Positions 1 through 51,226 of a DNA stretch of 51,226 bases are shown here, one piece after another. Source of the stretch: Lachnospiraceae bacterium (GTDB lineage Bacteria > Bacillota > Clostridia > Lachnospirales > Lachnospiraceae); assembly GCA_017436305.1 (NCBI GenBank), contig JAFSDJ010000106.1, forward strand, positions 1 to 51,226, read 5' to 3'. Position numbers and translations under genes: made by a program. The notes below the pieces were generated by a model. It searched no databases. It saw nothing but the letters and a program-made list of their open reading frames with translations, and was not told the origin of the DNA. The first letter of the stretch is position 1. Each line of letters starts with the position of its first letter.

Positions 1-80
1 CCCTGCACATTATAGCACAGGAAAAAAAAACAGGCAAGAAAATGTTATTGTCTGTGTTATCGCCTGTCGTATATAACGTT

Positions 81-119
81 ACTGTTCAAAAAAACTATGG
101 TTGAACTGTTCAAAAAAAC
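81..119. repeat. Two direct copies of ACTGTTCAAAAAAAC
   Basis: A 15-base sequence occurs at 81-95 and again at 105-119, a 24-bp period, just before the promoter of the cation antiporter leader. The repeats could be a regulator site or chance A-rich duplication. No regulator can be named from the sequence. Confidence 0.5.
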
Positions 120-120
120 A

Positions 121-149
121 TTGACAGATTCCGTGATATTATGTTAAAT
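121..149 (+). promoter_or_regulatory. Sigma-A-like promoter of the antiporter leader
   Basis: A perfect -35 box TTGACA (121-126) is followed after 17 bases by TTAAAT (144-149), a 4/6 match to the -10 consensus. Transcription would start near 156, directly ahead of the predicted riboswitch, which supports the assignment. Confidence 0.55.
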
Positions 150-157
150 TATGTAAG

Positions 158-257
158 ATATTAGGGAGTAGTTCACATCCTGTCAGGGTGTTATACATAA
201 CGTCATCACGCTGAAGTCAGCCGGAATGTATACTGAAATAAGAACGAGACTTTTATT
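158..257 (+). promoter_or_regulatory. yybP-ykoY (Mn2+) riboswitch candidate
   Basis: The leader carries the hallmark blocks of the yybP-ykoY class in the right order: GGGAGTAG (164-171), GTCA then CTGAAGTCAGCCGG in the middle (about 202-224), and CGAGACTTTT at the 3' side (245-254). Members of this class sense Mn2+ and usually sit upstream of manganese or other cation exporters. The 3' conserved block is itself the 5' arm of the terminator at 246-291, so ligand binding would compete with termination. The class assignment is by eye. The P1 helix is less regular than in textbook examples, hence the moderate confidence. Confidence 0.72.
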
Positions 258-291
258 ATGCTTTTTGTGTGCAATAAAAGTCTCTTTTTTT
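246..291 (+). terminator. Riboswitch terminator hairpin
   Basis: A 12-bp perfect stem (246-257 with 273-284) is followed by seven T residues (285-291). It lies inside the leader of the antiporter gene and 66 bases before its start, so it acts as an attenuator rather than as the end of an upstream gene. Confidence 0.88.
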
Positions 292-356
292 ATCCTTTGC
301 TACACAAAAGCTAAAAATTACAGCACACCCTAACAAAATGAATGGAGGAAAAGAAA

Positions 357-1289
357 ATGGAAATTTTAATTCAGTGTCTTTTACTAGTGGTAGGATTTGT
401 AATGTTAGTAAAAGGAGCCGACTGGTTTGTGGAAGGAGCCGCAGGAATCGCTGACAGATTTGGTATTCCACAGCTTGTAATCGGACTTACTATTGTAGCA
501 ATGGGAACCAGTGCACCGGAAGCAGCAGTTAGTGTTACAGCTGCATTAAAAGGAAGCGCAGATATTACAATCGGTAATATTGTAGGAAGCAATATTTTGA
601 ATATTCTGGTTATACTTGGTCTTACATCTGCCATTGTAGCAGTAGCAGTGGCTAACTCTACTGTAAAGTATGAAATTCCGTACATGATTTTAATTACATT
701 CTTATTATTAGGTCTTGGATACACCGGAAATGAAATTAATTTTGTGGAAGGTATTGTTTTATGGATTGCTTTTATTGCTTATCTTACATATCTGTTTGTG
801 ATGGCGAAGAAAAACAAGGAAGAAACAGCTGAAGAAAGTAAAAAACAGCCAATGTGGAAGTTGATTTTACTTGCAATTATAGGACTTGTATTAATCGTAT
901 GTGGTAGTGATGTGGCTGTAGAGGCTGCTTCTAATATAGCAACTCAATTAGGGTTAAGTGAACGTTTTATTGGACTGACCATTGTAGCACTTGGAACATC
1001 ATTGCCGGAGCTTTGTACTTCCGTTGCAGCAGCTATTAAAGGAAAGGCAGATATTGCAATTGGAAATGTTGTAGGAAGTAACGTTTTTAATATTTTGTTT
1101 GTAGTAGGTACATCTGCACTAATTACTCCGGTTGTATTTGCTCCCAATTTTGTAATTGATACACTTATAGTAGCGGCAGCAGGAGCCCTTTTGTGGTTGT
1201 GTGTGTTTAGAAAGAAAAAACTCACAAGACCGGCAGGTATTACAATGCTTGTATGCTACGGAGCCTATTTCGTATATTTACTTCAGTAG
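357..1289 (+). CDS. Calcium/sodium antiporter family (CaCA) membrane protein
   Basis: This is a 310-residue inner-membrane cation exchanger of the YrbG/CaCA family. Two inverted alpha-repeats are visible: GTSAPE at residues 50-55 followed by GNIVGSN, and GTSLPE at 213-218 followed by GNVVGSN. These acidic-residue repeats form the ion-binding centre of the family. About ten hydrophobic segments surround a charged central loop near residues 151-166. The start at 357 is preferred because the in-frame ATG at 342 overlaps the GGAGG ribosome site at 344-348. The upstream Mn2+-type riboswitch suggests the true substrate may be manganese, exported when in excess. This is inference from context, since the family name refers to calcium. 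Confidence 0.9.
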   Translation: MEILIQCLLLVVGFVMLVKGADWFVEGAAGIADRFGIPQLVIGLTIVAMGTSAPEAAVSVTAALKGSADITIGNIVGSNILNILVILGLTSAIVAVAVANSTVKYEIPYMILITFLLLGLGYTGNEINFVEGIVLWIAFIAYLTYLFVMAKKNKEETAEESKKQPMWKLILLAIIGLVLIVCGSDVAVEAASNIATQLGLSERFIGLTIVALGTSLPELCTSVAAAIKGKADIAIGNVVGSNVFNILFVVGTSALITPVVFAPNFVIDTLIVAAAGALLWLCVFRKKKLTRPAGITMLVCYGAYFVYLLQ

Positions 1290-1324
1290 TAAAAATTAAT
1301 AAGAAAATATATATAATCAAAATG

Positions 1325-1372
1325 AATCAGGTAGAAGCAGTTTGGAAAAGAGTAGCTTTTGCCTGATTTTTT
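1325..1372 (+). terminator. Terminator after the antiporter gene
   Basis: A 14-bp stem with two G-T wobbles (1325-1338 with 1355-1368) ends in a T run to 1372. It lies 36 bases after the antiporter stop codon. Confidence 0.85.
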
Positions 1373-1474
1373 ATGTAGTTTTTCTAGACATGAATTAAAA
1401 ATTACCTTTGCAAAATAAAAAGCATTTTATATAATACAAAATAGATGTGAAATAAGGATTTAAGGAGAAATATT

Positions 1475-2659
1475 ATGTTTTTAACAGTAGTGCTTATTAT
1501 TATTTACGTGGCATTTATAAGCCTTGGCTTACCGGATTCTTTATTAGGCTCTGCATGGCCTACTATTTATGAGGAAATGAATGTGCCTATTTCTTATGGA
1601 GGAATTGTTTCCATGATTATTTCGGGAGGAACCATTCTTTCCAGTCTGCTTAGTGGAAAAGTCATTAAAAAGTTTGGGACGGGCTGGACAACAGCTATTA
1701 GCGTACTTATGACGGCAGTAGCACTTCTTGGATTTTCTGTAAGTAATGCTTACTGGATGCTGTGCCTTATGGCGATTCCCCTGGGTCTTGGGGCCGGAAG
1801 CGTGGATGCAGCCCTAAATAACTTTGTGGCACTTCATTATGAGGCAAGGCACATGAGCTGGCTTCATTGTTTTTGGGGAATTGGAGCTACTACAGGCCCT
1901 GTTATTGTGTCGGCGTGTTTGAAAGCAGGAGGAGACTGGCAGTCCGGCTATGGTGTGATTAGTATGTTGCAGTTTACTTTGGTGTTTGTATTGTTTGTTT
2001 CCCTTCCCTTATGGAAAAAAGCAGGTGAAAAGTCTGAAAAAGAGCCGGAGGAAAAAAGAGTAAAAACAGAAAACGGTACTTTTTCTCTTATTAAGGTTAA
2101 GGGGGCAAAGGCTGCGCTTATATCCTGTTTCTTTTATTGTGCACTGGAAGCTTCTGCCGGTTTATGGGGCAGTAGTTACTTAGTTATGGTAAAAGGCGTT
2201 TTGGCAGTAAAAGCAGCCAAATGGATTTCACTATTTTACTTCGGTATTACCTTTGGCAGGTTTTTGTCCGGATTTCTTACAATGAAGCTTTCCAACAAGC
2301 AGATGATCCGTCTTGGACAACTGATAGGTATGATAGGTGTGGTTTGCTTTTTCTTACCTTTTGGTGTGTATATACAGCTAGCCGGGTTATTTTTCTTAGG
2401 CTTAGGATGTGCGCCTATTTATCCTTGTCTGCTTCATGAAACACCTGATAATTTTGGAGCGGAGGTATCTCAGGGAATGATGGGCCTTCAGATGGCATGC
2501 GCTTATGTGGGAACAACCTTTATGCCAACACTTTTGGGTTTTTTAGCAAAGCATGTAAGCTATAAGCTGTATCCCGTTTATCTTGGAATTCTTTTAGGTG
2601 GTATGATTTGTGCAGTAGAATTTCTAAATAAAAAGGTAGAGAAAAGGAAGAAAAAATGA
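1475..2659 (+). CDS. MFS transporter
   Basis: A 394-residue major facilitator superfamily membrane protein with two six-helix halves joined by a charged cytoplasmic loop near residues 180-205. The N-terminal half shows the pattern GLPDSLLGSAWP and a G-rich second segment typical of the family. A good ribosome site (AAGGAG) precedes the start. The stop codon overlaps the start of the thiamine pyrophosphokinase gene by four bases (ATGA), so the two are translationally coupled. That pairing hints at a thiamine-related substrate, but this is only context. No specific substrate can be read from the sequence. Confidence 0.85.
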   Translation: MFLTVVLIIIYVAFISLGLPDSLLGSAWPTIYEEMNVPISYGGIVSMIISGGTILSSLLSGKVIKKFGTGWTTAISVLMTAVALLGFSVSNAYWMLCLMAIPLGLGAGSVDAALNNFVALHYEARHMSWLHCFWGIGATTGPVIVSACLKAGGDWQSGYGVISMLQFTLVFVLFVSLPLWKKAGEKSEKEPEEKRVKTENGTFSLIKVKGAKAALISCFFYCALEASAGLWGSSYLVMVKGVLAVKAAKWISLFYFGITFGRFLSGFLTMKLSNKQMIRLGQLIGMIGVVCFFLPFGVYIQLAGLFFLGLGCAPIYPCLLHETPDNFGAEVSQGMMGLQMACAYVGTTFMPTLLGFLAKHVSYKLYPVYLGILLGGMICAVEFLNKKVEKRKKK

Positions 2660-3324
2660 GTGATGCTATTTGTTATATAATTGGAGCAGGAGAGTTTGCA
2701 GAAAGAGAGTTTCTTGAAAGTGAATTTGTCAAGGGGAGAATTATAAAAGAAAAATTTTGTAAAAAGAAAGAAGATTATATAATCGGTGTAGATGGTGGTT
2801 ATGAACATCTGGACAAACTAAATATAAAAGCGGATTTGCTTGTTGGTGATTTTGACTCTTTAAATTATGATCCTAACCATGAAAATATAGTCAGGCTTCC
2901 GGTAGAAAAAGATGACACGGACATGCTTTTTGCACTGAAGAAGGGGGTTTTGAAGGGGTATTATAATTTTTGTATCTATGGAGGACTTGGAGGTAGAGTT
3001 TCTCATACCATTGCCAATTTACAATGTCTCGTATGGCTGGCAGAAAAAGGAGCTAAAGGTTACTTAATTGGAAGTGATGTGGTTATTACGGCCGTAAAAA
3101 ATGGAAGCATTAGCTTTGAAAAAGAAAAGAAAGGGTTTGTTTCCATATTTGCTTTTGATGGTCAGGCAAAGGGTGTCACACTTCGAAATTTAAAGTATCC
3201 GCTTCAGGATGCTGTACTAACTATGGACTATCCTATCGGTGTTAGCAATGAGTTTATAGGAAAGGAAAGTGAAATTATAGTGAAGGATGGAACGCTGCTT
3301 GTAGTATTGGAAACCAAGGCTTGA
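2656..3324 (+). CDS. thiN: Thiamine diphosphokinase
   Basis: A 222-residue cytosolic enzyme that transfers pyrophosphate from ATP to thiamine to give thiamine diphosphate. The N-terminal domain contains VDGGYEHL and the signature LLVGDFDS around residues 36-62, then EKDDTDM, which binds ATP and Mg2+. The C-terminal part is the beta-rich thiamine-binding domain. Length is normal for the family. It overlaps the MFS gene by ATGA. In many Firmicutes thiN sits near rsgA and rpe, so coupling to a transporter is a less usual setting. No TPP riboswitch was recognised upstream of the pair. Confidence 0.93.
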   Translation: MSDAICYIIGAGEFAEREFLESEFVKGRIIKEKFCKKKEDYIIGVDGGYEHLDKLNIKADLLVGDFDSLNYDPNHENIVRLPVEKDDTDMLFALKKGVLKGYYNFCIYGGLGGRVSHTIANLQCLVWLAEKGAKGYLIGSDVVITAVKNGSISFEKEKKGFVSIFAFDGQAKGVTLRNLKYPLQDAVLTMDYPIGVSNEFIGKESEIIVKDGTLLVVLETKA

Positions 3325-3469
3325 CAGCATTGTATTTGATGTCTAAACTAATATGATGTGTGTTACATACTATTTTTGCATGTTGAAATATACAATTTTA
3401 TTTATGAGAAGATTAGGGTGAGGGAAGGGTTTTGACACCTTAATTTGAGAAGAACAGAAGGAGAAAAAA

Positions 3470-4795
3470 ATGAACCAGGATGTATTTGAAAAGTATTCCA
3501 TAAAGAAAGCAGTTGCCACGTTAGCATTGCCTACGATGCTAAGTATGTTAGTTACGATATTTTATAACATGGCAGATACTTTATTTGTAGGCTGGACAAA
3601 TGATCCCAATCAGGTAGCAGCAGTTTCACTGGCAACACCGGTTTTTTTACTGCTTATGGCTGTTGGTAACATATTTGGTATCGGTGGTAGTACATTGATT
3701 TCCAGGCTGCTTGGTGAAAAAAAAGAAGACAAGGTAAAAAAGGTTAGTAGCTTTTGCTTTTATGGATGTATTGTAGCAGGAGCTGTTATGACAGTGGTAT
3801 TTCTTGTGGGAATGCCTGCTATTTTATCTTTAATTGGATGTAGTGAAAATACAAGAGGCTTTGCAGAAAGCTATTTAACTTGTATTGGTATAGGAGCAAT
3901 TTTTGTAGTGCTGTCTAATGCCTTTGGAAATGTAGTACGTGGAGAAGGGGCAGCAAAAACATCCATGTTTGGAATGATGCTTGGAACGGTAGTAAATATT
4001 GTGTTAGATCCTATTATGATTCTTGTAATGGATATGGGAGTGGCAGGGGCTGCCATTGCTACCATTATCGGTAATATTTGCTCTGTTGTTTATTATGTGA
4101 TTTATCTTTGTGGGAAAAAAACTGCTTTATCTATTTCCATAAAGAATTTTTCGGCGAAAGAAGGAATTCTTTTAGCAGTATTTTCCATAGGACTTCCTGC
4201 ATCCATTAATAATGTGCTTATGAGTACTTCGAATATTATATTAAATAATTTCCTTGCCGGTTATGGAGATAATCCGGTAGCAGCAATGGGCGTTGCAATG
4301 AAGGCAAATATGCTGGTGGTTATGTTGCAAATGGGTCTTGCTATGGGGATTCAGCCTTTAATTGGTTATTGTTTTGGAGCGGGAAATATTGATAAAATGA
4401 AGAAAGTTCTTAAATTTTCTGTAGTTTGCAATGTGATTTTAGGAAGTGCACTTACTTTGTTTTATGTATTTTTCTCCAAGCAGATTGTGAATATATTTAT
4501 AGATGACATAGAAGTGGTGAATTACGGAATAACTATGTTAAGAGCATTGATGTTGTCAGGTCCTTTTATTGGAATGATGTTTGTTTTTAATTTCAGCTTT
4601 CAGGCAATGGGAAAAGCAATCCCTTCTCTGATTCTATCCTTGAGCAGACAGGGACTGGTTTTCCTTCCGGTATTAGTGATTGCCAACCATTTAGTAGGGT
4701 TAAATGGTCTGATTTATGCCCAGCCATTAGCCGATATAGCGTCTTTATTTATGGCAGTTCTTATGTATCTGATTATTTTTAGAAAACATAAGTAG
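3470..4795 (+). CDS. MATE family efflux transporter
   Basis: A 441-residue, 12-helix membrane protein of the multidrug and toxin extrusion family, MepA-like branch. It exchanges Na+ or H+ for organic cations or drugs. The repeated two-lobe organisation is visible, with motifs such as GNIFGIGGSTLISRLLG in the first lobe and GIQPLIGYCFGAGN in the second, which are conserved in the DinF/MepA group. A ribosome site GAAGGAG lies eight bases before the ATG. It has its own spacer on both sides and appears monocistronic. The substrate is unknown. Confidence 0.92.
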   Translation: MNQDVFEKYSIKKAVATLALPTMLSMLVTIFYNMADTLFVGWTNDPNQVAAVSLATPVFLLLMAVGNIFGIGGSTLISRLLGEKKEDKVKKVSSFCFYGCIVAGAVMTVVFLVGMPAILSLIGCSENTRGFAESYLTCIGIGAIFVVLSNAFGNVVRGEGAAKTSMFGMMLGTVVNIVLDPIMILVMDMGVAGAAIATIIGNICSVVYYVIYLCGKKTALSISIKNFSAKEGILLAVFSIGLPASINNVLMSTSNIILNNFLAGYGDNPVAAMGVAMKANMLVVMLQMGLAMGIQPLIGYCFGAGNIDKMKKVLKFSVVCNVILGSALTLFYVFFSKQIVNIFIDDIEVVNYGITMLRALMLSGPFIGMMFVFNFSFQAMGKAIPSLILSLSRQGLVFLPVLVIANHLVGLNGLIYAQPLADIASLFMAVLMYLIIFRKHK

Positions 4796-4815
4796 GATAT
4801 AAAGGTATATTTACG

Positions 4816-4844
4816 TTGACAATAAGTATCGTTTGTATTATTAT
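4816..4844 (+). promoter_or_regulatory. Strong sigma-A promoter of the GntR operon
   Basis: The -35 box TTGACA (4816-4821) and -10 box TATTAT (4839-4844) are separated by exactly 17 bases. The core promoter lies within the large palindrome at 4821-4868, so any protein bound there would block RNA polymerase. Confidence 0.75.
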
Positions 4845-4868
4845 GTTTAATACAAATGATACTTATTT
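4821..4868. promoter_or_regulatory. Large palindrome overlapping the promoter (candidate GntR operator)
   Basis: Two arms of about 20 bases (4821-4840 and 4848-4868) are complementary except for one G/T position. The palindrome contains the core TGTATTA...TAATACA. It lacks a terminal T run, so it is a poor terminator. It covers the spacer, -10 box and start site of the promoter for the regulator gene at 4948, which fits an autoregulatory operator for this YtrA-type regulator. Confidence 0.6.
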
Positions 4869-4947
4869 TAATGTATAGAATTAGTGTGCCGAAAAGAACT
4901 AAAGTTTCTCTATATATTAAAATTAAAACATATGTAGGAGAAGGATT

Positions 4948-5337
4948 ATGATTATAAGATTGGAAAATAGTTCAGATATTCCCATTTATGTGCAACTTCG
5001 TAACCAAATTGTTATGGGAATTGGCAGAGGGGAATTAAAGGCAGGTGAATCGCTACCTACCGTCAGACAAATGGCCCAGGATATTGGGGTTAATACTATG
5101 ACAGTCAATAAAACCTATCAGATTTTAAAGCTGGAAGGCTATATTGAAATAGACAGACGAAAGGGCGCAACCGTATGTGCAGTGAAGGATGAAACAGCCA
5201 TAATACAGGAAAAATTAGAGCAGGAGCTTGAGCTTTTAAGTGCTCAGGCGTGTTTAAAAGGCTATGGAAAAAAGGAGTTCTTAGAACTCTGTAGTGAGAT
5301 GTTTGACAAAATGAACCCGATTGCTTTACAGGGCTAG
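4948..5337 (+). CDS. GntR family transcriptional regulator (YtrA subfamily)
   Basis: A 129-residue DNA-binding protein. Residues about 10-75 form the GntR winged helix-turn-helix (IPIYVQLRNQI, then TVRQMAQDIGVNTMTVNKTY, then a wing near RRKG). There is only a short helical tail and no large ligand-binding domain, which is the mark of the YtrA subfamily. These repressors are usually co-transcribed with the membrane proteins or ABC systems they control, and respond to cell-envelope stress or antibiotics. The next gene, 24 bases downstream, is a membrane protein. The palindrome over the operon promoter is the obvious candidate site. Confidence 0.92.
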   Translation: MIIRLENSSDIPIYVQLRNQIVMGIGRGELKAGESLPTVRQMAQDIGVNTMTVNKTYQILKLEGYIEIDRRKGATVCAVKDETAIIQEKLEQELELLSAQACLKGYGKKEFLELCSEMFDKMNPIALQG

Positions 5338-5361
5338 ATATAATTACAAGGAGGGATTAAG

Positions 5362-6771
5362 ATGATATTCTTTTTGACGATGCTTTTTTGCAGTATTACC
5401 TTAGTGGTAGCATTTTATTATTGTTTTTATGTTGCAGGAAAGGAAAAGAAACAGATTTTATTAGGTGTTACTCTTCCAAAAGAAGCTTTAGAATCAGAAG
5501 AAGTAAAAGCAATTGCAAAGGAATACAATAAAAAACTTAATCAGAGCATGCTTATACTGCTTTTAGCGGGCATTCCGGTGCATATGGCTATGAATGGGTA
5601 TATTTCCATTTTTTTAATTGTGTACACAGTTTGGGGAGTTTTGCTCTACTTTATTCCCAATGAAATTATGAAAAAAGAAAATCGAAAATTATATAAGTTG
5701 AAACGGCAAAATGAATGGATAATTGGAGAAACGAAAACAATTTATGTGGATACAAGGGCTAGTGTTATGGCAAGAAAATATCCATTATCTTCCTTACATT
5801 TTTTGCTTGCTGGATTTATCTGTCTGCTCCCACTTTATGCAAGTGACAATGTGGGCAGTTTTTTTAAACAAGACATGGCAGTGGTAATTTTTGTTACATC
5901 TTTGTTTACTAAAGTAGTATTTTTCCTTTTATATAAAGGTTTTTTTCAGAGGAGTAACAAGGTTTACAGTCACGACACAAAAATTAACCAAAAGTGTATA
6001 GGCCTTCGCCGAAACATATTAGGTAACTGTTTTGTAATACTTTCTTATCTGGATAGTATTTCCTTTGTGATTATGGAATGGGGCATGGAAAAGGAGTCCT
6101 ATACAAATGGATTTGCAGAAAGAATAATAATATTTTGTCTTCTTCAGATGTTTGAGATGGTTTTTTTATTTTACAGTATTTTTCTGTTGGAGAAAAGAAA
6201 AAAAGAAATTCTAAGTACAGACAAATCACCAATTATTGTAGATGAGGATGAATATTGGAAAGGCATGTACTACTACAATCCAAATGACAAAAGAATATTT
6301 GTTCAGGACAGGGTATTTGACTCAAACATTACTTTCAACATGGCACACCCGGTAGGAAAAACCACTGTATATGGGCTTGCAGCCATTACCATCATCACCA
6401 TGGTCTGGCTGTCCATAGAAGTTCTCAGAATGGACTTTGTACCATATGGTATGGAAATAAAAGAAACCACGGTATCTTTTACCTCAGGTGGATACAACCT
6501 TGAAGTAGATATTGAGGACATTAAACAGGTTACGCTCCTTGAAAACCTGCCGGACAAAAAGTTAGCAAAAACTAACGGCGGTGCCACAGATGATTATTTA
6601 CTTGGAAAATTCAGAATGGAAGATATGGGAAACTGTTACATGTATGTATACTTAGACTACCCCTTACTACTACAAATCGACACAACAGAAACAACCATTT
6701 TCTTTAATTCAAAGAATACAAAAGAAACAGAACAACTTTATAAATCTCTTTCCAAGAGAATAGCGCAGTAA
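5362..6771 (+). CDS. DUF1648/DUF5808 domain membrane protein
   Basis: A 469-residue integral membrane protein whose biochemical role is unknown. The early loop after the first helix (residues 30-60, VTLPKEALESEEVK then a Tyr-rich stretch) resembles DUF1648 proteins. A later cytosolic segment containing YWKGMYYYNPNDKRIFV (about residues 295-312) matches the DUF5808 pattern. The C-terminal 100 residues after the last helix look like a small beta-rich PH-like domain. It is the second gene of the GntR operon (24-bp gap, GGAGG site), and this gene pair recurs in Firmicutes. A role in envelope or peptide-antibiotic response is inferred from the regulator only. Confidence 0.8.
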   Translation: MIFFLTMLFCSITLVVAFYYCFYVAGKEKKQILLGVTLPKEALESEEVKAIAKEYNKKLNQSMLILLLAGIPVHMAMNGYISIFLIVYTVWGVLLYFIPNEIMKKENRKLYKLKRQNEWIIGETKTIYVDTRASVMARKYPLSSLHFLLAGFICLLPLYASDNVGSFFKQDMAVVIFVTSLFTKVVFFLLYKGFFQRSNKVYSHDTKINQKCIGLRRNILGNCFVILSYLDSISFVIMEWGMEKESYTNGFAERIIIFCLLQMFEMVFLFYSIFLLEKRKKEILSTDKSPIIVDEDEYWKGMYYYNPNDKRIFVQDRVFDSNITFNMAHPVGKTTVYGLAAITIITMVWLSIEVLRMDFVPYGMEIKETTVSFTSGGYNLEVDIEDIKQVTLLENLPDKKLAKTNGGATDDYLLGKFRMEDMGNCYMYVYLDYPLLLQIDTTETTIFFNSKNTKETEQLYKSLSKRIAQ

Positions 6772-6869
6772 GTTGTAACAGTCAAAATCCCTCTTTTTCA
6801 AAATACTAATCTATGTTATACTGGGAAAGTAATAAACATACAATCTTACAAAGGAAAAGGAGAATTCTT

Positions 6870-8378
6870 ATGGTATTATCAGAATTATTACAAATCATTG
6901 TACCTGTTATTATAGCCATTGTGGTAATAGCTATTTTGCTATCCGGCTATGTAAAAGCTTCACCGGATACCGCTTACATTATTTCCGGTATGCGAAAGAA
7001 ACCAAAAGTACTGATTGGTCGGGCCGGAATCAAAATTCCGTTTTTTGAAAAGAAGGATGAGCTTAATTTACAGCTGATTCCCATTAATGTAAAAACATCT
7101 ACAGCAGTGCCAACTGCCGACTACATTAACATTAGTGTGGATGCAGCAGTAAACGTTAAAATCAGTGATAAGGAAGAACGCTTAGAGTTAGCAGCCCAAA
7201 ACTTCCTGAATAAAAAAGTAGATTATATCGCTCAGGTTGCCAGAGAAGTTTTAGAAGGTAACATGCGTGAAATTGTTGGTAAGATGAACTTAGAGGAAAT
7301 GGTTAGCGACCGTCAAAAATTTGCTACTTTAGTAAAAGACAGCGCAGAACCGGACCTGGCAGCCATGGGATTAGACATTGTAAGCTTTAATGTTCAGAAC
7401 TTTGTAGATGGCAACGGTGTCATTGAAAACCTTGGTGTTGATAACATTGTTAAAATCCAGAAAAAAGCAGCTATTTCCAGAGCAGAAAGTGAAAAGGACA
7501 TTGCTACTGCCCAGGCAATTGCACAAAAAGAGGCAAATGATGCAAGAGTTAATTCCCAGACAGAAATTGCCATTCGTAACAATGACCTTGCTATTAAACA
7601 GGCAGAACTGAAAAAAGAAGCAGATGCTAAAAAGGCAGAAGCAGATGCAGCGTATCAGATTCAACAGGAAGAACAGCGTAAAACAATTGAAATTACCACA
7701 GCCAATGCAAATATTGCAAAACAGGAAAAAGAAATTATGTTAAAGCAAAAAGAAGCAGAGGTTATGGAACAGGCTTTGGATGCACAGGTTAAGAAAAAAG
7801 CAGAAGCCGATAAATTTGCAAGACAACAGTTAGCAGACGCAGAGCTTTATGAACGTCAAAGAGATGCCGAAGCGAAAAAATACGAAGCACAGCAGGAAGC
7901 AGAAGCATTAAAAGCCCAGGCAGAAGCTGATAAATATGCAAAAGAACAGGAAGCAGAAGGTATCCGTACAAAAGGTTTAGCGGAGGCGGAAGCAATCCGT
8001 GCAAAAGCCATTGCAGAAGCAGAAGGTATTGAAAAGAAAGCAGAAGCTATGACCAAAATGGGCGAAGCAGCCGTACTTGAAATGTACTTTAAAGCCCTTC
8101 CGGAAGTAGTACGCAATGCAGCAGAACCGCTTACTAAGGTAGATAAGATTACTATGTATGGTGATGGAAACTCTGCAAAGCTTATGAAGGACGTTATGAA
8201 CACCTTAAATCAGGTAACCGATGGCTTAAAGGAGTCTACAGGAGTAGATTTAAATGCTGTTTTATCCGGCTTTGTTGGTGGTAAAGTCAGTGCAAAATCA
8301 GCAGGTCAGGATAATGAAGATGCAAATCAGGTAATTCGAATTAGTGAAGATATAAGTGAAGAGAATACAAAGGCATAA
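6870..8378 (+). CDS. Flotillin-like SPFH domain protein
   Basis: A 502-residue membrane-anchored scaffold protein that organises functional membrane microdomains. A single hydrophobic N-terminal segment (residues 4-26) precedes the SPFH/band 7 domain (about 30-200). A long Ala/Glu/Lys/Gln-rich coiled coil (about 200-400) with repeated EAEAIRAKA-type blocks is the flotillin hallmark, and it leads to a conserved tail with ALPEVV. The start at 6870 follows AAGGAG. An upstream in-frame ATG at 6813 would add 19 polar residues ahead of the membrane segment and has no ribosome site. No NfeD/YuaF partner gene is adjacent, unlike the yuaFG operon of Bacillus. Confidence 0.92.
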   Translation: MVLSELLQIIVPVIIAIVVIAILLSGYVKASPDTAYIISGMRKKPKVLIGRAGIKIPFFEKKDELNLQLIPINVKTSTAVPTADYINISVDAAVNVKISDKEERLELAAQNFLNKKVDYIAQVAREVLEGNMREIVGKMNLEEMVSDRQKFATLVKDSAEPDLAAMGLDIVSFNVQNFVDGNGVIENLGVDNIVKIQKKAAISRAESEKDIATAQAIAQKEANDARVNSQTEIAIRNNDLAIKQAELKKEADAKKAEADAAYQIQQEEQRKTIEITTANANIAKQEKEIMLKQKEAEVMEQALDAQVKKKAEADKFARQQLADAELYERQRDAEAKKYEAQQEAEALKAQAEADKYAKEQEAEGIRTKGLAEAEAIRAKAIAEAEGIEKKAEAMTKMGEAAVLEMYFKALPEVVRNAAEPLTKVDKITMYGDGNSAKLMKDVMNTLNQVTDGLKESTGVDLNAVLSGFVGGKVSAKSAGQDNEDANQVIRISEDISEENTKA

Positions 8379-8406
8379 AAGGTACCATTAAATCCGGTGG
8401 CCGACA

Positions 8407-8471
8407 AAAAAGAAACGCATTTCAAAACCTACAGCAACTGCTGAAAAGGTATTTGAAATGCGTTTCTTTTT
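8407..8471 (+). terminator. Terminator after the flotillin gene
   Basis: A very long stem (8407-8426 with 8452-8471, about 20 bp, A-rich on the 5' side and T-rich on the 3' side) ends the flotillin transcript. The loop contains a smaller inner hairpin around ACCT...AGGT. The A/T symmetry would allow it to act in both directions. Confidence 0.85.
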
Positions 8472-8535
8472 CAGTTTGTAACAGTTCAGCCGTATTATTG
8501 TTCACACATGATACATAGTAATTGGTAAATAGGAC

Positions 8536-8622
8536 GCCCCAGCCCCACTTAGGCAATTTCTTCACAACCTATAACATCCGCCCACAAGGTTTGCTCAGAA
8601 ACAGCCTAAGAAGGGCTGGGGC
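8536..8622. repeat. Long GC-rich inverted repeat, function unknown
   Basis: Two 19-base arms (8536-8554 and 8604-8622) are complementary at all but two central positions and enclose 49 bases. The arms contain GCCCCAGCCC and its complement and are far more GC-rich than the surrounding DNA. There is no T run directly after either arm, so it is not a standard terminator. It could be a structured small RNA, a cis-regulatory leader for the rRNA pseudouridine synthase downstream, or a dispersed palindromic element. The remaining bases of the 377-bp spacer show no gene. Confidence 0.7.
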
Positions 8623-8755
8623 TGATTGTTGCTTGGTTTTTCACTTGGTTTTTCCGAGAGGCTCAGGGTATGGATAAATCTTTGATAATGTGCTATACTT
8701 TACTGCGTGTGTTGGCAATTTCAGTTGAGTAAAAAAGGATTGTTAAAAAAGAAGT

Positions 8756-9481
8756 ATGGAAGAGAAGAAAGTACGTATTAATAAATATATAGCAGAAGCC
8801 GGTATTTGTTCCAGACGTGAAGCGGATAAGTGGATTGACAAGGGGCAGGTAACCATTAATGGTAAAGTTGCATCTATGGGTGACCGGGTTTGCAGTAAGG
8901 ATAAGGTAACGGTTTGTGGCAAGCCTGTAGGCAGTAAAAATGAAAAGGTTGTCCTTGCTTTTTATAAGCCCATTGGAATCACCTGCACGGAAAAGGATAA
9001 GTTTGCAGAGAAAAATATTGTTGAATACGTAAATTATCCCATTCGCGTTACTTACGCCGGGAGACTGGATAAAGATTCCGAAGGATTAATTCTTTTAACC
9101 AATGACGGGGAGCTGATTCAGAAGCTTATGAAGGGTGCCGCAAAGCATGAAAAGGAGTATGTAGTAAAGGTAAAAAAAGAGCTGGCAGATTCCTTTTTAG
9201 AAAATATGGCAAAGGGTGTTTACTTAAAAGAGTTAGACCAGACTACCAGACCTTGTGAAGTGGAAAAAATAGGAAAATATACGTTTCGTATTATTTTATC
9301 ACAGGGATTAAATAGGCAAATCAGACGCATGTGTAAGGAACTTGGAAATGAAGTGGCATCCTTAAAGCGGGTGCGGATTATGAATATAGAATTGGGAAAT
9401 CTTCCTTATGGAAAATGGAGACAGGTTAGCGGCAGCGAACTGGAAACGTTGTATGAAAGTGTGGGAATGAAACTTTCCTAA
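8756..9481 (+). CDS. rluF: 23S rRNA pseudouridine synthase (RluF/RluB type)
   Basis: A 241-residue RNA-modifying enzyme. The N-terminal S4 RNA-binding domain (residues about 5-55, RINKYIAEAGICSRREAD) is followed by the RsuA-family catalytic domain. That domain includes YAGRLDKDSEG with catalytic Asp105 and, further on, LNRQIRRMCKELG. The latter motif with NRQIRRMC is usual for RluF and RluB, which modify position 2604 or 2605 of 23S rRNA. RluF is the best guess on length and motif pattern, but the exact uridine cannot be established from sequence alone. Confidence 0.87.
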   Translation: MEEKKVRINKYIAEAGICSRREADKWIDKGQVTINGKVASMGDRVCSKDKVTVCGKPVGSKNEKVVLAFYKPIGITCTEKDKFAEKNIVEYVNYPIRVTYAGRLDKDSEGLILLTNDGELIQKLMKGAAKHEKEYVVKVKKELADSFLENMAKGVYLKELDQTTRPCEVEKIGKYTFRIILSQGLNRQIRRMCKELGNEVASLKRVRIMNIELGNLPYGKWRQVSGSELETLYESVGMKLS

Positions 9482-9596
9482 ATCGTAGATATGGAGAAAT
9501 TTCGCCTAACTTTCCTATATGTAGAAAGCTAAAATGAAAAATGATATAAATTGCATATAATGTATGCAGAAAAACATAAAAACAGAGGGTATCATT

Positions 9597-11570
9597 ATGA
9601 ATCAGATAGAAAGAATGAAAGAACTAATAGACATATTAAATAAAGCATCCAAAGCATATTACGCGGAAGATAGAGAAATCATGAGCAATTATGAATATGA
9701 TGCCCTTTATGACGAACTGGTTGCTTTAGAAAAAGAGACAAACACCACTTTAGCAGGAAGTCCTACCGTTACAGTAGGTTATGAAGCAGTGGATGAGCTT
9801 CCAAAAGAACGTCATGAAAGTCCCATGCTTTCTTTAGCCAAAACAAAAGAGAGAGAAGAATTAAGAGACTGGCTTCAGGGAAAAGAAGCAATGTTATCTT
9901 GGAAGTTAGACGGTTTAACCATAGTTTTGACCTATTCCGGGGGAAAGCTTTTAAAAGCTGTTACAAGGGGCAATGGAGAGGTTGGCGAAGTTATTACAAA
10001 CAATGCTAAAACTTTTGTAAACCTTCCATTGCAGATACCATTTAAAGGGGAACTGATACTGCGTGGAGAGGCAGTTATTACTTATTCTGATTTTGAAAAA
10101 ATCAATGCCCAAATTCCGGAAACCGAAGCAAAGTATAAAAATCCAAGAAACTTATGCAGTGGTTCTGTAAGACAGTTGAACAATGAAATTACAGCCAAAA
10201 GGAAAGTACGCTTTGTTGCTTTTTCTTTAGTAACCTGCAAAGAAATAGAAGCCATGGAAGGGCAAATGCCGGATTTTGAAAATTCCAGAGAAAAGCAGTT
10301 TGAATTTTTACAAAAGCAGGGATTTGAAGTAGTAGAATCCAAAATAGTGAAGGAAGACACCATTTTAGAGGCTATAGAATATTTTGCCAATAAAATTGAA
10401 ACCTACGATGTGCCATCTGATGGGTTAGTCCTTGCTTACTGCGATTTAGAATACGGTAAATCTTTAGGAAGAACGTCAAAATTTCCGAGAGATTCCATTG
10501 CTTTTAAATGGGCAGACGAAATCAGGGAGACTATCTTAAAGGAAATCGAATGGAGTCCAAGCCGTACGGGCCTTATTAATCCGGTAGCCATTTTCGAACC
10601 GGTTGAATTGGAAGGAACTACCGTAAGCCGTGCAAGTGTTCATAATATCAGCATTATGAAAGGCCTTGAGCTTGGAATTGGAGATAAAATTACCGTTTAT
10701 AAAGCCAATATGATTATTCCACAAATAGCAGAAAATCTTACAAGAAGCGGTGTAAAAGACATTCCCGAATATTGCCCGGCTTGTGGAGGGAAAACTCATA
10801 TTCAGAAAGTAAATGAAGTGGAAGTATTAACCTGTACTAATGCAGAATGTCAGGCAAAGAAGATTAAAGCCTTTACTTTATTTGTAAGTCGCGATGCTTT
10901 AAATATTGACGGCTTATCTGAGGCTACTTTAGAGAAATTTATAGGAAAAGGATTTATTCACAGCTTTTCTGATATGTTCCATTTAGACAGGTATAAAGAT
11001 GAAATTACCCGGATGGAAGGCTTTGGAGAAAAGTCCTACCGGAACTTAATGGACAGTATTGAAAAAGCAAGAATAACCACACTGCCCAAATTAATTTACG
11101 GACTGGGGATTACCGGAATCGGACTTGCCAATGCAAAGGTCATCTGCAAATATTATGACTATGATATAGAAGCCATGAAAAAGGCAGAGAAAGAAGAATT
11201 AAGCGAAATTGATGGTATTGGAGAGGTGTTAGGTGCCGCTTTTTCTGATTACTTTAAAAAAGAAGAAAATCTGGAAAATCTGGATAAGCTTCTTAAGGAA
11301 TTAGAGATAGAAAAGCAGCCTGCTAATGAAGCAAATCAAAATCTTACAGGATTGGTTTTTGTTATTACAGGTTCTGTGGAACATTTTGCTAACCGGAATG
11401 AAATTAAGGAATTGATAGAGGAAAGAGGGGGAAAAGTAACCGGAAGTGTTACAAGTAAAACCTCCTACTTAATCAACAATGATATTACCTCTAATTCCGG
11501 CAAAAATAAAAAGGCAAAAGAGCTTGAGATTCCAATTATTTCAGAGGAAGATTTTTTGAAAATGTTATAA
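9597..11570 (+). CDS. ligA: NAD-dependent DNA ligase
   Basis: A 657-residue enzyme that seals nicks in DNA during replication and repair using NAD+. Domains in order are Ia (residues 1-60), the nucleotidyltransferase domain with active-site Lys103 in the KLDG motif, an OB fold, a four-cysteine zinc finger (CPACGGKT, then CTNAECQAKK), helix-hairpin-helix repeats, and a C-terminal BRCT domain starting near residue 580. The start at 9597 follows GAGGG at a proper distance. The upstream ATG at 9564 lacks a ribosome site. All expected domains are present. Confidence 0.95.
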   Translation: MNQIERMKELIDILNKASKAYYAEDREIMSNYEYDALYDELVALEKETNTTLAGSPTVTVGYEAVDELPKERHESPMLSLAKTKEREELRDWLQGKEAMLSWKLDGLTIVLTYSGGKLLKAVTRGNGEVGEVITNNAKTFVNLPLQIPFKGELILRGEAVITYSDFEKINAQIPETEAKYKNPRNLCSGSVRQLNNEITAKRKVRFVAFSLVTCKEIEAMEGQMPDFENSREKQFEFLQKQGFEVVESKIVKEDTILEAIEYFANKIETYDVPSDGLVLAYCDLEYGKSLGRTSKFPRDSIAFKWADEIRETILKEIEWSPSRTGLINPVAIFEPVELEGTTVSRASVHNISIMKGLELGIGDKITVYKANMIIPQIAENLTRSGVKDIPEYCPACGGKTHIQKVNEVEVLTCTNAECQAKKIKAFTLFVSRDALNIDGLSEATLEKFIGKGFIHSFSDMFHLDRYKDEITRMEGFGEKSYRNLMDSIEKARITTLPKLIYGLGITGIGLANAKVICKYYDYDIEAMKKAEKEELSEIDGIGEVLGAAFSDYFKKEENLENLDKLLKELEIEKQPANEANQNLTGLVFVITGSVEHFANRNEIKELIEERGGKVTGSVTSKTSYLINNDITSNSGKNKKAKELEIPIISEEDFLKML

Positions 11571-11635
11571 GACTTAATCGTTTAAAAGAAGTTGAAAAAT
11601 ATAGAAAGATAAAATAAGTAAGGAAGTGATTTATC

Positions 11636-12541
11636 ATGCCAATTAAGACTCAAAGTGACTTACCGGCAAAGGAAATACTAGAAAATGAAAATATATTTGT
11701 AATGGATGAGTTTCGTGCCCTCCATCAGGATATACGTCCACTTCAGATTTGCATTTTAAATCTGATGCCGTTAAAAGAAGAAACAGAATTACAGCTTCTT
11801 CGGGCTTTATCCAACACACCATTGCAGGTTGATGTAAGCTTTATGCATATGTCTTCCCATGTGTCGCAAAATACATCTATGAATCATTTAAATAAGTTCT
11901 ACAACTCTTTTGAGGAGTTAAAGGATAATTCTTACGACGGTCTTATTATTACCGGGGCCCCGGTGGAACAGATGGATTTTGAGCAGGTAGATTACTGGGA
12001 TGAATTATGTGAAATCATGGACTGGAGCAAAGAAAATGTTACATCCACCTTACACATCTGCTGGGGAGCCCAGGCAGGATTATATCATTATTATGGACTA
12101 AAAAAAGAGCTGCTTCCAAAGAAATTATTCGGTGTATATGAGCATAAAGTCAGCAACCGGAAAATTCCTTTGGTCAGAGGATTTGATGATTATTTTATGG
12201 CACCTCACAGCAGGCATACGACTGTTAGTGCAAAGGCAATTCACGAACAGCCTGAGTTAACTGTTTTGGCAGAATCAGAAGAAGCCGGCGTATTTCTTGC
12301 CATAGCAGAAGGGGGTAAAAAAATCTTTGTAATGGGCCATCCGGAATATGACAGAGTTACCTTGAAAAATGAGTATGAGAGAGACTTAAAGAAAGGTCTT
12401 CCTATCGAAATGCCAAAGAACTATTTCCCGGATGATAATCCGGAAAACAGACCTCATTTGCAGTGGAGGGCTCATAGCAATAACCTTTATACGAACTGGC
12501 TGAATTATTACGTATATCAAGCCACACCGTATGAATTATAA
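11636..12541 (+). CDS. metA: Homoserine O-acetyltransferase (MetA/MetAA)
   Basis: A 301-residue enzyme acylating homoserine in the first committed step of methionine synthesis. Catalytic Cys142 (HICWGAQAG), His235 and Glu237 (GHPEYDR) are all present. Position 111 is Glu in the segment [12 protein letters not shown]. In the MetA family Glu at this position favours acetyl-CoA while Gly favours succinyl-CoA, so this is predicted to make O-acetylhomoserine despite the usual succinyltransferase name. Ribosome site AAGGAAGTGA. It is a single gene between its own spacer and a strong terminator. No SAM or T-box leader was seen in the short upstream gap. Confidence 0.93.
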
Positions 12542-12544
12542 GCG

Positions 12545-12581
12545 AATGCCTGAAAATAGAGATATTTTCGGGCATTTTTTT
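12545..12581 (+). terminator. Terminator after metA
   Basis: The stem ATGCCTGAAAATA pairs with TATTTTCGGGCAT and is followed by seven T residues, beginning only four bases after the metA stop codon. Confidence 0.9.
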
Positions 12582-12894
12582 GGATTGTCAATTAGAACAT
12601 ATGAGTTTGAAAATTATAAAAACTTGATATAGATTGATATATTCTGTAAACAAATGGAGACAAAATGGAGATTGTATCGCTGTATTTTTAATGTAAGAAA
12701 AGCAAGGATATAGGTTGTGCTTGAAAAAAGATGTAAAATAATATTGAACACTTAGTAGTAGTTAATTAGTGAAAAACAACAAAAATTAAGAGTAAATTCA
12801 AAAAAACTAGTAAAAAGATGCAATGAATGTTATAATGTAATCGTTAGAAATATATAAACTAAAATTAAAAGTAATAGTGAATGGGGGTTCTAAT
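12582..12894. other. AT-rich spacer without a gene
   Basis: About 310 bases of very AT-rich DNA with no supported reading frame. A TATAAT at 12831-12836 may be the -10 box for the chemoreceptor remnant downstream. No convincing -35 box and no sigma-28-type motility promoter was seen. Confidence 0.5.
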
Positions 12895-13486
12895 ATGAAT
12901 CAAAGTACGGATAATTTAGAAAGTGTCATAAGGATCTATAGTGACGCAGATGAGCGTAGGAAAAAAAGTTAATAAGACGGCATTAATTAGTATTACTGTT
13001 ATTGAAGTATTGTTGATTTTTGCTTTATTAGTTCAGACGTTTGCAGTGAAAACCAGTTATGGAAAAATGGGAATTTTAAGAACTGTTATATGGCAGTTTA
13101 AAGACTTATTGTTTAGTGGAAGTAATGTTGCGTTCATTAGTGTGGTTGTTAACTTTGAGATTATCATTGTTATTCATACAGTTGCTAAACTGTCAGAACG
13201 TTTTTCATATGATATGACTCAGTCTGTAAGAGATGAACAGAAAGCTCAGAGTAAAATGGTGGAAGATATTAATTCAAAGATTGGCAATCTTGTGGAATCA
13301 AATAATGGTATTATTGATAACATTCATCAGCTTTCAGCTTCCAGTGAACAAGTATCATCAAGTGCAAGAGAAGTTGAAGAGCACAGCTTGAAAAATAAAA
13401 CAGAAGCAGAGAAAGCAAAACACCTATTAAGTGAAGTTGGTGGACTTGTAGAAGAATTTGAAAAATATAAAAACAAGAATGATTAA
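12895..13486 (+). pseudogene. Shortened, frameshifted methyl-accepting chemotaxis protein
   Basis: An ATG at 12895 with a GGGGG ribosome site opens a frame reading MNQSTDNLESVIRIYSDADERRKK, which stops at 12970. The natural continuation (VNKTALISITVIEVLL, two membrane segments, then a coiled coil) lies in the +1 frame and is open to 13486. The join is a run of seven A residues at 12961-12967, and removing one A restores a single frame of about 196 residues. Even restored, the protein keeps only the membrane part and the two outer ends of the signalling coiled coil. The kinase-contact hairpin tip seen in the intact receptor at 15811 is missing. It is probably a decayed receptor. Slippage on the A run could still yield a short membrane protein. 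Confidence 0.72.
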
Positions 13487-13513
13487 AACTGAATAATTCT
13501 ACATAATAATGTT

Positions 13514-13547
13514 TAAAAGGTCTGCTATGCTTACAGCAGACCTTTTA
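13514..13547. terminator. Bidirectional terminator between convergent genes
   Basis: A 12-13 bp stem (AAAAGGTCTGCT with AGCAGACCTTTT) with A's on one side and T's on the other serves both the chemoreceptor remnant (+) and the response regulator gene (-). Confidence 0.88.
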
Positions 13548-13558
13548 TTATGGAATTT

Positions 13559-14284
13559 TCATTCCTTACGTCCTTTCATGGAAATATCAAATTTCATAAA
13601 AGCAGATTTTAGAGAGGTCCATTTTCTTCTGGATACGGGTATTTTTTCGCCATTTGAAAGCAGAATAGAGTGATCTTTTAGCTGTTCAATGGCATTTAAA
13701 TTAACCAGATATTTCTTGTGGCATCGAAAGAAAAAATTAGGAGAGTTTTTTTTCTCCCATTGTAAAAGGCTCTCATCTAAAAAGTAGGTAGTTTCAAAAG
13801 TTTTTAATTCACTTCCATTTGTGGAAGCAGCGAAATATAAGATGTCCTGTATAGGAATCTTATGGGTTTTCCCACGGCGAAAGAGTATAACAGATATGTA
13901 TAGGTTAAGTTCGTCTAAACAGTCATTCAGATTCTCATATAATTCATCCTTAGTAAATGGTTTTGTCATAAAACGAAAGACCTTTGCTATATAGCCTTCC
14001 TTATACCGGGTTTCGTAGGCTGTTAGGATTAAAACCAGACTATGAGGAAAATCTTCATGGATTCGGGTTGCCCATAAAATACCATCTTCATTTTCATATC
14101 CGAAATCAAGATCCATAAAAACAATATCTACGGTTTCTTCAGTCATATACTGATAAAGGGCAGAAGGCAAGGAAAAGTATAAAACGTGAATGTCCAGCGC
14201 CTTTTCTTCCTTATAATGTAACAATAAATCCTCCAAATCTCCGGTGGTAGATTTTTTGTCATCGCAAATTGCAATTTGTATCAT
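13559..14284 (-). CDS. LytTR family response regulator (AgrA-like)
   Basis: A 241-residue two-component regulator. The receiver domain (residues 1-120) carries the acidic pair in ICDDK, the phospho-acceptor Asp58 (VFMDLD) and the conserved Lys near residue 108 (MTKPF). The C-terminal LytTR DNA-binding domain (about 135-235) shows the family pattern FFRCHKKYLVNL and IPVSRRK. It follows the kinase gene by 39 bases in the same operon. LytTR regulators bind pairs of direct repeats spaced 21 bp apart, and such a pair lies in the spacer upstream of the operon (15607-15636). The likely targets are this operon and the divergent chemoreceptor. Confidence 0.94.
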   Translation of the reverse strand: MIQIAICDDKKSTTGDLEDLLLHYKEEKALDIHVLYFSLPSALYQYMTEETVDIVFMDLDFGYENEDGILWATRIHEDFPHSLVLILTAYETRYKEGYIAKVFRFMTKPFTKDELYENLNDCLDELNLYISVILFRRGKTHKIPIQDILYFAASTNGSELKTFETTYFLDESLLQWEKKNSPNFFFRCHKKYLVNLNAIEQLKDHSILLSNGEKIPVSRRKWTSLKSAFMKFDISMKGRKE

Positions 14285-14323
14285 TGGTTTTTTCCTTTCA
14301 GTTTTTTTCTAACAGATAATTAT

Positions 14324-15532
14324 TTACAGAGGAAGATAAACAATGGTTTTTATTTTATCATCTTCTTTTGTTTGCTCAAATTCTCCATTGTATTTTTCGC
14401 ATATGTCTTTCATTTTGTGCATGCCATAGCCATGATTACGGTCTAAGGTATGAGAGCTTTTTAATTTTTTTGATATGGCATATCCATCGGGAATGGAGTT
14501 GGTGATACAAATGGAAAAAAATTTGGCTCCATAATTAAAACGTAGGGATAGCTGTGCTGTTTCTTTTTTATCACATTGGTTTGCAGCCTGAATAGCATTG
14601 GATAACATATTACTAAACAATGTGCAAAGATCAATGGAAGAAACTGTGTTGATTTCCATAAGTCGTCCGGTTACAAGTAGATTCACGTGAGGACTTAGTT
14701 TATTTGGAATGTCATAATTTAAGATAGAATCAACAATGAGATTTCCTGAAAAATACAACTTCTCCTGGAAAGAAAAAGAATTATTTAATTCGGTAAAGTA
14801 ATTGGATAATTCTTCGTAATTTTCATTTTTCAATAAGTGTTCCATTCCCAGAAAGTGTCCCTTAATATCATGGCGAAACTTTCTAAGTTCTTTATCCATC
14901 AAGTCACAACTTTGATAGTATTCTAACTGTTTTTCCACCAGATACATATTTTCAAATTCCTGTTCCTGCTCCTGCATTAAAAAACGTTCTACAAAATAAG
15001 TAATAAATAAAAAAGAAATAGCTGTAAGAGCATAAACTTCTATTCGATATGCTGTAAGCTCTATCCGGGCCGAAGGGTTGGTAGGCATCAGCTGCTCGTA
15101 GTGGTATCGATGGGCTATAAAAAGGGAAATGGTATAGCCTGCTATGTGGGTAAACATCAGCTTTGTATCAAATAAAAAAGCAACAATTCCCATAAAAATA
15201 AAACTACAGCTCCAAGCATTAGTAGTAGGGAAAAAATTCATAATACAATTGTACTGTATAAAAAGAGAAATCGTAACAAAAACCTTTATCCGAAAAATAT
15301 CTTTTTCGCTATAATAAGCAACCTTCTTTTTGTAATGGATAAAACAGAAGGATATACATAAGTACACAAGCTGGCTGAAATCAAATATAAAAACTAAAAA
15401 CCAGGGTGTATTAGGAAACCAGCCTACGGCTTTGCAAAACGTATAAGTCATACCGGCACAGATACAGTTTCCCGGAATAAGCAACAATACATAACGATAC
15501 ACATCATTCCAATATTTCTTTTGAATATTCAT
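14324..15532 (-). CDS. GHKL sensor histidine kinase with six-helix membrane sensor (AgrC-like)
   Basis: A 402-residue membrane kinase. Residues 12-185 form about six membrane segments. A coiled linker leads to the phospho-acceptor His221 (FRHDIKGH), the N box with Asn308 and Asn312 (FSNMLSNAIQAAN) and the G box HGYGMHKM (367-374). The absence of a classic D box is normal for this class. The sensor domain aligns almost without gaps with the chemoreceptor encoded divergently at 15811. Examples are GWFPNTPW (37-44) against [13 protein letters not shown] against IIQWN, and SLFIAHRYHYEQLMP against [16 protein letters not shown] ribosome site AAGGAG precedes the start. The signal is unknown. No AgrB/AgrD-like peptide genes are adjacent. 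Confidence 0.93.
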   Translation of the reverse strand: MNIQKKYWNDVYRYVLLLIPGNCICAGMTYTFCKAVGWFPNTPWFLVFIFDFSQLVYLCISFCFIHYKKKVAYYSEKDIFRIKVFVTISLFIQYNCIMNFFPTTNAWSCSFIFMGIVAFLFDTKLMFTHIAGYTISLFIAHRYHYEQLMPTNPSARIELTAYRIEVYALTAISFLFITYFVERFLMQEQEQEFENMYLVEKQLEYYQSCDLMDKELRKFRHDIKGHFLGMEHLLKNENYEELSNYFTELNNSFSFQEKLYFSGNLIVDSILNYDIPNKLSPHVNLLVTGRLMEINTVSSIDLCTLFSNMLSNAIQAANQCDKKETAQLSLRFNYGAKFFSICITNSIPDGYAISKKLKSSHTLDRNHGYGMHKMKDICEKYNGEFEQTKEDDKIKTIVYLPL

Positions 15533-15606
15533 AAAAAATTCACTCCTTATCTTTCTATTTTACATGGATAAAAAGTTTTGGCAAGTTTTATATTTAGTAC
15601 TAATGT

Positions 15607-15636
15607 ACCGTTAAACAAGAAAAAACGACCGTTTAG
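15607..15636. promoter_or_regulatory. LytTR operator: two direct repeats with 21-bp period
   Basis: ACCGTTAAA (15607-15615) and ACCGTTTAG (15628-15636) are direct repeats separated by 12 bases. This is the arrangement bound by AgrA-type LytTR proteins (nine-base sites, 12-base spacer, same face of the helix). The pair lies between the kinase operon and the chemoreceptor gene, about 10 bases upstream of where the chemoreceptor -35 box should be. The first repeat also overlaps the region where a -35 box of the kinase promoter would fall. Confidence 0.75.
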
Positions 15637-15669
15637 CAAACAAAAACAACCAAAACTATATGGAATATG

Positions 15670-15675
15670 TATAAT
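15670..15675 (+). promoter_or_regulatory. -10 box of the chemoreceptor promoter
   Basis: A perfect TATAAT lies 141 bases before the chemoreceptor start. At the expected distance upstream (about 15647-15652) there is no recognisable -35 box. That fits a promoter needing an activator, here the LytTR regulator bound at 15607-15636. Confidence 0.6.
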
Positions 15676-15710
15676 TAGTACCATACAAATATGTGTAGTG
15701 TAAAGAAACC

Positions 15711-15745
15711 AATTGTTACTTGTCAGGTTGTGGACAGTAACAATT
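15711..15745 (+). promoter_or_regulatory. Perfect inverted repeat in the chemoreceptor leader
   Basis: AATTGTTACT (15711-15720) and AGTAACAATT (15736-15745) form a perfect 10-bp stem with a 15-base loop. It lies in the roughly 130-base untranslated leader of the chemoreceptor gene. It may be an RNA hairpin or a second operator. It has no T run and is not a terminator. Confidence 0.55.
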
Positions 15746-15810
15746 TCGGGAATGCATTAAGAGGTATTATTTTCCGGAATTATTGTAAAATCGAAATGGA
15801 GGTATATTTT

Positions 15811-17355
15811 ATGGGAAGAAAGAAAACAGCAGTTGAGGTATATTTATCAGCTGTATTTAAATGGGGGCTTATTATACTGGTGAGTGCATGTATGTGTGCC
15901 ACGGTGATGTTTAACACGGAAAAGATATTTGGACTTTATCCGGATGTGCCATGGATTTCCACAATTTTATTTGCGGTTATGGATATAAGTTTTTTTGTGG
16001 CAGCACTTTTTATTGTAAAAACATCCTTTGATGAAGATGGATATTTAAAAGAGGGAAAAATAAAAGTTGGAAAATTATTTTCAGCAATTGTCCTGATTAT
16101 ACAGTGGAATTATATATTGTATATGATACCATCAAGAACCTTTTGGGGATTTTTGTTTTTCTTTTTAATTCTTATGGCATTTTTCCTTGATATTAAAATG
16201 TTACTGGCAAGCGGTCTGGCCTGTATGGTTTCTTTGTTTATTGCATGGGCAATACATGGAACTTACCTTTTACCGGTAAAGGATGAATTATTTGTTGGGG
16301 ATATTTTAATGTGTATTGTGGCACTTGTATTATCTTTAACCGGATTAACAATTTTTGTGTTTTTTGTGTCCCACTTTTTAGTAAATGCTAAAAAAGATGA
16401 ATTAGAAAAGAACAATGAGCATGTTATGAGTGTTCTGAATTCCGTAGAAGCTTTGTCAGAAAGATTATATGATGCAGGTCTGGTACTTTCCAGGGTTTCT
16501 GAAAATGAAAGTGCTTCAGCCCAGGAGCTGGCGGCTACCAGTGAGCAATTAGTAGAAAACAGCAATGAACTCAGTTTAAAGACAGAAGAGAGTGTATCAA
16601 ATCTTAGTGAGTTAAGTGAATGGGAGAGTGTAGTTGCAGGTAATGTAGAAAAAGTAGAGACAACTTCTAAAGACTTACTTCATAAGTCCAGAGAAAATGA
16701 GAGACTTTTAAATGATTTACATACAATTAACAGTGAAGTATCTGAGTCCATGCAAGCTACAACTGATATAGCTGCAAAACTGTCAAACGCAGTAGAAGAA
16801 ATTGGTGTTACATTAAAACTTATCAGCGATATTTCTTCTTCTACCAATTTGTTGGCTTTAAATGCTTCTATTGAAGCGGCAAGGGCCGGAGAGGCAGGAA
16901 GAGGCTTTGCGGTTGTTGCAACAGAAGTAGGAAATCTTGCCAATAGTACCCAGGAAACATTAAAAGAAGTAGAAAACGTTATTGAACGGGTGCAAAATAA
17001 TGTACGTGAAATTACTGCACAGGTTTTAGAAAATTCTTCAAAGCTAAGTATACAAAATGAATATTTTGCCAATGTATTTAATAGTATGCAGGATATGACA
17101 GGGCTACTGGATATTTCTGTTGGCGCAATTGATACAATGGGAGAAGCACATAGCAAACAGGCACAGGTTATTAAAAAGACAGTAGCCATTAATCAGGATA
17201 TAGCAAGTAGTATTAAGGATGAAATTGAACGGTTTAATTCTATTAATTCCATGGCTGAAAGTAATGCAAATGATACTGCGGAGGTTGCAAACCAGGCGGG
17301 TGTAATTAATGGTATGGTAGATGAAATGAGTAAATTATTAAAACGTGAGGAATAA
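15811..17355 (+). CDS. Methyl-accepting chemotaxis protein sharing the kinase's sensor domain
   Basis: A 514-residue chemoreceptor. Six membrane segments (residues about 15-190) form an integral sensor with no large extracellular domain. A cytoplasmic coiled coil follows with no clear HAMP domain. The conserved kinase-contact tip reads [20 protein letters not shown] near residues 350-370, as in canonical receptors. The sensor is homologous to that of the divergent kinase at 14324-15532. The start at 15811 follows GGAGG, and the longer frame from 15691 would add 40 polar residues without a ribosome site. Regulation by the neighbouring LytTR protein is suggested by the operator and activator-dependent promoter upstream. 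Confidence 0.93.
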
Positions 17356-17460
17356 AGTTTGGGGAACCCATACAATTCACTGTGAAATGAAAAGAAGAAA
17401 GGATAGCGTAATAGTATGGTGGAGAACACATTATAGTTGCCATACTAAATAAAAATGTTA

Positions 17461-17506
17461 AAGCCCCGTCATTAGGCTCAAAATCATGAGCTTATGACGG
17501 GGCTTT
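17461..17506. terminator. Bidirectional terminator
   Basis: A 12-bp stem (AAGCCCCGTCAT with ATGACGGGGCTT) has an extra inner pairing (GCTCA/TGAGC) and lies between the chemoreceptor (+) and the activase-fusion gene (-), which converge here. A run of T's follows on the + side; the minus-strand side is weaker. Confidence 0.8.
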
Positions 17507-17543
17507 GTTACTCAGCCTGTGATAAGGAAGTTTCTTAAATTTC

Positions 17544-20500
17544 CTACATCTCTCTTTCTAAATTCTTTTGTGCTGTGGAAAGCATCAGTTTAATACGATT
17601 TAACTGATTAACTTCACTGGCACCAGGATCATAGTCAATTGCTACAATATTAGAAAGTGGGTACTGTTTTCTAAGTTCTTTAATAACACCTTTTCCAACA
17701 ACATGATTAGGCAGACAGCCAAAAGGCTGAGTACATACAATGTTGTTTGTACCGGAATGGATCAGTTCTAACATTTCACCGGTTAAGAACCAGCCTTCAC
17801 CAGTCTGATTTCCAATGGATACAATCTCTTTTGCATGTTCCACGGTGTCGTAAATATTTGCTGGTGGATCAAAGTGCTTGCTTGCTTTAAGTGCCTTGGA
17901 AGCAGCGCCACGGATGTATTCCATAGCCCAGATTCCAAGTTTGGAAGTACGGGCGGTTTTTTTGGATGTTCCAAGATGCTCTGCTTTGTAAATCTGGTTG
18001 TAGAAACAGTAAAACATAAAGTCAAGCAAGTCCGGGCAAACTGCCTCAGCGCCTTCTGCCTCTAATAAATCTACTAAATAATTGTTTGCAGCAGGCAGGA
18101 ATTTTACTAAAATCTCACCTACAATACCGACCTTTGGTTTTTTCACATCAGTAATAGGAAGTGCGTCAAAATCCTCTACAATTTGCCGGCACATTTTACG
18201 GAAGGTAAAGAAGGAAGGGTGTTTTTTACTAACAAAATCCTGACATTTCTTTACCCATTTTCTATGTAATTCATTGGCAGAACCGGGAACTGCCTCGTAA
18301 GGACGCATGCGGTATAAACAGCGCATGAAAACATCACCAAACACTGCAGCATAAACAGCGCGTACTAATAAGTTTGCATTTAACTTAAAGCCGGGATTGG
18401 TTTCAATACCGCCGAGGTTTAGGGAAATAACCGGAATATGAGCCATACCGGCTTTTTCTAAGGCACGTCTGATAAATCCAACATAGTTAGTAGCACGGCA
18501 ACCACCACCGGTCTGGGACATTACAACAGCAACCTTATTTAAGTCATATTTACCGGATAGCAGTGCATCCATAATCTGACCTACTACGATTAAGGAAGGG
18601 TAGCAGGCATCGTTATTTACATATTTTAAGCCTACGTTTACTGCCTGCTTATTGTCATTTGGAAGTACTTCAAAGTTATAACCGCAGGCATTAAAAGCAC
18701 TGCACAAAATTTCAAAATGAATTGGCGACATCTGAGGGCAGAGGATAGTATAATCCTTTCTCATTTCCTCAGTAAAGGAAACTTTATTGATAGCACTGGA
18801 ACGAATTACTCGTTCTTCGTTTAACTGTTCCTTTACACGGATAGCAGCAAGGAGAGAACGGATTCGGATTCTCGCTGCACCTAGGTTATTTACCTCGTCA
18901 ATTTTTAAACATGTATAAATCTTGTCAGAACCGGATAAAATGTCATTTACCTGATCGGTTGTTACCGCATCCAGACCACAGCCAAAAGAGTTTAACTGAA
19001 TCAAATCCAGATAATCGGTAGTTCTTACAAAGCTTGCAGCAGCATACAACCGGGAATGATACATCCACTGATCAGATACAATTAGTGGACGTTCCGGTTT
19101 ACCTAAATGGGAAATGGAGTCCTCCGTTAATACTGCAACGTCATAAGAATTAATTAATTCCGGTATACCATGATTGATTTCGGGATCAATATGATAAGGA
19201 CGACCGGCAAGAACAATTCCACGTTTGCCTGTTTTTTTCAGATAGGCAATAGTTTCTTCGCCCTTTTTCTTCATATCTTCTCTGGCAAGAGCCATTTCTT
19301 CAAACCCTTTTGCAATGGCTGCCATTAACTCAGCTTTTGGAATGTCTTTAAAAGTATCTTTAAGACCTGTATAAATAGTGTCAACACTTTCAAAGGACAT
19401 AAATGGATTCTCGAAACGGATATCACCATTTCCGATTTCTTCCACGTTATTTTTTATATTTTCTGAATAGGAAGTAACAATCGGGCAGTTGTAATGATTG
19501 TTAGCCCCCTCTACTTCGTTTCTTTCATAGAAAAGAGCTGGATAGAAAATATAGTTAACACCCTGTTTAATCAGCCAGCTAACATGTCCATGGGCAAGTT
19601 TAGCCGGATAACATTCGGACTCACTAGGGATGGACTCAATACCAAGCTCATAAATTTTATGAGTAGAAGATGGAGAGAGTACAACCTGATATTTCAGTTC
19701 TGTAAAAAATGTATGCCAGAATGGGTAGTTTTCGTACATATTCAGTACTCTTGGAATACCTACCTGACCTCTTATGGCTTCATCAATTGGTAAGGATTCA
19801 TAACCAAAAATTCGGTTTAACTTATAGTCATAAAGGTTGATTACGTCTTTTTTGGACTTCTCTTTTCCAAGACCACGCTCACAGCGGTTGCCGGAGATAA
19901 ACTGACGTCCACCTGTAAACTGGTTAATGGTTAAACGACAGTTATTGGTACAGCCTTTACATTTTGCCATTCTGGTAGTAAATTCCAGCTGGTTAATCTT
20001 CTCAATAGAAAGCATGGTAGTGTCTTCAAAAACACCGCCATCCATTTTCTTTTCGAAAGCTTTTAATTTTTCATGATAACGTTCTTTTGCAATTAAAGCC
20101 GCACCGAAGGCACCCATAATACCTGCAATATCAGGACGGATTGCTTCACAGCCTGCAATTTTTTCAAAGCTTCTAAGTACTGCATCGTTATAGAAGGTAC
20201 CACCCTGAACGACAATTTTTTTACCAAGTTCAGAGGCATCAGACACTTTAATTACTTTAAATAAAGCATTTTTAATAACTGAGTAAGCAAGTCCGGCAGA
20301 AATATCCGATACTTCCGCACCTTCCTTTTGAGCCTGTTTTACTTTGGAGTTCATAAATACGGTACAACGGGTTCCGAGGTCAATTGGATGCTTTGCAAAT
20401 AAAGCAGCAGCGGCAAAATCCTGCACGCTGTAATTTAAGGATTTTGCAAAGGTTTCAATAAAGGAACCACAGCCGGAGGAGCAGGCTTCGTTTAATTGAA

Positions 20501-21818
20501 CGCTGTCAACAGTGTGATTTTTAATCTTAATACATTTCATATCCTGACCACCAATGTCAAGGATACAGTCCACGTCAGGAGCAAAGAAAGCAGCCGCATT
20601 GTAGTGGGCAACTGTTTCAACCTCGCCTTCATCCAACATAAAAGCAGCCTTGATTAAAGCCTCTCCGTAACCGGTAGAGCAAGAGTGGACAATTTTGGCT
20701 TCCTTTGGCAGGAAAGAATAAATGTCTTTGATAGCATTGATGGAGGTCTGCAAAGGGCTACCGTTATTATTACTGTAAAAGGAGTAAAGTAAGGTTCCGT
20801 CTTCTGCTACCAAAGCAACCTTAGTTGTGGTACTTCCTGCGTCAATTCCAAGATAACAGTTTCCTTTGTAGGTTTCTAATTTTCTTGTTTTAACTTTATG
20901 ACTGCTGTGACGGGATTTAAACATCTCATATTCAGTTTTAGTGGCAAATAACGGCTCCATACGTTCTACTTCAAATTCCATTTTTATAGGAGCAGTTAGT
21001 TTTTCTACCATTTCCTTCATAGTATAGGAAACGTCTTCTTTAGCATTTAATGCAGAGCCCATGGCTGCAAATAAATGAGAGTGTCCCGGCGCAATAATGT
21101 GCTCATCATCTAATTTTAAAGTACGAATAAAGGCTTCCTTTAACTGGTCTAAAAAGTGAAGGGGACCACCTAAGAAAGCAACATGACCACGAATTGGTTT
21201 ACCACAGGCAAGACCGCTGATTGTCTGGTTTACAACTGCCTGAAAAATAGAAGCTGCCAAATCTTCTTTTGTGGCACCTTCATTAATTAACGGCTGAATA
21301 TCAGATTTGGCAAATACACCACAGCGGGCTGCAATAGTGTAAAGAGACTGATAGCCCTTTGCGTATTCATTTAAGCCGGAGGCATCGGTTTGAAGCAAGG
21401 ATGCCATCTGGTCAATGAAAGAACCGGTACCACCTGCACAGATTCCGTTCATACGCTGTTCCACATTGCCGCCTTCAAAATAAATGATTTTAGCATCTTC
21501 ACCGCCAAGTTCAATGGCAACATCTGTCTGTGGAGCATAATCGGTCAGTGCAGAAGATACTGCAATAACCTCCTGAACAAAAGGAATTTCCAAATGGTTA
21601 GCCAGTGTTAACCCGCCGGAGCCTGTAATAACAGGATGCAGTGTAATATCGCCTAAAGAGCCATATGCTTTTTTTAACAAATCAGATAACGTTTCTTTAA
21701 TATTTGCAAAGTGTCGTTCATAGTCTGAAAACACCATATTATTTTTGCTATCTAAAATAGCAATTTTTACTGTGGTTGACCCAATGTCAATACCCAAAGT
21801 ATAATTATTAGCAGTCAT
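17544..21818 (-). CDS. Double acyl-CoA-dehydratase-activase fusion Fe-S protein (DUF2229)
   Basis: A 1424-residue cytosolic protein. Two activase-type ATPase modules come first: one from residue 5 ([11 protein letters not shown]) and one from about 323 ([11 protein letters not shown]). Each has the paired cysteines that hold a shared [4Fe-4S] cluster ([10 protein letters not shown] with AARCGVF, and [10 protein letters not shown] with GTRCTVF). A four-cysteine segment follows (CKGCTNNC ... NRCERG), then a DUF2229 region, then a C-terminal part resembling the 2-hydroxyglutaryl-CoA dehydratase D subunit and double-cubane cluster proteins ([18 protein letters not shown]). Such systems drive electrons to very low potential with ATP. 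Here activator and reductase are on one chain and no separate dehydratase genes are adjacent. The substrate is unknown. Confidence 0.9.
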
Positions 21819-21850
21819 AAGTCCGCCCTTTCTGTTATGTAATTTTATTG

Positions 21851-21876
21851 GTTACTGTTCCTGTGTGAACAGTAAC
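21851..21876. promoter_or_regulatory. Perfect palindrome in the leader of the activase fusion
   Basis: GTTACTGTTC (21851-21860) and GAACAGTAAC (21867-21876) are perfectly complementary around a six-base centre. The palindrome lies just downstream of the predicted minus-strand promoter and 32 bases before the start codon at 21818, a typical position for a repressor site or a leader hairpin. One arm's sequence GTTACTGTTC also occurs at 79-88. Confidence 0.6.
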
Positions 21877-21888
21877 GTTTTATTTCCT

Positions 21889-21918
21889 ATTATAATGTGT
21901 GTCTAAAATATATCGCAA
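21889..21918 (-). promoter_or_regulatory. Promoter of the activase-fusion gene
   Basis: On the minus strand a perfect TATAAT (21889-21894) has TTGCGA (21913-21918, 4/6 match) 18 bases upstream. The rest of the 321-bp spacer between the divergent genes holds no further gene. A plus-strand promoter TTTACT-17-TATGAT (22051-22079) probably serves the next gene. Confidence 0.55.
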
Positions 21919-22139
21919 CAAATCACATTATACGACAGGATTTTTGAATGTGCAACCAACAAATTATGGGCAAATATAAAAAAAGTGTAAAGGAAGCATT
22001 AGGATTGTAGAAAATTATCAGTTCCATCTATTAAATTTAAAAGTCCTTTATTTACTTTGCACTAGTCACATGGTATGATTAGAAACGGTAATAGCAGTAT
22101 TTTACTGTAAAAACAAAAAACAGGAGAGTGATTTTTACT

Positions 22140-23063
22140 ATGAATTTTTTAAATAAATGGGAGAGAAAATGGGGAAAATATGCAATTCCAAATATTACCA
22201 TGTATTTGATTATATGTTATGCTTTTGGATATATTCTTCAATGGGTGAGTTTGGATTTTTTGGAATGTCTTATGTTAGACCCATATAAAATTTTACATGG
22301 ACAGGTTTGGAGATTGTTTACGTGGATAATTGTGCCACCGGATAGTCTGGATTTCTTTACTTTGATTATGCTTTATTTTTATTACTCTATTGGTAGAAAT
22401 TTAGAATATGCCTGGGGGACTTTTCGTTACAATGTTTATATGATTTCCGGTATGCTTTTTACTGTAATTGGTGCCTTTTTAATGTACGGTGGCTTAGAAC
22501 TGTTTGCAGGAGATTCTGTTGTTGCTTATGGAAATGCTGTTTCAAATGTTGTAGGTGGAACTGCAATGGGAGCAGAGGCTTTTTATACTTATGCAGCTTA
22601 TAGTTTTAGTACCTACTATATCTGCATGTCCATGTTTTTGGCATATGCCATTACCTTTCCTGATTTACAGGTGCTTCTTATGATGATTATCCCTATTAAG
22701 GTAAAGGTACTTGGTATTATTTATGCAATTATGTTAGTTTATTATGTGCTTACTGCAGGAAATATGGGATTGATGGGTATACCAACTCAGGTTGCAATTG
22801 TTTCTACGTTGCTAAATGCGATTATTTTCTTTATCGTAACAAGGCGCAGCTTCCGTACTCCAAATCAGATAAAAAGACAAAGGGCTTATAAAAAACAGGT
22901 AACCCCAATGCGTCATGTTACAAAGCACAGATGCGCTATTTGTGGCAGAACAGAAGTAGATAGTCCTGATTTAGAATTTCGGTTCTGTTCAAAATGTGAA
23001 GGGAATTATGAGTATTGTTCAGAACATTTGTATACTCATAAGCATGTGACACACCAGTCATAA
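22140..23063 (+). CDS. Rhomboid-like membrane protein with C-terminal zinc ribbon
   Basis: A 307-residue protein with about six membrane helices arranged as in rhomboids, including GQVWRLFTW in the loop after helix 1 and GRNLEYAWGTFRYNVY after helix 2. The catalytic GxSG serine and its histidine partner of active rhomboid proteases were not found; the equivalent region reads VVGGTAMGAEA. It is probably a pseudoprotease of the derlin/iRhom/TMEM115 type. The cytosolic tail has a zinc-ribbon-like set CAICG, CSKC and YCSEH. The ATG at 22140 is chosen because the alternative GTG at 22128 lies inside the AGGAGAG ribosome site. Function unknown. Confidence 0.75.
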   Translation: MNFLNKWERKWGKYAIPNITMYLIICYAFGYILQWVSLDFLECLMLDPYKILHGQVWRLFTWIIVPPDSLDFFTLIMLYFYYSIGRNLEYAWGTFRYNVYMISGMLFTVIGAFLMYGGLELFAGDSVVAYGNAVSNVVGGTAMGAEAFYTYAAYSFSTYYICMSMFLAYAITFPDLQVLLMMIIPIKVKVLGIIYAIMLVYYVLTAGNMGLMGIPTQVAIVSTLLNAIIFFIVTRRSFRTPNQIKRQRAYKKQVTPMRHVTKHRCAICGRTEVDSPDLEFRFCSKCEGNYEYCSEHLYTHKHVTHQS

Positions 23064-23140
23064 ACAAAAACTCTGTCATGGGGTTAGAGAATGCGTAAAA
23101 GACATAAAATCTGAAAATAATAAGATAGGAAATATATAAT

Positions 23141-23902
23141 ATGGAACAAATCAGTGAAGAATTATTTCGTACCCAGCTTTTAGATTTAATCAAAACAGCA
23201 AAAAAGCAAGGAATGTGTGTAACAAAAGAGCAGGTAGAAGAAGCCTTTCCTAATATGGAACTGGATCAGGGAAAACTTGATTTAATTTATGATTATTTAA
23301 AGAATAGCAAAATTACCATTGGAGAAGAAGCAGACTTAGACAATCTGCTGACTAAGGAAGATAAAAATTACCTTGCCCAGTATCTGGAAGAAATAAGTGA
23401 ATTTCCTGCTTTTAATGACACAGAAGTGAAAGAAATTTGCAAAGGTGCATTTCGGGGTGATAAAGAGGCAAAGGATAAGCTTTTTTTGCATATGCTCCCT
23501 AAGGTGGTGGAAATCAGCAGACTTTATGCAGGTCAGGGAGTTCTTTTGGAAGATTTAATTGGAGAAGGAAACGTGGCACTTACTATGGGAATGGAAATGC
23601 TGGCTATTGAAGACGGACCGGAGGTTTTAGAAAGTGCTTTGGCAAAAAGTGTCATGGATGCTTTGGAAGAAGCTGTGGCAGGAGAAACGGATATAAAAGA
23701 ACAGGATGACAAAGTAGTAAAGCGTATTAACTTGATAGCACAGGCGGCAGAAGAGCTGGCAAAAGAGCTATGCAGGGAAGTGACTATAAAAGAGTTAGCA
23801 GCCGAAACCGACTTTACGGAGGAGGAAATTGCAGAAGCAATGGAGCTTACCGGATATAAAATCGATTATATGGAAAAGGCAGAGGATAAGGATGGAATTT
23901 AG
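23141..23902 (+). CDS. Degenerate sigma-70-like protein lacking promoter-recognition regions
   Basis: A 253-residue protein. Residues 1-60 resemble sigma region 1.1. Residues about 72-150 match regions 1.2 to 2.2, including DLIGEGNVALTMGME, the core-polymerase-binding segment of RpoD-type factors. The tryptophan-rich 2.3 and the 2.4 helix that melt and read the -10 box are replaced by an acidic stretch. Region 3 is recognisable (about 195-250, REVTIKELAAETDFTEEEI), and region 4 is absent. It could bind core RNA polymerase without reading promoters. Its last 11 bases overlap the next gene. Annotation as a working sigma factor would be misleading. Confidence 0.78.
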   Translation: MEQISEELFRTQLLDLIKTAKKQGMCVTKEQVEEAFPNMELDQGKLDLIYDYLKNSKITIGEEADLDNLLTKEDKNYLAQYLEEISEFPAFNDTEVKEICKGAFRGDKEAKDKLFLHMLPKVVEISRLYAGQGVLLEDLIGEGNVALTMGMEMLAIEDGPEVLESALAKSVMDALEEAVAGETDIKEQDDKVVKRINLIAQAAEELAKELCREVTIKELAAETDFTEEEIAEAMELTGYKIDYMEKAEDKDGI

Positions 23903-24317
23903 AGAACAGGATTTTAAATATATCATTCAAAGCTTCTCAGATGTTTTTATCGGAGCAAGATTTACTTATGAAGAAGCAGCAGAGCATGTGGATATGCCGG
24001 GCAAATTAAAAAGTGCTATATACAGGATGATTTATAGCGATGATGTAAAAAGGGAGGAAACAATTGGGGCACATCTGCTAAGGTTACAGGAAAAAGATAT
24101 GGGATATTTATTTTATTCCCAGTTAAAGATAAAGATTAAAGTTTTGTTTCCCAAAACCGTTGTAAACAAAAAGGGAGTGCAAAAAGAAACTGCTACTGAA
24201 AAGATTTACACAGTGAAAGAATTTGTCAGTGACGAAAAATTAAAAGGGAAACAGGAAGAATTTATAGTACAGGAAATTTCCTTTAGTAAGCTACACTTAG
24301 GGGCCTTAAGTGTGTAA
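23892..24317 (+). CDS. Hypothetical protein co-encoded with the sigma-like protein
   Basis: A 141-residue soluble protein that I do not recognise. It is mixed helical and beta with no signal peptide, membrane segment or cysteine cluster, and a long basic strand region near residues 80-105. The start at 23892 is inside the end of the sigma-like gene (11-base overlap) and follows AGGATAAGG. A longer frame from 23829 would overlap by 74 bases and has no ribosome site. The tight overlap suggests the two proteins act together. Confidence 0.75.
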   Translation: MEFREQDFKYIIQSFSDVFIGARFTYEEAAEHVDMPGKLKSAIYRMIYSDDVKREETIGAHLLRLQEKDMGYLFYSQLKIKIKVLFPKTVVNKKGVQKETATEKIYTVKEFVSDEKLKGKQEEFIVQEISFSKLHLGALSV

Positions 24318-24369
24318 AAAAGTGATATACTAAAAGCAGATAGACGGAAAATATGGAAGGAATAAAGAA

Positions 24370-27291
24370 ATGAAAATAGATGAGTTAAATACTTACCAAG
24401 TTGTAGAAGAAAGAGAAATTAAGGATTTAAATTCCTACGGAAGAATTTTAAAGCATAAAAAAACAGGTGCAAAGGTAGTACTTCTTGAAAATGATGACGA
24501 AAACAAGGTGTTTTACATCGGATTTCGCACGCCGCCAACAGACAGTACGGGAGTTGCCCATATTTTAGAGCATTCTGTTTTATGTGGCTCTAAAGATTTC
24601 CCGGTTAAGGACCCCTTTGTAGAGTTAGCCAAGGGTTCCTTAAATACCTTTTTAAATGCCATGACTTACCCGGATAAAACTGTATATCCGGTAGCCAGCT
24701 GTAATGACAAGGATTTTCAGAATTTAATCCATGTGTATTTAGATGCAGTATTTTATCCTAATATTTATAAAGAACCGAAAATTTTCATGCAGGAAGGATG
24801 GCATTATCATTTAGAAGAGGAAAATGACAGCTTAAAATATAATGGTGTTGTTTACAATGAAATGAAAGGTGCATTTTCATCGCCGGATGATGTATTAGAC
24901 AGAGAAATTTTCAACTCTTTATTTCCGGATACCACATATGGTAATGAATCCGGTGGAGATCCAAAGCATATTCCGGATTTAACTTATGAGCAGTTTTTAG
25001 ATTTTCATAGAAGATATTATCATCCATCTAACAGCTATATTTATTTATACGGCAAGATGGATATGGCAGAGAAACTAAAATGGATTGATGAAAATTATTT
25101 AAGTCACTTTGATTATTTGGAAATTGATTCTACCATTGGAATGCAAAAAGCCTTCGAAAAGCCAATGGATTTCACCGAGCAATATTCTGTTACAGAAGGG
25201 GAATCCTTAGAAAATGCCACTTATTTATCCTATAATACAGTAGTTGGCACAAGTCTTGACAGAGAGCTTTATGCAGCTTTCCCGATTTTGGACTATGCTC
25301 TTTGCTCCGCACCGGGAGCACCTGTAAAACAGGCTCTTATAGAAAAAAATATCGGTCAGGATGTTTACAGCCTGGTGGAAAACGGCATTTATCAACCATA
25401 TTTTTCTATTGTAGCAAAAAATGCCAATGAAAAAGATAAAGAAGAATTTATTCAAACAGTAGAAGATGTGCTTAGAGAACAGGTTCGAAAGGGCATTGAT
25501 AAAAAGGCATTAAAAGCAGGTCTTAATTACTACGAATTCAAATATAAGGAAGCAGATTTTGGCTCTTATCCAAAAGGTCTTATGTATGGTTTGCAGGCAT
25601 TAGACAGCTGGCTTTATGATGAAAAGACACCATTTTATCATATTGAGGCCAATGACACATTTAAAAAGTTGAAAGAAAAAATTGACACCGACTATTTTGA
25701 AAAGCTGGTAGAAACATACATTTTAAATAACACTCACAAAGTTACTATTACTGTTGTTCCGGTTCAGGGCCTCACAACAGAAGTAGATAACAAATTACAG
25801 AAAAAACTGGATGAGTACAAAGCATCTCTTTCAAAAGAACAGGTAGGACAGTTGGTAAAGGCTACAAAGGATTTAATTGAATATCAGGAAACAGAGTCAC
25901 CAAAAGAAGACTTGGAAAAAATCCCTCTTTTAAAAAGAGAAGATATGAAAAAAGAGGCAGAGCCATTTATCAATCAGGTTGAAACAGTAGAGGATGTAAA
26001 GGTATTATCCCATGATATTTTTACAAATGGAGTTTCTTACCTTCGGTTTGTATTTGACGGGGAAAATGTTAGCAATGACTTACTTCCTTATGTGGGACTT
26101 TTGAAAAATATTTTAGGCCTTATGAGCACAGAAAAGTACAGCTATGGAGACTTGTTTAATGAAGTAAACATCCATACCGGCGGCATTGTGTCGGCCGTAA
26201 ATACCTATGTAAACAGCAAAAATCTGGATGAATTTAAGCTGACTTTTGAAATTAAGGTAAAAACATTATATGAAAATACCGAAAAAGCTTTTGAGCTTAC
26301 TAAAGAGATTTTATTTGGCACGAAACTTTCTGATGAAAAAAGGCTGTTAGAACTGATTCGGGAGCTGAAAGCCAAAATGCAGGCAAATATGATGGGAGCA
26401 GGACATTCCCTGGCGGCCGTACGTGCCATGTCCTATTTCTCAAAAACAGCTGCTGTTTCAGAGCAGATGTCAGGAATTCCTTTCTATAGATTGTTAGAAA
26501 GACTGGATGACAATTTTGAAACAGAAAAAGAGCAGCTAATTTCCAATTTACAAAAAGTTTGCGGGCTTATTTTCCGTCCTGAAAACTTTATGTTGGATTA
26601 TACCGGAACAAAAGAAGGCTTGGAAGAGGCAAAGAAATATATCGTGCAGTTTAAAGAATGTCTGTTTGATGAAAATGTAGACGGTGAGGGGTTTAGCATG
26701 ACTCCTTCTAAGAAAAATGAAGGCTTTAAAACCTCAGCCGGAATCCAGTATGTGGCAATGGCAGGTAATTACCGCTCAAAAGGACTTTCTTACACAGGAG
26801 CTTTAAAAGTATTAAAGGTGATTATGGGCTATGAGTATCTTTGGAATAATGTACGTGTAAAAGGTGGCGCATACGGTTGCATGAGCAACTTTGGAAAAAG
26901 CGGAGAATGTTATTTTGTTTCCTATAGAGATCCAAATCTGGAAAAGACAGTGGAAGTCTACAAACAGGCAGCAGACTTTATCAGAAACTTTAAAGGGGAC
27001 GAAAGAACCATTACCAAGTTTATTATTGGTGCCATTAGTGAGCAGGATGTGCCAATGAATCCGGCTGCAAAGGGAACAAGAAGTCTGGCGGCCTATATGA
27101 GTAATGTTACCTTTGAAGAGGAACAGAAAGAGCGAAATGAGCTGTTAGCAGTGGATGAGCAGATTATCAGAGGACTAGCTGATTACATTGAAGCATTTGT
27201 AAGCTATGACTGCCTTTGCGTTGTGGGCAATGAAGAGGCAATTGGCAAAAATACGGATTTATTTTTTACAGTGGATAATTTATTTCATTAA
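24370..27291 (+). CDS. M16C zinc metalloprotease (presequence-protease type)
   Basis: A 973-residue cytosolic peptidase of the PreP/falcilysin group that degrades unfolded peptides inside a closed chamber. The inverted zinc motif HILEH lies at residues 64-68, and the downstream glutamate ligand is likely in the segment VVYNEMKGAFSS. Four M16 domains in two halves are joined by a helical hairpin, giving the full length expected for the family. A C-terminal Arg/Tyr region typical of the substrate-binding half is present. Ribosome site GAAGGAA. It follows the sigma-like gene pair by 52 bases and may be co-transcribed. Confidence 0.94.
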   Translation: MKIDELNTYQVVEEREIKDLNSYGRILKHKKTGAKVVLLENDDENKVFYIGFRTPPTDSTGVAHILEHSVLCGSKDFPVKDPFVELAKGSLNTFLNAMTYPDKTVYPVASCNDKDFQNLIHVYLDAVFYPNIYKEPKIFMQEGWHYHLEEENDSLKYNGVVYNEMKGAFSSPDDVLDREIFNSLFPDTTYGNESGGDPKHIPDLTYEQFLDFHRRYYHPSNSYIYLYGKMDMAEKLKWIDENYLSHFDYLEIDSTIGMQKAFEKPMDFTEQYSVTEGESLENATYLSYNTVVGTSLDRELYAAFPILDYALCSAPGAPVKQALIEKNIGQDVYSLVENGIYQPYFSIVAKNANEKDKEEFIQTVEDVLREQVRKGIDKKALKAGLNYYEFKYKEADFGSYPKGLMYGLQALDSWLYDEKTPFYHIEANDTFKKLKEKIDTDYFEKLVETYILNNTHKVTITVVPVQGLTTEVDNKLQKKLDEYKASLSKEQVGQLVKATKDLIEYQETESPKEDLEKIPLLKREDMKKEAEPFINQVETVEDVKVLSHDIFTNGVSYLRFVFDGENVSNDLLPYVGLLKNILGLMSTEKYSYGDLFNEVNIHTGGIVSAVNTYVNSKNLDEFKLTFEIKVKTLYENTEKAFELTKEILFGTKLSDEKRLLELIRELKAKMQANMMGAGHSLAAVRAMSYFSKTAAVSEQMSGIPFYRLLERLDDNFETEKEQLISNLQKVCGLIFRPENFMLDYTGTKEGLEEAKKYIVQFKECLFDENVDGEGFSMTPSKKNEGFKTSAGIQYVAMAGNYRSKGLSYTGALKVLKVIMGYEYLWNNVRVKGGAYGCMSNFGKSGECYFVSYRDPNLEKTVEVYKQAADFIRNFKGDERTITKFIIGAISEQDVPMNPAAKGTRSLAAYMSNVTFEEEQKERNELLAVDEQIIRGLADYIEAFVSYDCLCVVGNEEAIGKNTDLFFTVDNLFH

Positions 27292-27362
27292 ATGCCATAA
27301 AGTTATTAGGTTTTATTCGTATACAAAATAAAAAACTGAAAGCGAAAATGGAGGAAAAGCTT

Positions 27363-28406
27363 ATGAGAAGTAAAAAATTAAGTGTGATATTGGGATTAAT
27401 GGCTGTTTGCTTTGGGCTTACAGCCTGTGGTGCCTCTAGCAAGGATTCTGCTATGGAAATGACAGAAGAATATGCTATGACGAATTATGCCACTGACGAT
27501 GTTTATGAAACAGAGGAAGCTGTAGCGGAAGGCGCGTCTATGGACAATGGCAGTGGGGAAACACTGTCAGAGCAGGAAAGTGTGGGAGCAAATCGAAAAC
27601 TTATCAAAAATGTTAGAATGACCATAGAAACGGAAGAATTTGATTCTCTTACACAGAAATTAAGTGATAAAGTTGAGAGTCTTGGTGGCTATATGGAAAG
27701 TGCTTACGTAGACGGTTTAAGCATAAATGCCGGCTATGACAGTACAAGAAGTGCCAGCTATACCGCAAGAATCCCGGCTGATAAATTGGATAAATTTGTT
27801 ACAGAAGTTGCATCTATCTCAAATGTGCTAAATAAAAGTGAAACGGTAGAAGATGTTACCTTAAGCTACGTAGATTTAGAAAGCAAAAAGAAAACTTTGC
27901 AAATTGAACAGGAAAGGCTTACAAGTCTCTTAGAGGAAGCAGACAGCATTGAAACGATAGTAGCATTAGAAAGCAGATTAACAGAAGTGCGCTACGAACT
28001 GGAAACAATGGAGTCACAGCTTCGTACATACGACAACCTGGTAGACTATGCTACCATTTATTTAGAAGTAAGGGAAGTAGAACGGGTAACGCCTGTTGCT
28101 CCGCAATCTGCCTTGGAGAAAATGTCAGAAGGCTTTGTAGAGAGTATTTATGATATTGGAAGAGGCTTTAAGAATTTTGTAATCGGTTTTGTCATTGTGC
28201 TACCGTATTTGGTTGTATGGGCTTTCATTATTTTCATCCTTGTTAAGATTATAAAAGGGCTTATTAAAAGAAAACAGAAAAAAGCTTTGAAAAAACAGGC
28301 TACCATGATGCAGGCAAATGCCATAAATCGGCATGAAAATGAAATTCCAAGGGAAACGAGAGATTTTGGAATTCAAAATCAGACAGAAGAGAATAAAAAA
28401 GAGTAA
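27363..28406 (+). CDS. DUF4349 lipoprotein
   Basis: A 347-residue predicted lipoprotein. The signal peptide ends in the lipobox LTAC, giving Cys at about residue 22. A low-complexity acidic region follows, then the DUF4349 domain (about 80-300) with a central coiled-coil hairpin, and a C-terminal membrane helix with a basic cytosolic tail. The start follows GGAGG, and the in-frame ATG at 27348 overlaps that site. DUF4349 proteins are found in many bacteria and their role is not established. Its gene precedes era by 14 bases, so the two are likely co-transcribed. Confidence 0.9.
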   Translation: MRSKKLSVILGLMAVCFGLTACGASSKDSAMEMTEEYAMTNYATDDVYETEEAVAEGASMDNGSGETLSEQESVGANRKLIKNVRMTIETEEFDSLTQKLSDKVESLGGYMESAYVDGLSINAGYDSTRSASYTARIPADKLDKFVTEVASISNVLNKSETVEDVTLSYVDLESKKKTLQIEQERLTSLLEEADSIETIVALESRLTEVRYELETMESQLRTYDNLVDYATIYLEVREVERVTPVAPQSALEKMSEGFVESIYDIGRGFKNFVIGFVIVLPYLVVWAFIIFILVKIIKGLIKRKQKKALKKQATMMQANAINRHENEIPRETRDFGIQNQTEENKKE

Positions 28407-28420
28407 ATAAGGAATACACT

Positions 28421-29326
28421 ATGGAAAAACAAATAAAAACGGGTTTTGCCACATTAATCGGCAGACCAAATGTAGGAAAATCAACATTAATGAATAAGCT
28501 TATCGGACAAAAGATTGCCATTACCTCCAATAAGCCCCAGACTACAAGAAATCGCATTCAGACTGTTTATACGTCAGAGGAAGGTCAGATTGTATTTTTA
28601 GACACCCCCGGTATCCACAAGGCAAAAAATAAGTTAGGAGACTATATGGTCAATGTAGCAAGCAAAACCTTAAAGGAAGTAGATGTGGTTTTATGGCTTG
28701 TGGAGCCAAGTAACTTTATTGGTGCCGGAGAGAGGCACATTATCAGCCAGCTACAGAGATTGACCGCCCCGGTCATACTGGTTATAAACAAAATAGATAC
28801 GGTAAAGAGGGAAGAAATCCTTTCTTTCATTGATACTTACAGAAAAGAATATGATTTTGCAGAAATCGTTCCGGTCTCAGCTAAAAACGGGGACAATACA
28901 GAGGAGCTTTTAAAGTGTATTTTTAAATATTTACCTTATGGACCAATGTTTTATGACGAGGATACTATTACAGACCAGCCACAGCGTCAGATTGTGGCAG
29001 AGCTTATTAGGGAAAAGGCACTTCATGCTCTTGATGAGGAAGTTCCACATGGAATTGCTGTATCCATTGAAAGTATGAAATTTAAAAAGAACCTGGTAGA
29101 AATTCAGGCTACCATTATTTGCGAAAGAGATTCCCACAAAGGAATTATTATCGGGAAAAGTGGCAGTATGCTGAAAAAAATTGGCACCAATGCCCGGTAT
29201 GAAATTGAGCAGATGCTAGAATGTAAAGCCAATTTGCAACTTTGGGTAAAGGTGAAAAAGGACTGGCGGGACAGCGATTTCCTATTGAAAAATTTTGGCT
29301 ATAATAAAGATATGGAAGAAATTTAA
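28421..29326 (+). CDS. era: GTPase Era
   Basis: A 301-residue essential GTPase that binds 16S rRNA and assists 30S ribosome assembly. The G1 motif GRPNVGKS is at residues 14-21, followed by the switch T, DTPG (G3) and NKID (G4). The C-terminal KH domain contains the segment IIIGKSGSMLKKIG that contacts the 3' end of 16S rRNA. Length is normal. It is part of the run DUF4349, era, small protein, recO that recurs in Clostridia. Confidence 0.97.
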   Translation: MEKQIKTGFATLIGRPNVGKSTLMNKLIGQKIAITSNKPQTTRNRIQTVYTSEEGQIVFLDTPGIHKAKNKLGDYMVNVASKTLKEVDVVLWLVEPSNFIGAGERHIISQLQRLTAPVILVINKIDTVKREEILSFIDTYRKEYDFAEIVPVSAKNGDNTEELLKCIFKYLPYGPMFYDEDTITDQPQRQIVAELIREKALHALDEEVPHGIAVSIESMKFKKNLVEIQATIICERDSHKGIIIGKSGSMLKKIGTNARYEIEQMLECKANLQLWVKVKKDWRDSDFLLKNFGYNKDMEEI

Positions 29327-29483
29327 AGTTAAATCATTCAATCAGGCAGTCTGACGGAAAGTGTCTGGTTATTGTGTGAAAAGTAACCAAAAGCTTCAAG
29401 GTACTACCGAAAAATCCCAGCATATAAATCTGTGAAAAAGCGAACCCTAGAATAAGAGAAAAAGATTCCAGGGAGGCAGGAAG

Positions 29484-29636
29484 ATGAAAGAAACAGAGGA
29501 AGAAAAAGATTTTTTTAAGACCGGGAAGGTAGAAGATTATTTGGCCTATAAAAATGTAGCAAAGAATCAAGAGCTAAAAAAGCTTGGAGCTATGGTGAAA
29601 GAGGCGGAACGCCATAGCATAGAAAAATACTGGTAA
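29484..29636 (+). CDS. 50-residue small protein between era and recO
   Basis: A short frame reading MKETEEEKDFFKTGKVEDYL onward and ending in KYW. It has a good ribosome site (GGGAGGCAGG) and lies between era and recO in the same orientation. The product is charged, helical and amphipathic with acidic and basic clusters. Similar small frames are found at this position in related genomes to my memory, but I cannot name a family. Its tight fit and ribosome site argue that it is a real gene. Confidence 0.7.
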   Translation: MKETEEEKDFFKTGKVEDYLAYKNVAKNQELKKLGAMVKEAERHSIEKYW

Positions 29637-29669
29637 TGCCAACAGGAAAGGACAGGCAGGAACGAGACC

Positions 29670-30329
29670 ATGCAGGATTTTGTAGTGGTGACCGGTTTAG
29701 TACTAAAATCAATACCGGTAGGGGATTATGACAGGAGAATTACAATACTCACCAAAGAAAGAGGAAAAATAGGAGCATTTGTAAAAGGCACAAGACGGCA
29801 AAACAGCCGTCTTGCAGCTGCTTCTAATCCTTTTTCCTTTGGTGAGTTTAAACTTTTTGAAGGAAGAAACTCCTATAACGTCATGGAAGTAAATATTTCC
29901 AATCATTTTAAGGAGTTAAGGGAAGACTATGAGGCTGCTTTCTTTGGAATGTATTTTTTAGAGGTGGCAGATTACTATACAAGAGAAAATAATGACGATA
30001 AACAGATGCTTAAGCTTTTATACCAGTCGTTAAAGGCACTTTTAGTACCTTCTTTGAAATTAGAGCTTGTGCAGTACATATTTGAAATGAAGACTCTGGT
30101 AGTCAATGGAGAATTTCCGGGGACTCTACATAGGGATAACATGCTGTCAGATACTGTTTATGCTATTGAATATGTGGCAAACAGTTCCATTGAAAAGCTT
30201 TATACATTTACATTGTCCGAACCGGTTTTTTTGGAATTTGAAAAGGCTGCAGAGGAATATCGGAAAAAATATATTGGGAAGAATTTTAAAAGTCTTGAGA
30301 TCTTACAAAATTGCAGGTTGAAAAAGTAA
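29670..30329 (+). CDS. recO: DNA repair protein RecO
   Basis: A 219-residue protein that helps load RecA onto gapped DNA with RecF and RecR. The N-terminal OB fold (residues 1-80; VLKSIPVGDYDRRITILTKERGK) is clear, followed by the helical domain. It is shorter than the usual 240-260 residues and the four-cysteine zinc finger normally present in the helical domain is absent: no Cys-X2-Cys pair is visible. A zinc-free variant is likely rather than a broken gene, since the frame is intact and the C-terminal helix is present. Confidence 0.92.
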   Translation: MQDFVVVTGLVLKSIPVGDYDRRITILTKERGKIGAFVKGTRRQNSRLAAASNPFSFGEFKLFEGRNSYNVMEVNISNHFKELREDYEAAFFGMYFLEVADYYTRENNDDKQMLKLLYQSLKALLVPSLKLELVQYIFEMKTLVVNGEFPGTLHRDNMLSDTVYAIEYVANSSIEKLYTFTLSEPVFLEFEKAAEEYRKKYIGKNFKSLEILQNCRLKK

Positions 30330-30391
30330 TACAATTTCGTTATAATATTTAGGCAAGTGTGCTGTGATAAAAGCATATGCAGGAGGAAAAT

Positions 30392-30997
30392 ATGAAAAGA
30401 ATATTGAAAAAAACAATGCTTCTTTCCCTGATTCTTGCCACATTTTTGTTAGTTGGCTGTAGCAACATAGGGGATATTACTCAAAATACCATTATTGTAA
30501 ATAAGGATGGTAGTATTTTAGGAGTCATTGTAGAAGAATTTGGTGACTCAAAGTACGTAAGTGATGAATTAAAGGCAATGGTGGAAGAAGAAGTTGCCAC
30601 TTACAATTCAGGGGCAGGAGAAGATAAGATTACCTTACAATCTTACGAGATTACAGAAGAAGGTCAGGCAAAAGTCGTATTAAAATATGCGTCCTCTGAT
30701 GATTATAAGGAATTTAATGAGGAAAACACCTTTGCAGGAACTGTTTCAGAAGCTTATGATGCAGGGTATGAATTTGCTGATATGAGAAGTGTGGCAGGAG
30801 ACGGACAGGTTTTGGAAAAAGCTGATGTGTTGGAAAAAGGTACTATGAAAATTGCCATTTTCCAGGAAAATGTAAATATTCGGGTAAATGGTAAGATTGT
30901 CTATGTCAGCAGTGGCGTAAATTTAGTAGACAAAAAAGAAGCTACATCCACAGACGCAGATGAAAGCATAGAATTATTTTATGTAATATATGAATAG
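30392..30997 (+). CDS. Hypothetical lipoprotein
   Basis: A 201-residue predicted lipoprotein of unknown function. The signal peptide [20 protein letters not shown] ends in the lipobox VGC. The mature part is acidic and rich in strands, without cysteines or a recognisable domain. The start at 30392 follows AGGAGG; the earlier in-frame ATG at 30377 overlaps that site. It lies between recO and glyS and ends 14 bases before glyS, suggesting one transcript. Confidence 0.85.
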
Positions 30998-31011
30998 AGA
31001 GGGACACAACG

Positions 31012-32400
31012 ATGGAAAAGACAATGGAAAAAATTGTAGCATTAGCAAAAGCAAGAGGATTTGTATATCCGGGTTCAGAAATTTATGGTGGACTTGCCAA
31101 TACATGGGATTACGGAAATCTTGGTGTAGAACTGAAAAACAACGTAAAACGTGCATGGTGGCAAAAGTTTGTTATGGAAAATCCTTATAACGTAGGAGTT
31201 GACTGTGCCATTTTAATGAATCCACAGACATGGGTAGCATCCGGACATTTAGGAGGATTTTCAGACCCATTAATGGATTGTAAGGAATGTCATGAACGTT
31301 TCCGTGCAGATAAAATTATCGAAGATTATGCAGCAGAAAAAGGTATTACTTTAGAATCGTCAATTGATGGCTGGTCACAGGAACAGATGAAAGAATTTAT
31401 TGAAAGCAACAACGTTCCTTGTCCAACTTGTGGAAAACACAATTTTACAGATATTCGTCAGTTTAACTTAATGTTTAAAACCTTCCAGGGTGTTACGGAA
31501 GATGCAAAAAACACTGTTTATTTAAGACCTGAGACAGCACAGGGTATTTTTGTAAACTTTAAAAATGTACAGAGAACTTCCAGAAAGAAAATTCCATTTG
31601 GTATTGGACAGATTGGTAAATCTTTCAGAAATGAAATTACCCCGGGTAACTTTACTTTCCGTACAAGAGAATTTGAGCAGATGGAATTAGAATTTTTCTG
31701 TGAACCGGACACTGATTTAGAATGGTTTGCATACTGGAAGCAGTTCTGTATTGACTGGTTAAAAACTTTAGGCATGAAAGATGAAGAAATGCGTGTCAGA
31801 GATCATGATGCAGAAGAGCTTTCCTTCTATTCAAAAGCAACAACTGATATTGAGTTTTTATTCCCATTTGGATGGGGCGAGCTTTGGGGAATTGCAGACA
31901 GAACCGATTACGATTTAACACAGCATCAGAATACTTCAGGACAGGATATGACATATTTTGATGACCAGAAGGGTGTCAAATATGTACCTTATGTTATTGA
32001 GCCATCTCTTGGTGCAGATCGTGTTGTACTTGCATTTTTATGTGCTGCTTATGATGAAGAAGAAATTGGAGAAGGTGACGTACGTACAGTTCTTCATTTC
32101 CATCCTGCATTAGCACCTGTAAAAATTGGTGTTCTTCCTCTTTCTAAAAAGTTAAATAAGGGAGCAGAGAAGATTTTTACAGAGCTTTCTAAAAAATACA
32201 ACTGCGAATTTGATGACAGAGGAAACATCGGAAAACGTTACAGAAGACAGGATGAAATCGGAACACCTTTCTGTATTACATACGATTTCGAATCAGAAGA
32301 GGATCAGTCAGTAACTGTCAGATTTAGAGATTCTATGGAACAGGAAAGAGTTAAAATTGCAGATTTAGATGCATACTTTGCAGATAAATTTACTTTTTAG
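31012..32400 (+). CDS. glyS: Glycine--tRNA ligase (dimeric type)
   Basis: A 462-residue class II synthetase that charges tRNA-Gly. The class II motifs are visible, with motif 2 around [17 protein letters not shown] and motif 3 near the segment [15 protein letters not shown] zinc-binding set (CKECHERF, then CPTCGKHNF) lies in the insertion between motifs 1 and 2. The anticodon-binding domain occupies the last 100 residues. This is the one-chain dimeric enzyme rather than the two-subunit GlyQ/GlyS form, so the symbol follows common Firmicutes usage (also called glyQS). No T-box leader is present. Confidence 0.95.
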
Positions 32401-32474
32401 TTGCCTTAGCATCTGGAGGGAACTGCCAGTGACAGTTTCCGTAGGTAAAAAGCCGATAATTGGAGGAAAAAAAC

Positions 32475-35111
32475 GTGAAAGCATACGGTGTAAACGAACT
32501 TCGGAAAATGTTTCTTGATTTTTTTGAAAGTAAAGAACATTTAGCAATGAAAAGTTTTTCATTGGTACCTCATAATGACAATTCATTATTATTAATTAAT
32601 TCAGGTATGGCACCTTTAAAGCCATATTTTACAGGACAGGAAATTCCACCAAGAAAAAGAGTTACAACCTGTCAGAAATGTATTCGTACGGGCGATATTG
32701 AAAACATTGGAAAAACAGCCCGCCACGGTACATTTTTTGAAATGCTTGGAAACTTTTCTTTTGGTGACTATTTTAAACAGGAAGCAATTTCCTGGAGTTG
32801 GGAATTTTTAACAGAAGTAGTGGGCATTGATCAGGACAGATTATACCCATCTGTTTATGAAGAAGATGATGAAGCTTTTGACATCTGGAACAAAGAAATT
32901 GGTATTGCTCCGGAAAGAATTTTCCGTTTTGGTAAGGCAGATAACTTCTGGGAGCACGGTTCAGGTCCATGTGGTCCCTGCTCTGAAATTTACTATGACA
33001 GAGGAGAAAAGTATGGCTGTGGCAAACCGGATTGTACAGTAGGCTGTGAATGTGACCGTTACATTGAAGTATGGAACAACGTATTTACCCAGTTTGACAA
33101 TGATGGAAAAGGTAATTATTCTGAGCTTGAACAGAAAAATATCGATACCGGTATGGGGCTTGAACGTCTTGCAACCGTTGTACAGGATGTAGATTCTATT
33201 TTTGATGTAGATACCATTCAGGCTCTCAGACAGAGAGTATGTGAACTGGCTGGAAAAGAGTACAAAAAAGAGTACAAATGGGATGTTTCCATCCGTATTG
33301 TAACAGACCATATTCGTTCTGCAACCTTTATGATTTCAGACGGTATTATGCCTTCTAACGAAGGAAGAGGCTATGTACTTCGCCGTATAATAAGACGTGC
33401 AGCCCGTCACGGAAGACTTTTAGGTATTGAAGGAGAATTCCTTGCAAACTTAAGTAATACTGTAATTGAAGGTAGTAAAGACGGATATCCTGAATTGGAA
33501 GAAAAGAAAGACTTTATTTTCAATGTTTTAACTCAGGAAGAAAATAAATTTAACAAAACTATCGACCAGGGTCTTAGCATTTTAGCTGAAATGGAAGAAG
33601 ATATGGAAAAAGCTGGAAACAAACAGCTTTCCGGCGAAGATGCTTTCAAATTATATGATACTTACGGTTTCCCTCTTGATCTAACAATGGAAATTTTGGA
33701 AGAAAAGGGCTTTACCGTAGACGAAGATGGCTTTAAGGCGGCTATGGAAGAACAGAAAGTAAAAGCAAGAAAAGCCCGTAAAGTAACCAATTATATGGGT
33801 GCTGATGTTACTGTTTACGAATCCATTGATCCGGCTATTACAACAGAATTTGTAGGATATGACAATTTAGAATACAGCTCAGAAATTACGGTACTTACTA
33901 CAGAAACTGAGTTAGTAGAAGCATTAACCGAAGGTCAGATTGGTACAGTTATTGTAAAAGAGACACCATTCTATGCCACAATGGGTGGTCAAAATGGTGA
34001 CAAGGGTGTCATTATCACAAAAGAAGGAGAATTTGAAGTAAAAGACACTATTAAATTACTTGGCGGAAAGGTTGGACATGTAGGAACTGTTACAAAGGGA
34101 ATGTTAAGAGTTTCCGAAGAAGCTCAGCTAAAAGTGTCAGTAGAAAATCGTCAGGATACCTGCAAAAATCATAGTGCTACCCATTTATTACAGAAAGCAC
34201 TTAGAACTGTACTAGGTACTCATGTTGAGCAGGCAGGTTCTTTTGTGGATGGAGAAAGACTTCGCTTTGACTTTAGTCATTTTTCTGCTATGACAAAAGA
34301 AGAATTAGACAAAGTAGAAAAGCTTGTAAATGAAAAGATTGCAGAGTCAATTCCGGTAGATACACAGGTAATGTCTATTGAAGACGCAAAGAAATCCGGT
34401 GCTATGGCACTTTTCGGCGAGAAATATGGTGAAACAGTCCGTGTAGTAAAAATGGGCGACTTCTCCACAGAACTTTGTGGTGGTACTCATGTAAAAAATA
34501 CCGGAACCATTGCAGCATTTAAGATTGTTTCTGAAAGTGGTGTGGCAGCCGGTGTCAGAAGAATTGAAGCTTTAACAGGAAATGGAGTATTTGCATACTA
34601 TAATCACTTAGAAGAAGTATTAGATAAAGTAGCAAAAACAATGAAAGCGACGCCTGCTAATATAGAAGAAAAAGCAGAACACCTGATGAAAGAGTTAAAA
34701 GCTCTTCAAAGTGAAAACGAATCCTTAAAGAGCAAAGCTGCAAAAGATGCACTTGGCAATGTTATGGATCAGGTGAAAGATGTAAAAGGTGTTAAGCTTC
34801 TGGCGACAAAAGTATCCGGTGTAGATATGAATGGACTTCGAGAATTAGGAGACCAATTAAAAGAAAAATTAGGAGATGGTGTTGTTCTTTTAATTTCTGA
34901 AATGGATGGTAAAGTAAATCTTGTTGCAATGGCTACAGAAGGTGCTATGGCAAAAGGTGCTCATGCCGGAAATCTTATAAAAGGTGTAGCTGCATGTGTT
35001 GGCGGTGGTGGCGGTGGTCGTCCAAATATGGCACAGGCCGGCGGCAAGAATCCGTCAGGAATTGATGAAGCATTAACCAAAGCAGTCAACGTTTTAGAAG
35101 AGCAGATTTAA
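32475..35111 (+). CDS. alaS: Alanine--tRNA ligase
   Basis: An 878-residue class II synthetase that charges tRNA-Ala and clears mischarged Ser and Gly. Catalytic and tRNA-binding domains come first. The editing domain follows with HSATHLL and CGGTH as zinc ligands, and then a C-terminal DHHA1 domain with a Gly-rich stretch (VGGGGGG) near the end. The start is GTG at 32475, eight bases after GGAGG. The upstream TTG at 32460 sits on that site. No T-box specifier leader was found in the 74-base gap after glyS. Confidence 0.95.
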   Translation: MKAYGVNELRKMFLDFFESKEHLAMKSFSLVPHNDNSLLLINSGMAPLKPYFTGQEIPPRKRVTTCQKCIRTGDIENIGKTARHGTFFEMLGNFSFGDYFKQEAISWSWEFLTEVVGIDQDRLYPSVYEEDDEAFDIWNKEIGIAPERIFRFGKADNFWEHGSGPCGPCSEIYYDRGEKYGCGKPDCTVGCECDRYIEVWNNVFTQFDNDGKGNYSELEQKNIDTGMGLERLATVVQDVDSIFDVDTIQALRQRVCELAGKEYKKEYKWDVSIRIVTDHIRSATFMISDGIMPSNEGRGYVLRRIIRRAARHGRLLGIEGEFLANLSNTVIEGSKDGYPELEEKKDFIFNVLTQEENKFNKTIDQGLSILAEMEEDMEKAGNKQLSGEDAFKLYDTYGFPLDLTMEILEEKGFTVDEDGFKAAMEEQKVKARKARKVTNYMGADVTVYESIDPAITTEFVGYDNLEYSSEITVLTTETELVEALTEGQIGTVIVKETPFYATMGGQNGDKGVIITKEGEFEVKDTIKLLGGKVGHVGTVTKGMLRVSEEAQLKVSVENRQDTCKNHSATHLLQKALRTVLGTHVEQAGSFVDGERLRFDFSHFSAMTKEELDKVEKLVNEKIAESIPVDTQVMSIEDAKKSGAMALFGEKYGETVRVVKMGDFSTELCGGTHVKNTGTIAAFKIVSESGVAAGVRRIEALTGNGVFAYYNHLEEVLDKVAKTMKATPANIEEKAEHLMKELKALQSENESLKSKAAKDALGNVMDQVKDVKGVKLLATKVSGVDMNGLRELGDQLKEKLGDGVVLLISEMDGKVNLVAMATEGAMAKGAHAGNLIKGVAACVGGGGGGRPNMAQAGGKNPSGIDEALTKAVNVLEEQI

Positions 35112-35184
35112 TCCAGATTTTTCCTTAAAACCAGATTTTTTTATGAAAGTAACAGAGAAACAGACTAAATTTCTGAAAAAAGGG

Positions 35185-35212
35185 TTGACGAAAAGGAAAA
35201 ATATGCTATAAT
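35185..35212 (+). promoter_or_regulatory. Promoter of rpsU
   Basis: TTGACG (35185-35190), a 16-base spacer and a perfect TATAAT (35207-35212) lie 84 bases before the rpsU start. This is a strong sigma-A promoter in keeping with a ribosomal protein gene. Confidence 0.8.
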
Positions 35213-35296
35213 CTTACTTGTGCTTGAGTGTGCGCAAAAATATACCCAATCAGTCGTGTTACTTGAAGGGACTGAAGGGAGGTTAGGTGTGATATT

Positions 35297-35473
35297 ATGT
35301 CAAATGTAATCGTAAAAGATAACGAGACTTTAGATAGCGCTTTACGCCGTTTCAAAAGAAGCTGTGCTAAGGCTGGTATTCAACAGGAAATTCGTAAAAG
35401 AGAACATTACGAAAAGCCAAGCGTAAAACGTAAGAAAAAATCTGAAGCAGCAAGAAAACGTAAATATAACTAA
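35297..35473 (+). CDS. rpsU: 30S ribosomal protein S21
   Basis: A 58-residue, highly basic ribosomal protein recognised by [20 protein letters not shown], the conserved REHYEKPS segment and the Lys/Arg-rich tail. Length matches the family. It has its own strong promoter and is followed by a terminator ten bases after the stop codon. The ribosome site is GGGAGGTTAGGTG upstream of the ATG. Confidence 0.97.
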
Positions 35474-35483
35474 AACAAAGCAG

Positions 35484-35516
35484 AAAGTCCTTGGCATTGT
35501 CCAGGGACTTTTTTTG
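35484..35516 (+). terminator. Terminator after rpsU
   Basis: An 11-bp stem (AAAGTCCTTGG with CCAGGGACTTT, one wobble) is followed by a T run. Confidence 0.92.
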
Positions 35517-35578
35517 TTCTACACCAAAGAGATAAGAAGCATGAGAAATGCATATGTATAGTATGAGGAGTGGAAAAT

Positions 35579-36172
35579 ATGTGGACGAAAGAAATTTTAG
35601 GCACAGATGTGTTGCATTTAGTGCAATGTTTCATTATTTACAGCATGTTAGGATGGCTGGTAGAATCCATCTATATGTCTTTGTGTAATAAAAAGTTTAC
35701 AAACAGAGGTTTTGCTACGAGTCCCATTTGTCCTATTTATGGATTTGGGGGAGTGTTAGGATATTTAATATTACATCCTCTGTCACAAAATGTTTTTTTG
35801 CTTTATATTGCAGGTGCTTTAGTTGCTACCGTATTTGAGTACTTTGTTGCAAAGCTTATGAATAAAGTCTTAGGTGCTGTTTGGTGGGATTATAGTGAAA
35901 AGCCGCTTAATTATAAAGGGGTTATCTGCGCGGAAAGTACTATTGCGTGGGGATTTTATGCAGTTATTATTGTAAACCATCTTCATAAGGCACTACTTAG
36001 AATGGTAGACTCTATTCCTACCCAGATTGGGATTATAGCCTGTCGTGCTATCATGGTGTGGTATGCAGTAGATTTCGTATATCATTTACTGCAGGCATTG
36101 GATATTAACATAAAGGAATATCAGCAAAAAGTAAAAAACTCTTACAAATCATTTCGCGCAAAATTTTGGTAG
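35579..36172 (+). CDS. CmpB-like putative ABC transporter permease
   Basis: A 197-residue membrane protein with about five helices of the ABC_trans_CmpB family (PF06541). Typical features are GWLVESIYMSLCNKKFTNRGF early on, PICPIYGFGG, and later WWDYSEKPLNYKGVIC. The family name is historical; no ATPase or substrate-binding partner is adjacent and transport has not been shown for this branch. The ATG at 35579 lies nine bases after GAGGAG, whereas the alternative GTG at 35570 abuts that site. Confidence 0.87.
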   Translation: MWTKEILGTDVLHLVQCFIIYSMLGWLVESIYMSLCNKKFTNRGFATSPICPIYGFGGVLGYLILHPLSQNVFLLYIAGALVATVFEYFVAKLMNKVLGAVWWDYSEKPLNYKGVICAESTIAWGFYAVIIVNHLHKALLRMVDSIPTQIGIIACRAIMVWYAVDFVYHLLQALDINIKEYQQKVKNSYKSFRAKFW

Positions 36173-36185
36173 ATGAAAAGATAAG

Positions 36186-36214
36186 TTGACAAAATAGAAA
36201 AAGTATTTTATTAT
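36186..36214 (+). promoter_or_regulatory. Promoter of the liv operon
   Basis: A perfect TTGACA (36186-36191), 17 bases, and TATTAT (36209-36214), about 50 bases before the livJ start. No CodY-type box (AATTTTCWGAAAATT) was recognised. Confidence 0.82.
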
Positions 36215-36262
36215 TTTTCTGCATAAAATAAATTCCACGAAAGTGGAGGAGGAGGACTAGTT

Positions 36263-37477
36263 ATGAAGAAAAAATTACTTAGTGCAGTATTAGTTCTTAC
36301 TATGTCAGCAACACTTTTTGCTGGATGTGGAAGCACTGATACAGAAACAACAGAAACAACAGATGCAACAGAAACAACAGATGCTACAGAAAGTACCGAT
36401 GGTGCAAGTGCAGAAGGCACATTAAAAATCGGTGGTATCGGACCAACAACAGGTGATGCGGCAGTTTACGGTCAGGCAGTTGAAAATGCAGCTCAGCTTG
36501 CAGTTGATGAAATCAATGCAGCTGGTGGTGTGAATGGTATGATGCTTGAATTAAACTTCCAGGATGATGAAGCAGATGCAGAGAAAGCTGTAAACGCTTA
36601 TAACACATTAAAAGACTGGGATATGCAGGTTCTTATGGGTACTGTAACAAGTACAGCTTGTATCGCAGTAGCAGAAAAAACAGCAGAAGATAATGTGTTC
36701 CAGCTGACACCATCAGGTTCTGCTATTGAATGTATAACACATGATAATGCATTTAGAGTATGTTTCTCTGATCCAAATCAGGGTAAAGCTTCCGCTCAGT
36801 ACATTGGTGAAAACAGCCTTGCAACAAAAGTGGCAGTTATTTATGACAGCTCTTCTGTATACTCTACAGGTATTTATGAAACATTTGTAGCAGAAGCAGC
36901 AAATCAGGGAATTGAAGTTGTTGCAGCAGAAGCTTTTACAGCAGACAGTAACAAAGACTTTACAGTACAGCTTCAGAAAGCAAAAGATTCAGGTGCAGAA
37001 TTATTATTCTTACCTATTTACTACAATGAAGCAGCTTTAATTTTAGCACAGGCAAAAACAATCAGCTTTGCACCTACATTCTTTGGATGTGACGGACTTG
37101 ACGGTATTTTGGCTGTAGAGAACTTTGATACATCCTTAGCAGAAGGTGTTATGTTATTAACTCCTTTCGCAGCAGATGCTCAGGATGAGGCAACACAGAA
37201 CTTTGTTACAGCTTACAATGAAAAATTTGGCGGTACACCAAACCAGTTTGCAGCAGATGCTTATGATGCAATTTATATTATTAAAGCAGCTGCAGAGAAA
37301 GCCGGAATCACAGCTGATATGAGTGCTTCTGATATATGTGATGCATTAAAAACAGCTATGACAGAAATTACTGTTGATGGTTTAACAGGTTCAGGTATGA
37401 CCTGGACAGCTGACGGTGAGCCAAACAAAGCTCCAAAAGCAGTTAAGATTGTAAACGGTGTTTACACAGCGATGTAA
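36263..37477 (+). CDS. livJ: Branched-chain amino acid ABC transporter, substrate-binding lipoprotein
   Basis: A 404-residue lipoprotein with lipobox LFAG ahead of Cys22. A Thr/Glu/Asp-rich linker follows (residues 24-50), encoded by short imperfect DNA repeats at 36341-36393. Then comes the two-lobe periplasmic-binding fold of the Leu/Ile/Val type (KIGGIGPTTGDAAVYGQ). It captures branched-chain or related amino acids outside the cell for LivHMGF. The gene is separated from livH by a hairpin, so this protein can be made in excess over the membrane components, as is usual for binding proteins. Confidence 0.93.
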   Translation: MKKKLLSAVLVLTMSATLFAGCGSTDTETTETTDATETTDATESTDGASAEGTLKIGGIGPTTGDAAVYGQAVENAAQLAVDEINAAGGVNGMMLELNFQDDEADAEKAVNAYNTLKDWDMQVLMGTVTSTACIAVAEKTAEDNVFQLTPSGSAIECITHDNAFRVCFSDPNQGKASAQYIGENSLATKVAVIYDSSSVYSTGIYETFVAEAANQGIEVVAAEAFTADSNKDFTVQLQKAKDSGAELLFLPIYYNEAALILAQAKTISFAPTFFGCDGLDGILAVENFDTSLAEGVMLLTPFAADAQDEATQNFVTAYNEKFGGTPNQFAADAYDAIYIIKAAAEKAGITADMSASDICDALKTAMTEITVDGLTGSGMTWTADGEPNKAPKAVKIVNGVYTAM

Positions 37478-37507
37478 TTGAAAATATGAAGTTTGAATAC
37501 CTAAAGG

Positions 37508-37540
37508 CAGGGATTGTGATAAGCAGTCCCTGTTTTCTTT
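37508..37540 (+). terminator. Terminator or attenuator between livJ and livH
   Basis: A 9-bp stem (37508-37516 with 37524-37532) is followed by TTTTCTTTTT. It is weaker than the other terminators here and probably lets some transcription through into livHMGF. A possible second start is TATACT at 37594-37599, though its -35 box is poor. Confidence 0.7.
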
Positions 37541-37638
37541 TTGCATTTATTCAATATCAAAAATATTTTATGGAAAAAAAGAAAAATATGTGTTATACTG
37601 TCACGAGTAACAGACTTTAGAAAGAAAGGTGTTTCAAG

Positions 37639-38520
37639 ATGAGTTTTATATCGTATTTAGTGAACGGAATTAGTCTTGGTAGTGTGTATGCCATTATAGC
37701 CCTTGGTTATACAATGGTTTACGGCATTGCAAAAATGTTAAACTTTGCACACGGAGACGTTATTATGATAGGAGGATATGTGGCATTCCTTACAGTAAGT
37801 GGAATGGGATTGCCACCTGTACTGGGTGTGCTTATTTCCATGGTAGTTTGTACTGTACTTGGTGTAACTATCGAAAAGATTGCTTACAAGCCACTTCGTA
37901 TGGCTTCACCATTAGCGGTATTGATTACGGCTATTGGTGTCAGTTATCTGCTACAAAATATAGCACTTTTATTATTTGGCGCATCGCCAAAGGCATTTAC
38001 TTCAATGGTATCTGTGCCTGCAATTGTACTTGCTGATGGTCAGCTTACTATTTCGGGAGAGACAATTGTAACGATTGTAGCATGTATTGTCATTATGATT
38101 GGTCTTAATTTATTTATTAAAAAGTCCAAAGCAGGAAGAGCTATGCTTGCAGTATCAGAGGATAAAGGAGCAGCACAGCTTATGGGTATTAATGTAAATG
38201 GTACCATTGCTTTAACTTTTGCCATTGGTTCAGCACTTGCAGCCATTGCTGGAGTACTGCTTTGTTCAGCTTATCCTACTTTAACACCATATACAGGTTC
38301 TATGCCGGGTATTAAGGCTTTCGTTGCAGCGGTATTTGGTGGTATTGGTTCTATTCCGGGAGCTTTCCTTGGGGGAATTTTACTTGGTGTAATTGAAAAC
38401 TTAAGCAAGGCATACATTTCTTCACAAATGGCAGATGCCATTGTTTTTGGTGTTCTGATTGTAGTGCTTTTGGTTAGACCAACAGGAATTCTTGGAAAGA
38501 ACATTAGAGAGAAGGTGTAA
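37639..38520 (+). CDS. livH: Branched-chain amino acid ABC transporter permease LivH
   Basis: A 293-residue membrane permease. It opens with GISLGSVYAIIALGYTMVYG and AKMLNFAHGD, the classic LivH start, and ends with the conserved VLLVRPTGILG. It forms the channel with LivM. Ribosome site AAAGGTG. livM follows after two bases. Confidence 0.95.
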   Translation: MSFISYLVNGISLGSVYAIIALGYTMVYGIAKMLNFAHGDVIMIGGYVAFLTVSGMGLPPVLGVLISMVVCTVLGVTIEKIAYKPLRMASPLAVLITAIGVSYLLQNIALLLFGASPKAFTSMVSVPAIVLADGQLTISGETIVTIVACIVIMIGLNLFIKKSKAGRAMLAVSEDKGAAQLMGINVNGTIALTFAIGSALAAIAGVLLCSAYPTLTPYTGSMPGIKAFVAAVFGGIGSIPGAFLGGILLGVIENLSKAYISSQMADAIVFGVLIVVLLVRPTGILGKNIREKV

Positions 38521-38522
38521 CC

Positions 38523-39590
38523 ATGAAAAACAAATTTAATAAACAGACAAAAGACAATTTGATTACATATGGGATGGTAATTGCAGCATTTATCATTATG
38601 CAGATATTACTTAGTATGGGAAAAGTGTCAAGCCTTATGGAAGGGCTTTTAGTGCCACTTTGTACCTATGTTATTTTAGCAGTATCCTTGAATTTAACTG
38701 TGGGTATCCTTGGGGAATTAAGCTTAGGTCATGCAGGGTTTATGTGTGTGGGTGCTTTTTCCAGTGCTTTATTTAGTAAATGTACAGAAGCCACCATTAC
38801 AAACAGCGGCATTCGTTTTTTCTTTGCTATTTTAGTTGGTGCAGCAGTAGCAGCGGTATTTGGAATTCTCATTGGTATTCCGGTACTTCGCTTAAAAGGA
38901 GACTATCTTGCTATTGTAACTTTAGCGTTTGGAGAAATCATTAAGAATTTTATAAATGTTGTTTACTTAGGAAGAGATAGCAAGGGTTTTCATTTTTCCA
39001 TGAAAGATACCATGTCCTTAAATATGGAGGCTGATGGAGAAGTGCTTATAAAAGGCGCTCAGGGCATTACAGGAACTCCAAACGATTCCAACTTTATTGT
39101 TGGTATTGTACTTGTATTAGTTACCATTTTTATTATTACCAATCTGGTAAATTCCAGAACAGGCCGCGCGGTTATGGCTATTCGTGATAACCGTATTGCA
39201 GCAGAATCATTAGGTATTAATATTACAAAATATAAATTACTGGCATTTTCCATTTCTGCTTCTCTTGCTGGTGTAGCAGGTGTTTTATATGCCCATAATT
39301 TATCGACGCTGACAGCGCTGCCAAAGAACTTTGGGTATAACATGTCTATTATGATATTAGTTTTTGTAGTGCTTGGTGGCATTGGGAATATAAGAGGCTC
39401 TATTATTGCGGCAGTTATTTTAACATTATTGCCGGAGCTGCTTCGTGGTTTAAATGATTATCGTATGCTTATTTATGCCATTGTGCTGATTGCTATGATG
39501 TTATTTAACTGGAGTCCAAAGGCAATTGAAGTTAAAGAGAAGATTTCAACTAAATTCCGTACAAGTTGCAAAGGGAAGAAGGAGGTTTAA
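38523..39590 (+). CDS. livM: Branched-chain amino acid ABC transporter permease LivM
   Basis: A 355-residue membrane permease, second half of the Liv channel. Typical segments are LNLTVGILGELSLGHAGF and the long conserved LKGDYLAIVTLAFGEI, with GRAVMAIRDNRIAAESLG in the cytosolic loop that contacts the ATPases. The N-terminus carries two extra helices compared with LivH, as usual. It is followed by livG after three bases. Confidence 0.95.
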   Translation: MKNKFNKQTKDNLITYGMVIAAFIIMQILLSMGKVSSLMEGLLVPLCTYVILAVSLNLTVGILGELSLGHAGFMCVGAFSSALFSKCTEATITNSGIRFFFAILVGAAVAAVFGILIGIPVLRLKGDYLAIVTLAFGEIIKNFINVVYLGRDSKGFHFSMKDTMSLNMEADGEVLIKGAQGITGTPNDSNFIVGIVLVLVTIFIITNLVNSRTGRAVMAIRDNRIAAESLGINITKYKLLAFSISASLAGVAGVLYAHNLSTLTALPKNFGYNMSIMILVFVVLGGIGNIRGSIIAAVILTLLPELLRGLNDYRMLIYAIVLIAMMLFNWSPKAIEVKEKISTKFRTSCKGKKEV

Positions 39591-39593
39591 GAG

Positions 39594-40352
39594 ATGGCAT
39601 TGTTAGAAGTAAAAAACTTAGGCATTTCCTTCGGAGGATTACGTGCTGTAAATAATTTTAGCGTACAAATTGAAAAAGGGCAGCTTTACGGTTTGATTGG
39701 ACCAAATGGTGCAGGAAAAACTACGATTTTTAATCTTCTTACAGGAGTTTATAAGCCGGATGAGGGTTCTGTTGTTTTAGATGGCAAAAATATTACAGGA
39801 AAAAGCAACATAGACATAAACAAAGAAGGAATTGCCAGAACTTTTCAGAACATCCGTCTGTTTAAGGATATGAGTGTGCTTGATAATGTAAAAGCAGGTC
39901 TTCATAATCAATATCATTATTCTACCATAGAAGGCATTTTAAGACTTCCAAGATATCACAAGGTAGAAAAGGAAATGAATGAAAAGGCTATGGAGCTTTT
40001 AAAAGTATTTTCTTTAGAGGAGGAAGCTAATTATTTAGCGTCCAACTTACCTTATGGAAAACAGAGAAAGTTGGAAATAGCAAGAGCACTGGCTACTAAT
40101 CCAAAGTTACTTTTATTAGATGAGCCGGCTGCGGGTATGAATCCAAATGAAACAAAAGAATTAATGGATACTATCAGCTTTGTAAGAAAGCATTTCGATA
40201 TGACCATTTTGTTAATTGAACATGACATGAAGCTTGTTTCCGGTATTTGCGAAAAGCTTACCGTTTTAAATTTTGGTGAAGTTTTAGCGGAAGGAAAAAC
40301 CAACGAAGTACTTAACAACAAGGCAGTTATTACTGCATACTTGGGCGAATAG
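39594..40352 (+). CDS. livG: Branched-chain amino acid ABC transporter ATPase LivG
   Basis: A 252-residue ATPase. Walker A is GPNGAGKTT, the signature is the LivG-type LPYGKQRKLEIARAL, and Walker B is LLLLDEPAAGMN followed by the switch His in LIEHDM. It partners LivF on the cytosolic face. The start follows GGAGGTTTAAGAG, only three bases after livM. Confidence 0.96.
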   Translation: MALLEVKNLGISFGGLRAVNNFSVQIEKGQLYGLIGPNGAGKTTIFNLLTGVYKPDEGSVVLDGKNITGKSNIDINKEGIARTFQNIRLFKDMSVLDNVKAGLHNQYHYSTIEGILRLPRYHKVEKEMNEKAMELLKVFSLEEEANYLASNLPYGKQRKLEIARALATNPKLLLLDEPAAGMNPNETKELMDTISFVRKHFDMTILLIEHDMKLVSGICEKLTVLNFGEVLAEGKTNEVLNNKAVITAYLGE

Positions 40353-40364
40353 GAGGCAGTTATC

Positions 40365-41075
40365 ATGGCAATGTTAGAAGTAAAAGATTTAAAAGTCCAT
40401 TATGGCATGATAGAAGCCATTAAGGGAATTGATTTTGAAGTAAATAAAGGTGAGGTTGTTGCATTAATTGGTGCAAATGGTGCAGGAAAAACCACAATTC
40501 TTCATACTGTGTCCGGCCTTTTGCAGCCGAGCAGCGGAACGGTTACTTTTGAAGGGAAAGACATTACAAAAATGCCGGGACATAAAATTGTATCGTTAGG
40601 TATGGCACATGTACCGGAAGGTCGTCGTGTGTTTGCGCAGTTAAGTGTTTATGAAAATCTTTTAATGGGTGCATATACAAGAAAAGACAAACAGGAAATA
40701 CAGGAAACGCTGGACATGGTTTATACCCGTTTCCCAAGACTGGAAGAGCGAAAAACACAGTTGGCAGGTACTTTAAGTGGTGGTGAACAGCAGATGCTTG
40801 CCATGGGAAGGGCACTTATGAGTCATCCTTCCATTATCCTAATGGATGAACCGTCTATGGGACTTTCTCCTATTTTTGTAAATGAGATTTTTAAGATTAT
40901 CGAGGATGTAAGTTCTATGGGAACGACGGTTTTACTGGTAGAGCAGAATGCAAAAAAAGCACTGGATATAGCAAATCGTGCATATGTATTAGAAACAGGT
41001 AAAATCGTGCTTTCAGGTGATGCAGATAAACTTAAGAATGATGATGCTGTGAAAAAGGCATACTTAGGTGAATAG
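40365..41075 (+). CDS. livF: Branched-chain amino acid ABC transporter ATPase LivF
   Basis: A 236-residue ATPase. Walker A is GANGAGKTT, the signature LSGGEQQMLAMGRAL, and Walker B is IILMDEPSMGLSP with LVEQNA as the LivF-type switch. Length and motifs are standard. A 12-base gap with GGAGG separates it from livG, and a cytidylate-kinase-like gene follows after 11 bases. Confidence 0.96.
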   Translation: MAMLEVKDLKVHYGMIEAIKGIDFEVNKGEVVALIGANGAGKTTILHTVSGLLQPSSGTVTFEGKDITKMPGHKIVSLGMAHVPEGRRVFAQLSVYENLLMGAYTRKDKQEIQETLDMVYTRFPRLEERKTQLAGTLSGGEQQMLAMGRALMSHPSIILMDEPSMGLSPIFVNEIFKIIEDVSSMGTTVLLVEQNAKKALDIANRAYVLETGKIVLSGDADKLKNDDAVKKAYLGE

Positions 41076-41086
41076 GAGGGATTTCT

Positions 41087-41713
41087 GTGGAGAAATATGT
41101 AATCACAATTGCAAGACATTACGGCAGTGGTGGAAGAACAATTGGAAAACAACTGGCAAAAGAACTTGGGATTAATTTTTATGACAGAGAAATTTTGCGT
41201 ATGGCGTCTGACGAAAGCGGAATATCAGAAGGTCTTTTCGGGGAGGCAGATGAGCAGCTGAAAAACAGTCCTTTGAAAAGAATAATAAAAAATATCTACG
41301 AAGGACAGTTAATACCACCTGACAGCGAAGATTTTTCTTCTGATGACAACTTATTTAATTATCAGGCAAAAGTTATTAGAGAATTAGCAGATACAGAATC
41401 CTGTGTGATTATAGGCAGATGTGCAGATTTTGTATTAAAGGATCACAAAAATGTGATTTCCGTATTTGTTCATGCAGACAAGGAATTTAGTCTGGAAAAA
41501 GCAAAGGAACGTATCGGACTTTCTGATAAGGAAGTAGAAAAATATATTGCAAAAACAGACAGAAACAGAGCCGACTATTATAAGTATCATACAGGACAGG
41601 AATGGAATGATGCAAGAAACTATGATTTATGCTTAGATAGCAGTAAATTAGGCTTTGAAGGCTGTGTTGAAGAGATTAAAAGCTACATGAAAATAAGATT
41701 TAAAAACTTCTAG
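41087..41713 (+). CDS. Cytidylate kinase-like family protein
   Basis: A 208-residue P-loop kinase of the AAA_26 / cytidylate-kinase-like family. The phosphate loop reads ARHYGSGGRTIGKQLA (residues about 8-23) and the C-terminal part has RNRADYYKYHTGQEW, typical of this branch and distinct from true Cmk. The substrate is unknown. It starts with GTG after GGAGGG, 11 bases behind livF, and a terminator follows, so it is the last gene of the liv transcript. A fragment of a related gene is found after the pyruvate phosphate dikinase gene at 45835. Confidence 0.88.
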   Translation: MEKYVITIARHYGSGGRTIGKQLAKELGINFYDREILRMASDESGISEGLFGEADEQLKNSPLKRIIKNIYEGQLIPPDSEDFSSDDNLFNYQAKVIRELADTESCVIIGRCADFVLKDHKNVISVFVHADKEFSLEKAKERIGLSDKEVEKYIAKTDRNRADYYKYHTGQEWNDARNYDLCLDSSKLGFEGCVEEIKSYMKIRFKNF

Positions 41714-41744
41714 AAAAAAGCAGGAATATTTTCCTGCTTTTTTT
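41714..41744 (+). terminator. Terminator ending the liv operon
   Basis: The stem AAAAAAGCAGGAA with TTCCTGCTTTTTT is followed by more T's, directly at the stop codon of the kinase-like gene. Confidence 0.93.
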
Positions 41745-41788
41745 ATTATGATAATAGTAATAGAAGATGGAATAGAAAGAGAAGGTCT

Positions 41789-42952
41789 ATGAGAAGAATT
41801 GTAGCAGCAATGCTGACACCTATTATCATATTTTGCTATATGGGAAATGTGGCTTTTGCAGAAGAAATTACACTAGATATTTCTGCACCCTCAGCCATTT
41901 TAATGGAAGCTTCAACCGGGCAGGTCATTTATGAAAAAAATGCGGAGGAAAGGCTTCATCCTGCCAGCATTACAAAGATTATGACCTTGCTTTTGATCTT
42001 TGAAAAGCTAGAGGAAGGGAAAATCAGTTTAACAGATGAAGTAACAACCAGTGCCCATGCCAAGTCTATGGGCGGCTCCCAGGTATTTTTGGAGGAGGGG
42101 GAGGTCCAGACAGTTGATACTTTAATTAAATGTATTGCGGTTGCCAGTGGAAATGATGCAGCAGTGGCAATGGCTGAGTACATAGCAGGAAGTGAAGAAG
42201 AATTTGTTAAAATGATGAATAACCGGGCCAAGGAACTGGGAATGACACAGACTACCTTTGAGGACTGTTGCGGACTTAGTGATTCTAATGGGCATATGAC
42301 TACAGCAAAGGATGTGGCACTCATGTCCAGAGAATTAATTGTAAATCATCCGGAGATCTACAATTACACCCAGATATGGATGGAAGATATTATTCACCAA
42401 ACAAACAGAGGAAGCAGTACGTTTACTTTATCAAGTACCAATAAACTTTTAAAGCAATATGAATATACAACGGGATTAAAAACCGGCTCTACTAATACAG
42501 CTAAATACTGTCTGTCGGCCACTGCCAGGAAAAATGATATTGACTTAATTGCAGTTGTAATGAAAGCGCCGGACCACAAAGTCAGGTTTAATGACGCAGT
42601 CAGTTTGTTAAATTATGGTTTTTCAGTAAGTAATTTGTATAAGGATGAAAATAAAGATTTGCTAGAAAACCAGAAGCTTTCAGGAGGTGTGGAGGAAACA
42701 GTTCCTTTAGTGTATAGTGGTGCGTTTCAATATCTGGATGTAACCGGAAAAAATTTAAGTCAGGTTACAAAGGAAATTAAAGTAGCAAAAGTAGGGCAGG
42801 CACCGGTAGTAGAAGGTCAGAAAGCAGGGGAAGCTGTTTATATGCTTGATGGAGATAAAATAGGTTCCGTCGACATTTTATATGGTTCTTCCGTAAAAGA
42901 AGCGGTGTTTAAAGATTACATATGGAAGATATTTGTGAAGTTCTGTTTATAA
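41789..42952 (+). CDS. dacF: D-alanyl-D-alanine carboxypeptidase (low-molecular-weight PBP)
   Basis: A 387-residue cell-wall enzyme that trims the terminal D-Ala from peptidoglycan stem peptides. A signal peptide ends near AFAEE (residue 24). Active-site motifs are SITK (Ser60 to Lys63), SGN in VASGNDAAV, and KTG in LKTGST. A C-terminal beta domain follows and the last residues form a hydrophobic/amphipathic tail for membrane attachment. The DacF/DacB-like name is approximate because clostridial genomes carry several paralogues. Confidence 0.92.
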   Translation: MRRIVAAMLTPIIIFCYMGNVAFAEEITLDISAPSAILMEASTGQVIYEKNAEERLHPASITKIMTLLLIFEKLEEGKISLTDEVTTSAHAKSMGGSQVFLEEGEVQTVDTLIKCIAVASGNDAAVAMAEYIAGSEEEFVKMMNNRAKELGMTQTTFEDCCGLSDSNGHMTTAKDVALMSRELIVNHPEIYNYTQIWMEDIIHQTNRGSSTFTLSSTNKLLKQYEYTTGLKTGSTNTAKYCLSATARKNDIDLIAVVMKAPDHKVRFNDAVSLLNYGFSVSNLYKDENKDLLENQKLSGGVEETVPLVYSGAFQYLDVTGKNLSQVTKEIKVAKVGQAPVVEGQKAGEAVYMLDGDKIGSVDILYGSSVKEAVFKDYIWKIFVKFCL

Positions 42953-43165
42953 AAGTATTTTGGATAAAACAAGCAAATATCAGAAAACAAAAGATAAAAA
43001 ACGAATATTGTCTGAAAAAACTAGTGATATTCATGCTGTTATGTGATATAATGTATAAGTAGCTGTGTTGCCAGTAAATGTCAAAGCAGCAAAATAAAGC
43101 CATGTAAAAAAGGGACATGGTAAAACCAGAAAAATACGAAGAAGGTTCAAAGGAGGACAAAACGT

Positions 43166-45814
43166 ATGGCAAAGTGGGTTTACTTATTTAAAGAGGGAAA
43201 GGCTGATATGCGTAACCTTTTAGGGGGCAAGGGAGCAAACCTGGCAGAAATGACCAATTTAGGACTTCCGATTCCACAGGGATTTACAGTTACAACGGAA
43301 GCCTGTACAGATTATTACAATCAGGGAAAACAAATTAGTGACGAAATTAAAACACAAATATTTGAAGCACTGGCACTTTTAGAAGAACAGCAGGGAAAGA
43401 AATTTGGAGATGTTAGCAATCCACTTTTAGTCTCTGTGCGTTCAGGAGCAAGAGCGTCTATGCCAGGTATGATGGATACTATTTTAAACCTTGGGCTCAA
43501 TGATGATGCAGTGGAAGGGTTTGCAGAAAAAACAGGAAATAAAAGATTTGCATATGATTCTTATAGAAGATTTATTCAAATGTTTTCCGATGTAGTAATG
43601 GAAGTTCCAAAGTCTAAATTTGAACGGGTTTTGGACGACATGAAAGAAGACAAAAAAGAAGAACTTGGCAAGAAACCGGAAGATACTGTATACGATACAG
43701 ATTTAACAGCAGAAGATATGAAACAGGTTATTGTCAAATTTAAAGAAATATATAAAGAAGCTTTAGGACATGATTTCCCACAGAATCCTAAGGAGCAGTT
43801 GATAGAGGCTGTAAAAGCAGTATTCCGTTCATGGGACAATGAACGTGCAATTGTTTATCGTCGTATGAATGATATTCCCGGTGATTGGGGAACAGCGGTA
43901 AATGTACAGGCAATGGTGTTTGGAAATATGGGCAATACATCCGGAACGGGGGTTGCTTTTACAAGAAATCCATCTACCGGTGAAAAAGGTATTTATGGCG
44001 AATATTTAATTAATGCACAGGGTGAAGACGTAGTAGCAGGTATTCGTACTCCACAGCCTATTACAAAGCTAAAAGAGGACATGCCGGCATGCTACGAGCA
44101 ATTTTTATCTATTGCGGATAAATTGGAAAAGCATTACCGGGATATGCAGGACATGGAATTTACCATTGAGGATGGTAAGCTTTATTTCTTACAGACCCGT
44201 AATGGAAAAAGAACGGCACAGGCTGCCCTCCAGATTGCATGTGATCTGGTAGACGAAGGCATGATTACAAAAGAGGAGGCAGTTAGCCGTATTGAAGCAA
44301 AAACACTGGATCAGCTGTTACATCCTACCTTTGATCCACAGGCATTAAAAGAAGGCAATGTTATCGGAAGTGCACTTCCGGCTTCTCCGGGTGCTGCTGC
44401 CGGAAAGGTTTACTTCACTGCACTTGATGCAAAAGAAGCCCACGAAAAAGGAGAAAGAGTAGTATTAGTACGTTTAGAAACCTCGCCGGAAGATATTGAA
44501 GGAATGAATGCAGCAGAAGGTATTTTGACAGTAAGAGGCGGTATGACAAGCCATGCTGCAGTTGTAGCAAGAGGTATGGGAACCGCATGTGTTTCCGGCT
44601 GTGGCGAAATTAAAATTGATGAACATGCAAAAGAGTTTACTTTAGGTGGTATTACCTTCCATGAAGGAGATTATATTTCCTTAGACGGTTCTACCGGAAA
44701 GATTTACGAAGGAGATATTAAGACAGTTGAGGCTACCATTGGTGGAAACTTTGGACGAATTATGGAATGGGCTGACAGCTTTAGAACATTAAAAGTACGT
44801 ACCAACGCAGACACACCACAGGATGCAGCAAATGCAATAAGACTTGGTGCAGAAGGTATTGGCTTATGTCGTACAGAGCATATGTTCTTTGAAGCCGACA
44901 GAATTCCAAAGATTCGGAAAATGATCCTTTCAAAAACGGTAGAAGAAAGAGAAAAGGCATTGCAGGAGTTAATTCCATTCCAGAAAGGCGACTTTAAAGG
45001 AATTTATGAAGTAATGGAAGGCAGACCGGTCACAATCCGTTTCTTAGACCCACCGCTTCATGAGTTTGTACCAACAGAGGAAAAAGATATTGCTGACTTA
45101 GCCAAGGATATGAATTTATCCGTAGAGGAAGTAAAGGCAACCTGTGATAATCTTCACGAATTTAACCCAATGATGGGCCATCGCGGATGTCGTCTGGCTG
45201 TTACCTATCCTGAAATTGCCAGAATGCAGACAAGAGCTGTTATGGAAGCTGCCATTGAAGTGAAGGAAGAAAAGGGCTTTGATATTGTTCCGGAAATTAT
45301 GATTCCGTTGGTAGGAGAGAAGAAAGAGTTAAAATATGTAAAGGATGTAGTAGTTGCTACTGCAGAAGAGGTAAAGAAAGAGAAAAACTCAGATATTACC
45401 TATCATATTGGAACCATGATTGAAATTCCACGTGCAGCACTTTTAGCAAATGAAATTGCGGAAGAAGCAGAATTTTTCTCATTTGGAACAAATGATTTAA
45501 CACAGATGACCTTTGGTTTTTCTAGAGATGATGCAGGTAAGTTTTTAGATTCTTATTATATGAGCAAAATTTACGAATCTGATCCATTTGCAAGACTTGA
45601 CCAAAATGGTGTAGGTCAGCTTGTAAAAATGGCAGCAGAGAAAGGCAGAAGTGTCCGTGCTGACTTGAAACTTGGCATTTGTGGAGAGCATGGTGGCGAC
45701 CCATCAAGCGTTGAGTTCTGCCATAAGGTTGGTTTAAATTATGTTTCCTGCTCGCCGTTTAGAGTTCCAATTGCAAGGCTGGCGGCAGCACAGGCAGCTA
45801 TCGCTCAAAAGTAG
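43166..45814 (+). CDS. ppdK: Pyruvate, phosphate dikinase
   Basis: An 882-residue enzyme interconverting pyruvate + ATP + Pi and phosphoenolpyruvate + AMP + PPi, important in PPi-linked glycolysis of clostridia. The N-terminal ATP-grasp domain is followed by the swivelling phosphohistidine domain with GGMTSHAAVVARGMG (phospho-acceptor His) and the PEP/pyruvate barrel with LCRTEHMFF and FGTNDLTQMTFG. The final segment GICGEHGGDP is the catalytic-Cys region of the barrel. Length is as expected. Ribosome site AAAGGAGG. A TATAAT at 43047-43052 may be its -10 box. Confidence 0.97.
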   Translation: MAKWVYLFKEGKADMRNLLGGKGANLAEMTNLGLPIPQGFTVTTEACTDYYNQGKQISDEIKTQIFEALALLEEQQGKKFGDVSNPLLVSVRSGARASMPGMMDTILNLGLNDDAVEGFAEKTGNKRFAYDSYRRFIQMFSDVVMEVPKSKFERVLDDMKEDKKEELGKKPEDTVYDTDLTAEDMKQVIVKFKEIYKEALGHDFPQNPKEQLIEAVKAVFRSWDNERAIVYRRMNDIPGDWGTAVNVQAMVFGNMGNTSGTGVAFTRNPSTGEKGIYGEYLINAQGEDVVAGIRTPQPITKLKEDMPACYEQFLSIADKLEKHYRDMQDMEFTIEDGKLYFLQTRNGKRTAQAALQIACDLVDEGMITKEEAVSRIEAKTLDQLLHPTFDPQALKEGNVIGSALPASPGAAAGKVYFTALDAKEAHEKGERVVLVRLETSPEDIEGMNAAEGILTVRGGMTSHAAVVARGMGTACVSGCGEIKIDEHAKEFTLGGITFHEGDYISLDGSTGKIYEGDIKTVEATIGGNFGRIMEWADSFRTLKVRTNADTPQDAANAIRLGAEGIGLCRTEHMFFEADRIPKIRKMILSKTVEEREKALQELIPFQKGDFKGIYEVMEGRPVTIRFLDPPLHEFVPTEEKDIADLAKDMNLSVEEVKATCDNLHEFNPMMGHRGCRLAVTYPEIARMQTRAVMEAAIEVKEEKGFDIVPEIMIPLVGEKKELKYVKDVVVATAEEVKKEKNSDITYHIGTMIEIPRAALLANEIAEEAEFFSFGTNDLTQMTFGFSRDDAGKFLDSYYMSKIYESDPFARLDQNGVGQLVKMAAEKGRSVRADLKLGICGEHGGDPSSVEFCHKVGLNYVSCSPFRVPIARLAAAQAAIAQK

Positions 45815-45834
45815 GCGAATGCTATTTATTTAGT

Positions 45835-45942
45835 GTGAAGCTTGATTTTGAGAAAGCAAAAGAATATAGAAAAAGTTATGGTGCATACCTACGGCATAAT
45901 CAATGGAATGACATTGAAGTTGAGGTTTGTATGCTGATATAA
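45835..45942 (+). pseudogene. C-terminal remnant of a cytidylate-kinase-like gene
   Basis: A 35-codon open stretch reads KAKEYRKSYGAYLRHNQWND and then VEVCMLI before the stop. It resembles the C-terminal part of the kinase-like protein at 41087 (RADYYKYHTGQEWNDARNYDLCLD): same spacing of Tyr, Gln/Glu-Trp-Asn-Asp and Cys-Leu. No N-terminal P-loop is present upstream. It is therefore a relic left at the junction between the ppdK gene and the accessory region. Confidence 0.5.
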
Positions 45943-45950
45943 GATTTTCG

Positions 45951-45990
45951 TCCCACTATTTACAGAAATGTAGGTAGTGGGATTTTTTTT
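45951..45990 (+). terminator. Terminator downstream of the ppdK region
   Basis: TCCCACTA (45951-45958) pairs with TAGTGGGA (45975-45982), followed by eight T residues. It separates core genes from the accessory region. Confidence 0.9.
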
Positions 45991-46064
45991 GAGAAAGTTG
46001 GTGCAAAACTGATTTTTTTTGATATAATTACATTAGAAAAGTTTGATTGGAAGGAGGTAGTGCT

Positions 46065-47234
46065 ATGCCAGCAGTGAATGTGAATATTCAGCCAGAAATA
46101 ATTAGCTGGGCTTTAAGTCAAACACAAGAAGAAAAACTTGGCGATAAATTGATGAACAACATAACACAGTGGCTTAATGGTACTAAGACTCCGACCTTTA
46201 ATCAGATAGAGGATTTTAGTAAGAAAGCCAATATTCCATTGGGATATTTCTTCTTGCAGACACCGCCAGTAGAACAGATTGAATTACTGGAATATCGTAC
46301 TGTGGATAGTATTCAGCTTGCCAATCCAAGTCGTAACCTGATTGATACAATTCATGAAATGGAAAGTATTCAGGATTGGATGAAGGATTACAGACAGGAG
46401 CTGGGTTTTGATGTGTTGCCTGTTGTTGGTTGTATGAAGGGTGTTAAGGATGCCAGTGTTATCGTTGATAGAATTCGCAAGGATTTAGACTTAGAAGATA
46501 CTTGGTACGAGAAATGTAAGGACCCTAGAGAAGCTTTCAGCTACATCAGAGGAAAGCTGGAAGAATGTGGGGTAGTTGTGGTGATGAGCGGTGTGGTAGG
46601 AAAGAATACACATCGTGCATTGGATGTAAATGAGTTCAGAGCGTTTGCTATGGTAGATGAATGGGCTCCGCTTATATTTATTAATACAGCAGATTCTAAG
46701 GGTGCTAAGTTATTCTCTCTATTACATGAAGTGGCTCATATTTGGATTGGCGAAGCTGATTTGTTTAATGACAGACGAAATCGTGTGGATGGTGTGAGTG
46801 CTACGGAAGTAATGTGTAATGCAGTAGCTGGAGAGTTAATTGTACCAAAGAGTATATTCTTGAATAAATGGAATGCTAGCAATATTGATATGGATGTGTA
46901 TGCAACCATTACAGAACTAGCGAAGTATTTCCGTTGTGGTGAGATTGTTATTGCAAGAAAAGCAATGGATTGTAAGAAGATAAAACAAGATGAATATCAC
47001 CAGGTAGTACAGACTGCAATCGACAATTACAATCAGATGAAAGAGAACAAAGAGAGTTCTGGTGGTAATTATTATAATACTATGGGTTCTCGTTTAGATG
47101 GGTGCTTTGTAAGAGCGTTGTGTGAAAGCATCAATATGGGTAGAACTTCTTATACAGAAGCATATCGCTTGACAAATACGAGCCGCAAGACATTTTCTGA
47201 TGTAGTGCAGCGTCTTGGAGGTGTGGAATGGTAG
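46065..47234 (+). CDS. Xre-type/ImmA-IrrE metalloprotease, antitoxin-like partner
   Basis: A 389-residue protein of the COG2856 type. An N-terminal helix-turn-helix-like region (residues about 10-65) precedes a zinc metallopeptidase domain with HEVAH at residues 221-225 and a downstream glutamate ligand. Such genes are typically paired with DUF4411 toxin-like genes in mobile DNA, and here the next gene overlaps by seven bases. Family members cleave or control repressors in mobile elements. The start at 46065 follows AAGGAGG. Base and codon usage look more like mobile-element DNA than the core genes upstream (visual impression only). Confidence 0.87.
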   Translation: MPAVNVNIQPEIISWALSQTQEEKLGDKLMNNITQWLNGTKTPTFNQIEDFSKKANIPLGYFFLQTPPVEQIELLEYRTVDSIQLANPSRNLIDTIHEMESIQDWMKDYRQELGFDVLPVVGCMKGVKDASVIVDRIRKDLDLEDTWYEKCKDPREAFSYIRGKLEECGVVVVMSGVVGKNTHRALDVNEFRAFAMVDEWAPLIFINTADSKGAKLFSLLHEVAHIWIGEADLFNDRRNRVDGVSATEVMCNAVAGELIVPKSIFLNKWNASNIDMDVYATITELAKYFRCGEIVIARKAMDCKKIKQDEYHQVVQTAIDNYNQMKENKESSGGNYYNTMGSRLDGCFVRALCESINMGRTSYTEAYRLTNTSRKTFSDVVQRLGGVEW

Positions 47235-47587
47235 AAGAAAAGTTTTTAATTGATTCCAACTCCTTTATGGCACCATACAGACAGTATTATGCTTTTGATT
47301 TGATACCAACCTATTGGGACGAGCTATCGAAGCGTACTGAGTCAGGAAGACTGGTGTTGCTTGATATGGTAAAGGCTGAGATTGATAAAGGTGAAGATGA
47401 TTTGGCTGAGTGGGTAGGAAAGCAGACAGGATTTGAAATCTGTAACCATGTTACGCCAGAGATTATTAGTAAATATCAGGATGTTTTGCAGTATGTGCAG
47501 AGTTGTGGCTTATATAAGGAACAGGCTTTACAAGCTTGGGCTCCTGGGCATATTGCAGACGCTTCTGCCATAATAGGTATAAGTTAG
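47228..47587 (+). pseudogene. Truncated DUF4411 (PIN-like) toxin gene
   Basis: A 119-residue frame overlapping the metalloprotease gene by seven bases. It begins FLIDSNSFMAPYR, with the first acidic residue of the PIN-like fold, continues with VKAEIDKGEDDLAEW, and stops just after WAPGHIADASAI. Intact DUF4411 proteins run about 40-50 residues further, adding the last strands and acidic residues. No continuation is present in any frame downstream. The toxin has probably lost its C-terminus and activity. A stable short form cannot be excluded. Confidence 0.7.
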
Positions 47588-47614
47588 AAAAAGCCCTATA
47601 AATAAAGGGTTTGC

Positions 47615-47798
47615 ACTGATTTAGTCCTAAGCAGATTCCCGTTTTAGCATTTTGCGGTAACAAAATGCAAGCAAAATACATACGTTAAATAATATCGTAT
47701 GAAATAAAGAGGTGACAATTGAATACAGTAATTTAGGTAGGACTAAATTAGCTTTTCTAACAGATATAAGTCTGTAGGCTGATTTGGTCCTATTTTTT
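47615..47798 (+). promoter_or_regulatory. Candidate terminator/antiterminator RNA switch
   Basis: The segment TAGGACTAAATTAGC (47738-47752) can pair with an upstream copy of CTGATTTAGTCCTA (47615-47628, 14 pairs with one wobble). It can also pair with the downstream near-copy GCTGATTTGGTCCTA (47778-47792), which is followed by six T's and forms a terminator. The two pairings exclude each other, the logic of an attenuator. An inner hairpin (ACAGA...TCTGT) and a separate perfect hairpin at 47647-47668 (GCATTTTG/CAAAATGC) are also present. No known riboswitch class was recognised. Confidence 0.6.
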
Positions 47799-47822
47799 GT
47801 GCCAAAGAATAGGAGGATCAGA

Positions 47823-47918
47823 ATGAGAGAGAAGCTAATTTGGAACTCAAGAAGAAAACAAAATATTGTTCATCCAGTAAATCGGCAGGTGAAAGAAGGT
47901 GACTTCATATGTTGGTAA
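47823..47918 (+). CDS. 31-residue small protein
   Basis: A short frame reading MREKLIWNSRRKQNIVHPVN and ending GDFICW. It has an excellent ribosome site (AGGAGGATCAG) and lies 25 bases after the terminator of the RNA switch. Its stop overlaps the start of the next small gene. The product is basic with no recognised domain. It may be a leader peptide or a small accessory-element protein. Confidence 0.55.
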   Translation: MREKLIWNSRRKQNIVHPVNRQVKEGDFICW

Positions 47919-48052
47919 TGATTTCAGCAGTAGGATTTGGAGTTTATTTAACCTGGGCGTTCATTCATTCTTCTACTATTGCAGGAAGGCAATACGATGA
48001 ACTGGCAAGAAAGAAGTTTTTCGGAGAGGAAGGTGGCGATGAACAATATTGA
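47909..48052 (+). CDS. 47-residue single-span membrane protein
   Basis: A frame beginning MLVMISAVGFGVYLTWAFIH with a single membrane helix (residues 2-22), then a charged cytosolic tail ending DEQY. The ribosome site AGAAGGTGA precedes the ATG by seven bases. It overlaps the previous small gene by ten bases and the next gene by 14 bases, a tight arrangement suggesting a co-translated unit. Function unknown. Confidence 0.6.
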   Translation: MLVMISAVGFGVYLTWAFIHSSTIAGRQYDELARKKFFGEEGGDEQY

Positions 48053-48803
48053 TGAAGTTACATTTAAAGAAGCAGTAAGGGAAGTAAGACTTCAGTTAAA
48101 GGAAATCAAAGAAGACACCTTAATTAACAATATTAAGAAAACACTATCAGAAGCAGCAGATAGATTAGAGAATCGCTGTAATGAGATTAAAACGCAGTTA
48201 TTTGAAGTTAAGGAGTCTATGAAGACAAAGGCACATGAAATCGTAAATGATTTTAAAAAGAAAGGCAAATCTGCTCTTAATAAGGTATCAGAGTTCTTTG
48301 GGGGTAAAGAAAAACTTCAAAAAATGAGAGATAGTGTAAAAGAGGGAATTGCAGAAACTGATAAAACAATAGAGAAGATAGATGCTTTTGGTGCAGGAAT
48401 GAGAGAAGCAAATCAGAAGATAGCCAATACCTTTAGAACATTTGCAGATAAGCCGGAGGTTGATTATTCAAAACAGGATAAGAAATTTTCAAAAACTGAA
48501 GCTGTCAAGAAACCTTGGGAGTGGCAGAAAAAGATATATCAGTCTATGGTGCTCAGATTGGATGCAGCCATAGATAAAGTCGACAATTTGTCAAAAGATG
48601 TTGAGATTAGTCGAATGGAGAATCATAGAATGGAACAGGTAGAAGAAAAAGACCTTGGTAATATTTCTTATATGCCAAGTATGGTAGCTGAATCTGGGGA
48701 GTATCAGTATGGTGGGGATGCTTATGAGGCAGCTGTAAAGGATGGAAAGGTTTCAGATACTGTGGTTGTCAATCAGAATAAGAATGTAGAAAAGAGTAGA
48801 TAG
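48039..48803 (+). CDS. Coiled-coil hypothetical protein of the accessory region
   Basis: A 254-residue, Lys/Glu-rich, mainly helical protein with an extended coiled coil (residues about 10-110) and no membrane segment. Hydrophobic heptads such as IKKTLSEAADRLENR suggest a rod-shaped dimer. The start at 48039 follows GGAAGGTGG and overlaps the upstream membrane peptide gene. A longer frame from 47979 lacks a ribosome site. The sequence is reminiscent of accessory proteins of integrative elements of Lachnospiraceae, but I cannot name the family. Confidence 0.75.
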   Translation: MNNIDEVTFKEAVREVRLQLKEIKEDTLINNIKKTLSEAADRLENRCNEIKTQLFEVKESMKTKAHEIVNDFKKKGKSALNKVSEFFGGKEKLQKMRDSVKEGIAETDKTIEKIDAFGAGMREANQKIANTFRTFADKPEVDYSKQDKKFSKTEAVKKPWEWQKKIYQSMVLRLDAAIDKVDNLSKDVEISRMENHRMEQVEEKDLGNISYMPSMVAESGEYQYGGDAYEAAVKDGKVSDTVVVNQNKNVEKSR

Positions 48804-49121
48804 TAGTATTAGTGGATACCATCAGGATTTTTTTGTGGTATCTTTGTACATAAATACTAGTCTATTTGTCGTGGCTTTGGTGAGAGAAACTGTCTGTCAT
48901 AATGGATTCTGTGACTGTCTTATCTCGTTCTATACCTGCCTATTTCGAATAAAAGAAACCATCAAATCTGTCAAAAAAAGTTCTTCTTCAAAAAAACTTC
49001 AAAAAAATCAAAAAAATTCTTAACTTTCGAACCAGCTTATGATGATTATAAATTTATTGTGAAAAATGCACAACAATTTGTATTTACACAATAACTGTAA
49101 CGAAAACCTGTACAAAAAAAC
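48804..49121. other. Spacer without a supported gene
   Basis: About 320 bases of AT-rich DNA. A small inverted repeat (GATACCA ... TGGTATC, about 48815-48841) encloses a T run and is not a normal terminator. A 62-residue frame here has no ribosome site and low-complexity content, and is not considered a gene. Repeated blocks of A7 separated by TTC or TC lie at 48973-49016. Confidence 0.5.
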
Positions 49122-49150
49122 TTGACTTTGTTCCGATGACGGCTTATATT
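49122..49150 (+). promoter_or_regulatory. Promoter of the c-di-GMP-riboswitch transcript
   Basis: TTGACT (49122-49127), a 17-base spacer and TATATT (49145-49150). The start of transcription near 49157 falls just before the riboswitch. Confidence 0.78.
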
Positions 49151-49162
49151 ATTTATTAGTGA

Positions 49163-49246
49163 AACTAATAGTGCCAAACCATACGAAAGGGTGAGTACGG
49201 AAAGCTACAGGGACTGTAAAATGTCAGCCAGCTGCTATATTGATGG
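49163..49246 (+). promoter_or_regulatory. c-di-GMP-I (GEMM) riboswitch
   Basis: The aptamer blocks of the class appear in order: GTGCCAAACC (49171-49180), the GAAA tetraloop within ATACGAAAGGGTGAG, ACGGAAAGCTACAGGG (49197-49212, the tetraloop-receptor side), and GTCAGCCAGCTGCTAT at the 3' side. This matches Clostridia members of the c-di-GMP-I class closely. The terminator at 49253-49293 immediately follows, so c-di-GMP binding would alter read-through into the downstream genes. Discrimination between c-di-GMP and cGAMP specificity was not attempted. Confidence 0.8.
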
Positions 49247-49252
49247 TTGATA

Positions 49253-49293
49253 GGCGTAGCTTAACCAATTAAGGTTATAGCTATGCTTTTTTT
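49253..49293 (+). terminator. Riboswitch terminator
   Basis: A 13-bp stem with one bulged T (49254-49266 with 49273-49286) is followed by seven T's. It is the expression platform of the c-di-GMP riboswitch, 39 bases before the first gene. Confidence 0.9.
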
Positions 49294-49332
49294 GTATCTG
49301 AAGGTAGTAGTTCGGTACAGAGAGGTATTAGT

Positions 49333-49551
49333 ATGAACGGTTATATAAAAGTATCAGACGCATCCAAAAGATGGGGAATCAGTAACAGGAGAATAGTGAC
49401 TTTATGCAATGAAGGGCGTATAGATGGAGCAGTAAAATTCGGAAACACATGGGCAATTCCTAAGGATACTGAAAAACCCAAGGACGAAAGAATCAGAAAG
49501 TGTATTAGAAAAAGTATATGGGAAGGGATAGTAGTGAGGATTTTGGAATGA
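49333..49551 (+). CDS. Small helix-turn-helix (excisionase/MerR-like) protein
   Basis: A 72-residue protein. Residues 4-45 (YIKVSDASKRWGISNRRIVTLCNEGRIDGAVKFGNTWAIP split over the helices and wing) form a winged helix-turn-helix of the excisionase/MerR N-terminal type, common as stand-alone DNA-binding proteins in Lachnospiraceae mobile elements. The stop overlaps the next start by ATGA. The C-terminal 20 residues are basic. It is the first gene of the riboswitch-controlled transcript. Recombination directionality or transcriptional control are both possible roles. Confidence 0.83.
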   Translation: MNGYIKVSDASKRWGISNRRIVTLCNEGRIDGAVKFGNTWAIPKDTEKPKDERIRKCIRKSIWEGIVVRILE

Positions 49552-50408
49552 ATAATAAAATGCAACCTTCTTTTGAATTAAATGATAAATTGAGGATTAT
49601 TCCACATGACTGCGTTATTGTTGATAATATGCGAATTTTGATAAAGACAAAGATAAATGAAGTTTCCGACAAAAAGGCTGTTGTTATTGGGATTAATCCA
49701 AGTATTGCGTGTGAAGGAAAAAGTGATACAACACTGACTAAAATAAGCAAATATCTGTATCAGTATGATATAGGCGAACTTGCAATGATTAATCTGTTTG
49801 AAACAATTTCGACAGATCAAGCTGGAATTGATTTTAATCAAGAGTGTACTTTGGAAAAACATGAAAAATTATTGGAAGAAGCAGATATTATAGTTGTTGC
49901 ATGGGGAACAGAGGATAAATATCTTGATGCTAAAGACAGTGCATTTAGGTATTTGCTAAAATGGCAGGATAAAGTTTATTGTATACAAGATAAGCGAGGA
50001 AATAAGCCAAGACATCCGAGCAGAATTGCATATACGGACGAACTTGTTAGGTTTTATGCACATGAAAACAAAAAATATCCGGTAGTTACTTTGTGTGGAA
50101 GTACTAGATTTAAAGATGAATTTATGGAAGCACAGAAAAAGCTAACATTGGCTGGTTATATTGTTATTTCAGTAGGATTATTTGGTCATTCAGGTGATGA
50201 AGAAGTCTGGGAAAATATGGACGAAGGAACTCTAACGAAGACTAAAGAAATGCTTGATGATATGCATAAGAGAAAAATAGATATGGCTGATGAAATATAT
50301 GTAATTAATGTTGGTGACTACATAGGGGATAGCACAAAATCAGAGATTGCTTATGCAAAGGCACATGGTATAAAGGTCAAATATCTGGAAACTCATAAAG
50401 AGGATTAG
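49548..50408 (+). CDS. DUF1643 / nucleoside-2-deoxyribosyltransferase-like (DRHyd/DUF4406) fusion
   Basis: A 286-residue two-domain protein. The N-terminal half (residues about 15-165; [10 protein letters not shown], then INLFETIST and [10 protein letters not shown]) matches DUF1643. The C-terminal half (about 180-286) has [25 protein letters not shown], and [21 protein letters not shown], typical of the nucleoside 2-deoxyribosyltransferase-like fold found in phage and conflict systems. This fold acts on glycosidic bonds of nucleotides or NAD-derived molecules. The start at 49548 overlaps the HTH gene; the longer frame from 49518 has no ribosome site. It is followed by a macrodomain gene seven bases on. 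Confidence 0.83.
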
Positions 50409-50415
50409 GCAGAAA

Positions 50416-50946
50416 ATGTATTTATTAAAGACGTTAAAAGGCGATATTACTAAAATAGATGATGTTCAAGCAATTGTAAACGCAGCAAATACGTCTCTAC
50501 TTGGTGGTGGAGGTGTTGATGGTGCGATACATCGAGCTTCGGGACCAGAACTGCTTGCTGAATGTAGAACTCTACATGGATGTGAGACGGGTAAAGCTAA
50601 AATCACAAATGCGTACAATTTACCTTGTGAATATGTGATACATACGGTTGGACCTATTTGGAATGGTGGAAAAAGTAAGGAAGAAGAACTTTTAGCAGGT
50701 TGTTATTACAATTCTCTTCAGGTAGCTTTTGAAAATGGAATCAGAACAATAGCATTCCCATCTATATCTACAGGAGTATATCACTTTCCAGTAGAGCTAG
50801 CAGCAAAGATTGCAGTTCATACAGTAGAACGATTTTTAGAAGCACATGAAAATAGTTTTGATTTAATTGAATGGGTATTATTTGATGATAATACAGATAG
50901 TGTCTATGAAAAAGAAGTTGATGCAATATACAGAAAAATGAGTTAG
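50416..50946 (+). CDS. Macrodomain protein (O-acetyl-ADP-ribose deacetylase/ADP-ribosyl hydrolase type)
   Basis: A 176-residue single macrodomain. The ADP-ribose-binding motifs are clear: [27 protein letters not shown] (residues about 20-46), [10 protein letters not shown], and [10 protein letters not shown] near residue 116. It resembles YmdB/MacroD-type enzymes that hydrolyse ADP-ribose esters or remove ADP-ribose from macromolecules. Length is complete. It is the third gene of the c-di-GMP-riboswitch transcript, next to the DUF1643/DRHyd protein, which suggests a joint role in NAD or ADP-ribose chemistry. No DarT-like toxin gene lies in the window. Confidence 0.93.
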
Positions 50947-50954
50947 AAAAGGAG

Positions 50955-51226
50955 GTGCCACATAGGGATAATGCTGAAGCATCAATTGAAATAGAGGTAC
51001 TTGCCTATACGCAGGAGGTTCCGGTACTGAGGGAAGAATATGACAACTATGCCTTAGTGCAGTTTATTTCCTTATCTATGTGGGAAAATGTTGCAGGAAC
51101 AATCGGTAATGCAGAAGCAGATACTTATGTTAGAGTATTAGTAGATGCTGAATTGTCCCTTGCGGAAGCGAATGCATTGGATGCTTCCGTAGTGAACTTG
51201 ATTAGCAAGGAATATGTGGTAGAAAG
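50955..51226 (+). CDS. Partial gene, N-terminally short, running off the window
   Basis: An open frame from a GTG at 50955 to the window edge encodes IEIEVLAYTQEVPVLREEYD, then FISLSMWENVAGTIGNAEADTYVRVLV and EANALDASVVNLIS (split by other residues). It resembles DUF6329-like proteins common in Lachnospiraceae mobile elements, where this segment lies after a longer N-terminal region. The GTG is immediately next to the GGAGG ribosome site, too close for normal initiation. The gene may be decayed at its 5' end or use another start. No stop is seen in the window. Confidence 0.55.
   Translation, partial: MPHRDNAEASIEIEVLAYTQEVPVLREEYDNYALVQFISLSMWENVAGTIGNAEADTYVRVLVDAELSLAEANALDASVVNLISKEYVVE

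Follow-up and report, generated by a model that had tools for sequence, protein, structure and literature searches.

A GHKL histidine kinase and a divergently encoded chemoreceptor with homologous membrane sensors form a probable LytTR-controlled unit in Lachnospiraceae

In a stretch of 51,226 nucleotides from a Lachnospiraceae bacterium (contig JAFSDJ010000106.1), referred to as the window, a GHKL histidine kinase and a chemoreceptor encoded on opposite strands possess homologous membrane sensor domains, and the region in between carries a LytTR-type tandem site. Judging from sequence, the locus probably works as a serial unit, where the kinase acts on a LytTR regulator, the regulator on expression of the receptor and the receptor on chemotaxis, the cue being possibly common to the two sensors.

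Genes of the locus and homology of the two sensors

The minus strand carries the gene for a LytTR response regulator of 241 aa (13559..14284), composed according to Pfam of a receiver (Response_reg, E 1.3e-9) and a LytTR DNA-binding domain (E 7.9e-23), together with the gene for an AgrC-type GHKL sensor histidine kinase of 402 aa (14324..15532); the chemoreceptor (MCP) gene diverges from both on the plus strand (15811..17355). The ATPase part of the kinase matches HATPase_c_5 (aa 299-401, E 1.3e-16) with 60.8 bits against a cut-off of 22, as expected of a GHKL histidine kinase, and the RHDI motif with the conserved phosphoacceptor histidine is invariant in ten rows, i.e., the window kinase and nine relatives. 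The chemoreceptor, of 514 aa when counted from the ATG at 15811, exhibits an MCP signalling domain with 90.6 bits against a cut-off of 34.6 (MCPsignal, E 1.3e-25), which lies with its hairpin tip at 16732..17178 of the plus strand (aa 348-496 of the long ORF), and no HAMP domain was found in it by Pfam. Chemoreceptor tips usually read EVRxLA; here the tip reads EVGNLA and is otherwise intact. Considering the start of this gene, the ATG at 15811 is the most likely one and was preferred over 15691 because a GGAGG ribosome-binding site can be read at 15798..15802 (plus strand) and because transcription is predicted to start less than 10 nt away from 15691. In both proteins, the membrane sensor domain spans aa 1-201 with about six helices, i.e., 14930..15532 on the minus strand for the kinase and 15811..16413 on the plus strand for the chemoreceptor, as supported by BLASTP and profile-profile comparison, and it corresponds to no Pfam family.

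The original prediction had proposed that these membrane parts are collinear, quoting four pairs of motifs; the genes lie where it placed them, all four pairs are present and the two parts are homologous. BLASTP returned one alignment of 189 columns with a single gap (kinase aa 7-194 against receptor aa 51-239 in long-ORF numbering), with 25% identity, 77.8 bits and E 9e-20, while the profile comparison suggested at the time, here of a kinase-only against a receptor-only profile, gave a probability of 100 and E 1.1e-43 over 205 columns. As both proteins are hydrophobic and multi-helix, the resemblance might in principle reflect helix composition only, an objection that the original prediction had itself foreseen. 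The Smith-Waterman score of 198 between the two window sensors stands, however, 15-22 SD above shuffles: 1000 shuffles keeping the hydrophobic/polar pattern gave a mean of 40 and a maximum of 84 (z 20), 1000 shuffles within 10-residue windows a mean of 45 and a maximum of 92 (z 15), and the N-termini of eight other polytopic kinases, serving as unrelated-protein control, remained at background with scores of 27-46. Because 198 exceeds every score of the shuffles and of the unrelated kinases, and since the BLASTP and profile-profile results contradict it as well, a composition artefact was ruled out as next to inconceivable. Local homogenisation of the two sensors was rejected too, the window kinase being nearer to the receptor of a second locus in its own genome (L007; 30%) than to its own receptor (23-25%).

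A membrane domain with varied outputs

As far as the alignment and a crude hydropathy scan can tell, the domain consists of about six helices joined by short loops, and from its charged segments we infer that both ends lie on the cytoplasmic side, i.e., inside. The residues Y7, K83, Q93, P102, W107, F113 and D122 (kinase numbering) are kept in at least 81% of the rows in each set considered, namely kinases, receptors and six proteins with other outputs. By BLAST among 33 sensors (E <1e-5), 18 were linked to all 33 and the least connected one still to 26 of the 33. The claim that this is not a named sensory family proved right, as none of 31 members scanned reached the curated cut-off of any Pfam model and a PDB profile search with the domain matched no chain up to E 10. 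Below the Pfam cut-offs, the model matched by most members was DUF6773 (six members, best E 0.023); a TMEM260-like match in one member had the lowest E, 0.0042. A relationship to PnuC was set aside, as it amounted to two weak partial matches to PnuC-type transporters only (E 3e-4 and 5e-4).

The domain-bearing frames in the examined loci, a receptor-biased sample, number 136, with 107 chemoreceptors and 17 GHKL kinases (one a duplicate record), the rest being three HisKA hybrids, two GGDEF proteins, one GGDEF-GGDEF-EAL protein and six split-gene pieces or contig run-offs. The hybrids, at L057, L103 and L198, combine HisKA, HATPase and receiver, with an additional Hpt at L057; at L103, a receptor is directly followed by the hybrid kinase bearing the same domain. 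With c-di-GMP enzymes and hybrid kinases among its carriers, the domain could channel one type of cue into several outputs within the family. MASE-type domains likewise stand N-terminal to varied outputs, and models for them are included in Pfam. By its several membrane helices and short loops (crude hydropathy scan) and its position N-terminal to varied outputs, the domain falls in this functional class and, on sequence traits, is a new MASE-like membrane sensor. It resembles MASE1, MASE2 and later described members in crossing the membrane several times and lacking a structured part outside the cytoplasm, as worded in the available text of PMC12415202, but differs in that the Pfam models match none of the 31 members above cut-off and its conserved residues are its own.

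In the genomes sampled, the domain is nearly confined to Lachnospiraceae. A five-member profile searched over 299 whole Lachnospiraceae genomes, with at most ten candidates scored per genome, matched in 23, two of these matches being PnuC-type transporters; a kinase profile matched in 26 of 397 genomes at E 1e-10, a threshold missing one genome (G166) that the five-member profile had found. Across the phylum, 398 genomes including few Lachnospiraceae gave a match in the own genome and in one other, from a different family of the class. A receptor-biased scan that also reached beyond the phylum kept 80 records, mostly labelled as Lachnospiraceae or relatives, the few other labels (Oscillospiraceae, Clostridium, Thermoflexaceae and Bacillus) being those of metagenome bins.

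Recurrence of the unit and its operator

Divergent kinase-regulator/receptor loci were found 15 times, two of them in the own genome, i.e., the window and L007, and the other 13 at L039 and L040 (both G131), L045 (G147), L052 (G151), L068, L072, L074, L079, L082, L084, L095, L108 and L110; L072 is a damaged locus. All 16 kinase loci contain regulator and kinase, and all but L051, where the contig ends, contain the receptor, while no other family recurs in more than four of the 16. A cluster present at 13 loci was discarded as an extra family, since by its coordinates it is an antisense frame of the receptor.

A survey had been expected to reveal frequent co-location in Lachnospiraceae, which was borne out from the kinase side and not from the receptor side. 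Searching 397 genomes for the kinase only, and as such independently of the receptor, gave eight GHKL kinases with the domain at 274 bits or more, the next match having 170. One of them (G074), starting 273 nt from a contig end, was excluded; the seven testable ones all adjoin a domain-bearing receptor, six divergently and one, in G147, with just its own regulator gene between it and the same receptor. Considering the receptors, such a kinase is present in 10 of 80 loci, one of the ten (L139) being the same as L039. Co-location is asymmetric, i.e., kinases adjoin receptors and most receptors stand without such a kinase.

The LytTR operator announced between the divergent genes is real as sequence (15607-15636). 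On the plus strand, a first half-site, ACCGTTAAA, occupies 15607..15615 and a second, ACCGTTTAG, starting 21 bp after the first, 15628..15636; downstream, the -35 position reads CAACCA (15647..15652; 2 of 6 consensus matches) and the -10 box of the predicted chemoreceptor promoter TATAAT (15670..15675), 42 bp from the start of the second half-site. In the available text of PMC6193735, LytTR sites are given as direct repeats of 9 bp, in most cases with 12 bp between them and with about 10 bp left to the -35, and 42 corresponds to 9 + 10 + 6 + 17, the layout tabulated there for LytTR promoters. The present site comprises likewise two 9-bp direct repeats, within the range of 11-13 bp apart, close upstream of a predicted promoter.

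Two ACC-type half-sites at this spacing precede 14 of 15 paired receptors against 7 of 81 others (Fisher p 6.7e-11), a partly circular comparison since the pattern was read from the same loci later counted; in shuffles, the tandem pattern appears in 4-6%. As the motif had been seen before counting, two further tests were carried out, namely a motif-free repeat search and a whole-genome search for the exact site. The former, which admits any tandem repeat correctly placed relative to the -10 box, scored 9 or more matches out of 12 for 11 of 15 paired receptors, compared with 6 of 76 unpaired ones (Mann-Whitney p 6.5e-7). The latter located ACCGTTN15ACCGTT at two places only in the own genome (84% complete), each in front of one of the two receptor/kinase pairs; sites with one mismatch are in no excess there, i.e., 17 against 58 exact or one-mismatch occurrences of a reversed control pattern. 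In 13 of 14 loci, a -10 box matching at 5 or more of 6 positions follows the second half-site at 42 bp (nine loci) or 43 bp (four loci), with equally good boxes at other offsets in L007, L040 and L068. The exception is L079, with its -10 at offset 24, and the damaged L072 shows no half-site pattern. The half-sites of L040 are poor, the first reading ACCGAATCC, and its motif-free match is a different repeat. At the -35 position of this layout, consensus matches range from 0 to 3 of 6 across loci, which would suit a promoter that depends on an activator.

The half-sites have an orientation and are positioned to serve the receptor promoter, and in the kinase direction the pattern occurs at one of the 15 loci only, which suggests the receptor gene as the predicted target of the regulator. 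The original prediction had envisaged one stimulus driving LytTR-dependent gene expression and swimming side by side: both types of output are indeed present, but parallel wiring does not follow, since, going by its geometry, the operator would serve to activate the chemoreceptor gene itself, which probably places the two outputs in series. For the two outputs to be independent, the cue would drive swimming on the one hand and a LytTR regulon of other genes on the other hand, the operator serving the kinase operon; the divergent layout would allow this, and the LytTR systems covered by the available text of PMC6193735 autoregulate. With half-sites oriented and spaced to suit the receptor promoter at 13 of 14 loci, with the pattern on the other strand in 1 of 15 and with exact sites in the own genome only before the two pairs, even if real sites can be degenerate, such parallel wiring is unlikely. 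The serial reading draws on this same restriction of the exact tandem site to the two receptor/kinase pairs. As such, the GHKL kinase with the domain would phosphorylate the neighbouring LytTR regulator, going by operon order and domain type; the regulator is predicted, from the conserved site and its geometry, to bind the two half-sites 21 bp apart and to activate the chemoreceptor promoter, which would combine a perfect -10 with a poor -35; and the cell would make the receptor once the kinase has detected the cue.

The signalling domain and the co-occurrence of CheW suggest that the receptor would then feed the CheA/CheW pathway and steer swimming. CheW is present in all 26 domain genomes against 222 of 397 overall (hypergeometric 1.4e-7, with relatedness not corrected), and the own genome has three CheW matches and four flagellin matches as signs of a chemotaxis machinery. 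Should the receptor not be mainly chemotactic, it might act directly on the kinase, e.g., in a mixed sensor complex via the shared helices, as homologous sensors, adjacent genes and the unusual tip residue, by comparison with the customary motif, could indicate; against an otherwise intact signalling tip, CheW in every domain genome and a majority of domain receptors without such a kinase partner, this appears very improbable.

Evolution, the cue and known systems

Domain receptors also follow other LytTR systems. At L008, L080, L104, L115 and L116, the receptor gene lies co-directionally behind a LytTR system in which the kinase sensor is unrelated, and each of the five regulators is a LytTR protein; L008 lies in the own genome, where a third domain receptor stands after a LytTR regulator and its unrelated-sensor kinase. 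A relation of these kinase sensors to the domain was rejected on hhalign probabilities of 0.3, 0.2 and, for L008, 3.1%, from profiles holding only one or two distinct sequences each. Upstream of the L008 receptor, a different 21-bp tandem repeat takes the same position with 11 of 12 matches, and L115 has a tandem repeat with 10 of 12; at L080, a 20-bp repeat is visible by eye and scored 4 of 12 by script, while the upstream search found no repeat at L104 (7 of 12) or L116 (6 of 12), the five loci as a group being not significant in the motif-free test (p 0.15). As these five loci show, such a layout can arise where kinase and receptor do not share a sensor. Domain receptors may have been repeatedly brought under neighbouring LytTR control, with a same-sensor kinase in one lineage.

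In a quick tree without bootstrap, all 16 GHKL kinase sensors fall into a single clade (SH-aLRT 100), which sits on a long branch of 1.68 changes per column and exhibits kinase-only conserved residues. The paired receptors, counting L103 among them, are spread over different parts of the receptor tree, requiring at least five changes. Mean identity across loci is 45% for the kinase sensor, 49% for the catalytic part and 52% for the regulator (12 loci), with 54% for the receptor sensor and 53% for the receptor signalling part; between the closest loci, i.e., the window and L039, kinase sensors are 59% and receptor sensors 87% identical. In a Mantel comparison of 12 loci, divergence of the kinase sensor tracks that of the regulator closely (r 0.92) and that of the receptor sensor does so weakly (r 0.33, p 0.04). 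Together, these sequence comparisons speak for kinase and regulator having stayed together while receptors were exchanged in part, and they make an identical stimulus for the two sensors less likely.

Given their homology, the two sensors may respond to one and the same cue or to chemically related ones, and the shared stimulus put forward in the original prediction appears plausible, with about even odds. The regulator could equally activate the receptor while the two proteins read different cues through a common scaffold with diverged pockets, a serious possibility which falls somewhat short of an even chance. It would agree with the long branch and private residues of the kinase clade, with the 59% against 87% identity between the window and L039, with the scatter of the paired receptors and with the unrelated sensor before the domain receptor at L008; it sits less well with the core Y, K, Q, P, W, F and D, identical in at least 81% of the rows of each of the three sets, and with all seven testable kinases adjoining a domain-bearing receptor. 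The most specific form of the serial unit, where the kinase detects a cue and a dedicated LytTR regulator, with its neighbour as main or only target, induces a same-domain receptor for that very cue, is proposed tentatively, as rather less than probable. If true, the swimming receptor would be made only where the cue exists. According to the part of PMC12415202 available, which deals with gut bacterial receptors, Cache domains account for about a third of transmembrane chemoreceptors and 4HB and MASE-type for the rest, the MASE-type receptors being left out there as having no structured outer domain. With a membrane-embedded sensor of this type paired to a transcriptional kinase, a receptor-promoter reporter would offer a simple route to the cue.

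A literature search, with subscription papers mostly outside its coverage, found no description of the domain or of the unit among the papers listed, and four known systems invite comparison. The AgrC/AgrA type shares with the present unit a multi-helix sensor, a GHKL ATPase, a LytTR regulator and tandem half-sites, but the kinase matches AgrC weakly and below cut-off (NCBIfam E 0.005) and the conserved neighbour is here a chemoreceptor; an Agr-type peptide system was rejected, as there is no agrB in the locus and the one AgrB match of the genome lies on another contig (C83). The LytTR regulatory systems in the available text of PMC6193735 have the same type of 9-bp direct repeats, with the same usual spacing and distance to the -35, but their partner is an inhibitory membrane protein instead of a kinase and a chemoreceptor. 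In Agrobacterium tumefaciens GW4, the two-component regulator of AioSR binds and activates the gene of the arsenite chemoreceptor Mcp (PMC5335332), a functional precedent for a regulator activating a chemoreceptor gene for the same stimulus, arsenite; the regulator belongs to another family, and the abstract mentions no sensor domain shared by kinase and receptor. The PilJ domain, present in the NarX/NarQ kinases and in the chemoreceptor McpN, all binding nitrate, is a case of homologous sensors in kinase and chemoreceptor; in the available text of PMC6381276, however, this domain is periplasmic and transcript levels of mcpN did not change when NarX was lost. The parts of the present unit are of known kinds; their combination varies them in a new way, with a domain that no Pfam model recognises, and it is a conserved arrangement in which a two-component system is predicted to act on the gene of a chemoreceptor with a homologous sensor.

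Further pairings of receptor and kinase

Among the loci carrying the unnamed, MASE-like sensor domain (L-numbers), a second kind of pairing is found at L103:4515-8518, where a receptor with this domain precedes, in the same orientation, a hybrid kinase that also bears the domain and comprises HisKA, HATPase and two receivers. At L045:5623-11406, one receptor is flanked by two kinase-regulator operons, both exhibiting the sensor domain.

Receptors beside LytTR systems with other kinases

The third sensor-domain receptor of the window's own genome (L008:2232-5754) lies behind a LytTR system, the kinase of which has an unrelated sensor, and the locus possesses its own 21-bp tandem repeat, AACAAAAATCAG / AACAAAAATTAG, which is spaced as expected relative to a -10 box. 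At L119:4094-7524, the genes diverging from a sensor-domain receptor encode a LytTR regulator and a GHKL kinase that is short and devoid of the sensor domain, and a tandem repeat positioned relative to the -10 box was found with 9 of 12 matches.

Broken genes and other genes of the window

At five loci (L043, L049, L059, L094 and L123), the sensor-domain receptors are broken, either by a stop or across two reading frames. Within the window, a short chemoreceptor-like protein (12895-13486, + strand), composed of about two helices and a coiled coil, gives a weak Pfam match to MCPsignal and is the sole match within its own genome; an ATG is present upstream, in a different frame, and the gene looks like a remnant. 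On its minus strand, at 17544-21818, the window also encodes a protein of 1424 aa belonging to the BadF/BadG CoA-enzyme activase and DUF2229 type.

The sensor domain in other protein contexts

The domain is further borne by c-di-GMP proteins encoded in tandem at L055:5949-9554, both of which exhibit it, i.e., sensor-GGDEF and sensor-GGDEF-GGDEF-EAL. PnuC-type transporters at L063:5594-6388 and L064:5896-6684 match the sensor profile weakly and partially (E 3e-4 and 5e-4, respectively), a resemblance possibly reflecting chance or a remote relation.
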